From positions 1-32,116 of the IMG/VR virus record IMGVR_UViG_3300047658_000008: a DNA stretch of 32,116 nucleotides. The stretch is one strand, 5' to 3'. Below the pieces are notes generated by a model. The model had not been told where the DNA came from, made no database searches, and was given only the letters and a program-made list of their open reading frames with translations. The stretch is from a virus. This document shows positions 1 to 32,116 of the stretch, piece by piece; the stretch's first letter is position 1, and the number at the start of each line of letters is the position of its first letter. The translations under genes and the position numbers were made by a program.

Positions 1-117
1 CCTTGGAAATCGATGAAGCCGATTCCCACATTCCCACCGCCACGACGACGACGAGGATGATTATTTTTCCTCAAAACCCGGCCCGCTAAGAGATACGCAT
101 TCTGAGGGCAAGGTCAC
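1..117. repeat. Left copy of a perfect 117-bp inverted repeat
   Basis: These bases are the exact reverse complement of 31991-32107. The match stops at 118/31990, where the flanks become unrelated. The right copy continues nine bases beyond the point that pairs with base 1. The repeat contains the stop codon of the nozzle-like tail gene (114-116) and otherwise non-coding sequence rich in CGA/CGT triplets. It may be an assembly fold-back, an inversion site or a genuine duplicated segment; the sequence alone does not decide. Confidence 0.97.
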
Positions 118-3100
118 GCCAAGGCCGTCAAGATGATATTTATCGTCTGGTCGGTCGGCACGGTAATCGAGATGTTCTGGTCGCCTTCATTACTGCCGGG
201 GTTAGCGACAATTCCAGCACTCATTGGAGACGACTCACCAGCGGCATCGGCGTACAAAATCACATGATGCAGCGGGGACAGAGGCTCTCCCGGCCCGGAC
301 AGGGTGATGTTGCCCAATGTGATGCCACAGCCGTCCAAAGCGAAGTTGGAAGTGTATTGTCCACCCGCGTCCTGCCATGAGTTCAAATTGCGTGCCATGA
401 TGTAGCCAGCCTCCACCGTAGGTGCAGCACAGAGGCTGTAGGTGCCCACACTGGTTTCAATCGAATTCAGGGCACCGATACCCCCCACTGGGTAGTAGGG
501 CACGCTCCAAGCGCCTACATTCACGCCATTGCGGAGCACTGTTGTAGAACCGTTTGCCAAGAAGAGTCCGGAGTCAAGCCCGTTACGATGTAGCGTGACG
601 TAGGTGGAAGCTGGGGGGAAGTTATTGGCGATGAAGTCGGCGACATAGTGACCTTCATTTGTTTTGCCGCCGCTGGTGATTTCGAATAGCTGACCTTGAG
701 TTGTCAACGCATGAAGTGTCTGCCCATCTTGATACAAGGCGTTCGGGGATGAAATTCCGAAGTTTTTTTCGATAACGAGCGGGTAAAAACTCAAGGTGTA
801 CGGCCCACCCAATACCAGACCGAAGTAGTCGGCTCCGAGAACCACGAGTCCTTTATCCAGAGCCGCGACACCCATAATTTGGCCGGGAAACTCGAAACGG
901 TTACCCGGTGGGAAACACTGGTGCGGGTCGCCATTCAAACAGTCGTTTCCGGCGTCAAAATAGATGTACTGACCTTGTACAAGCCACTGTCTGCCCTGCC
1001 AGAAAGCGCAGAGAGTTCCACCCGCGAATGGGCTGGCGATGCTTCCAACTTGTCCCGGTGGAGGGTCGTTCTGGTGGGCAAGTACACCCACTAGTTGGAT
1101 ATTGAGAAGACTGTCGGAGTCGATGGAAGTGTACGTCCACGGAACACCTGCGCCGGGGTTGACCAGAGCATCTTCGTAGTACCAGATGCCGCCACCATCT
1201 GCTGTGCGGTAGATTTCGATACCACAAAAAGTTGCGGTACCAGTATCGGCGGTCGATGGGTAATCGGGATGCACGAAGTAGGCAGTCGCCTGAGTCGGAG
1301 TTACTGTATCAAGCTGAAGCGTGAAATCGTTCAAGAATGACGCCCCACTCAAGCCGGTCGCCAAAATTGTGTTACCGGGGAAGAGAATCGAGTTGATGTC
1401 CATGGTGACGGTGTTGCCCAACACCTGAACATTGGTGATGGCAGCGGAATAGTTCAAGCGTGCATCTGTGATACCCGTCGAGGTAATCTGCCCAATGATG
1501 GGAGTTACCGTACCCACGTCAGGAGTGCTCAGTACGTTTGCATAGGTGAAAGCGGCTGTGAACTGAGCAGTAACAATCGCTGTTCCGGTGTCCGGTGTAG
1601 CTGCGTAGTTTGCGTGAACAAAAGTGGCTTCAAACTGAGTTCCGGTTAGCCCGGTGGCCGACACAACGAGAGGTACACCGTTCAAGAAGGAGGCTGACCC
1701 CACGTACACGGTCAGCGGAGTACCGGCAACTAATGTGTTCTTCGCTGCGATAATCACAACATCGGAAGCTACTTGCACGTTTGTAACTGCATAGGATGCC
1801 GATGGAATATCCGAAAGTACCTCGAACACTTCGTCGTTCAGGTAAGCACCCGAAATCATTCCCTGCACGTAGACTAGCTCTTGAACCGAATAAGTTTGTT
1901 CGGCGATGAAGGTAACCACGTCGCTCGTGATGCTAAAGCTTGTGATGTTCGATGGAGTCAAAGTAGAACCACCGAGGATTGGGCCGGTGTTCAGAGTAGG
2001 CACCGACATCGTGGACAGATGACCATCCGTGGTCCGGTAGGAAATCCCCCAAGTGTAACCGGCGTTCACGATGACGTTACCCGGCCCGATATTCAGCCAG
2101 ACTAGAGCACCATCATCGGTTGTGCCGTCGATGACCGTGTTCCAAATCGGAACCGTGGCACCTGAAGCCTGAGGGTTTGGCGATACGACCCAGTTGTAGA
2201 GGTAGGTCGTGGTGGAACCGGAAGTGGTGGATGCGGCCAAAGATGAGTTCGGCACAATTCCACTGAAGCTTTGTTGAGCAGTCCAATACTGACCTTGGTA
2301 AAAAACGACCTCTCCATTGGTATACGACGTGGCGTTGTTGTAAGGCGCGACGGCGGTGAGAAGTGAAACAACTTGTATGTTGTTGTTCGAATCCAGAATC
2401 ACACTGGGAAGAGGGTAAGCTACGCCGGGTAGCCATTGACCCAATGACCCGAGGTTATCCCAACGCAAGGTGTTGTCGCTGGTAAAGGTTCCCGGTAGTG
2501 CCGACCATATCGGAAGCTCAGTCCCTGACGCTCCAGCCGTCGCTGTCGAGCCTGACGGGACGTAGTAGTACACAGTCATTTGGTATGCTGGGTCGAGGAA
2601 GATTCGTGATACCCCGGCCAAATCAATGGATATACCAAAACCAAAAGTTGGGTCATTTACGATGGCAGGAGTTAACCCTCCGGTAATTCCCCACTGGTCG
2701 CCCGAAGTGCCATAAGTCAACACCTGAGGTACGTAAGTGATGAGCGTTCCCGGTGCCTTAGGGCTACCGATGGCTACCCCTCCCTGAAACAATGAAACAC
2801 CGGCAACGGTATCCACCGTGGAAGAATCTTGACATTGTGTACCAAAGATGATTTGAGCACCGAGGATAATCGCGGTTGCGGGTACATGGAATGAGAAGTT
2901 TGTGCTATAGAAGGCGGAGAGTGCTGTTACGTTAGGGAAGCTTGTGGCGTACCCTGTTGTGCGCCATTGGTTAATGCCGCCCTCACCTGTTTGCCAAAAA
3001 GTCGTATCCCCGTGTTGGGTGGTTGAAGTGCCTGTTACTAACTGAGAAGAACCCACACTTGTGCTGGCCGCTGAATACTCGATGTTCCCGTTGTAGTCGA

Positions 3101-3638
3101 GGAGCACCGCCCCGGCTGGAAAGTTGAAGTTTGGAAGCCAACCGTTGGTATTCAATACGGTCACTGTGTTAGTTGGTGCGGCGATTCCATTCTGTCCGAG
3201 GCCATAAATTTGGTCGCTGCGAATCGCATCCACGCCATCGTAGTAGTAAGTGGTATTTCCAACTTGATTGATGTATCCCTGTGCAGTCGTGGTCTTCGCG
3301 AACACCGTGTTGATAGCTGTGCCGCTGAATGTAGCCAGCCGCTGGTTGGAATCGAACATGGTGACGAGAACGCCATCCAAGGCACGGGCGGAGTAGAACT
3401 GGTCGATGATTTCGCCAGTCGCAAGCTGCTCAGAACAAAACTGGGTGAACCCCGGACGCTGCTGCCATTGATACAGGTCGGTCAACTCAAAATCGGCACC
3501 ATCAATTACTGGGTCGTGATAAACGACGATGTTTACGCCAATCGCTCTGAAGGGCGCGAAGAGTTGTGAGCGATAGGTATAGTAGCCCGTAAGAAAATAC
3601 GAGATTTCCAACGGCTTGGGAGTCGGAGGCTTTGCCAT
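114..3638 (-). CDS. Large tail protein, nozzle / DNA-stabilisation-like
   Basis: This 1174-residue protein is the last gene of the tail block. The N-terminal ~150 residues (LYQWQQRPGFTQFCSEQL, then a YYYDGVDAIR segment) and the C-terminal ~330 residues (around FWQGRQWLVQGQYIYF, residues 879-894, followed by short beta-rich blades) resemble the beta-propeller tail nozzle or tubular protein B of short-tailed phages. Between them is a long insertion with Ig-like modules at about 565-610, 616-695 and 733-805. Two of these end in nearly the same sequence (FVHANYAATPDTGTA and FVHPDYPSTADTGTA). The start ATG has AAGGAC about nine bases upstream, and a TAGAGC/GCTCTA hairpin lies before that. Its stop codon lies inside the terminal inverted repeat. 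The nozzle role is inferred from architecture and from the adaptor-like gene upstream; a tail-spike role is the alternative. Confidence 0.55.
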   Translation of the reverse strand: MAKPPTPKPLEISYFLTGYYTYRSQLFAPFRAIGVNIVVYHDPVIDGADFELTDLYQWQQRPGFTQFCSEQLATGEIIDQFYSARALDGVLVTMFDSNQRLATFSGTAINTVFAKTTTAQGYINQVGNTTYYYDGVDAIRSDQIYGLGQNGIAAPTNTVTVLNTNGWLPNFNFPAGAVLLDYNGNIEYSAASTSVGSSQLVTGTSTTQHGDTTFWQTGEGGINQWRTTGYATSFPNVTALSAFYSTNFSFHVPATAIILGAQIIFGTQCQDSSTVDTVAGVSLFQGGVAIGSPKAPGTLITYVPQVLTYGTSGDQWGITGGLTPAIVNDPTFGFGISIDLAGVSRIFLDPAYQMTVYYYVPSGSTATAGASGTELPIWSALPGTFTSDNTLRWDNLGSLGQWLPGVAYPLPSVILDSNNNIQVVSLLTAVAPYNNATSYTNGEVVFYQGQYWTAQQSFSGIVPNSSLAASTTSGSTTTYLYNWVVSPNPQASGATVPIWNTVIDGTTDDGALVWLNIGPGNVIVNAGYTWGISYRTTDGHLSTMSVPTLNTGPILGGSTLTPSNITSFSITSDVVTFIAEQTYSVQELVYVQGMISGAYLNDEVFEVLSDIPSASYAVTNVQVASDVVIIAAKNTLVAGTPLTVYVGSASFLNGVPLVVSATGLTGTQFEATFVHANYAATPDTGTAIVTAQFTAAFTYANVLSTPDVGTVTPIIGQITSTGITDARLNYSAAITNVQVLGNTVTMDINSILFPGNTILATGLSGASFLNDFTLQLDTVTPTQATAYFVHPDYPSTADTGTATFCGIEIYRTADGGGIWYYEDALVNPGAGVPWTYTSIDSDSLLNIQLVGVLAHQNDPPPGQVGSIASPFAGGTLCAFWQGRQWLVQGQYIYFDAGNDCLNGDPHQCFPPGNRFEFPGQIMGVAALDKGLVVLGADYFGLVLGGPYTLSFYPLVIEKNFGISSPNALYQDGQTLHALTTQGQLFEITSGGKTNEGHYVADFIANNFPPASTYVTLHRNGLDSGLFLANGSTTVLRNGVNVGAWSVPYYPVGGIGALNSIETSVGTYSLCAAPTVEAGYIMARNLNSWQDAGGQYTSNFALDGCGITLGNITLSGPGEPLSPLHHVILYADAAGESSPMSAGIVANPGSNEGDQNISITVPTDQTINIILTALA

Positions 3639-3651
3639 AAATTGTCCTTAG

Positions 3652-3667
3652 TAGAGCCGGGGCTCTA
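3652..3667 (-). promoter_or_regulatory. Leader hairpin before the large tail gene
   Basis: TAGAGC and GCTCTA pair around CGGG, 14 bases upstream of the ATG at 3638 and just before its ribosome binding site. No T-run follows on the minus strand, so it is not an intrinsic terminator. It may be an mRNA stabilising or processing hairpin. Confidence 0.4.
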
Positions 3668-3689
3668 TCTATGCTTTAGGTAGTTCTCT

Positions 3690-5039
3690 TTACCTCATTA
3701 GGCTAAAATCAGGTGCGAATGACTGGGTGTTGTCCTCGCGGTCTTGCGATTCGAGAGCGGCCATTACAGCGCCCATCGCTACCTGCATCTGCTCTCTGGT
3801 TTCTTCCCCTGAGATTCCGTATGCAATTCGCATCCCCTGCCACAAGCACATTTCAAAAATCACGTATGAAAGCTCATCCGGCCACGGGTAGACATCACCC
3901 GGCTTGCTCATTTTGGGAGCACGCTTCTGAATGCTGAGGCCAATTCCCCACGGGTATGTGCCGAGAGGCTCAGTCAAACGAAACTTGATGACGCCGTTGT
4001 TGTAATCTACGACCGGAGCGATTTCCAACTTATCCCCTGTCGTTGAGTATTCTTTCACTTTGCGATGCACCGCCTTCAGTGGGTTGACCGGCATGGGGAA
4101 CGCCTGACTGTTCAAGTCGTAAATATCCGCCGCTTGCAGCCAACTGAAGTTGTAAATTCCCGGAGCCCCACTCGGTGCGGCGAAGATGTAGCCTGTGTCG
4201 GCACCGGGTGTGACTGTCACGCCAACCGGAGTGGCGAAACTGATCGTGGTGGGTGTGACAAAGGTCAGGGTCACCGTGGTGCCATTGAGAGCGGCGTTGG
4301 TGACCACCGTGGAGAACGTCATCACATCGTTGATAGCCATGGTGTTGACCACGGAGACCGTCGTAAAGCTCCCTGAGAAGGAGACAGCGGTAATGGAGCC
4401 GTACTGCTCACCAGCGATGCCCTGAACCGTGAAGTTGTAGGGCGACTGAATGGCGACGAAGGGATAGCCGTTCGTCCACGCTGCCGTGGACAGGATGTTG
4501 TTATATGTGTAGACCGAGTTATACGCGGGGTTGGTAAGCCCCGACAAGTAAGCACTCACCCCGTTGGTGCTCTGGTTGGAGTAGGGGTGCGGGTCAAGGG
4601 TCTGCACACTGATGATTCCTGTCACCGGGTTGACGGATACGCTGGAGGTTCCACCATTGACCGGCAGATACGTGAAGTTGCCCATCACGGTGGGAGCCAA
4701 GTCGATACCCACGCCACCCGAGACCACGCTTGTGGTACCGCTATACGACTGTGGAAGCAGAACGAACACACTGGCACCGGCAAACTTGATGTCTTGGAAT
4801 CCGGGCTGCGTGACGAGAAAGTTGCCTTCACCCCAAGGAAACGGTGCAAACTCCCGTGTGTTGAACGTCCAAGGCATACGCTTGGTTAACAACATCTGCA
4901 TGACGCGGTTTGAAATACCAGACATCGGTTCGCCGGTCACACCGCCAATCGCAAAAAAGTTTTGCAATTTTGTGTGAAGGCGAAGCTGGTCGGCCATCTG
5001 GCCTTGCGTGGTGGTCATCGTGATAAGTGGATTTGCCAT
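3690..5039 (-). CDS. Head-tail adaptor / tail tubular A-like virion protein
   Basis: This 449-residue protein has a mixed N-terminal domain (residues ~1-90, with LHTKLQNFFAIGGVTGEP and a PFPWGEGNFLV segment). The middle, about 100-300, is rich in Ser/Thr/Val/Gly and includes an Ig-like module (ALNGTTVTLTF...PGADTGYI) like those in the neighbouring tail protein. The helical C-terminus (~375-449) contains WPDELSYVIFEMCLWQGMR. A split helical domain around a beta insertion, sitting next to the nozzle candidate, fits the T7 gp11-like adaptor group, but no diagnostic motif is visible. It is 51 bp upstream of the large tail gene and 11 bp downstream of the signal-peptide protein, so it is probably co-transcribed with both. 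It could also be a plain structural protein. Confidence 0.4.
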   Translation of the reverse strand: MANPLITMTTTQGQMADQLRLHTKLQNFFAIGGVTGEPMSGISNRVMQMLLTKRMPWTFNTREFAPFPWGEGNFLVTQPGFQDIKFAGASVFVLLPQSYSGTTSVVSGGVGIDLAPTVMGNFTYLPVNGGTSSVSVNPVTGIISVQTLDPHPYSNQSTNGVSAYLSGLTNPAYNSVYTYNNILSTAAWTNGYPFVAIQSPYNFTVQGIAGEQYGSITAVSFSGSFTTVSVVNTMAINDVMTFSTVVTNAALNGTTVTLTFVTPTTISFATPVGVTVTPGADTGYIFAAPSGAPGIYNFSWLQAADIYDLNSQAFPMPVNPLKAVHRKVKEYSTTGDKLEIAPVVDYNNGVIKFRLTEPLGTYPWGIGLSIQKRAPKMSKPGDVYPWPDELSYVIFEMCLWQGMRIAYGISGEETREQMQVAMGAVMAALESQDREDNTQSFAPDFSLMR

Positions 5040-5050
5040 AATCGTGTCCT

Positions 5051-6592
5051 TTACGGGATGTAGATGTAATTGGTGCCGTCATATAAAAATTGGGCGACGG
5101 TTGAGGCTCCTGCCATTGTACTGATGACGGGAGCGTTGATGAATCCTGACGGCCATGTCCATGTGTACGGCCCACCCGATGCGGCCTGTACGATGTCGAA
5201 CGTGACGATGTGGCCGGGGTTGTCGTAGGTCGGGAAGTAAGTAGTGGCGTTTCCAGAGAGTGTAAAGATGAATACACCGCCCGTGGCACCCATGCGGAAG
5301 TAGCCGCCTTGACCTATATCCTGCGTGCCGTTGACTGTCAGAACGAGAGGCACGTTGTACAGAGAGCCATTGACCCTGACCATGGTGGACTTCCACGAGC
5401 CATAGGTATTGGTCAATGTGTCAAGCGTTAAGTCCGTGCCACCGGCACCCTGACCCAATCCACCGATGACAGCGTTGGCTCCGGAATTTTCCCAAAAGTT
5501 TGGGTATGTCTGAATGTTCAATATGTTTCCGGTGTACGTACCTGTCGGTGCCGCGAATTGAGACCAAATACCATTGACAGCCTGACACCAGATTTGAGCA
5601 ATGGAGCCTGTACCGCCGCCGTGGGTGCAGTCGGGATTAGCGTCTGAAATAGGCATGACCACATAGGGCGCGGCTACAGACGATGACGGGAGTGTCGCGA
5701 CGGTGTACACGATACTCCACTCACCCGGAAAGGGCGTCGTGGGGTCAATCGACAAGCCTGTTACAGGGTCGTAAAGTAGGGGCGGCTGAATAGGGGTGGT
5801 CACGGGGGAGTAGACAGGGGTGCCCGTATAGTACACGAGAATTCCAGTGACCGGCGTGTTGAGTTCAACCGTATATGGTGGACTTGTCGAGTAATTCAAG
5901 TTTGCTTGACACGTGATACCGGGGATGTCCGCTCCAAGCGTGGAGGTAAGAAGCCCAGTGAACTGTTGCATCGGGTGTTGAGTTGCGCTCAAGCCAACGC
6001 CTCCGCTGTCTGGTGCGGAGGCACAGCTTACCCCGCCGAATGTGCTGCCCGTTGACCAAGTTTGGCTGTTCTCGGAAAATCCATAGATAGCAGTCACCTG
6101 ACCTGCTGTGATTCCAGCAGGGAGGCTGAAGTTACTCCATGTAGTGCCCCAGTGATTTGAAGTAAATCCATTTCCACATGGGGTACTTGTGATGTAGGCG
6201 GAAGATAATGTTGTCAACAGAGAACCAGTTGGAACGCCACCACCACACCCCGGCCCGAGGCCACCGGGCAGGTCGGTTTTAGTTCCAGCAGCGATGAATA
6301 TAAATTGGCCTGAAATGGGGGGAACGATAGTGTAACCAAGGGTCTGAGCAGGGCAACCGTTTGTAGTCGCACCAAGAACAGAGTCGGTGCATAGTGGAGA
6401 GTCGCTTCCTGAAATGAGGCCGCTGCTCATTAAGTTCGTGTCGGTGCCCTGCACTCCAAGGCATGAGCCACTGAACGCGTCAAACACGGAGCAGCCGGTC
6501 GGCCAGTCGATGTTTGTTCTCGGATTGGTTTTCTGTGCGGAAGCCATCATGGCTCCGTACAGAAGGAAAAATAGGATAAGAAACTTACGCAT
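5051..6592 (-). CDS. Signal-peptide-bearing tail/fibre-like protein
   Basis: This 513-residue protein starts with a textbook Sec signal peptide: MRK, a hydrophobic core FLILFFLLYGAMM, then a likely cleavage after ASA at about residue 19. The rest is Gly/Thr/Ser-rich and low in charge. The C-terminal ~110 residues (YNVPLVLTVNGTQ..., GYFRMGATGGVFIFTLSGNA) look like the beta-rich tip domain of phage fibre or baseplate proteins. AGAGGT stands about six bases before the ATG. It lies between two virion-type genes with gaps of 10-11 bases, so it is surely in the tail transcript. A signal peptide is odd for a virion protein assembled in the cytoplasm; export to the periplasm or host surface is possible. 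The precise role is unknown. Confidence 0.55.
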   Translation of the reverse strand: MRKFLILFFLLYGAMMASAQKTNPRTNIDWPTGCSVFDAFSGSCLGVQGTDTNLMSSGLISGSDSPLCTDSVLGATTNGCPAQTLGYTIVPPISGQFIFIAAGTKTDLPGGLGPGCGGGVPTGSLLTTLSSAYITSTPCGNGFTSNHWGTTWSNFSLPAGITAGQVTAIYGFSENSQTWSTGSTFGGVSCASAPDSGGVGLSATQHPMQQFTGLLTSTLGADIPGITCQANLNYSTSPPYTVELNTPVTGILVYYTGTPVYSPVTTPIQPPLLYDPVTGLSIDPTTPFPGEWSIVYTVATLPSSSVAAPYVVMPISDANPDCTHGGGTGSIAQIWCQAVNGIWSQFAAPTGTYTGNILNIQTYPNFWENSGANAVIGGLGQGAGGTDLTLDTLTNTYGSWKSTMVRVNGSLYNVPLVLTVNGTQDIGQGGYFRMGATGGVFIFTLSGNATTYFPTYDNPGHIVTFDIVQAASGGPYTWTWPSGFINAPVISTMAGASTVAQFLYDGTNYIYIP

Positions 6593-6601
6593 GGTGACCT
6601 C

Positions 6602-7330
6602 TTAATATCTGTAATTCGAGATGTGACTGTCTGCGGGAATTCCACCCGACGCTGGTTGCGGGATATACCCGCTTTGATAGGTGATGGTGTTGGCTACCAG
6701 TAAATAGGCAATGCCTTCTGTACATCTAATACCGTTTTGGAACAGATTCAGCGATGTCACCGGATTAGGTGTATTCGCCAGTGTGAACGTCGGATTGGTT
6801 CCATTGATAGTCCCACTTGGAACTTCATCGTCCGCAAATGACGGGAAGGTCGTCTGTATAAGCCTCCACGTCGGAAGGGCGTTGGCACCACTTGCAGGAC
6901 CGATGAGAACGTAGTCAACCGGCACGGGATAGAGTTGCAGAGGAATCGGGTAGTATGTCCTCGCCGCGTTCAGAGACACCATCGTACCGAGGTCAACGGT
7001 TTCCCCAATGGTGTTAGGAAAAACGAAAATCATAGCGCCGTTGTTGAGCCTCGTGCCATCTTGGTCGTAGAAGTTTGTGATGTAGGCGGTGCCAAGACCC
7101 TCGCTGTTCTGCGGGTTCAACTCAGAGTTACTCCAAATCTGTGGTGTGCCGATGAGGTTACAGCTACCGTCGAAGAAGAATCGCACAAAGTTTGTGGTGC
7201 CCCCAAGAACCTGCCCATAAGGCGGAGCGATAATTGTGGCGTTACCCGTCAAGTACATTTCGATGTAGCCGAAAGGTACGATTGGCAAGCCCGTTACGTC
7301 TTGTATGTTTCCATAAGTTAAGAAAATCAT
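6602..7330 (-). CDS. Tail fibre-like protein, paralogue of the 8841-9584 gene
   Basis: This 242-residue protein has an N-terminal ~117 residues that align without gaps, at about two-thirds identity, with the product at 8841-9584 (shared IQDV-GLPIVP, GTPQIWSN-EL and GLGT-YI-NFYD blocks). The C-terminal part is unrelated to that paralogue. It contains FTLANTPNPVTSLNLFQNG followed by GIAYLLVANTITY and a final NYRY, a pattern common at the ends of phage fibre or receptor-binding proteins. AAGGGG lies about seven bases before the ATG. A conserved attachment domain with a variable tip is the natural reading. No enzymatic motif is seen. Confidence 0.55.
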   Translation of the reverse strand: MIFLTYGNIQDVTGLPIVPFGYIEMYLTGNATIIAPPYGQVLGGTTNFVRFFFDGSCNLIGTPQIWSNSELNPQNSEGLGTAYITNFYDQDGTRLNNGAMIFVFPNTIGETVDLGTMVSLNAARTYYPIPLQLYPVPVDYVLIGPASGANALPTWRLIQTTFPSFADDEVPSGTINGTNPTFTLANTPNPVTSLNLFQNGIRCTEGIAYLLVANTITYQSGYIPQPASGGIPADSHISNYRY

Positions 7331-7345
7331 GAGTGCCCCTTTAAT

Positions 7346-7753
7346 TTACAAATCACCAGTTCCCCACAAATCAGGCTGTGTCCCAAGCAAGAAAGTTCCC
7401 ATAGCGAAATAATCTGCGGCATCACGCAAAGCTGTCAACGGTCCTGAGTACACTGTGATAGCCCCGGCCAGATTGGGGCCTGTCAGAGTTCCCCGCCCGA
7501 TAGTCCCACTACCATTGAGCACCGCCGTCCAGTTGCCATTACTCAAAAATAGGGTGTTCGTGATGGTCGGAGTATTCGCTGCTACAGCAAACGCGGTGTT
7601 AATCCCGGCTGAAGAGGTCGCCGTCCCGAAGCTGTAGGTGATGCTGACAGAATTTGCCACCCAGTCGTAAGACTTGCTTGTGGCTGTCGCGTGTGGCACT
7701 GGGATGAACCCCGTGGGTGATATGGCACTGTACGGTGTGGTCAACAAAATCAT
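7346..7753 (-). CDS. Small virion-type protein of unknown function
   Basis: This 135-residue protein is rich in Thr, Ala, Ser and Gly, with alternating hydrophobic residues that suggest a beta structure (VSITYSFGTATSS, TNTLFLSNGNWTAVL). There are no cysteines and no membrane segment. Its ATG overlaps the stop of the preceding frame (TGA at 7750-7752) by four bases, so translation is likely coupled. It sits between the sigma-like gene and a fibre-like gene, so a tail or fibre accessory role is plausible but not shown. Confidence 0.5.
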   Translation of the reverse strand: MILLTTPYSAISPTGFIPVPHATATSKSYDWVANSVSITYSFGTATSSAGINTAFAVAANTPTITNTLFLSNGNWTAVLNGSGTIGRGTLTGPNLAGAITVYSGPLTALRDAADYFAMGTFLLGTQPDLWGTGDL

Positions 7754-7965
7754 TGGAGTACCTCCTCGGGAACCTCTCCCTCGATGGTGACTTCTGGCTT
7801 GGGTGCGAGGGTCAGAACCACTGGATACGTGATGAAGGGGTGGAACTCGCCCTCGGCGTTCGAAAGACCGAAAGCGGCGGTGAATTCGTCAACCTGACGG
7901 AGTTGAAGTTCCTCAGGTGCAGCTACAACTACGGACTGGTCGTCCAGTACAAAGATGATTTTCAT
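7750..7965 (-). CDS. Small acidic protein started inside a longer frame
   Basis: An ATG at 7965 preceded by a strong AAGGAG (7970-7975, about five bases upstream) would give a 71-residue acidic protein beginning MKIIFVLDDQSVVV and ending in a Glu-rich tail. The same frame is open all the way up into the sigma-like gene, so these residues could also be the C-terminus of a fusion. A perfect hairpin (7980-7998) lies just upstream, which supports an independent start. The function is not recognised. Confidence 0.55.
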   Translation of the reverse strand: MKIIFVLDDQSVVVAAPEELQLRQVDEFTAAFGLSNAEGEFHPFITYPVVLTLAPKPEVTIEGEVPEEVLQ

Positions 7966-8841
7966 GATTCTCCTTGGGTGGGTCACTAAAGGTGACCCGC
8001 ATTCTAATACGTTCAATTTGGCTTCTTGTGGACAAAGTAATCTCGCCTTCTTTCGCGCCTTCGCTATCTTGTCCCACCCGCGATACAATTCGGGGTACAA
8101 TTTGCGCCTCTCCCGCACCCGCAGCTTGGCACAGATTTTGCAGCGCGGAGAGCCCCTCTTAGTTAGGGTGAAAGTTTCCGGGGTGTAGATGTGCCCCTTC
8201 CTGCACTGGGGTATCTTGGGCTCCACAACTTTTTCTACCCGCTTGCGCGGCCTTCCGCCCACGAAGTCTTTGGAGATACGCCAAGTCATGGTGGGTCTAC
8301 TCGGCTCACCTTGAAACCTGTCGGCAAGTTGCAAGAGCCGCTGTCGTTTCTCGGCGTCGGCTTTTGTCATCAGGCGAGAGAGGTCGCGGTTTTCAATGCT
8401 GAGCACAAACTCAGTGAGGTCGGGCTCGTTCGCTTGCAGATAGCGGAGAAACTCATTGAGGTAAAGCTTGCTATCCACATCTATCGGAGCCGAAGATGGC
8501 TGCGTGATAACCCCGTCCAAGAAGACGGTTCCCCGCTCCAGTGCATCGGGTCTGCGGGTACGATTCAACACCGCCGACAGAACGATGCGCTTGACGTAAT
8601 TGAAGAACCTACCCGGCGTTAGCTCAGTCCCGTTGGTTGCAAAGGTATGCAGGATAGACTCAATGCCGTCCCTGCCAGCACGGTTGGTGAAAAGCCGAAG
8701 ACAAACGTCCTGCTGGACATCCTCCCACCCATAGCGAGACACCTCGCGGCACATCGCGGCGATGCGGTCGCTGTAAAAAGTGTGGAACTCAAGAGCATTC
8801 TTGGGTGCAACCCATCCAGCATTTTCAAATTCAACGTACAT
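7750..8841 (-). CDS. Sigma-factor-like protein with zinc ribbon, fused in frame to a small protein
   Basis: The frame gives 363 residues from the ATG at 8841 (a GTG at 8856 is possible). Residues ~18-100 resemble sigma-70 region 2: YGWEDVQQDVCLRLF matches the usual EDxxQE helix, and FFNYVKRIVLSAVLNRTRR matches the helix ending in basic residues. A middle helical stretch follows. About residues 210-245 form a zinc ribbon CRKGHIYTPETF...CKIC then RVRERR, a motif often found with phage HNH or DNA-binding proteins. The last 71 residues have their own start (see 7750-7965). The start overlaps the stop of the upstream fibre-like gene as TAATG. A late-transcription regulator among tail genes is the best guess; no region 4 domain is seen, so promoter recognition is unproven. 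Confidence 0.45.
   Translation of the reverse strand: MYVEFENAGWVAPKNALEFHTFYSDRIAAMCREVSRYGWEDVQQDVCLRLFTNRAGRDGIESILHTFATNGTELTPGRFFNYVKRIVLSAVLNRTRRPDALERGTVFLDGVITQPSSAPIDVDSKLYLNEFLRYLQANEPDLTEFVLSIENRDLSRLMTKADAEKRQRLLQLADRFQGEPSRPTMTWRISKDFVGGRPRKRVEKVVEPKIPQCRKGHIYTPETFTLTKRGSPRCKICAKLRVRERRKLYPELYRGWDKIAKARKKARLLCPQEAKLNVLECGSPLVTHPRRIMKIIFVLDDQSVVVAAPEELQLRQVDEFTAAFGLSNAEGEFHPFITYPVVLTLAPKPEVTIEGEVPEEVLQ
7980..7998 (-). promoter_or_regulatory. Hairpin between the two halves of the sigma-like frame
   Basis: GGGTCAC and GTGACCC pair perfectly around a five-base loop, within coding sequence and immediately before the internal ribosome binding site at 7970-7975. There is no U-tract. 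It may stabilise or control translation of the downstream small protein, or mark a former gene boundary. Confidence 0.5.
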
Positions 8842-9584
8842 TAGAGCACCGCCCACGGAACCGGAAAACCGTAACCCATATCGTTCAAAGCCGTAGCTTG
8901 CACGATAGTAAATACGCCGCCGACAGCCGCCGCCGTTGTGGAGACCCCGATAATGTTCGCATCGGTGAACGTGCCTACATAGCCGAGTCCATCCGTGAGC
9001 ACGATGACCTCGCCCACATCTATCGCTTCTCCAGCGGTGAGGTTGAAGAAATTGGGAATACCATTGAGTTGTGTGGCATTGATGACACCCGTGCCGGTGG
9101 CTTCCAACGTCGCACCCGAACCAACGACCATTGCAGCTTGGGTGTTTGTGCCGGATGTTATGCCGGAAAACGGAACTCCAATTTCTGTGATGTAGGGAGA
9201 AGGATAGTAAATCAGGCTACCGGAAATCTGAGTCATCGTACTGATGTCAACAGTTGACCCGATGAGGTTTGGAAATGCCCAACGCATGGGAGCGTTGTTT
9301 AGTCTGGCACCATTCGCATCGTAGAAATTCGCGATGTACCATGTTCCAAGCCCGTCCTCATTCTGCGGGTATAACTCGGTATTGCTCCAGATTTGTGGAG
9401 TCCCGATGAGGTCGCAAGCTGCGTCGAAATAGAACGTGAATGCGTTGACAACTCCGCCTAAGACTTGTCCCTGCGGGGGCGCAATGATGGTCGCGTCACC
9501 GCTGAGGTATAGCTCGATGTGCCCCAAAGGCACGATAGGCAAGCCTGACACATCTTGTATGTGTCCAAGTTCGAGGGTAATCAT
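8841..9584 (-). CDS. Tail fibre-like protein, paralogue of the 6602-7330 gene
   Basis: This 247-residue protein's first ~117 residues match those of the 6602-7330 product at about two-thirds identity without gaps. After that it diverges: residues ~130-247 are a glycine- and valine-rich beta region (EATGTGVINATQLNGIP, AGEAIDVGEVIVLTDGLGYVG) like the shafts or tips of short fibres. It is the first gene after the terminator at 9622-9658, so it probably begins a new transcript or depends on read-through. The shared N-terminus would attach both paralogues to the same site on the tail, with different tips for different receptors; that is inference. Confidence 0.55.
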   Translation of the reverse strand: MITLELGHIQDVSGLPIVPLGHIELYLSGDATIIAPPQGQVLGGVVNAFTFYFDAACDLIGTPQIWSNTELYPQNEDGLGTWYIANFYDANGARLNNAPMRWAFPNLIGSTVDISTMTQISGSLIYYPSPYITEIGVPFSGITSGTNTQAAMVVGSGATLEATGTGVINATQLNGIPNFFNLTAGEAIDVGEVIVLTDGLGYVGTFTDANIIGVSTTAAAVGGVFTIVQATALNDMGYGFPVPWAVL

Positions 9585-9621
9585 TTGTGTAGGGTCTCCC
9601 CTATAAATTGGTTATGTAGTT

Positions 9622-9658
9622 CAAAAACAAAAAAGCCTCCGACAGTTTGGCCGGAGGC
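9622..9658 (-). terminator. Intrinsic terminator after the 9677-10237 gene
   Basis: Read on the minus strand, GCCTCCG pairs with CGGAGGC around a ten-base loop and is followed by TTTTTTGTTTTTG. It lies 18 bases past the stop of the upstream gene and separates the small-gene block from the fibre block. Confidence 0.88.
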
Positions 9659-9676
9659 TCATTGTGTTGAGGCTTT

Positions 9677-10237
9677 TTACAGGGCGAAAAAATCAATTTC
9701 CATGGCCGCTGGTATCCCGTTGACAGGAGGAGATGCGAGAGCAATGGAGTTGGTGAAGTGAATGACGATGATGGTCGCCTTGCCCTGCGAAGTCCAAACC
9801 ACAGTGCCGTCATTTGTAGTCGCACCTTTGGTCTGCTTGAACGCACCGCCGCCGATGAAGGTCGCAGCGGTTGTGCCAGATGTGGTGCAACGATACAGGT
9901 AGCCGCTGAGCACGCAGAAAGAAGTCGGCACGGTTCCAGTTACGACGGCGATACCAACACCGGGGTACAAGGGGTTACTGATGCTCATGCCGGAGATGGA
10001 GATACCCGCAGACTGTGGGGTGCCATCAGGCAAAACATAACCAACAGCGGACTGCTGACGCCAGTTACCTTGAGTCGGTACGATGACGCAGAAATCAGCG
10101 GATTCACTGGCCGCAATAGCAGGTAGAGCAGACTGGATTGTGCCCCAGTCGGACGCCATGACTTCGTAGTATGAACTAACTGCGGACGCACCACGGAATG
10201 AAGAGTTATAACCACGCTGTGAAGAAGGAATACCCAT
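9677..10237 (-). CDS. Virion-type protein of unknown function
   Basis: This 186-residue, low-charge protein is rich in Ser, Thr, Gly and Ala (SISGMSISNPLYPGVGIAVV, then TTSGTTAATFIGGG). No signal peptide or membrane helix is visible. The section GCTTSGTTAATF...TTNDGTVVW has the feel of a short carbohydrate-binding or fibre repeat. It is followed at once by a strong terminator, so it ends a transcription unit that includes the small membrane protein at 10320-10547. A minor structural role is likely from composition and place. Confidence 0.5.
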   Translation of the reverse strand: MGIPSSQRGYNSSFRGASAVSSYYEVMASDWGTIQSALPAIAASESADFCVIVPTQGNWRQQSAVGYVLPDGTPQSAGISISGMSISNPLYPGVGIAVVTGTVPTSFCVLSGYLYRCTTSGTTAATFIGGGAFKQTKGATTNDGTVVWTSQGKATIIVIHFTNSIALASPPVNGIPAAMEIDFFAL

Positions 10238-10319
10238 ATTGACCTCGCTTGATGCTTTCGCCTATGGCTCCAGCATTGTGGGGGTGTTAGAACCCCCGCC
10301 TACCTATGAACGCCATAGT

Positions 10320-10547
10320 TCAATTTATTCTGCGGTGGTGTTTGGGTTTGGGGTGAAAGGGTTGAGGACAGGGCAGCGCCGGTTGAATCGTCTGCGTCGG
10401 TTGCTGCTGCGTCGGTTGCTGCTGCGTCGGTTGCTGCTGCGTCGGTTGCTGCTGCGTCGGTTGCGTATTTGTAAACGAGATGAGTACAACCAAAACCAAG
10501 GCTACGATGCTAACGAACATGGCGATGCGAAGTAAGTTAGCTGACAT
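10320..10547 (-). CDS. Small membrane protein with a Gln/Pro repeat tail
   Basis: This 75-residue protein has a basic N-terminus and one membrane helix at about residues 7-25 (IAMFVSIVALVLVVLISF). Next comes a PTQQQ repeat encoded by a 15-bp tandem repeat, then a Pro/His/Lys-rich end (PFHPKPKHHRR). GGGGGAG lies about six bases before the ATG. An N-in, C-out single-pass topology with a proline-rich periplasmic tail recalls small spanin or holin accessory proteins, but no lipobox is present and no endolysin is nearby, so a lysis role is only a possibility. Confidence 0.5.
   Translation of the reverse strand: MSANLLRIAMFVSIVALVLVVLISFTNTQPTQQQPTQQQPTQQQPTQQQPTQTIQPALPCPQPFHPKPKHHRRIN
10394..10464. 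repeat. 15-bp tandem repeat, about 4.7 copies
   Basis: The plus-strand unit GCGTCGGTTGCTGCT is repeated with no visible change from 10394 to 10464. It lies in frame in the small membrane protein and encodes the PTQQQ repeats. Copy-number change would lengthen or shorten the linker without a frameshift. Confidence 0.95.
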
Positions 10548-10574
10548 AATGTCTCCCCCTTAAAACGATAGGGG

Positions 10575-11036
10575 TTAACTATACGTTTCAAGCTGCCTGA
10601 CGATTCCATATAGCGCGTGTTCCTTGATGATGAACGCGGTGTCCTTCACAACTCCGGTGGTTGGGTCTTGGACTGGCCTAAAATCCCAGTACGACGGATG
10701 AATAAAAAGTCCACACACATTACAAAGCCCACGGGGCATACGGTCGTGGTAATTGTGCTGCAAGGAGATGTTCCATTTCCCGTTTTTGTCTTTGTGGGCA
10801 CAGCCTTCTTGCAACGCCTTCTTGTTGGCGGTCTTCTCGATTTCCTGCTTACGCCATTGCTCCTGTTCATGAAGTTCACGGGCGATGCGAAGCGGGTCTT
10901 CGTAGGGCTTCTGAGCCTCACGTAGTTTTTCGGGGGTCAGTGCGATGCTCTGGAGTACCGGCGCTAATTCTTTAAACAATTCACGGACGGTCTCTCGGAT
11001 GAGTTCCTTGTCGTCTTTTTCTTTTTCAATAGCCAT
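10575..11036 (-). CDS. Small protein with coiled coil and zinc-binding region
   Basis: This 153-residue protein has a strongly charged helical N-terminal half (residues ~1-75: EKEKDDKELIRETVRELF, later EQEQWRKQEIEK), probably a coiled coil. The second half holds CAHKDKNGKW..., HNYHDRMPRGLCNVCG and IHPSYWDFRP, so His and Cys residues could bind one zinc ion. The GAGAGG ribosome binding site lies in the 3-prime arm of a small hairpin (CTCTC 11046-11050 with GAGAG 11057-11061), and a tandem TTAACAGT site lies just upstream (11074-11091). The function is not recognised; a nucleic-acid-binding or assembly factor is possible. Confidence 0.55.
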   Translation of the reverse strand: MAIEKEKDDKELIRETVRELFKELAPVLQSIALTPEKLREAQKPYEDPLRIARELHEQEQWRKQEIEKTANKKALQEGCAHKDKNGKWNISLQHNYHDRMPRGLCNVCGLFIHPSYWDFRPVQDPTTGVVKDTAFIIKEHALYGIVRQLETYS

Positions 11037-11073
11037 TCAAACAACCTCTCACTTAGGAGAGCGGTAGTTTGTT

Positions 11074-11091
11074 TTAACAGTGATTAACAGT
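11074..11091 (+). promoter_or_regulatory. Tandem octamer site 1 (TTAACAGT x2)
   Basis: Two exact TTAACAGT octamers are separated by two bases (GA), giving a 10-bp period, about one helical turn. The site overlaps the stop of the 11084-11614 gene and lies upstream of the 10575-11036 gene. The same arrangement recurs at 18205-18222 and 24782-24799. Confidence 0.5.
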
Positions 11092-11614
11092 TTTCAAAAT
11101 GCGCCTTCAAGTTGTGGTGGACGATTCCAGAGGCGTGATGGTTGCGGAATGGGGCGGTATATATCCACCAGCGGTCAGAGTTGGCATTCTGACTATTTCC
11201 GAACTCCTCCACCACTTGTTCCCATGTGAGAACACCTTTGCCCATCAGGCGGACAAGCACTGTACGCCATCCCCAATGCGGGTCTGATGGTAGGTTCTGG
11301 TCATCGACCTCGGTCCAACTGAACTCGGTCATCCAACCCTTTGAGATTTGGCAGATGAAGATTAGTTTAGTGTCGTGTTGAATGTATAGTCCCCAGTCAT
11401 TCACGAAGTTTACTTGTCGTTGAACGATGAGCCGGGGTTCAAGGTTGCGAAGCTGGTGGAGGAAGCGGCTACTATGCACAACTTCCCCCTTACGCCGATT
11501 AAAATCACGAAGTGAGTCGTGGTCTGAGAGTCGATAGGTATCGAGATGTGGCTCAATCTGCTCTGCCCTGTACTTAGCGAGAGCTTCCTTGGGGGGAAGA
11601 AATTCTTTATACAT
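11084..11614 (-). CDS. Hypothetical phage protein
   Basis: This 176-residue soluble protein has Trp- and His-rich stretches (SDPHWGWRTVLVRLMGKG, RWWIYTAPFRNHHASGIVHH). The N-terminal third is charged and helical (PPKEALAKYRAEQIEPH). There is no membrane segment, signal peptide or clear catalytic motif. It is separated by three bases from the upstream small gene, so both belong to one transcript. No function can be named. Confidence 0.5.
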   Translation of the reverse strand: MYKEFLPPKEALAKYRAEQIEPHLDTYRLSDHDSLRDFNRRKGEVVHSSRFLHQLRNLEPRLIVQRQVNFVNDWGLYIQHDTKLIFICQISKGWMTEFSWTEVDDQNLPSDPHWGWRTVLVRLMGKGVLTWEQVVEEFGNSQNANSDRWWIYTAPFRNHHASGIVHHNLKAHFENC

Positions 11615-11617
11615 AAC

Positions 11618-11830
11618 TTATCGTCCAAAGGTGCATTCAGGACACACTGCCAACCCAAGCTTCACAGTAACCTGCGTGTGAACTCCGGGCTCAAGCAAAC
11701 ACTTAGTCCACTCGCCTTTACCAAGACGCGGATGTCCAAGATGTTTTACCCACTCGCCCGGTTGAAAACCAAGAAAGCGACATTCCCGCTCACACAAATC
11801 AATGAACTCTAACAAGTCTTGCTGTGACAT
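11618..11830 (-). CDS. Small protein with a C-terminal CxxC
   Basis: This 70-residue protein (MSQQDLLEFIDLCERECRF...) ends in LAVCPECTFGR. The CERECRF and CPEC pairs together could hold one zinc ion. A good ribosome binding site (AGGAGAG) precedes the ATG at 11830. The gene overlaps the end of the upstream gene by about 30 bases, which supports co-translation. The function is unknown. Confidence 0.5.
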   Translation of the reverse strand: MSQQDLLEFIDLCERECRFLGFQPGEWVKHLGHPRLGKGEWTKCLLEPGVHTQVTVKLGLAVCPECTFGR

Positions 11831-12215
11831 GTAGCTCTCCTAGACGGGGCACAAAAACAACCCCTTCGTCAATCAAGTAAACGGCCACGATGCCACCGCG
11901 TTCAACGAGGTCCGCAATCTCGGCACCGGAAATAATCACCGTGGGAAGCCCATCGTACTGAACGGCGAGTAGCTCAACTGCAAGCAAGTCACGGTCGCTG
12001 AACTGACTGAGGTCGAGAACAACAGATAGATGAGGGGCGGCGACGTTGCCGGTATCCATGATAAGGTGCGCCATGGCAACGCCGGGGTCAGAACAGATGA
12101 CGCGGCCAAGGCGTTCCCACTGAAAGTAGTTCTGCACGGCCTCAAGAGCCTGTTCATCGTCCGTGTGGCGGATGAGGTAGCCGAGAGGCGCATCGAAAAG
12201 TGAAGGAACGCTCAT
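11799..12215 (-). CDS. Hypothetical protein, faintly receiver-like
   Basis: From the ATG at 12215 the protein has 138 residues (a TTG at 12224 would add three). The alternating strands and helices around LSVVLDLSQFSD, LPTVIISGAEIAD and GIVAVYLIDEG follow the order of a response-regulator receiver (phospho-acceptor strand, then the Ser/Thr strand, then a last strand). The conserved lysine and the acidic pair at the N-terminus are not evident, so a phosphorylatable receiver is doubtful. It begins right after the terminator at 12231-12258, so it may be expressed by read-through or from its own promoter. Treat the fold suggestion as weak. Confidence 0.45.
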   Translation of the reverse strand: MSVPSLFDAPLGYLIRHTDDEQALEAVQNYFQWERLGRVICSDPGVAMAHLIMDTGNVAAPHLSVVLDLSQFSDRDLLAVELLAVQYDGLPTVIISGAEIADLVERGGIVAVYLIDEGVVFVPRLGELHVTARLVRVH

Positions 12216-12230
12216 ACTATCCAATACCGC

Positions 12231-12258
12231 AAAAAGGGCAGAGCCTGAGCCCCACCCT
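12231..12258 (-). terminator. Intrinsic terminator at the end of the head operon
   Basis: On the minus strand AGGGTGGGGC pairs with GCTCTGCCCT, using a few G-U pairs, around a four-base loop and is followed by TTTTT. It lies 24 bases after the stop of the 12282-12911 gene. Confidence 0.72.
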
Positions 12259-12281
12259 GTTTGTTGTTACCGCCCCAAAGA

Positions 12282-12911
12282 TTAAGCTACGAGTTCGATG
12301 GAAATCTGACTCAGTACAACTACGTCACCGGCGTGACCTGCGGACAGGGTGCTGGTAACGAAGAAGTTCAAATCCGACTCGCCCTGAAGACCCGTCACGG
12401 TAGTAACGGCTGAACCGGCAACAAGGGTGTTGTTGACCTGTGCGGCGGACTGGGTACCCTGAAGAGTAACCGAAGTCGAAGATGCGGCAACAGCCTGAAG
12501 CGTTGCGTCGAGCGTGAAGCTGCCCGTCTTGCTGTTGACAGCTACAGCGCCCGTGGTTGCGATTGCGGTAGCGCCAACAAAGCTGGTCGCGGTTAGAGCC
12601 GCGATGGAAGCCGCTGGAACCTGATAGAGGTTGATGGTCAGGTTCTCAGTTGCGCCCGTGGTGGCGTAGCCAAAGAGACGAACGCGGAAGGGGAGGCCGG
12701 TGTTGACCAGCGTGGCCAGCGAGTAGGAACCGCCGACAAAGATGCCGGGAGTGCCAAGGGCAACAGGCAGCACCTGTGCAGCAATAGAGGCGATGGCATT
12801 GCCGTTGACTTGGAACGCGGTCTCCACGGTGGATGTGCCGGTGGCGTTGGCTGCGAGGGTCTTTTCGATGGAACCCGCTGTTTGTACTGCGATGGTAAGT
12901 GCTGTGCTCAT
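12282..12911 (-). CDS. Probable head-associated protein (decoration-type)
   Basis: This 209-residue protein is very rich in Ala, Thr, Val and Ser with few charged residues, and alternates hydrophobic residues as expected for beta structure (FRVRLFGYATTGATENLTI, TSVTLQGTQSAAQ). No signal peptide or cysteine is found. It follows the capsid gene, interrupted only by the HNH gene, and ends the head operon at a terminator. AAGGA lies eight bases before the ATG. A capsid decoration or minor head protein is inferred from composition and position. Confidence 0.5.
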   Translation of the reverse strand: MSTALTIAVQTAGSIEKTLAANATGTSTVETAFQVNGNAIASIAAQVLPVALGTPGIFVGGSYSLATLVNTGLPFRVRLFGYATTGATENLTINLYQVPAASIAALTATSFVGATAIATTGAVAVNSKTGSFTLDATLQAVAASSTSVTLQGTQSAAQVNNTLVAGSAVTTVTGLQGESDLNFFVTSTLSAGHAGDVVVLSQISIELVA

Positions 12912-12915
12912 ATTT

Positions 12916-13515
12916 TTAATCCTTCTGGTACCCGTTCAGGTACGTGATTGCTGCTTGAAGCGTTTCCGTGCTGTCGTAAAACAAACCAAGTCCCCTGTTA
13001 CAAGTTTCACAGAGAAGACCGCGAACGCACTTACCACAAGTCATTCGTGCATGGCTGTCTATCAAATCGGGGCAACAAGAGTGGTCATGGTCTATGGCCA
13101 ACCGCTTGCCACTTTCAGGACGCTTGCAGATGGCACAGACGCCGCCTTGTTTCTCAAGCATCTCCTGATACTTTTCGGTCGTAATACCGCGACGACCGGG
13201 ATGATACTTTGCGTAATACTCATCTCGTTTTTCTGGATGAGTAGCACGCCAACCTTGTTGCGTTTCAAGCTTGCGTGCCTTGCGTTCCGCTTCACTTTTC
13301 TTGGGAGCTAATGTTGCTTGTAATGCGGCTCCCGTTAATGTCATCCGGCCTTCGGCGTAATTCCTTTTTAGGGTTTCACTGGCCTTTTGATTTGCTTCAT
13401 CTGAAGGAGAATCTGTTCTCCTTCTGTGTCGTCCTTCAGCGTAGGCTTTCTTGAGAGATTCACTTACTCTACGTTTAGCTTCTTCTGAAGGTACATAGCC
13501 CTTAGAGTTACCCAT
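12916..13515 (-). CDS. HNH endonuclease (endonuclease VII type) with NUMOD-like N-terminus
   Basis: This 199-residue protein is a free-standing homing-type DNA endonuclease. The catalytic part has CAIC at 127-130, DHDH at 142-145 and CETCN at 169-173, the order seen in the endonuclease VII/HNH family: two CxxC pairs binding zinc around a His-bearing beta-beta-alpha core. Two repeats at the N-terminus (SEEAKRRVSESLKKAYAEGR at 10-29 and a similar KASETLKRNYAEGR) are NUMOD-like DNA-binding helices. It sits between the capsid gene and its follower without disturbing either, as mobile endonucleases do. Its ribosome binding site lies inside a strong hairpin (13522-13560). Confidence 0.9.
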   Translation of the reverse strand: MGNSKGYVPSEEAKRRVSESLKKAYAEGRHRRRTDSPSDEANQKASETLKRNYAEGRMTLTGAALQATLAPKKSEAERKARKLETQQGWRATHPEKRDEYYAKYHPGRRGITTEKYQEMLEKQGGVCAICKRPESGKRLAIDHDHSCCPDLIDSHARMTCGKCVRGLLCETCNRGLGLFYDSTETLQAAITYLNGYQKD

Positions 13516-13521
13516 AGTTTT

Positions 13522-13560
13522 GTATTCCTCTAATCTCTAATACTGAGAAAAGAGGAATAC
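13522..13560 (-). promoter_or_regulatory. Hairpin that would mask the HNH ribosome binding site
   Basis: GTATTCCTCT pairs with AGAGGAATAC (ten base pairs), with a further TCTC/GAGA inner pair. On the minus strand the 3-prime arm carries AGAGGA, the only plausible ribosome binding site for the ATG at 13515. No U-tract follows, so it is not a terminator. Free-standing T4-like homing endonucleases are known to use such hairpins to limit translation. Confidence 0.7.
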
Positions 13561-13571
13561 CAATGGGACGG

Positions 13572-14570
13572 TTAAACTGCCGAGACCTCGGCACGAACTC
13601 GACGAAATCCGGGCGTGCCATTCGTATTCGGGCGTGCCACAACTCCGAGGAACCAATCGTAAGAAACGATTGCACGGGTCTGGAGAGTTGGGTTGCTGAG
13701 GTCAATATCGTTGTCGCCAAAATACTTGACATTGACTTTGAAGTTCGCGGAACGTGGAACCTTCTGCCCCAGAAGCTCTGAAGCAAGCATCGCTTCGCGG
13801 CCAACGGTATAGCACGCATAGCCAGTCTTGCCCGTTGAAGGGTAATTGGCATACGTAGGCACGGTCGGTGTGCGGATGATGCGGCAACCAGCCCATTCAA
13901 GAACCTGATAGCCACGGTTGCTGTCGCTCTTGAGCACTGAAGCACCGCTCTCGCTACGCTTCAAAGTATCGACTGCCGAACCTGCACTGTTGTCAGACAT
14001 GAAGTCATAGGACATGAAGGGATGCAAAACGGTTGTGTACAGACCACCATCACGACCGGGTACAGCATTGCCAAGCAACTGGGACTCACCTTTACGGATG
14101 GTGTTGCTGAGCAAGAACTGGTTGTCGGAAAGGTCGATACGGGCCGCACTCTGAGCAGCGGACGCTGATTCGAATGCGTTGAACGCAACCGTGTTCGCAG
14201 TGAGGGCACCGCGATAACTCAGGTTACGAGCGGCATCAAGAGTGATGTCGGCGAGGAACATGGTCGCTGCAACGTTATCGATACCAAGCCAATCGGCATA
14301 CTCATCTGCATACGCATCGGAGAAAACCTGAGACAAGGACATCGAAGGAGGCGGAACAGCCTCAGACACAGGACCAGCAGCACCGCTGAAGGGTTGCTGA
14401 CCATAGAACTGAATCGTGCGGCCAGAGCGACGAGCCAGCGGACGGAAGTCGCAAAGTTCTTCGAGTGCTGGTGTATTGTACTGCCATTCCAAAATAGCAG
14501 TGCGGTCATACGCAATCTGCGGGAAGGCTGCAAGGTTGGAGGATTGAACTCCCGGTGACAAACTTGGCAT
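13572..14570 (-). CDS. Major capsid protein, N4-gp56-like
   Basis: This 332-residue protein forms the head shell. Its N-terminus (QIAYDRTAILEWQYNTPALEEL) is followed by RRSGRTIQFYGQ and by TTVLHPFMSYDFMSD, GCRIIRTPTVPTY, ACYTVGREAMLAS and TRAIVSYDWFLGVV. These follow the block order of the HK97-fold N4-gp56 group of capsid proteins. It comes right after the scaffold gene and is in the usual place after terminase and portal. GAGG lies eight bases before the ATG. The capsid assignment is firm from order and composition; the family assignment is by eye. Confidence 0.8.
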   Translation of the reverse strand: MPSLSPGVQSSNLAAFPQIAYDRTAILEWQYNTPALEELCDFRPLARRSGRTIQFYGQQPFSGAAGPVSEAVPPPSMSLSQVFSDAYADEYADWLGIDNVAATMFLADITLDAARNLSYRGALTANTVAFNAFESASAAQSAARIDLSDNQFLLSNTIRKGESQLLGNAVPGRDGGLYTTVLHPFMSYDFMSDNSAGSAVDTLKRSESGASVLKSDSNRGYQVLEWAGCRIIRTPTVPTYANYPSTGKTGYACYTVGREAMLASELLGQKVPRSANFKVNVKYFGDNDIDLSNPTLQTRAIVSYDWFLGVVARPNTNGTPGFRRVRAEVSAV

Positions 14571-14650
14571 TGTGTTACCTCATGTATAAACTTCGTAGCT
14601 AATGCAACTAGCTTCTATAAATTGGATAGCGTAGTCGGAAAACTAGAAAA

Positions 14651-15589
14651 CTACCTACGTTGAGCTTGTCTTGCTACGTCATCCGGATTAAGACCTTGTG
14701 CCTGTGCCGAAGCTTTGAAAGCTTCCATAATCTCTCTCGGAGACATATCGGCGGTGATTTCGGGTACGGATTCCTTAGTCTTGACGGCACTTGCAACGGA
14801 GGAGCCACCGCCGATACCAAAGACAGAGGAGCCCGAAAGCTTCTTTTTGGTAGCGACGGGGGTAGGTTCTTCCTTGGTTTCATTTTGGAAAACCAATTTA
14901 TCGACCTTCATGGCGTTATAGGCTTTCTCCAAGGAATCGACAGTCGGGTCTACGAGATTCAACTCGGCGAGTTTGTACTTCATAATCCGTTCGTTCTGTT
15001 CTCCCCCCGGCCAATCGCTGGATTTAAGGAACTCAGTTACGGCAGTAGTCCACGCATCGTTCTGCTTGGTGGAGATTTTCTCATCGAGCACTTCTTTGAG
15101 AGCCTCCACCTTGATGCCCCGCTTTTCGAGATAGGTGTCAAGGGTGCCGCTCTTTTCCAAGTAATCATCGAGGCTGATTTTGCCAACCTGATAATCCAAC
15201 TGGAGAGCAACCCGGTCATCGGCGGTGAGAACCTTCTTAGCTGCGACGGGCTCTGCCTTCTTCTCCGGAGCGAGTGCATTCTCATGAGCGGCGATAGCGG
15301 CCTTTACCTGCCGGTTGATGTCCCCGGCACTGTCGCCTTCGAACTTGTAAGATTTGCCACCGATTACAAAGGTGTCCTCAAAGGAGAACTTATCTTTGGG
15401 CTCTTCCTTTGCTGCTTCCTTTGTCGCTTCACCCTTAGGAGGAATGACAATGTTTTGTTTGAGGGCCTCTTCCGCGATAATCTGACGAATCTCTTCAGGC
15501 GTAGTCGCCTTATCGAGAGCCGTTTCTAACTCTGGAGTTACATTTACTTCTGCACCCGGTGGGGTGATTTCCTTCTCTGTTACTGGCAT
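14651..15589 (-). CDS. Capsid scaffolding protein
   Basis: This 312-residue, highly charged and mostly helical protein is rich in Lys, Glu and Ala (EATKEAAKEEPKDKFSFED, PEKKAEPVAAKKVLTADDR). It is followed by a Ser/Gly-rich stretch near 255-275 and a helical C-terminus (SPREIMEAFKASAQAQGL) ending in a basic ARQAQRR tail, as expected for scaffold-capsid contact. It sits directly before the capsid gene. AAGGAG precedes the ATG, and the start overlaps the previous gene by ten bases. Scaffolds share composition more than sequence, so this rests on context and composition. Confidence 0.75.
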   Translation of the reverse strand: MPVTEKEITPPGAEVNVTPELETALDKATTPEEIRQIIAEEALKQNIVIPPKGEATKEAAKEEPKDKFSFEDTFVIGGKSYKFEGDSAGDINRQVKAAIAAHENALAPEKKAEPVAAKKVLTADDRVALQLDYQVGKISLDDYLEKSGTLDTYLEKRGIKVEALKEVLDEKISTKQNDAWTTAVTEFLKSSDWPGGEQNERIMKYKLAELNLVDPTVDSLEKAYNAMKVDKLVFQNETKEEPTPVATKKKLSGSSVFGIGGGSSVASAVKTKESVPEITADMSPREIMEAFKASAQAQGLNPDDVARQAQRR

Positions 15590-15984
15590 ACTGCTGCTCC
15601 TTCATTCCTTGTCTGTTCTTCGTGTTGAAGTATCCTGACTCTTAAGTCGTCAGCCATATCAGCCGTTGCACGACTGAAGGGGTCTTCTGAATCCATGAGA
15701 ACGGCTGCTTCTTCCACACCCGCTTGAACCGCCTGTTGGATACCGTTGAACAATCGTTGATGTGATTTCTTAGCGGCCCGGAAGGCGATGCTTCTGGCAA
15801 CAAGCTCATCCCGGTCCCACCCCTCGAAGTTAACCAAGGCATCTTCAGCAATCTTTACAGTCTGCTCCGAGAGCGCCACCATATCGTTCCAGCCGGGATG
15901 GGCTATAAGGGAGTGCAGCCGATTGGCTCGGTCAACGGCTAGGGTAGTCCGGGGCTCGAACGGCCTGTCTACAGTTACTGGCAC
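15580..15984 (-). CDS. Small helical protein between portal and scaffold
   Basis: This 134-residue, mostly helical and acidic protein begins at a GTG directly after the portal stop (TAAGTG). It includes long helices such as KSHQRLFNGIQQAVQAGVEE and ADDLRVRILQHEEQTRNEG. No motif is recognised. The gene overlaps the scaffold start. Small helical proteins in this place are usually assembly factors, but nothing in the sequence proves it. Confidence 0.5.
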   Translation of the reverse strand: MPVTVDRPFEPRTTLAVDRANRLHSLIAHPGWNDMVALSEQTVKIAEDALVNFEGWDRDELVARSIAFRAAKKSHQRLFNGIQQAVQAGVEEAAVLMDSEDPFSRATADMADDLRVRILQHEEQTRNEGAAVCQ

Positions 15985-18171
15985 TTAAATATCTCCCGTC
16001 GTTCCTGTTGACCCGCCGCCGACGAAGTTCGCATCGGACTTCTGGAACTGAGCGCGGTCAGCACGGTTTAAGGCATCCTCTTCGACCGTGTGGCCGTGCT
16101 TCTGGTCTTGTGCGTTCGACTTGAGCGTTGCTTCACCCGACTTCAACAACAAACGGTTCTCCGCTTGGTTGTTGTCGATTTCTTTCTTCGACTCGGTTTG
16201 AAGACTCAACATCTTCTCCGCAGGAGGAGGCGTTTGCTGGCTTGCAGCATAACGCTGCTTGTCCTCATCATTCATAGGTTGAATGACATTCTCGCGGTAC
16301 GGAAGCCCAGTGCTGTCGATGAGGGCTTTGTAAAATTCAGCGACATTCAACTTCAACGCCTGAACCCCGAGGAGTTCAACCGTGCCGGGGCTTTGAATCA
16401 TCGTTTGAATAAACCCGATGAGTGAATTCAACTGTGTCCGGGCACGGAGCCTTGTTGCTGCTGAGACAGTCACAATGTACTGACCATTAGCAACCGAGAG
16501 CGGGTCAATCTTCTTGACGCTGGCGGAGAGTTCATCGCTGAGCCACTGCTTGATTTGACTCGGCTTCAGCTTGTGATTTTGTTCGATGATGTATTCGATA
16601 AAGGGCACAAAAATGTTATCCGCAATTTGGTCGATGAGGTCAGTCGTTTTAACTCCCTCACCCGCGATTACCGCGTTAGCAGAAGCTGGATTTCTGAGGT
16701 CACCGGGCTTACCGGCGTTCTGTCCCGTGGCCGAGATACCGGCACCGGAGATGGCTACCGCCCACGACTTCACTTGTTCAATGACACCAAGTGGCTCAAG
16801 GCCGATGGTGTTACGTGTCAAAGGTTCAATCTTCTTTCCGGGGTCGGACTTCATAATCTTGCCGGGGAAAATCCACTGCGCCTGAGCCGAGTTATTCATA
16901 CCAGCATCCGTGCTGTAGACACCCATCAAATTCAGATTCAAATCATCGAAAAATGCGTTCACAATTCCCTGCCCGATGCGCTGAAAATCTGTCAACCAAA
17001 ATCCGAGACCGTAGCCGTAGAAGCTGTCAGGGGCCTCACGAAACACGAAGCTGAGAAATGGAATCTTAGCCATATCATGTGGTTCGTTGTAGAGAACATG
17101 CTGGCTCTCCAAAATCATGCAGTGGCGATATGGTGTCCAGTAATCAAATACTTCCCAATTCTTCGCCAGCGGGTCAGCTTTGGAGTGGTCAGCATCTTCC
17201 GGATAGGCTTTCTGCGGTGTCACGGTCTGCTGAAAGATGGAGTTACCTGAGTTACCGCCCTGCGTATCGAGTACATTGGAGGCCGTCGAATCCACCTTCA
17301 TGGGCGTGGTAAGGGCGATAAGCTGCTCACGAGTGGGGATATTGAACCCATCGGTATCACGGAACTTGTCGAGGTCATAGGTGTTGGGATAAATCAACCG
17401 GCCAGCCCATCCAGCCGTCCAGATTTCACCACGGCGGCAAGCAGGGTCTACACGTAGACGGCGTATCGGCACATGTTCGAACTTCGCTTGATTGAATTCG
17501 ATGATGTGGTCGGTGTAAGTCTCAGTATTGTCGATGTCGCCACCCTGAATTGTGAGTGAACCACCGGCCACAGCCACACTGGTGTTCTGGTGCTTGTTCC
17601 TTATCTTTTTGACATCCTGTTTGTACTGTTCCCATCCGAATGTGGCGACACCCGTGCCATAGAGAAGGCCATCGTAGGCAACGTGGCGCATTTCCTGTTT
17701 GAAAGCAGTTCCACGGAACCCGCACTTTTTGAATTGGGCTCTAACCAAAGCTGTTTCAGCCGCTGCGGTGTCTATATCTGTTCCAGAGGTTGGGTCAAGC
17801 ATAAAAGGCTGGAATCCGGCGAACAAAGACTCTTGAACGACGCCTAGCATCGAATAGAAATGCTCTGCAAGGATGGGCAATCCAAGGTGGGAACGGTATT
17901 GGTCACTTCCCTTCCATTTGACTGGCTCTACGTGGGCGCGAAGCATCAATTCAGCGATATTCCACGACCCGATGAGGCCGCGTGATGCCTCAAATGCCTC
18001 TGAAAGGAGCCGATTCTGCGTGGCTTCCTTCAACATACTTAAATCGCTGCGGTCTTGGTCAGGGAAACCAACATCTCGCTTCTCAATGGGGAGCGCCAAT
18101 TCGCCGGGTGTGACTGCACCGGGGAGGTCGAGAAGGCGAATCTGTGCTAGGTTGTCAAGTTCGAGTGCCAT
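15985..18171 (-). CDS. Portal protein
   Basis: From the ATG at 18171 (AGAGGA five bases upstream) the protein has 728 residues, close to the size of P22-type and N4-type portals. It forms the dodecameric ring at one vertex through which DNA is packaged. The clip/wing-like region, the helix-rich core (FWLTDFQRIGQGIVNAFFDD, about residue 405) and the GQNAGKPGDLRNPASANAV region near 505 fit a large podovirus portal. The C-terminal ~80 residues are Gln/Lys/Glu-rich (PPPAEKMLSLQTESKKEIDN), like the barrel helix of P22 gp1. It follows terminase directly. A TTG at 18195 is a less likely start. Confidence 0.85.
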   Translation of the reverse strand: MALELDNLAQIRLLDLPGAVTPGELALPIEKRDVGFPDQDRSDLSMLKEATQNRLLSEAFEASRGLIGSWNIAELMLRAHVEPVKWKGSDQYRSHLGLPILAEHFYSMLGVVQESLFAGFQPFMLDPTSGTDIDTAAAETALVRAQFKKCGFRGTAFKQEMRHVAYDGLLYGTGVATFGWEQYKQDVKKIRNKHQNTSVAVAGGSLTIQGGDIDNTETYTDHIIEFNQAKFEHVPIRRLRVDPACRRGEIWTAGWAGRLIYPNTYDLDKFRDTDGFNIPTREQLIALTTPMKVDSTASNVLDTQGGNSGNSIFQQTVTPQKAYPEDADHSKADPLAKNWEVFDYWTPYRHCMILESQHVLYNEPHDMAKIPFLSFVFREAPDSFYGYGLGFWLTDFQRIGQGIVNAFFDDLNLNLMGVYSTDAGMNNSAQAQWIFPGKIMKSDPGKKIEPLTRNTIGLEPLGVIEQVKSWAVAISGAGISATGQNAGKPGDLRNPASANAVIAGEGVKTTDLIDQIADNIFVPFIEYIIEQNHKLKPSQIKQWLSDELSASVKKIDPLSVANGQYIVTVSAATRLRARTQLNSLIGFIQTMIQSPGTVELLGVQALKLNVAEFYKALIDSTGLPYRENVIQPMNDEDKQRYAASQQTPPPAEKMLSLQTESKKEIDNNQAENRLLLKSGEATLKSNAQDQKHGHTVEEDALNRADRAQFQKSDANFVGGGSTGTTGDI

Positions 18172-18204
18172 AGTTCCTCTATCTATGCGGGTCAAAGTCC
18201 GCTA

Positions 18205-18222
18205 ACTGTTAAATACTGTTAA
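18205..18222 (-). promoter_or_regulatory. Tandem octamer site 2 (TTAACAGT x2)
   Basis: On the minus strand two TTAACAGT octamers are spaced by two bases (AT), the same 10-bp period as sites 1 and 3. The site fills the short gap between the terminase stop (18224) and the portal start. It could be an internal promoter or a regulator-binding site. Confidence 0.5.
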
Positions 18223-18223
18223 T

Positions 18224-19963
18224 TTAGTAAGTGCCGGGGATTCTTGTGTCATACCCAACATCTTCCGGTGGAGCATTCAACCTCCGGATAAATGCCAGCG
18301 GGGAAATGCCCTGCGGTTGAGGGAGGGCATCCTGTGCGAGACCCGTGGGAGCTTCACATACGAATCCAAGGCAGTCGGCAAAGTCATCATGACGACCGAG
18401 CTTCGGCCACCGTTTTAACTGTGTCGTGAGTTGGTCGTAACCGGGTATATGCCCGTAAATCCAGAGACGACGTTGTGCAAGCACACCTTTGATGGCTCCG
18501 ATGCGTACCTTCTTGGCATCCTTGTTGTTGCTGCCCTTCAGCCATTCAATCGGGAGTTTTTGGACATTGTGGTCCCGAGCAAAGATGTCAAACACCGTCT
18601 GAAATGTCGTCCACGCGGGGATACGCTCAAGCCAGACAATTCCGGGGCGGTGTTTCAAAATCAGGGTGAACAATTCGTCGGACATTTTCATTGCGTCCCA
18701 TTGCCCATAGGCACAGTCCACGACGTAAAGTTGTCCAATCCAATAGCGGACGACCAGCAAGACCGTCATATCGCGTTTGTCGTCGCCCACATAGCTGAGG
18801 TCTCCCATGATGAAACAAGGTGCCTGTAGGGCGGTTGGATACTGCTCTTGGTGGAACACCGTCTGTGCCCCAAGCAACTCATCCGTGAAGGTCTGGTCGC
18901 CTTCCGCGATGGGGTTATTTTCATATTGGCAAGCGAAGAACTCAGTGCCGATGCGGATGCGCTCCGCTTGTAAAAACTCGACACTGTGACCCTCTGTACG
19001 CCCGTCCTTGCAGCGGAACCTCGGGAACAATACTCCGATGGCTCCGGAGTCGATGAAGTGCTTGCACAGGCACGCTGAGGCAGCGCAGGGGTGCTCAATG
19101 TAGTTCGAATCGAAGTCATGCTCCACATCTTTGTGGCCGCAGACTTTGCAGATTTTTACCCAACAAGACTTAATCGAAATAATCCATGGGTCGGTGCCGA
19201 GTTCGGCTAACTCCAACTTTGCGAGGTCTTGAATCTCTTCGTAAAGGTCTCCGAAGCTGTAGCGAGTTCCAGTGACATACATGAATCCATCTGGTGCCAA
19301 CAGGGGGCAGATGTCTCGATAAGCCTGAATGCACTTCTGAAGTAGCTTGATGGAGGAGTAGTTACCGTCGTTTACCAAGTCATCCGTGAAGATAACGTCG
19401 AAGTGCATGGACGCTTTTGTCGAACGGGCGGTCGAAATCATCATGGTGGGTTCGGCGAACGTGGTGTTCGCCCTACACGGCACCGTGAACTGTGACATGT
19501 TCCCGAGCTTGTCGCCAACGAACTCGGGGAATAGCTCTCGCAGCTTCTTCGGCGGCGATTCAAAGAACTTCTTGACGCGGCCAAGTTGGAGCATGGCGAG
19601 AGTGTCGCTGCCGGACAAAAAGCAGATTCTGATGTCTTTGTAGTTGAGAATGAGTTGAATGATTTCAACGATGATGGATGAGGTTTTGAAGGTACCCCGG
19701 CTCCATAGAATCATGCGCTTCTTTTTTACTAAGTCGAGGTCGTAGAGGGGCACGCCGGGATTCTTCTTGAGGAACTTTTCAAAGAGCCACTTATGGGGGA
19801 TTTCCTGAAAATCCATCTCCATGACTTCGACGCCGAGATACAGGTGGTCGGTGAGGGCGCGGTAACGCTCCTCCGCCCACTTGGTCTGTGCGGCCTTAGA
19901 AAGTTTTTTGTAAGCCGTGACAAATCCGGGTGGAAAGTTTGTCATGTCCACTTGGTAGTCCAT
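18224..19963 (-). CDS. Terminase large subunit with a zinc-binding insertion
   Basis: This 579-residue protein is the ATP-driven packaging motor and headful nuclease. A Walker A-like SRGTFKTS is at 88-95, Walker B FDVIFTDD at 188-195, and the coupling motif YVTGTRYS at 229-236. The C-terminal RNase H-like nuclease has MGDLS (acidic Asp 388), WLERIPA (Glu 446) and HDDFAD (525-530). Between motor and nuclease, residues ~272-301 hold CKVCGHKDVEH, then HPCAASACLCKHF, six Cys/His residues that could bind zinc. Such an insertion is not part of the core terminase fold. It is preceded by the small terminase candidate and followed by the portal. Confidence 0.93.
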   Translation of the reverse strand: MDYQVDMTNFPPGFVTAYKKLSKAAQTKWAEERYRALTDHLYLGVEVMEMDFQEIPHKWLFEKFLKKNPGVPLYDLDLVKKKRMILWSRGTFKTSSIIVEIIQLILNYKDIRICFLSGSDTLAMLQLGRVKKFFESPPKKLRELFPEFVGDKLGNMSQFTVPCRANTTFAEPTMMISTARSTKASMHFDVIFTDDLVNDGNYSSIKLLQKCIQAYRDICPLLAPDGFMYVTGTRYSFGDLYEEIQDLAKLELAELGTDPWIISIKSCWVKICKVCGHKDVEHDFDSNYIEHPCAASACLCKHFIDSGAIGVLFPRFRCKDGRTEGHSVEFLQAERIRIGTEFFACQYENNPIAEGDQTFTDELLGAQTVFHQEQYPTALQAPCFIMGDLSYVGDDKRDMTVLLVVRYWIGQLYVVDCAYGQWDAMKMSDELFTLILKHRPGIVWLERIPAWTTFQTVFDIFARDHNVQKLPIEWLKGSNNKDAKKVRIGAIKGVLAQRRLWIYGHIPGYDQLTTQLKRWPKLGRHDDFADCLGFVCEAPTGLAQDALPQPQGISPLAFIRRLNAPPEDVGYDTRIPGTY

Positions 19964-19973
19964 GACAAATGTC

Positions 19974-20531
19974 CTAACTGAAGAGAGTTACCTGAGCCTT
20001 CGAACCCGTCGAGGATGTGTCGATGAAAATACGGCTGGCGTCCACATTCTGTGCCGCGTTCTCAGGTCCGCCGAACCAGATGTTGTTCTGAGCGCCACTC
20101 ACCCAAAGCAACTGTGTGGTGTACCGGGTTACGCTCACATTGCCGTCGCCAACATAGATGTAGGAGGCCGCGTTGCCCTTGTCGGGCTCGATACGCACGC
20201 CGCGAAACTTTTGGGCGGGGTCGGGCGCTGTGTTACCGGCGTCGGCGGTTGAAGTAACATTGGCGTGGGTTGTTGCGAAAGAGAAGGACAAAGCAGCGGG
20301 GTTGTTTGCCACCGAAGTTACGGTCAGACCGTTGAAATAAGTCGCGGTCGTAAATCCCCACAAGGTTACTTGCTGGCTTTTGTTGTAACCGATGTTAGGA
20401 AGAGAGGCCAACACAATGGTGGCCACACCATTCAGGATGGAGAATGAGACAGCGGCAACTGGGGTGCCGCTATAAATCGGAGTGGGTGTTCCAGCGGTTG
20501 CACTGACGGCTGCGATGGTCTGAGGAATCAT
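19974..20531 (-). CDS. Small virion-type protein with an Ig-like module
   Basis: This 185-residue protein is low in charge and beta-rich. Residues ~65-101 (YFNGLTVTSV, then FATTHANVTSTADAGNT) resemble the modules in the large tail protein at 651-687 and 768-802. Residues 108-150 contain FRGVRIEPDKGNAASYIYVG, a pattern found in small capsid-exposed proteins. It lies inside the packaging block, before the large terminase. A head-surface or fibre protein is inferred. Confidence 0.5.
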   Translation of the reverse strand: MIPQTIAAVSATAGTPTPIYSGTPVAAVSFSILNGVATIVLASLPNIGYNKSQQVTLWGFTTATYFNGLTVTSVANNPAALSFSFATTHANVTSTADAGNTAPDPAQKFRGVRIEPDKGNAASYIYVGDGNVSVTRYTTQLLWVSGAQNNIWFGGPENAAQNVDASRIFIDTSSTGSKAQVTLFS

Positions 20532-20536
20532 TGTAT

Positions 20537-20650
20537 TTATGCCTTTACTTTCTTTTTGAAAGGTAGCGCCAAGTTAATTGGTTTCTTCGGCTTGTCAGCC
20601 GGTTCGGATTTCTTAATAAGCCCTGCGAGGGCGGAACTCAAATTTGCCAT
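20537..20650 (-). CDS. 37-residue lysine-rich peptide gene
   Basis: From the ATG at 20650 with AGGGAG about eleven bases upstream, the peptide is MANLSSALAGLIKKSEPAD followed by a KKPINLALPFKKKVKA tail. The tail is strongly basic. It is five bases upstream of the next gene and 13 bases after TerS, so it fits an operonic gene. The function is unknown; a nucleic-acid-binding or assembly peptide is possible. Confidence 0.55.
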   Translation of the reverse strand: MANLSSALAGLIKKSEPADKPKKPINLALPFKKKVKA

Positions 20651-20663
20651 AGTGGGGAACTCC

Positions 20664-21236
20664 CTACTTATCACTTTCAAAGTCAGATAAGTCGAATTTG
20701 TCCGACTCCTTGATGACCTTGGGGCGTCCTCGTTTTCCTGCTCCAACTACATATATGGTGCCGTCTGCCCGTTTTCTCGTGCCTCGCCCGATGGCCATAT
20801 CTATTTGCTTTTTCAAATTTCTGGTATCCACTGTTTTGTCTGCAAGGATGGGCAAGCCTATTTCCTTGGCAATTTTTATCGCCTCCAACAGGGGGCTGGT
20901 TTTCCAACCCTTGACTTCGGCGTAGAGGGTGTAGGCACGAAGCTTCACCGGGTCGATTTTTCCTTTGGCGATGTCTCGCACCAGCCGGTGCAGGAATGCC
21001 TGTTGCGGGTCGTCATTGAAGTGTGCGGCCACAGCCATCTGAACTTTAAAGCGGCCAAACACCGCGTAACTCATCAACAAGGCAACGTGGTCGTTGGCGC
21101 ACGGATAAGCCGTCCTGATGGCGTTTATCTGGTCGTAGTTATTGCTGATGAACGTGGCGATGCACAGTTTTTCCTTGGCCGTGCAGCACTGAAACTCGGC
21201 GGTCTCTGCGAGTTGTTCGAGAGTGAGCTTAGGCAT
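20664..21236 (-). CDS. Candidate small terminase subunit
   Basis: This 190-residue protein starts eight bases inside the groES end and lies two genes before the large terminase. The N-terminal ~60 residues (LTLEQLAETAEF, TAKEKLCIATFISNNY, INAIRTAYPCANDHVALL) form helices with the spacing of a terminase small-subunit helix-turn-helix that recognises packaging DNA. The C-terminus holds KRGRPKVIKES, an AT-hook-like segment, and an acidic tail DKFDLSDFESDK that could contact the large subunit. The assignment comes from position and helix pattern, not from a firm family match. Confidence 0.6.
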   Translation of the reverse strand: MPKLTLEQLAETAEFQCCTAKEKLCIATFISNNYDQINAIRTAYPCANDHVALLMSYAVFGRFKVQMAVAAHFNDDPQQAFLHRLVRDIAKGKIDPVKLRAYTLYAEVKGWKTSPLLEAIKIAKEIGLPILADKTVDTRNLKKQIDMAIGRGTRKRADGTIYVVGAGKRGRPKVIKESDKFDLSDFESDK

Positions 21237-21525
21237 TGTCTTTTACGACCTTTCCGAGACACTCGCCCTCTTTAAGGAGAAGAAACTCAATGCCTTCCAA
21301 TCTCATGGGGATGCCGCTATACATTCCTCGTGCTATCAAATCCCCCTTGCTAACTCTCAGGGGACGAAGAGAACCGTCCTCTTTGATGTAGCCCTCACCC
21401 ACGGCAACAACAGAAGAAAACAGCACGTCCTCTTTGCTTGTTTCAGGCAAGATAATCCCGTCAATAACCTGTTCGGTGGTAACGTCGATAGCCAGAATCT
21501 GGTCGTAAAGTGGGATGAAACTCAT
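21229..21525 (-). CDS. groES: GroES co-chaperonin
   Basis: This is a 98-residue Hsp10-family lid for the GroEL ring, with the usual family length. Conserved blocks include PLYDQILAID (5-14), the mobile loop with GIILPETSKED (23-33), SSVVAVGEG (37-45), DGSLRPLRVSKGD (50-62) and LKEGECLGKVV. The ATG at 21525 has AGGAG six bases upstream and matches the family N-terminus. An earlier ATG would only add a few unconserved residues. It overlaps the GIY-YIG stop by four bases and the TerS start by eight, so it is co-translated with packaging genes. Confidence 0.93.
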   Translation of the reverse strand: MSFIPLYDQILAIDVTTEQVIDGIILPETSKEDVLFSSVVAVGEGYIKEDGSLRPLRVSKGDLIARGMYSGIPMRLEGIEFLLLKEGECLGKVVKDNA

Positions 21526-22043
21526 GCAGTCTCCTGACAGTAGAGACAAGATGGATGAATCAGTCCTCTACCTACGTGCCAATACTTGTGCCCCCCTGCG
21601 TTGTGAATTCCCATTGACCCTTTTCCCTTCACCTTCATAAGGTGTGCTGCCAAGGCGGCTCTGTGGGATGCCGAATGGGGCACACCACGACGCTGCCTGC
21701 TCATCAGTTGCTTGGTCTCTGGAGAAAGAGGTAACCCCTTGCGGTCTCGGTTCATCTGCGCCAAGAGAGGGTGTTTGACTCCTGCCGGTCCGTCGCCTCC
21801 ATCAGTCAAATTACGAAGACAGCCGGTTCCTAAATCTTTCCTACCATAACGTTCGATAAGTTTTCGTTCTGCATCAAATGCTTCCGCCTCAGATTCCCAA
21901 TATCTGAACACAATGCGTGCCCTATCTTTTGGACGACGTAGTGCATGTGCAGCACTGGTAAACCCACGGCCACCCTTTCCTTTACCGACGTAATACGGTG
22001 TGCCGTCTTCACGGCACCACAGGTAAGTATAGAAGTAACTCAT
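21522..22043 (-). CDS. GIY-YIG homing-type endonuclease
   Basis: This 173-residue protein is a DNA endonuclease inserted between groEL and groES. The GIY-YIG domain covers residues ~1-95, with TYLWCREDGTPYYVGKGK as the GIY...YIG strands, an Arg-rich helix, a Glu-bearing helix (AERKLIERYG) and LTDGGDGPAG. Residues ~95-140 (RDRKGLPLSPETKQLMSRQR and RRGVPHSASHRAAL) are NUMOD3-like DNA-binding repeats. The stop and start overlaps with its neighbours are four bases each (ATGA), so the insertion kept translation of both chaperonin genes coupled. It is probably selfish rather than part of chaperonin function. Confidence 0.9.
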   Translation of the reverse strand: MSYFYTYLWCREDGTPYYVGKGKGGRGFTSAAHALRRPKDRARIVFRYWESEAEAFDAERKLIERYGRKDLGTGCLRNLTDGGDGPAGVKHPLLAQMNRDRKGLPLSPETKQLMSRQRRGVPHSASHRAALAAHLMKVKGKGSMGIHNAGGHKYWHVGRGLIHPSCLYCQETA

Positions 22044-23659
22044 CGTGAACCCCTCTGGATAGCCGCTTCTATTTCTTCCTTGGGTTCAACGTCGAGACAC
22101 TCAGTGAGAAGTAAAGTACCCGCCGTGGCTGTGGCGTTCTTGAGAGCCTCGATAACCACTTTTACTGGGTCTAAAATTCCACGCTCAATCAGGTTAGTGA
22201 ACTCATTGGCACGGGCGTCATAGCCCCAGTCATACTTAGGGTCAGGAAACATATAGAACGGATGTTCAATTATCTTGAGTAAAACCATCACAGGGTCTTC
22301 CCCGGCGTTCTTCGCGATCTGTTTCAAAGGCTCGACACATGCCTGTGAAACCACGGTCAGGCCGGGGTTTGAAGAGAATACCCGTGCTTGTGCTTTGAGG
22401 AGGGCGAGTCCCCCTCCGGGAACGCATCCGGACTGAATGGCACAACGGACAGCGCCAGCGGCGTCGTCAAAGCGGTCTTTGCGTTCACGCATCTCGGCAT
22501 TGGTGTTGCCGCCGACACGAATGAGAGCTATGCCGGTTGTGAGTTGTGCGAGGCGACGTTCAAGCCATGCCTTGTTCACGCCATCAGCCGTTTCCATCTT
22601 GGTTTTGATTTCGCCGACACGGCTGGCGATACTCTCCGGAGTGCCATAGCCGTCGATGACCGTGGTGGTGGAATCGGTGACCACGATGCGGCGAGTCTGT
22701 CCGAGGTGGGAGAGGTTGGCGGACTCCAGCTTGATACCGGAATCATCCATAATGGCCGTGCCACCTGTGACGGCGGCGATGTCACGAAGCAAGTCTTTAC
22801 GACGTTCCCCGTAGGCTCCGGACTTGACCACGACAATGGGTGCTTGAGCACGGATGCGGTTGACTACGAAACACGCCAGTCCGTCCTGCTCAATGTCCCC
22901 ACAGATGACCAGTAATGGCTTCCCTGTCTTGGATACCTGTGCCAACAAAGGCGCGATGCTCTTGGCGGTGCCGATGCGTCCCTCGTACAGGAGAACGAAG
23001 GCATCTTCGTATACCGCCTCGAAACGTTCGAGGTCATTGGCGAAGGAGGCAGAGAGAAACTCCCCGGAGATGAACTCTATGCCGTTGGTGATAGTAAGGT
23101 CGGTAAGTATAGTACCCGACTCCTCCACGGACACCGCACCTTCCACACCGACAAGGGCGAACGCCTCGCAGATGATGTCGGCCAAAGCTTGGTCGCCATT
23201 GGAGGCGATATACGCTATTGCTGAAGTCTCCTCGGGGGTAGTCACCGGGACGGCCATCAAAGTAAGTTGCTCCACAATGAGAGCGGCGGCTGAATCCATC
23301 TGGAGTTTCAATTCCCATGGACTGGTACCGGCTTCGATGAAGTTGACCCCGGCATGACACATGGCCTGTACCAACGTGGTTGCGGTGGTGGTGCCATCTC
23401 CAGTTGCTTGAACGCAGCGGTTTGCTGCTTCACGGGCTAAGTCGGAGCCGATTTGCATCCGGGGGTCTGACGGGTTTACCGAGTTCGCAACTGTCACGCC
23501 ATCTTTTGTGGTGATGGGCGGGAGTCCTAACAGCCGACGCCCGATAGCGACGTGACGACCTTTAGGCCCGAGCGTGACCTTCACCGCATCCGCCAAGTAA
23601 TCGACCCCGGCGAGGATGGAGTCACGTGCTTCGGTTCCGTAATAGAGATTCTTAGCCAC
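22040..23659 (-). CDS. groEL: GroEL chaperonin, phage-encoded
   Basis: This 539-residue group I chaperonin folds proteins inside a double ring capped by GroES. ATP-site and ring motifs are present: LGPKGR at 30-35, TKDGVTV with Asp 53, GDGTTTAT at 87-94, and RFDDA with GGG at 415-417 (equivalent to E. coli D52, D87 and D398). The apical domain (~190-370) keeps FLSASF, GKPLLVICGD and GERRKDLLRDIAAVTGG. The C-terminus lacks the usual GGM repeats and ends LDVEPKEEIEAAIQRGSR. The start is GTG after AAGG. It lies in the packaging operon with GroES. It is complete, so probably active, and probably serves virion proteins. Confidence 0.95.
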   Translation of the reverse strand: MAKNLYYGTEARDSILAGVDYLADAVKVTLGPKGRHVAIGRRLLGLPPITTKDGVTVANSVNPSDPRMQIGSDLAREAANRCVQATGDGTTTATTLVQAMCHAGVNFIEAGTSPWELKLQMDSAAALIVEQLTLMAVPVTTPEETSAIAYIASNGDQALADIICEAFALVGVEGAVSVEESGTILTDLTITNGIEFISGEFLSASFANDLERFEAVYEDAFVLLYEGRIGTAKSIAPLLAQVSKTGKPLLVICGDIEQDGLACFVVNRIRAQAPIVVVKSGAYGERRKDLLRDIAAVTGGTAIMDDSGIKLESANLSHLGQTRRIVVTDSTTTVIDGYGTPESIASRVGEIKTKMETADGVNKAWLERRLAQLTTGIALIRVGGNTNAEMRERKDRFDDAAGAVRCAIQSGCVPGGGLALLKAQARVFSSNPGLTVVSQACVEPLKQIAKNAGEDPVMVLLKIIEHPFYMFPDPKYDWGYDARANEFTNLIERGILDPVKVVIEALKNATATAGTLLLTECLDVEPKEEIEAAIQRGSR

Positions 23660-23962
23660 TTAGTTGACCTTGTGGATGCTTGTGGGTTTATCCCCGTAGA
23701 ATTCCCGTCGTTCGAAGGTTGCGTCCTGTGCAGCGGCGGGGAGTTCGAGAGCATCGTTGGTGAGAAGTTCGATAGCACAATTCTTGTTGCAAGCAATCTT
23801 GGCGAGAGGGGCGATTTCTTCGCCGATGAGATGTTCCTTGATGACGGTGTACCAGCCACAGGCGGCTTGAAGCTGTTCCGGGGTTACTGGCTGGACGAGT
23901 GCGACGATAACGCCGCAGTTATCACAGACGCGAGTTACAGTGATGCTTTGAGTTTGACCCAT
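23660..23962 (-). CDS. Small zinc-ribbon protein
   Basis: This 100-residue protein has CDNC at residues 13-16 and CNKNC at ~58-62, a pattern that can bind one zinc. It starts with MGQTQSITV, nearly the same as the MGQTQSTTF start of the next gene, at a TAATG overlap with it. The rest contains an acidic helix. It is directly upstream of groEL. The function is unknown. Confidence 0.5.
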   Translation of the reverse strand: MGQTQSITVTRVCDNCGVIVALVQPVTPEQLQAACGWYTVIKEHLIGEEIAPLAKIACNKNCAIELLTNDALELPAAAQDATFERREFYGDKPTSIHKVN

Positions 23963-24162
23963 TACTTTTTCTCCTTGTGTGCTTCAGCGTGTGCCTTGTA
24001 TGCTTCAACGCGGTCAACCCCGGCAAAAATCCCACGGGTATAGGCTTCAAAGACGCAGCGGTTGTGGTAACCCTCGCTATCCTTGTTTGGGTTGTAGAGC
24101 AGGTCAGCTATCTTGTTGAGTTCGGGGGTATCAGGGAAAGTGGTGCTTTGGGTTTGACCCAT
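23962..24162 (-). CDS. Small helical protein
   Basis: This 66-residue protein begins MGQTQSTTFPDTPELN and ends in a Lys/Glu/His-rich helix (RVEAYKAHAEAHKEKK). GGAG lies about nine bases before the ATG. Its N-terminal seven residues resemble those of the neighbouring zinc-ribbon gene, suggesting an old duplication or a shared leader. It has no cysteine cluster. No function can be assigned. Confidence 0.5.
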   Translation of the reverse strand: MGQTQSTTFPDTPELNKIADLLYNPNKDSEGYHNRCVFEAYTRGIFAGVDRVEAYKAHAEAHKEKK

Positions 24163-24163
24163 G

Positions 24164-24412
24164 TTAGTTACTCCAAAATGAAAGCCACCAGACATAGAGC
24201 CTGTGGAGGATGGTTGGGGGTTGAGGGGGTGCCGGGGGTGCCGGATCGTGGGTGATCTTGAAAACTTCGCGGCCTTGGGAGTTGAAGATGAGTTGAACAA
24301 TCGAACCGTTCACCTTGCCGCCGATGATAAGAAAAGCTTCGCCGCCGCTAACCTCAGTAACGGTGAACCCTTCGGGAGGACAGTACGTTTGGTTGATGGA
24401 TTCGATTCTCAC
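24164..24412 (-). CDS. Small protein with a C-terminal aromatic tail
   Basis: This 82-residue protein starts at a GTG overlapping the stop of the upstream gene (GTGA). It has a hydrophobic beta-like middle (GEAFLIIGGKVNGSIVQLIF), a proline run (PAPPAPPQPP) and a hydrophobic Trp-rich end (LHRLYVWWLSFWSN). The end could be membrane-attached, but no complete membrane helix is certain. The function is unknown. Confidence 0.5.
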   Translation of the reverse strand: MRIESINQTYCPPEGFTVTEVSGGEAFLIIGGKVNGSIVQLIFNSQGREVFKITHDPAPPAPPQPPTILHRLYVWWLSFWSN

Positions 24413-24654
24413 GGCTTGACCTCGTACAGGGGCTGGCCGGGAACCTGAGAAGCCTCAGGCCAGACGGCGGAAGTTGGGGAGGGAAGATAGGAATTGAAGG
24501 GCAGCGCGTCGAGATACTCGCTGGAGGGGACTACCTTGGTGACACCCTTAGTCCAGTTATCGAGGTACTGTTGACGAGCCCCCTCGGGGGAGTTGCCCCA
24601 TGCGTAGGTGTACCGGGTTCCGTCCATAATCCAAATGACGTATGAGTTGGGCAT
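24409..24654 (-). CDS. First gene of the chaperonin-packaging operon
   Basis: From the ATG at 24654 (AGGAG five bases upstream) it encodes 81 residues: MPNSYVIWIMDGTRYTYAWG, then a loop with NSPEGARQQYLDNWTKGV and a Pro/Ser-rich end. A longer frame begins at 24741, but its extra codons lie inside structured element A, so the later start is preferred. The gene is the first in the operon after the control region. The function is unknown. Confidence 0.55.
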   Translation of the reverse strand: MPNSYVIWIMDGTRYTYAWGNSPEGARQQYLDNWTKGVTKVVPSSEYLDALPFNSYLPSPTSAVWPEASQVPGQPLYEVKP

Positions 24655-24670
24655 GTAACTCCTATGTATT

Positions 24671-24752
24671 GTCGGCGATTCTGTTTCAAGGATTGGAGAC
24701 ATGGAGGACTCCATCCGTCCGGAAGTCTCGTCCGGTACCATATCTCGCCGAC
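24671..24752 (-). ncRNA. Structured element A in the leader of the packaging operon
   Basis: On the minus strand GTCGGCGA pairs with TCGCCGAC as an outer stem. Inside are a CCGGA/TCCGG hairpin with GAGA in the loop, a second hairpin ATGGA/TCCAT, and the single-stranded blocks GATATGGT and CTTGAAACAGAA. The same blocks occur in element B (27117-27191) with changed but still pairing stem bases. It ends 16 bases before the ATG at 24654, and a GTATTAG motif stands seven bases upstream of the outer stem. It could be a riboswitch-like leader or a binding site; no known family is recognised. Confidence 0.5.
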
Positions 24753-24781
24753 TGTATGTCTAATACTGCGTAGTTGAGAAA

Positions 24782-24799
24782 TTAACGGTTATTAACAGT
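24782..24799 (+). promoter_or_regulatory. Tandem octamer site 3 (TTAACGGT-TTAACAGT)
   Basis: TTAACGGT and TTAACAGT are separated by two bases, with one change from the perfect octamer. The site is about 30 bases upstream of structured element A and about 17 bases upstream of the GTATTAG motif, where a -35 or activator site would lie for the operon. Confidence 0.45.
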
Positions 24800-24833
24800 T
24801 ATAGGTTTCGAATTAAATACAAAAATGTAAGTC

Positions 24834-24906
24834 GCCATGGCACAGCAGCCATGGCCGGTACTTGGGGGCTGAGACCCGACCCCTAGTTCAGAATAGGGTC
24901 TCTTTT
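24834..24906 (+). ncRNA. Possible small RNA: hairpin plus terminator in the gap
   Basis: GCCATGGC occurs twice (24834-24841, 24848-24855), so the copies pair as an eight-base-pair hairpin around ACAGCA. About 15 bases later GAGACCC and GGGTCTC (24871-24902) pair and are followed by TTTTATCC, a terminator shape on the plus strand. No coding frame of note is on this strand. A matching promoter is not clear (TTAACA at 24792 with a poor -10). Confidence 0.3.
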
Positions 24907-25222
24907 ATCCCTATTGAACTGCGATTAGTGAGACGCACCATACGCCTACAACCGACCACACACGGTCTCAGGCTGTGCTTCGGTGGGCTCTGTGAGGTTT
25001 CGGGGTGGGTCAGAACAACACCAAACATAGCTACAGCGTCGGGGCTGTGCGTGTAACGTGTTGATAACACAGGTGAATGCACGGGTATGGTGCAAAGTAG
25101 GGCACTCGATACCATGGATAGGCTGTTAACTTGTTGATTACTATGCATTTAGTACGCAGTGAGCGTTTCCCATGGTAGCTGGCGCGTTTTACGTGTCCAC
25201 TATTGCTCATCGCTATCGCGTT
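24907..25222. other. Gene-poor stretch
   Basis: No convincing gene is seen here. Frames on either strand lack good start sites or protein-like composition. A CGCGTTTTAC sequence occurs twice (near 25182 and 25217), and one degenerate TTAACAG-type site (GCTGTTAA at 25122-25129) is present. Control or replication signals may lie here. Confidence 0.4.
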
Positions 25223-25426
25223 TTACTTACGTTCCGGGCACACTGGCAGATGAACCCGCAGGGCAACCGCTCCAAATAGCTCTCCACAATACCGGCAAGG
25301 ACGCTGTACAGATGGCCGTCCCCCTACGTTGTCTCCACGGGCAGCACATCGCCTCCGGGCAACCTCCGCCCATAGCTCAGCGTCAGGAATGGTGCTCATA
25401 TCGAGTTTGGGCGTCCATTGGCTCAT
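25223..25426 (-). CDS. Small zinc-finger protein
   Basis: From the ATG at 25426 it has 67 residues, beginning MSQWTPKLDMSTIPDAELW; an internal ATG would give MSTIPDAELWAEVARRR. Residues ~45-65 hold CRYCGELFGAVALRVHLPVC, a C-x2-C...H...C zinc finger. Short proteins with an N-terminal PDAELW-type helix followed by such a finger are common in phages. It is probably a DNA- or RNA-binding accessory protein; the target is unknown. Confidence 0.5.
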   Translation of the reverse strand: MSQWTPKLDMSTIPDAELWAEVARRRCAARGDNVGGRPSVQRPCRYCGELFGAVALRVHLPVCPERK

Positions 25427-25568
25427 AGGTTTTATTATGCCGGAGTTAACGTACCCGGCTCCGAGTACCACCCCGGACGCTACCCCAACGGCGGAGGCCG
25501 AACAGGGGTAGAGAACTAGTTTAATCGGCTGGCCTGTCTCATCAGCAACGGGAGGCCATCTCCGCCAG

Positions 25569-25587
25569 ACGGGGCATCATGCCCCGT
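25569..25587. promoter_or_regulatory. Perfect palindrome ACGGGGCATCATGCCCCGT
   Basis: Nine-base arms pair around one central C, seven bases past the stop of the small zinc-finger gene at 25595. A short T-run does not follow on the minus strand. It could be a protein-binding dyad or a weak mRNA end. Confidence 0.5.
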
Positions 25588-25594
25588 TTCGACT

Positions 25595-25768
25595 TCACTC
25601 GTAAAAGTGCCCGGTCTGCCTCGCGTGTTCAGCGTGAGTATCGCAGTGGTACCAGAATGGTGCAGACCCTTGGTTCTGTCCGGTTGTGGCTGGTTGCTCA
25701 CACTGTCCGCACTTAATGCGTGAACTCTCGACTGGAGTCAGTTTGTAATCATTCTTGAACGTGGTCAT
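25595..25768 (-). CDS. 57-residue zinc-finger protein
   Basis: The ATG at 25768 overlaps the stop of the 364-residue gene as ATGA, so translation is coupled. The 57 residues begin MTTFKNDYKLTP and carry CGQCEQP at about 20-26 and YHCDTHAEHARQTGHFYE at 40-57. Three cysteines and up to four histidines could form a treble-clef or C2HC-type finger. It is too short for the usual length cutoff but has the coupling and motif expected of a real gene. The function is unknown. Confidence 0.7.
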   Translation of the reverse strand: MTTFKNDYKLTPVESSRIKCGQCEQPATTGQNQGSAPFWYHCDTHAEHARQTGHFYE

Positions 25769-26859
25769 AGCGCCCCCTCAAGTTCTGCGGACTCAGGGAC
25801 CAGTAACGCGGCCTCAATCCGTGCGATAGCTTCCCACGGTACGATGTGGCAACCCGCGTACACTGTGCCCTCAGGCGATACCCGTTCAATGCGATAGTGC
25901 CCCAAGTGGCAGGAATGCCCGTTAGTGTGCCATTCTTCACCACGAGCCATTACAGAGCGAACCAACGCAAGGCCCCGCCGTGCATGGTCTATAGGGAAGG
26001 CAGCACCACGAGAGGTGATGACTTCGCTATTCATGACTTTAAGAGCAGTGGGAACGTATTGCTGGTACTGATATGGGAGTGAACGCCGATTGTCTGTGAG
26101 CCATGCCTCTAGCTCTGGCGCGGCCTCAACCCTCATCCGTGCTTCCCTGCGTTGTGCTTCGACGATGGCTTCTTGACGGCGTTTTTCTTCTCGCTCACGG
26201 GTGGCCTTTGCATCCGCTGCTATCTTGCGACGTAATGCATCCAAGTCACCCGGTACGACTGGCACGTCTGTTTTCTTCAGGCGGATGCAAAAGAAGGCAG
26301 CATACGCTTTCAATTCGGCCTGTAGTGATTCAATCTCTGAGAGAAGGCAGCCACGTCTCCCCCGTGCCCGTGCAAGGTCAGGAATGCGGTTTTTGATGCG
26401 GTTTTGAAAGTCCTTCAAATTCGCTTCATGGTCAACAAAATCGAAGGGCTTGACCTGCTTACTTTCCCGCATCCATGGCCGTTCAGGATCATTGCCCGGT
26501 AGGGAGATGTAAGTCCTTCGTGCGACCTTTGGCTGGCTAACAGCGAACGTGGGAAGCCCCGCCGGGTGTCCGCCTTCATATTGCCGGGTCTCATAGTTGT
26601 AATCGCCATACCCCCGTTTGTACTGCGAGGGGAGAGCGGAGTGCATTTCGCTTTGGTGAGCCGATGTGGTAACGCTGTAAGTATCCGACCATGCAAGAAA
26701 AGCCTTCTCGCCTTTCTTATTCTCTACAAAGGAACCGATAACCTGTGAGTAGCTGTATAGGTTCGCCCCGTCAAAATGCATCGAACCTGAACGGCCAGAC
26801 TGTTGAGATTGACTTGCCCATACGTGGACTAGCTCTGAGTTAGTGAATACTGACTTCAT
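25765..26859 (-). CDS. Conserved phage protein of 364 residues
   Basis: The N-terminal ~60 residues (FTNSELVHVWASQSQQSGR, then NLYSYSQVIGSFVENK) and the C-terminal ~55 (EEWHTNGHSCHLGHYRIERV, YAGCHIVPWEAIARIE) are blocks known from many phages and plasmids. In between, residues ~170-250 form a charged, coiled-coil-like helix (TREREEKRRQEAIVEAQRR). The function of this family is not known; the HxxxH/GxCHxG segment suggests a metal or nucleotide site, but no catalysis is evident. It has its own promoter-like region at 26899-26929. Confidence 0.6.
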   Translation of the reverse strand: MKSVFTNSELVHVWASQSQQSGRSGSMHFDGANLYSYSQVIGSFVENKKGEKAFLAWSDTYSVTTSAHQSEMHSALPSQYKRGYGDYNYETRQYEGGHPAGLPTFAVSQPKVARRTYISLPGNDPERPWMRESKQVKPFDFVDHEANLKDFQNRIKNRIPDLARARGRRGCLLSEIESLQAELKAYAAFFCIRLKKTDVPVVPGDLDALRRKIAADAKATREREEKRRQEAIVEAQRREARMRVEAAPELEAWLTDNRRSLPYQYQQYVPTALKVMNSEVITSRGAAFPIDHARRGLALVRSVMARGEEWHTNGHSCHLGHYRIERVSPEGTVYAGCHIVPWEAIARIEAALLVPESAELEGAL

Positions 26860-26901
26860 TGTGTTTCCTCCGTGCTGGTTGGTGACCAGCTAAGAAACAC
26901 A
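26860..26901. promoter_or_regulatory. Bipartite dyad covering the leader of the 364-residue gene
   Basis: TGTGTTTC/GAAACACA (outer) and GCTGGT/ACCAGC (inner) pair symmetrically. GGAGGA, the ribosome binding site of the ATG at 26859, lies between the inner and outer stems. If transcription starts near 26892, as predicted, the outer upstream arm is not in the mRNA, so the outer pair would act in DNA, and only the inner hairpin in RNA. Confidence 0.6.
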
Positions 26902-26929
26902 ATAACACCAAGTCATGACTTTGTGTCAA
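26899..26929 (-). promoter_or_regulatory. Promoter with an operator-like palindrome
   Basis: On the minus strand a perfect -35 TTGACA (26924-26929) is followed 19 bases later by TATTGT (26899-26904) as a -10. Spacing is long for sigma-70, so a TTATTG at 18 bases is also possible. AAGTCATGACTT (26910-26921), a perfect palindrome, lies in the spacer, and TTGTG/CACAA (26921-26935) overlaps the -35. A repressor could bind here. Confidence 0.6.
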
Positions 26930-26959
26930 TCACAAAATATATTTTTATTTGCTGTCGAG

Positions 26960-27052
26960 TTACAGCCGGGTAAGCCCCTCTAGCAAAGCTCTGCAAGCCT
27001 GTAGGAACGTCCCGGCCCCGGATAACATCGAATCCCCTGTCCAAACCCCCAC
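26960..27052 (-). CDS. Doubtful 30-residue open frame
   Basis: A GTG at 27052 with AAGGGAA upstream opens a frame reading GVWTGDSMLSGAGTFLQACR and then ALLEGLTRL. The frame continues without stop into structured element B, so it may be chance. It is recorded because composition is protein-like and no other gene covers this 400-base gap. Confidence 0.2.
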   Translation of the reverse strand: MGVWTGDSMLSGAGTFLQACRALLEGLTRL

Positions 27053-27116
27053 GGGCTTCCCTTGGGGCTGTGTGGCGTCTACGCATACGCATCCATGTAC
27101 GCGCCTACGCGCCTGA

Positions 27117-27191
27117 GTCGGCGATTCTGTTTCAAGGACAACCGCAAAGATGTCGTCCGGGGTTCTCCCCCGGCACCATATCTCAACCGAC
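27117..27191 (-). ncRNA. Structured element B
   Basis: This is the second copy of the element at 24671-24752. It shares GAGATATGGT, CCGG-GAGA-CCGG, ACG and CTTGAAACAGAATCGCCGAC. Its inner hairpin is CCGGGG/CCCCGG instead of CCGGA/TCCGG, so pairing is kept while bases change. The second hairpin is GACA/TGTC. The outer stem is weaker here (GTCGG/CCGAC). It is about 85 bases past the end of the 27278 gene, and a GTATTAG motif stands five bases upstream of its 5-prime end. The distance between blocks differs from A by a number that is not a multiple of three. Confidence 0.5.
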
Positions 27192-27277
27192 TTTTGCTAA
27201 TACTCACTTTCTTCTTTAGCGCAACTTTCTTCTTTCCACACGGGCGGGTAGGTCCGGGCTTTTAAAAACGGGGCGGG

Positions 27278-28303
27278 TCAGGTACTTGAACTCACGGCGA
27301 AAGCCATCTCTTTCTTTACACCGGGACACCTGTGGCTACTTTCCTCAGACGCCAGCTTGGTTACGTCGGCGAATCCACACACGGTACAGACCCAATACGG
27401 GTTGTAGTTGAGTGAATCCGGTGTGTGTTGTTTCTCTATGTGTTCAACGAGGTCGAGTTCCTTCTCGGACTTGTTTCCATTAACCTTGTTCCAGTTTGTA
27501 CTCCAGTTACATCCATCCACGGGACATTCCACAGGGAAGCATTGTTCACCCAACTCGGGGTGATTCTTCCTTATGTGAATAACCATGAATGAACTGGAAC
27601 GGTGACTGAACTCACACAGGGGACAGTTGAAGTCCGGACGGGACTTCTTTTCACCAGACGGGATGAGACTCCCTTTACCAGACGGGACAAGAAGTTTTTG
27701 TTCTTCGGGCTTTGTCTCTCGGAGAGAGGGGGTAGTAGGAGGTTCGTTGCTCACTTGCTGGAGGGAAGCCGTAGGCTGACCGACGACCCTACTACATGCG
27801 ACAGGATGCGACGAGACACTACCCGACTTGACAATACCCGATAAGAACCCTTGTGTGTAGTTTTTGTAGTGTATAGATAGTAACTCCCCCCTTGTAGTTT
27901 CTACATGGGCATCGCCTAATTCCTCTGAAATCTCATTTGCCCATGTAGTTTCTACATGAGTAGTTGGGTATGTCATCTGAATCACCTTAACTTTGTGTGC
28001 CCCGTGTGTAGCTCTCGTGTACTTCGTGGCGGCTGTCCGTCCGGTGTCCGATTGGTATCCGTTTGCGTCCAACCATTTCCGGGCTTCCACAATCGTCTTG
28101 TTCGAAAGTCCGGTGAGTTCCATCATCGTTGTGATGGAGAGCCATGACTCTTCGTCATCGCTCTCGTTCATAAGTTGTGCCATGTAGACTTGCAGCCGAG
28201 CACCCTTGAGTTTAAGGATGCCCTTTCTGCTGCAATCGAGAAGCTTGAATCGCTTCTGGCCCTCCAACCATGTATATATTTGATTTATGATTTTATCGTT
28301 CAT
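27278..28303 (-). CDS. Winged-helix and triple zinc-finger DNA-binding protein, possible replication initiator
   Basis: This 341-residue protein has an N-terminal winged-helix region (about 20-110: LQVYMAQLMNESDDEESWLS, TTMMELTGLSNKTIVEARKW), the design of phage RepA/DnaD-like initiators. A low-complexity linker follows (~160-222). The C-terminus has three Cys/His fingers: C227-C230-H243-H248, C260-C265-H288-H293 and C306-C309-H324-C326, of which the first two look like C2H2 fingers. Two repeats of CATGTAG-like sequence lie inside the coding region. Initiators often carry their own origin within the gene, so this is the best origin candidate. No helicase or polymerase is seen nearby. Confidence 0.55.
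   Translation of the reverse strand: MNDKIINQIYTWLEGQKRFKLLDCSRKGILKLKGARLQVYMAQLMNESDDEESWLSITTMMELTGLSNKTIVEARKWLDANGYQSDTGRTAATKYTRATHGAHKVKVIQMTYPTTHVETTWANEISEELGDAHVETTRGELLSIHYKNYTQGFLSGIVKSGSVSSHPVACSRVVGQPTASLQQVSNEPPTTPSLRETKPEEQKLLVPSGKGSLIPSGEKKSRPDFNCPLCEFSHRSSSFMVIHIRKNHPELGEQCFPVECPVDGCNWSTNWNKVNGNKSEKELDLVEHIEKQHTPDSLNYNPYWVCTVCGFADVTKLASEESSHRCPGVKKEMAFAVSSST
27854..27960. repeat. Iteron-like repeats inside the initiator-like gene
   Basis: GTAGTTTCTACATG occurs twice (near 27894 and 27945), the second with a full CATGTAG-TTT-CTACATG dyad, and a related GTAGTTTTTGTAG occurs near 27856. In protein terms the two copies encode HVETT twice, so coding repetition is the alternative explanation. 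An origin role is only a possibility. Confidence 0.3.
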
Positions 28304-28309
28304 GGGTGC

Positions 28310-28699
28310 TTAGTTCCCGCTCTCATCGAGGAAACTCACCTGTTCCGTGGTTGGCTCCATTGTCATTTCGGCTAAAACATCAGCCTTCATCTTCTTCATG
28401 CAGCCAGAGGCATAAGCAAGAATCTCAGGTTTGGTCTTGGCGGCTGTGTTGAACTGTTCTTGGGTTATCTTTTTCTCGGTTAGCGCCGTCTCCAAGGTTT
28501 CGCACTTGATGGTGTACCAGTGGCCTGTAGCCTCAATGGCGGCGTTGACGGTCTCAACCTCGTAGCGGCTGAGCCATGTGTGGAATTGTTGTGGGGTTGG
28601 TACGAAGTAGAGAGCGGCTTCAAACGCCTCCGTCAGGAATTCTACCTGTTCACGCTTTTCTTGCAGCTTCGCCCGAAGGCGGTCTATCCTATCACTCAT
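28310..28699 (-). CDS. Hypothetical helical phage protein
   Basis: This 129-residue protein is mostly helical. It starts with a charged coiled-coil (MSDRIDRLRAKLQEKREQVE), has an acidic middle (EATGHWYTIKCETLETALTE), and ends with a helix and acidic tail (KKMKADVLAEMTMEPTTEQ). AGAGGAT precedes the ATG. It lies six bases before the initiator-like gene and is probably co-transcribed with it. An accessory replication or regulatory role is plausible by place only. Confidence 0.5.
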   Translation of the reverse strand: MSDRIDRLRAKLQEKREQVEFLTEAFEAALYFVPTPQQFHTWLSRYEVETVNAAIEATGHWYTIKCETLETALTEKKITQEQFNTAAKTKPEILAYASGCMKKMKADVLAEMTMEPTTEQVSFLDESGN

Positions 28700-28764
28700 A
28701 TCTGTGATCCTCTGGTCAATTCTGTTAGGGGTTAGTTATCTGTCTGTGAACTGTTGCGGTTTCA

Positions 28765-28980
28765 TCACCCCTCCAACTTCTTCATCAAGGCGGCGTCGAA
28801 TCCGGGGAACTTCTTGTTGCGTCGAAACCCGTACTTGGTGGCGATGGTGGATAGGCGGGGGAGGGAGATACCAAGGTCGGCGGACATGGCCGTCAGGGTT
28901 ATCTCCGGGTGGCGACCGATATAGCTGGCTATCTTGTCGTGGACTGCTTTCGTTTGAGCGATTCGTTGTTCGCGGGTCAT
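28765..28980 (-). CDS. Small helix-turn-helix protein
   Basis: This 71-residue protein has residues ~25-55 (HPEITLTAMSADLGISLPRL, then STIATKYGFRR) with the spacing of a helix-turn-helix, where GISLPRLSTIATKYG would be the recognition helix. It carries a basic tail (KKFPGFDAALMKKLEG). AAGGA lies five bases before the ATG. A perfect dyad (29045-29063) and a leader terminator (29092-29120) lie upstream, so self-regulation is plausible. A transcriptional regulator is likely. Confidence 0.6.
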   Translation of the reverse strand: MTREQRIAQTKAVHDKIASYIGRHPEITLTAMSADLGISLPRLSTIATKYGFRRNKKFPGFDAALMKKLEG

Positions 28981-29044
28981 ATTATCCTTCTGCTGTCCTT
29001 TCTCATAGTTGTTAAATACTTTGATTATCGAGATTTAACAGCAC

Positions 29045-29063
29045 ATCGCTTTAGTAAAGCGAT
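29045..29063. promoter_or_regulatory. Perfect dyad ATCGCTTTA-G-TAAAGCGAT
   Basis: The nine-base arms around one G lie 65 bases upstream of the ATG of the small HTH gene. A symmetric site this size upstream of a small regulator is a typical operator position. A related but unpaired AACAGCAC/TTTAACAG sequence lies alongside. Confidence 0.55.
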
Positions 29064-29091
29064 AAACTGGTCTGTATTGGTCATCGCCCAT

Positions 29092-29120
29092 AAAAAATAC
29101 CCCGCTGGTTCTCAGCGGGG
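29092..29120 (-). terminator. Intrinsic terminator in the leader of the small HTH gene
   Basis: On the minus strand CCCCGCTG pairs with CAGCGGGG around a five-base loop and is followed by TATTTTTT. No minus-strand gene ends just upstream: the nearest is 29789, with two plus-strand genes between. It could therefore end a small RNA or act as a leader attenuator for the HTH gene at 28765. Confidence 0.75.
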
Positions 29121-29228
29121 GATTGGAAAATGAGTTACCGTACTTCGCGGCCTTATGGCTCTTATTCCCGTTAATACTGCAAATATTGCAACTATCGTAT
29201 CCACTTATAGTACGGCTTGAAGGAGTTC

Positions 29229-29248
29229 TTCCCCTGCTGGCAGGGGAA
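29229..29248 (+). promoter_or_regulatory. Leader hairpin of the plus-strand gene pair
   Basis: TTCCCCTG pairs with CAGGGGAA around CTGG, 20 bases before the ATG at 29269. No T-run follows. It may protect or regulate the leader of the two plus-strand genes. Confidence 0.4.
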
Positions 29249-29268
29249 AGAAAAGGACTCTAATATTT

Positions 29269-29568
29269 ATGACTACAGAAATGGGAACTATACTTAAGGA
29301 CCGTGGGATAACTCTGGCCGCTGAGAACCGCTCCAAGACTCTCCGCCTGTGCCGGGAATATCTATATGAACTCGCACACCGGCAAGAAACCGTCACAGCC
29401 GATGATGCACAGCGGTACGTGGAGAACGCGAATCTGAGCCCGTTGGGCAATGCAGCCGGGTCGTTGTTCCGGGAACGTCATTGGGAGTTTACAGGTTGGG
29501 AGCCATCCAAGCGGACCTCTAACCACACCCACCTGAACCGGGTGTGGAGGCTTCGCGATGCCAGCTAA
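29269..29568 (+). CDS. Small phage protein with helical N-terminus
   Basis: This 99-residue protein has a helical first half (DRGITLAAENRSKTLRLCRE, then ELAHRQETVTADDAQRYVE). The second half has LGNAAGSLFRERHWEFTGWE and SNHTHLNRVWRLRDAS, a block seen in unannotated phage proteins that probably forms a small winged helix. It lies alone on the plus strand, with a hairpin in its leader, against the surrounding minus-strand genes. A nucleic-acid-binding role is likely; the target is unknown. Confidence 0.5.
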   Translation: MTTEMGTILKDRGITLAAENRSKTLRLCREYLYELAHRQETVTADDAQRYVENANLSPLGNAAGSLFRERHWEFTGWEPSKRTSNHTHLNRVWRLRDAS

Positions 29569-29785
29569 GAAGAAGCCAATAGTAACAGCGAAGGTTCGTC
29601 CGATGTCCCCCGCAACAGCAAAAGAAATGAAAGTTAAACGTGTCGGCAAACCAGCACCCTACTTGCCCTATCAGTGGCGTTGCAAGTTTGCCTGTGAGAC
29701 GTACAAGTCGATTACAGCGCCCGTGTGGGAACAGGTCACGGAACTTGAACTGATGCTGCTTAGCAGCGGTTCGACGGTGGAATGA
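29558..29785 (+). CDS. Small basic protein
   Basis: This 75-residue protein overlaps the end of the previous gene by 11 bases, so it follows in the same plus-strand transcript. It starts MPAKKKPIVTAKVRPMS and has a strongly basic first 40 residues, then an aromatic middle (YLPYQWRCKFACETY) with two cysteines and a short helix. It ends three bases before the converging gene at 29789. The function is unknown. Confidence 0.5.
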   Translation: MPAKKKPIVTAKVRPMSPATAKEMKVKRVGKPAPYLPYQWRCKFACETYKSITAPVWEQVTELELMLLSSGSTVE

Positions 29786-29788
29786 TGA

Positions 29789-30382
29789 TTACAATAACTT
29801 TGCCCACCGCTGCTTTTTCTCGAATGTGACGGGAGTTATCTCATGCCCGTTTGGTCTGTTAGTCCGCTTTCCTTGTGGGGTTCCACCACACCCGGTTTTC
29901 TCCAATACCCACCCTGCTCCCTTGAGGCTTATTCCCGGCTCGGAATCTAAGATATAGGTTTGAATCTTCGCATATCCCATCGCTGCTGCGGCACGGGTGC
30001 AAGCGGCGTAAAGCATACTACAGACGTTATCCGTACCGTCGCTCACGAGTCGAGCTACCTCGATAGTCATCCCGTCGTCGAGGTGGCGGGAAGCCGGCCT
30101 CATACAGATTGCTGCTCCCACTAGCTTGCCTTCCTTGGAAGCCCCGATGGAAAACTTAGCAACACGTATGGGAGAATGGTGACGATGGAGCGTGGACACA
30201 AGCGCATTCGATTGCCATAAGTGGAGCGGTACCACTTTAAGCTTTCCAGCCTGTCTTATGGCTCGTGCGGCTTTTACTTTTTGCCGCTGGCGATATGCTC
30301 GTTGGGCGGCAGCATGGTCCTTGTGGATACGGGGACGCCCAACTTTGCGTTTGATGGGTGATTCTATGTTATCGTCACCCAT
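29789..30382 (-). CDS. XF1762-like protein with AT-hook
   Basis: From the ATG at 30382 the protein has 197 residues. The first 45 are basic (IKRKVGRPRIHKDHAAAQRA), including an AT-hook GRPR. The rest follows the phage XF1762 family: VAKFSIGASKEGKLVGAAIC, RPASRHLDDGMTIEVARLVS, SDGTDNVCSMLYAACTRA and SEPGISLKGAGW. This pattern looks like an acetyltransferase-type fold, but no acetyl-CoA motif is certain. DNA binding through the hook and an unknown activity are expected. The N-terminal hook is probably a separate addition. Confidence 0.7.
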   Translation of the reverse strand: MGDDNIESPIKRKVGRPRIHKDHAAAQRAYRQRQKVKAARAIRQAGKLKVVPLHLWQSNALVSTLHRHHSPIRVAKFSIGASKEGKLVGAAICMRPASRHLDDGMTIEVARLVSDGTDNVCSMLYAACTRAAAAMGYAKIQTYILDSEPGISLKGAGWVLEKTGCGGTPQGKRTNRPNGHEITPVTFEKKQRWAKLL

Positions 30383-30446
30383 CAAAGTATCATCCCTTCT
30401 GCCGTTCGGCGTTCGACCTGTAGATTGTTAATACTCACGTGACGAG

Positions 30447-30683
30447 TTACCGCGAATACTTTTTCAGAAACTCCCTCAGTTGTACCTGTGTCTTAGGCCC
30501 GTCGATACGGTTCAAGGTCAGCTTCGACCGCACCCCAACTGCGTGACTGCGGAGGCGGAAAAAATGACCACCTTGCTGAAACAGGATTGCCCCTGTGCTG
30601 GTGGCACCCCCATTGATGAGTAGCAGGGACTCATCTTTTGCAAGCCCCTCCGCATACCCTTCCAAAAACAATTCAATGTCCAT
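30447..30683 (-). CDS. Hypothetical small protein
   Basis: This 78-residue protein begins MDIELFLEGYAEGLAKDESL, has a mixed middle (GGATSTGAILFQQGGHFFRL) and ends in a basic helix (KTQVQLREFLKKYSR). GGAG lies seven bases before the ATG. It is probably the first gene of the leftward block after the divergent region. No family is recognised. Confidence 0.5.
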   Translation of the reverse strand: MDIELFLEGYAEGLAKDESLLLINGGATSTGAILFQQGGHFFRLRSHAVGVRSKLTLNRIDGPKTQVQLREFLKKYSR

Positions 30684-30836
30684 TTTGTTTCTCCTTTATC
30701 TGCCGCACTGGTTTTTGAGACAAAGATTTCCCGTCCGCTTGAGAGCCGCGTTTTCGGCCCCATCGGTGATGACCGCTAAAGTAAGTCCGTCGCCATAGAT
30801 GAGATCAGCGTGGTGTGAATGCTACTCATCACTCCT

Positions 30837-30865
30837 AGTATACCAACTAGTTAATTAGTTTGCCA
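30837..30865 (-). promoter_or_regulatory. Leftward promoter candidate
   Basis: On the minus strand the -10 TATACT (30837-30842) lies 17 bases downstream of TGGCAA (30860-30865), a weak -35. AGGAG then ATGAGTAGC immediately follow. It opens a 17-codon frame (MSSIHTTLISSM...) that stops before the next gene. It could drive the 30447 gene. Confidence 0.4.
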
Positions 30866-31062
30866 CAAATTTGGGGTTTTCTTTTCTGCAACTTTGGTAA
30901 CTATCCTGAAGCTCAGCCTTGTACATGTTTTGCGAGTAATGTTGGGAATAAATTATTTACTGAGTATTCAAAGCGAACTTAGGTGACAATCGTCAATGGC
31001 GATAGGGGTTTCAGCGATATTTTTGTTGCACCGTGCAGATTTGGTGCTAACGTGCATTTGAG
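30866..31062. other. AT-rich intergenic region between leftward and rightward genes
   Basis: No gene is visible. An inverted repeat GCACC/GGTGC (31028-31047) lies before the plus-strand gene at 31078. The composition fits a divergent control region, but no clear rightward promoter stands out. Confidence 0.4.
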
Positions 31063-31077
31063 ATGGAGGCACCAAAA

Positions 31078-31539
31078 ATGTCGAGATATAAATCCGCCAT
31101 GAACGAACCGGAAGAGTGTCCCACGACGTGTGGGCACCCCGGTGCCACCCCGCACAGCTACCTATCCTGTGGGATAACTGTAACGACCAATAACTGCCCC
31201 GAGTGCCATCAATATCTGTCCAACCAAATCGCGGTCATCGCTAAGGTGCGACCCGAGCATCAGCATCACGCGCACGCGGTTGTGGGGAGGGCGATTCAAA
31301 TCGGGCTCTCGGAAAAGACTATCCTTCGCGTCCTGCGTGCATTGGCCAAGATTAGCAACCAAGACGAGGAGGAGAATGAGCCTTTCACACTGGCGTGGCC
31401 GCACTGGTGTTGGGACAACTTCCATCCAGCGACCGGGACCGCTCTTGCATTCCCCACCGATGATGCTCCTCCCTCTCTGACTTCGGAGCCGGGGTTGGGT
31501 GGACGGAGGAGAAAGCACAACGCTGTTACCGCTGCTTGA
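31078..31539 (+). CDS. Hypothetical protein with Cys-rich N-terminus
   Basis: Starting at the ATG with GGAGG nine bases upstream, it has 153 residues. The first half holds CPTTCGHPGATPHSYLSCG and NNCPECHQYL, seemingly two zinc-binding pairs (CxxxC and CxxC) with a His. The second half contains a helical region (LSEKTILRVLRALAKISN) and an acidic, Trp-rich segment (AWPHWCWDNFHPATGTA), then a basic end. It precedes the excisionase-like gene by twelve bases on the same strand. The function is unknown; a regulatory protein is possible. Confidence 0.5.
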   Translation: MSRYKSAMNEPEECPTTCGHPGATPHSYLSCGITVTTNNCPECHQYLSNQIAVIAKVRPEHQHHAHAVVGRAIQIGLSEKTILRVLRALAKISNQDEEENEPFTLAWPHWCWDNFHPATGTALAFPTDDAPPSLTSEPGLGGRRRKHNAVTAA

Positions 31540-31551
31540 CTGGAGTAGTGG

Positions 31552-31785
31552 ATGAGCGCACACACCGCCTCAGGTCAACTAACTTGGATGGACCCACTCC
31601 AACAACTCGACAACTGGCCGGGTCGGTTCATGACCGTGGAGGAGGTTGCGACCATCCTCCATAAGTCGAGTAAGACAGTGCTTCGTTACATCAAGGCGAA
31701 GAAGCTGCGTTCAACAAAAATCGGCAACTCGCACATGTTGAATCCAAGGCGAGTTGCCGAATATTTGAAGTCGCTGGAGAACTAA
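31552..31785 (+). CDS. Excisionase-like helix-turn-helix protein
   Basis: This 77-residue protein has residues ~26-65 (FMTVEEVATILHKSSKTVLR, YIKAKKLRSTKIGN, NPRRVAEYLKSLE) that match the excisionase-type helix-turn-helix of the MerR superfamily: a bent DNA-binding domain with one wing. It would bind the attachment region and steer the recombinase. It converges on the integrase fragment, whose stop codon overlaps its own (31782-31785). The match is to the family, not to a named phage protein. Confidence 0.75.
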   Translation: MSAHTASGQLTWMDPLQQLDNWPGRFMTVEEVATILHKSSKTVLRYIKAKKLRSTKIGNSHMLNPRRVAEYLKSLEN

Positions 31786-32018
31786 TGTTGAGCTAAGCTA
31801 GAGAACGGGTCTTTTTTAGTGTCCGATGTGCGCCCTTGCAGGTAGGTGATTGTTTGGCTGACATCGTGATGTCCGAGGTTCCGGCTCACTTCGTAAATAT
31901 CGACGCCCCTATCCAGTAGGGTGTGTGCATAAGTATGGCGAAAGCGATGGAGGAAAAAGTCTTCGCAAAATCCATGTTCATTGCAACCATGTGACCTTGC
32001 CCTCAGAATGCGTATCTC
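31782..32018 (-). pseudogene. Tyrosine recombinase (integrase), C-terminal fragment
   Basis: Only 78 residues remain in frame, ending SSLAQH. They include the active-site end of a tyrosine recombinase: HRFRHTYAHTLLDRGVDIYE (His and Arg of HxxR), LGHH (His) and SQTITYLQ with the catalytic Tyr. The N-terminal domain and the first catalytic Arg and Lys are missing. The frame enters the terminal inverted repeat at 31990 and meets a TAA at 32019. The break falls exactly at the repeat boundary, so truncation is due to the repeat, whether an artefact or a real rearrangement. Confidence 0.88.
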
Positions 32019-32107
32019 TTAGCGGGCCGGGTTTTGAGGAAAAATAATCATCCTCGTCGTCGTCGTGGCGGTGGGAATGTGGGAATCGGCTTCATCGATT
32101 TCCAAGG
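31991..32107. repeat. Right copy of the 117-bp inverted repeat
   Basis: This is the exact reverse complement of 1-117. Beyond it nine bases continue (32108-32116) that have no partner at the left end. The copy replaces what should be the middle of the integrase gene. Confidence 0.97.
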
Positions 32108-32116
32108 TCTGTGGAA

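Follow-up and report, generated by a model that had tools for sequence, protein, structure and literature searches.

The chaperonins of phages EL, OBP, and AR9 have been studied mainly with endolysin. All three act without a co-chaperonin (PMC7185714, PMC9598537). In phage T4, the capsid protein gp23 requires GroEL together with gp31, for which GroES is no substitute (PMC3012670), and the roof loop is absent from gp31 (PMC6318259). Viral group I chaperonins of virioplankton and soil, often forming deep clades and in many cases comprising both subunits, are described in PMC8390657 (Wu 2021) and PMC9611531 (both citing Marine 2017), and their carriers are said to have genomes of more than 70 kb. 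Among known phages, the Flavobacterium elemo and immuto phages and Cellulophaga phi38:1 already carry both genes. Elsewhere, phage groEL lies in a replication module, in a metabolic module, or between tail sheath and tail tube (Vibrio phage Va1). A GroEL match was present in 221 of 50,697 GenBank-derived phage records, some of them host contamination (e.g., Acinetobacter and Salmonella records), and one IMG/VR scan returned at least 564 viral relatives. Phage chaperonins, pairs included, thus have precedents and cannot be called very rare; the rarity ascribed to such pairs in the original prediction was overstated. New in the locus described here are the conserved coupling to packaging genes, a GroES without a roof in a sister lineage, and the carriage of the pair by 40-kb genomes. 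The family offers a way into the question of why certain phages carry a whole chaperonin, and which proteins fold in it.

The window, that is, the whole stretch of DNA analyzed, is an IMG/VR virus record of 32,116 bases and carries the chaperonin and packaging cluster on the minus strand (Table 1). In the order of transcription, small conserved ORFs are followed by groEL, a GIY-YIG-like gene, groES, a small terminase (terS)-like gene, a 37-aa ORF, a 185-aa gene, the genes of the large terminase (terL) and portal, two further genes, and the major capsid gene.

Table 1. Features of the chaperonin and packaging cluster, listed from groEL to the capsid gene, with the two upstream ORFs last
Feature	Position	Strand	Evidence
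groEL, 539 aa, 57.3 kDa, GTG start	22040..23659	-	PF00118, phrog_5725, AlphaFold2 model
GIY-YIG homing-endonuclease-like gene, 173 aa	21522..22043	-	phrog_314 5e-12, phrog_15526 3.7e-21
groES, 98 aa	21229..21525	-	PF00166, phrog_3188 4.4e-14, alignment with Salmonella GroES
Small terminase-like, 190 aa	20664..21236	-	Orthologue matches to phrog_51 and PF03592
Basic 37-aa ORF between terS and the 185-aa gene	20537..20650	-	Sequence reading
Conserved 185-aa protein, between terS and terL in relatives	19974..20531	-	Family HMM matches, 18 records
Large terminase, 579 aa	18224..19963	-	phrog_38 1.6e-34; 29 viral relatives
Portal, 736 aa, SU10-like	15985..18195	-	PF23899 7.5e-17, phrog_1216 3.9e-13
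Major capsid protein, 332 aa, 35.9 kDa, N4-gp56-like	13572..14570	-	phrog_1357 major head protein 5.3e-13
Small ORF immediately upstream of groEL	23660..23962	-	Family HMM, same place in both clades
Small ORF upstream of groEL	24164..24412	-	Family HMM, same place in relatives

The overlapping genes that had been predicted were found from groEL to terS: groEL shares an ATGA with the GIY-YIG-like gene, the latter shares another with groES, and groES overlaps terS by 8 nt. Past terS, however, the genes are tightly packed, with gaps of 13, 5, 10, 28, and 80 nt; two pairs of genes abut or overlap, but there is no continuous chain of overlaps. Similarly, the pair does lie in the packaging cluster, but it is not contiguous, as the GIY-YIG-like gene separates its members, and the capsid gene follows only ~6.1 kb downstream of terS, after the 37-aa and 185-aa ORFs, terL, the portal gene, and two ORFs. 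A promoter and terminator consensus scan of the cluster, which is of a weak kind and uninformative, revealed no clear break in the proposed single transcript. Three other IMG/VR contigs (15.8, 8.7, and 6.2 kb) duplicate the window with 100% identity, and those of 15.8 and 8.7 kb cover the arrangement from groEL to terL; together with ~20 divergent relatives showing the same order, they rule out an assembly artefact.

The terS-like protein of the window has no family match of its own, and a fold comparison with Foldseek against the PDB gave no match. It is 24–45% identical to its orthologues, of which 9 of 11 matched the terminase small subunit family phrog_51 (best 9.8e-07) and 7 of 11 matched PF03592 (best 3.2e-04), and the ORF is referred to as a putative small terminase through these orthologues. 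The capsid protein, 66–89% identical across the family, scored 37.8 bits with TIGR04387, under the cut-off of 60.

A complete GroEL with a conserved ATP site had been predicted, and the protein is indeed an intact group I GroEL, identified, like GroES, at scores far beyond chance. It matched PF00118 over residues 22–520 with 172 bits (cut-off 34.3), phrog_5725 at 1.7e-118, and NF009487 with 502.8 against a cut-off of 352. The score with the TIGR02348 equivalog (493.4 bits) lies under the cut-off of 582.1, which indicates a divergent GroEL rather than one of the cellular housekeeping type. All ATP-site and catalytic residues are intact (T30, G32, K51, D52, D87, G88, T89–T91, D398, and D495). 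The AlphaFold2 model (pLDDT 88.9) shows the three-domain fold, with a best TM score of 0.87 to GroEL 4aaq in the PDB.

GroES, too, is complete, as expected: it scored 53.5 bits with PF00166 (cut-off 21.1), with the NCBIfam GroES models under their cut-offs. Its true start is the ATG at 21525 (MSFIPLYDQ), whereas the listed ORF extends to a TTG start at 21549. The protein carries a mobile loop of the GIxLP type, DGIILP, with a hydrophobic I-x-L tripeptide. According to the alignment, the roof hairpin is present in the GroES of the window clade and missing in the 97-kb clade and in relative G059.

Both subunits, the catalytic residues, the mobile loop, and the fold are thus shared with bacterial GroEL/GroES; the differences are an identity of at most ~42%, the position of groEL as the first gene, the missing GGM tail, and altered apical and inter-ring positions. 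With T4 gp31 and RB49 CocO, co-chaperonins that serve capsid protein folding together with the GroEL of the host, the locus shares the concept of a phage lid linked to head morphogenesis and, in the GroES of the sister lineage, the missing roof loop of gp31. In contrast to gp31 and CocO, the phage here has its own GroEL, the GroES of the window keeps the roof loop, and any clients are putative. The chaperonins of EL, OBP, and AR9 are likewise phage-encoded and GroEL-like, but they are far more divergent. The adjacent and conserved groES speaks against a chaperonin of their type, which needs no co-chaperonin. The nearest relatives of the window have genomes of ~40 kb, as opposed to the more than 70 kb given for viral carriers; a chaperonin pair is evidently affordable in a genome of this size.

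The placement next to packaging genes has a precedent, since groEL of Siphoviridae sp. ctf1B273 (MW202497.1, a metagenomic genome of 42.9 kb) lies between terL and the portal gene, upstream of the capsid gene. That GroEL is 29% identical, no GroES is annotated, and glycosyltransferase genes stand on both sides; it is likely an independent case. The Flavobacterium elemo phages (~60 kb) have both genes in the order groEL-groES, but there the pair lies alone near tail-fibre genes rather than packaging genes, and the identity is 30%. A sampled second viral group differs in having the order groES-groEL and, in the loci read, a position beside DNA polymerase and clamp loader. A groEL-groES-terS unit kept throughout a family was not found in the literature searched, a limited library.

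In the sister record G031, groEL and groES join at a single ATGA, which corresponds to the empty site of the GIY-YIG-like gene. Similar endonuclease genes occur elsewhere in the clusters of relatives, and another one lies between groEL and groES in G019. The gene gave no match with Pfam. Judged by its position and family, the most fitting reading is that of a mobile element, inserted into a translationally coupled pair and leaving the pair unbroken. The predicted gene-to-gene coupling applies to groEL-groES-terS, but is interrupted in the window by the mobile endonuclease gene.

The conservation of the unit was explored by two further IMG/VR scans. With the large terminase, 29 loci were obtained. 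A groEL gene was present in 13 of the 29 records, groES in the same 13, and all on the terL strand; except in G016, the pair lay upstream of terL by 1.3 to ~11 kb. The capsid alignment gave 63 loci. Of 41 further records, 40 came from this capsid scan and one from the GroEL scan; 10 of the 41 had groEL, the same 10 had groES, and another contig ended in a fragment of groES. In all of the ~20 records in which terS was found (large terminase down to 44–50% identity), groES adjoins it, separated by an endonuclease gene in one case, and groEL lies upstream. Where the pair is missing, the contig mostly ends short of terS. Two records lack the pair in the part available: G005, which extends 7 kb beyond terL on the upstream side, and G054, which extends 14 kb beyond the capsid gene and has no recognisable terL. 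The near-complete records, five of ~96–100 kb and four of ~35–44 kb, all carry the pair. In G016, terL is relocated and has an intein-like insertion, while groEL, groES, and terS are still together; the matching ends of this record (210 bp, 99.5%) indicate a probably complete genome of ~39.5 kb. The gene order was groEL-groES in 17/17 family records, compared to groES-groEL in 63/63 other sampled viral loci (the two genes being neighbours in 62 and apart in one) and in 65 of 68 bacterial loci.

The association of the pair with packaging genes, as originally proposed, is thus ancient and conserved: the synteny is family-wide, each protein forms one clade, and both diverged along with portal and terminase, as detailed below. 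That the pair serves the folding of head or packaging proteins is plausible. Taken together, we consider it rather likely that the locus encodes a viral group I chaperonin system that was acquired once by the ancestor of an uncultivated family of tailed phages, has been kept in the head and packaging cluster, and folds head and packaging proteins. The genes groEL and groES and the head and packaging genes would be co-expressed late in infection. GroEL would assemble into heptameric rings and bind unfolded phage proteins, which upon binding of ATP and the phage GroES would be enclosed and folded. The most likely clients would be head and packaging proteins made late and in large amounts: in the first place the major capsid protein of 36 kDa, then terminase or portal. 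The capsid protein leads this list because gp23 of T4 needs GroEL and gp31, which GroES cannot replace. The phage would gain a chaperonin suited to the proteins it encodes, without relying on the host GroEL/GroES, which T4 achieves in part through gp31. By analogy with gp31 and GroEL in T4, the earlier suggestion of a folding machine dedicated to capsid or terminase is plausible, and capsid or packaging protein folding appears to be the best explanation for the locus.

Several replacements are consistent with such specialization. In the apical domain of GroEL, positions known to bind clients and GroES are altered: the window has Y203S and L234A, the sister clade Y199L and V264K/N. These altered residues, together with the roofless GroES of the 97-kb clade and G059, suggest a specialized machine. 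A more far-reaching version, in which the chaperonin belongs to the packaging machinery, with a remodelled client surface, a roofless lid in one lineage, and co-evolution with the head and terminase module, and is needed for capsid or terminase folding so that heads form independently of host GroEL/GroES even in phages of ~40 kb, is put forward tentatively.

Across the clades, identity amounts to 78% for the capsid protein, 41% for GroEL, and 30% for GroES. With a capsid protein so strongly conserved and GroEL and GroES not, no co-variation of client and chaperonin is visible. Moreover, a capsid monomer of 36 kDa would fit the cage of an ordinary host GroEL/GroES and does not obviously call for a special one. 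As the roof is kept in the window, the capsid protein is small, and co-variation is not seen, a general late-infection chaperonin is a serious rival: the pair would add folding capacity or buffer stress for a large number of proteins from both phage and host, and its position in the late cluster could reflect timing only. The intact catalytic residues and mobile loop are compatible with this, as is the placement of chaperonins elsewhere in other phages (beside polymerase and clamp loader, between tail sheath and tube, or near tail-fibre genes), and T4 gp31 can serve all essential folding in E. coli (PMC3012670). On the other hand, the fixed link to terS and the packaging genes, kept even with terL relocated in G016, and the altered apical client- and GroES-binding residues suggest specialization, and we regard a purely general role as somewhat unlikely. 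With a pair fixed beside terS and the head genes, a near-constant capsid, a variable chaperonin, and a GroES with and without the roof loop, the family provides a natural experiment. It bears on whether the cage is tuned to a client of the virus, which has been proposed for T4 gp31.

The inter-ring contact positions K105, E434, E461, S463, and V464 of GroEL are altered. In E. coli numbering, a deletion affects 429–435 and an insertion adds 8 aa near 474; the protein also lacks the GGM tail. Because the contact residues are changed, a single-ring or an unstable double-ring GroEL is possible. The same changes would also suit an open, possibly single-ring holdase that does not form an encapsulating pair and leaves GroES with another role, similar to the chaperonins of EL, OBP, and AR9, which function without a co-chaperonin (PMC9598537). 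This is improbable, however, given that GroES with its mobile loop is retained in every examined relative whose record reaches groES, and that the GroEL resembles its bacterial counterparts far more than the chaperonin of EL, for which a partial match covered only 21% of the query.

Returning to the system acquired once and kept with the packaging genes, its origin was traced through both proteins. All 17 family GroELs form one clade, with support of 100/100 in the careful tree from which long branches were removed and of 100 in a wider quick tree. The 21 family GroESs also fall into one clade (21/21, bootstrap 98), in a short and weakly resolved alignment. The best bacterial GroEL is ~42% identical. 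GroEL distances correlated with those of portal (Mantel r 0.97), GroES (0.91), terS (0.91), and TerL (0.89), compared to 0.90 between TerL and portal. Within the 97-kb clade alone, the GroEL correlations were weaker (0.34–0.51), with the direction unchanged. The GC content of the pair (55%) is within the range of the remaining window (50–57%). The simplest reading is one old acquisition by the ancestor of the family, after which the pair was presumably inherited vertically together with the packaging module. Although host genes do get captured by phages, and certain GenBank phage GroELs (of Vibrio and Bacteroides phages) nest among bacterial ones, a recent capture of host chaperonin genes as passengers or auxiliary genes is highly improbable here and was rejected on account of the low bacterial identity, the deep single clades, the indistinct composition, and the divergence of GroEL in step with portal and large terminase, an ancient single capture remaining as the origin. 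These findings are the opposite of the case named as adverse to the original prediction, namely a recent acquisition within one host genus without a link to structural genes.

No capsid relatives were found among GenBank phages, for which reason the family appears to be uncultivated, and the terL relatives among named phages were weak ones only. In the search for a host, the capsid-alignment scan of genome contigs gave no relative, and the GroEL scan, whose pattern was biased to Planctomycetes, gave only bacterial and MAG GroELs of at most 39% identity. An integrase was present in 8 of 15 relatives, and at least part of the family may therefore be temperate.

The major capsid protein is unusually conserved relative to the other shared proteins measured, with approximately 78% identity across the clades versus 29-51% for the others. 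The coordinates of this and further features are summarized in the table.

Features of the window, its relatives and other loci
Feature	Location	Remarks
Major capsid protein	window 13572-14570	
Endonuclease VII-like gene	window 12916-13515	directly after capsid gene
Similar gene, relative	L272:16885-17412	between groES and terS
GIY-YIG-like gene	window 21522-22043	
GIY-YIG-like genes, relatives	L065:10293-10931, L065:12895-13425; L069:18422-18940; L269:7980-8510	
Two small ORFs	window 23660-23962, 24164-24412	directly upstream of groEL
Mom-like DNA modification protein	window 29789-30385	phrog_1384, 2.4e-29; NCBIfam XF1762 family
Large terminase, G016	L073:8164-10641	intein-like insertion
Integrase match, G031	G031:C1:289-768	strong
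Other large viral chaperonin group	L201:3840-4259; L204 region	

GIY-YIG-like genes were found repeatedly in the packaging cluster of the relatives at differing junctions, as if this cluster were a repeated homing target. Genes similar to the Endonuclease VII-like gene of the window are dispersed across the relatives, the groES-terS position occurring once. In G016, the nearest 40-kb relative, the large terminase carries its intein-like insertion at EFFAC/QYENN, and the gene has been relocated downstream of the capsid genes.

The position of the two small ORFs is kept in both lineages, and one of them carries paired cysteine motifs (CDNC...CNKNC), resembling a small zinc-binding protein. The integrase match in the 39.8-kb relative G031 lies near one end of the contig. 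This record is possibly a provirus, in which case its integration site and host might be recovered.

Outside the family, groES-groEL of the other large viral chaperonin group (L201 and the L204 region) adjoins DNA polymerase and clamp loader genes, with an Hsp20-like gene also adjoining the pair at L201. A second, divergent GroEL was found at L244, on a 9-kb contig (G073 contig C9) of a Flavobacteriaceae MAG, which is possibly a phage contig binned with that MAG.

Follow-up and report, generated by a model that had tools for sequence, protein, structure and literature searches.

Among the 32,116 nt of IMG/VR virus record IMGVR_UViG_3300047658_000008 analysed here (the window), two segments of the minus strand are copies of an element that is almost certainly a conserved RNA structure and apparently belongs to an RNA family undescribed so far. 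A closing helix (P1) and two arms (P2 and P3) meet in a three-way junction, with the consensus P1-(GAUA or NA)-UGGUR-P2(6 bp, GAGAN loop)-AC-P3-(N)UGAAACA-(GMA or none)-P1'. Five more copies were found in two phage records, four in G030 and one in G031. Since the fold is common to unrelated phages in which the letters differ and the pairing is preserved, it is taken to define a real RNA family. This supports, overall, the structured-RNA interpretation put forward in a preliminary description of this DNA; the function of the element remains unshown. The window copies are:

24671–24752, minus strand: copy A, 82 nt, 82 bits with model R3; the minimum-energy fold is a three-way junction
27117–27191, minus strand: copy B, 75 nt, 81 bits with model R3; the junction is at most 0.4 kcal/mol from the minimum-energy fold

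The positions and common blocks first reported for the two copies were confirmed, as was the total difference of seven bases between them. They share 22 identical nt, the 3' block TCCTTGAAACAGAATCGCCGAC, and a 31-nt stretch including GAGATATGGT and the CCGG-GAGA-CCGG hairpin is 81% identical. The claim that both can fold into the same three-stem shape holds fully for copy A, where the element alone adopts the junction as its minimum-energy structure at −31.8 kcal/mol (z-score −2.8 with one extra flanking base included). In copy B it is only near-optimal (−26.4 vs −26.8 kcal/mol for the best fold), so that for B alone the common shape is permitted, not forced. Covariation of the stems, which had also been proposed from the pair, is weak in A and B by themselves: there is one two-sided change, matched by 246 of 500 shuffles. 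A wider search for homologues was therefore made, and only with these added does the signal become strong. The parts of the structure in copy A are as follows:

24745–24752, minus strand: 5' strand of P1, GUCGGCGA, pairing with 24671–24678; two to four pair types per position over the seven copies
24671–24678, minus strand: 3' strand of P1, UCGCCGAC, pairing with 24745–24752
24717–24738, minus strand: P2 hairpin, GU-(A bulge)-CCGGAC-GAGAC-UUCCGG-AC; length constant in seven of seven copies, loop GAGAN, compensatory pairs
24690–24716, minus strand: P3 arm of variable length, with base GGAU/AUCC (P3 base aligned by hand)
24682–24689, minus strand: junction strand UUGAAA plus CA, the CA pairing with UG at 24739–24740; UGAAACA in seven of seven copies

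Scans with a single block (3' or 5' alone) and with loose combined patterns gave only chance matches among the matches listed. A spaced pattern (GATATGGT, GAGA, GAAACAG) led to two loci with pairing arms and with letters unlike those of the window, L597:4430–4502 and L494:8134–8202, which score 35.3 and 25.8 bits, respectively, with a covariance model built from A and B only. When a stricter spaced pattern was run over the complete IMG/VR, 32 loci were returned; just these two keep P1 (8 bp) and P2 (6–7 bp), and the remaining 30 have at most seven pairs combined. Three further copies in the record of L597, designated 634, 635, and 642, were found by models; they have UGGUR, GAGAN, AC, and UGAAACA, and no GAUA loop. 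Covariance models place the copies of this record, and the locus of the G031 copy is given with them:

G030 4430–4502, plus strand: copy 597, on a 230-kb jumbo-phage contig
G030 68647–68722, minus strand: a further copy
G030 about 75.95–76.03 kb, minus strand: copy 642
G030 78743–78845, plus strand: a further copy
L494 8134–8202: copy 494, the single copy in the 37-kb record G031

Directly behind P1', copies 635 and 642 have a similar hairpin (L635 1594–1640; L642 about 1396–1447), which suggests that a longer cassette was probably duplicated, with the two now in opposite orientations. A descriptor scan of 5.9 Mb of sequence returned true copies only, with no false positives, and missed copy B because of its P1 bulge. 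An early model that included the flanks (R1, seven pairs) was of little use. Two bacterial matches (L644, L645) and a coding-like one (L646) were rejected on inspection, the full core being missing. BLAST searches with copies A and B in phages, and with B in plasmids, yielded short chance matches or none, and the L597 copy had no match in phages. No credible copy was seen in 398 sampled bacterial genomes by model scan or in 386 by pattern scan; because only a few candidates in each genome are scored by the sample scan, absence from bacteria is weakly evidenced.

Across the copies the element is about 70–110 nt long. P1 has 7–14 bp and is followed by GAUA or by two bases of which the last is A; UG pairs with CA and GU with AC, with the R bulged. 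Up to three bases precede UGAAACA, and GAA, GCA, or nothing comes between it and P1'. What is invariant is the P2 arm (length, bulge, and loop) and the junction strand, while the sequences of P1 and P3 are free to vary, as is the length of P3. Over the five best-aligned copies, in an alignment that was fitted to the structure, 98.9% of cells pair vs 76.4% after shuffling, two-sided changes occur in 10 of 18 pairs, and none of 500 shuffles reaches any of five measures; in controls with slid partners the covariation signal collapses. An alignment of the seven copies made by hand gives a consistent picture, and in it the base of P3 pairs at all four positions in six copies and at three of the four in L597. 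Note that L494 and L597 were picked by core letters, so conservation of the core is partly built in; the pairing is not. A covariance search without further copies would have told against the preliminary description; the copies found lie instead in two unrelated phages, with P1, P2, and P3 kept through many two-sided changes.

The pairing also bears on whether this could be a feature of the DNA, either a small inverted-repeat transposable element or a packaging site. The ends are inverted repeats, and copies 635 and 642 resemble a cassette duplicated in opposite orientation. Counted by hand over the seven copies, however, the helices contain eight G-U pairs and no A-C pair, so that the conserved structure belongs to RNA of the window minus strand; a MITE or other DNA site is disfavoured by this count. 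The single-stranded core is moreover conserved on one strand, and copy B lacks a target-site duplication. A DNA feature is accordingly given very little credence.

Nor is a protein conserved, as had been concluded from the block spacing in the two window copies. Relative to the conserved ATG, GAAACA is in frame 0, 1, 2, 0, 2, 1, and 2 in A, B, 597, 494, 634, 635, and 642, and stop codons interrupt four of the seven (B, 634, 635, and 642); a 3' block found in all three frames, together with the stops, rules out a conserved protein. A leader peptide MVPGExPGR was considered and rejected, since its amino acids change where the base pairs are kept and its frames and stops are inconsistent. The earlier statement that the element matches no known riboswitch also stands, in that the Rfam 15 covariance models give no match over the window, G030, or G031 copies, either at gathering threshold or by E-value.

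A cmscan of the window, which found nothing over the elements, did identify one ribozyme:

25528–25594, minus strand: type II hammerhead ribozyme (score 42.7 bits; exceeds the Rfam threshold)

It sits in a stretch of ~1 kb without long genes, between the gene at 25765–26859 and copy A. The element itself might be a self-cleaving ribozyme of a new kind, trimming the transcripts of the phage: its junction is compact, with invariant unpaired nucleotides, it occurs in phages, and a hammerhead is present in the same window. Like the hammerhead it has three helices around a conserved core in a phage setting, but the CUGANGA/GAAA/UH core is absent and the junction strands are GAUAUGGU and UGAAACAGMA. 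There is no likeness to any Rfam ribozyme, the loop beside P1 is missing in three copies, and, with P1 starting at what is likely the 5' terminus, little would be left there to cut. Self-cleavage is thus considered improbable.

Several other features were recorded in the window:

27889–27958: two near-identical TGTAGTTTCTACATG palindromes, 51 nt apart within the gene at 27278–28303; possible operators
26905–26926: palindrome ACACCAAGTCATGACTTTGTGT just upstream of the gene at 25765–26859, near a TTGACA-like box; possible repressor site
29789–30385, minus strand: Mom-like DNA modification protein (phrog_1384, E 2e-29)
10392–10466: 15-nt tandem repeat CTGCGTCGGTTGCTG, about five copies

The surroundings of the two window copies, in terms of promoter-like motifs and genes, are as follows:

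24760–24766, minus strand: GTATTAG, −10-like, 7 nt upstream of copy A
27197–27203, minus strand: GTATTAG, −10-like, 5 nt upstream of copy B
24409–24654, minus strand: first gene behind copy A, 81 aa, with AGGAG at 24659–24663 and no Pfam or PHROG match; heads the GroEL/TerL/portal operon
22040–23659, minus strand: GroEL-like chaperonin of the operon led by copy A (phrog_5725, E 1.7e-118; Pfam Cpn60)
25765–26859, minus strand: gene behind copy B, beginning after 257 nt (phrog_7247, of unknown function)

GTATTAG is thus located 5–7 nt ahead of each copy, as originally noticed. The combination GTATTAG-N5-9-GTCGG has exactly two occurrences in the window, with 0.01 expected. The motif is also found ahead of the gene at 13515, where there is no element, as would be expected for a promoter motif. 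Copies 634, 635, and 642 have CGGTASGGT or TAGCAT (TANNNT-like) 6–7 nt upstream, so that −10-like motifs lie 5–8 nt upstream of five of the seven copies, recognizing that the motifs were chosen after the fact and that 5' ends are unmapped. This position suggests that transcripts probably begin with the element, which in most cases precedes an operon, the start sites being inferred from the motifs. In simple scans, promoter-like sites were not in excess, and strong terminators did not clearly cluster behind copy A. Elsewhere in G030, CGGTAGGGT occurs exactly 6 nt ahead of three leaderless-looking ATG starts (72431−, 73165−, and 116797+), and is likely a promoter motif serving leaderless mRNAs there. 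Leaderless mRNAs are common in actinobacteria, and the pattern hints at an actinobacterial host for this phage.

An element at the 5' terminus could simply stabilise phage mRNA by hiding the end in P1, which starts at, or a few nt from, the inferred transcription start. Stability alone does not need a fixed P2 length, a GAGAN loop, or UGAAACA, and this explanation is thought to have only a slim chance of being the right one.

What follows the element differs among copies. Copy A was correctly described as leading the chaperonin-packaging operon, being placed 16 nt before the first, RBS-bearing gene of the GroEL/TerL/portal strand. Behind copy B there are 257 nt free of genes and then a gene with promoter-like sequence of its own. 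Copy 634 is followed by an RBS and copy 635 by a hairpin, each with a run of same-strand ORFs beyond it; 494 has an RBS behind it, a stop codon 10 nt upstream, and no evident promoter; 597 has a terminator on either side, the second being strong, intrinsic, and within about 10 nt behind the element, with same-strand ORFs after that; and 642 has a hairpin behind it and is antisense to the flanking genes. In A, 494, and 634 the element ends 16–20 nt before an ATG with an RBS. The region around copy 597 (L597 4160–4550) is an array of short tandem units, each with an intrinsic terminator at its end; two units are near-identical and the element is the third. The array is possibly a small-RNA cluster.

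Some of these arrangements could reflect a stand-alone small noncoding RNA, consisting of element plus terminator and acting in trans, with certain copies fused to mRNAs. Copy 597 has just this composition, 642 has its own −10-like motif and is antisense to its neighbours, and no gene directly follows B; on the other hand, A, 494, and 634 lead straight into an RBS and gene. An RNA of this kind seems unlikely, if somewhat less so than the ribozyme or the stabiliser.

The latter three copies, and the terminator close behind 597, were counted in favour of a regulatory leader, in which the junction would bind either a small molecule or a protein of phage or host, and switch translation or termination of the next gene. 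Platform-like neighbours (RBS or terminator) are found at four copies, and the conserved nucleotides are in the junction and internal loops while the helices covary, as in an aptamer. Purine, TPP, and THF riboswitches are likewise three-way junctions with a closing P1, two arms, and conserved junction strands, but the new element has another core sequence, no Rfam match, and no association with metabolic genes. The downstream genes share no function, and none stands immediately behind B or 642. A common anti-Shine-Dalgarno scheme also fails: the pseudoknot drawn from copy A (CUCCAUGU against ACAUAGGAG) was not upheld across copies, and did not pass a shuffle and swap test. A ligand- or protein-operated leader remains a serious possibility, short of a probable one.

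The reading tentatively preferred here is that of a leader close to the promoter, acting in cis and engaging a trans factor, by analogy with the put RNAs of phage HK022. The put RNA suppresses termination and pausing via the beta' zinc-binding domain. By this analogy, the element would stand at the very 5' end of a phage transcript, with a −10-like motif a few bases upstream, and act in cis on that transcript, presenting the P2 loop and the junction to a trans-acting factor. The nascent leader would bind elongating RNA polymerase, directly or via a protein, and the polymerase would become resistant to pausing and termination, allowing a long phage operon to be transcribed. No experiment supports this, and antitermination is an inference. 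That P2 keeps its length and loop while P3 varies in sequence and length suggests a contact of P2 outside the RNA, and the same is inferred from a GAGAN loop without a conserved partner inside it.

HK022 has two put RNAs of ~70 nt, putL and putR, with putL just downstream of its promoter, and each consists of two adjacent stem-loops without a closing helix (PMC9378689). The likeness, which involves no sequence comparison, is that of a structured RNA of ~70 nt present twice in one phage, each time behind its own promoter (putative for the window copies), as an operon leader; it is the inferred transcript-start position, the two window copies at two promoter-like motifs, and one copy directly before a terminator that give the element its put-like appearance. 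The new element differs in having a closing P1, with two to four pair types per position, and in that antitermination is a property of put not shown for it. As put is a pair of stem-loops, the comparison concerns mechanism and not family membership. A second parallel is the boxB of lambda nut, whose pentaloop is GNRNA: both have a short stem of fixed length and a GNRA-like pentaloop, but boxB is a lone hairpin beside boxA that requires N protein and has no three-way junction.

Copy A at the head of GroEL-TerL-portal, and 634 and 635 ahead of runs of same-strand ORFs, were counted in favour of a put-like leader. Counted against it were the antisense position of 642, the lack of an evident promoter for 494, 10 nt after a stop codon, the absence of a clear terminator cluster behind A, and the narrow distribution. 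The element is known from three lineages only (the window phage, G030, and G031), and neither proteins nor DNA of the window match the other two records at E 1e-3; GC content is about 53, 66, and 59%, respectively. The window phage has TerL, portal, and GroEL, and no element copy was found in its TerL relatives; G016, the nearest (70% TerL identity, 65% identical GroEL), has no match to the element. In G016 the TerL gene (L206/L459 8176–10638) is in two parts about 650 bases apart, whose matches to the query overlap (residues 3–365 and 345–579), possibly owing to an intron, an intein, or a disruption.

Overall, the put-like reading has the largest share of confidence, which is still under one half, and a leader operated by a ligand or protein is nearly as likely. 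The chances are evenly balanced that this is an undescribed class of phage RNA at transcript starts, which through its P2-GAGAN arm and UGAAACA junction either reprograms the transcription machinery, as a second solution unrelated to put, or senses a ligand, as a phage-specific riboswitch class.

To our knowledge, few phage leader RNAs have a demonstrated role; put is the classic example of RNA polymerase being altered by an RNA without a dedicated protein. A compact RNA supported by covariation, at inferred transcript starts in three unrelated phages, one of them a jumbo phage with four copies, offers a concrete object for tests of antitermination, ligand sensing, and catalysis. For the window phage, it means that a specific RNA rather than a plain 5' UTR heads the late operon, and the element probably serves as a switch or handle where viral gene transcripts begin.
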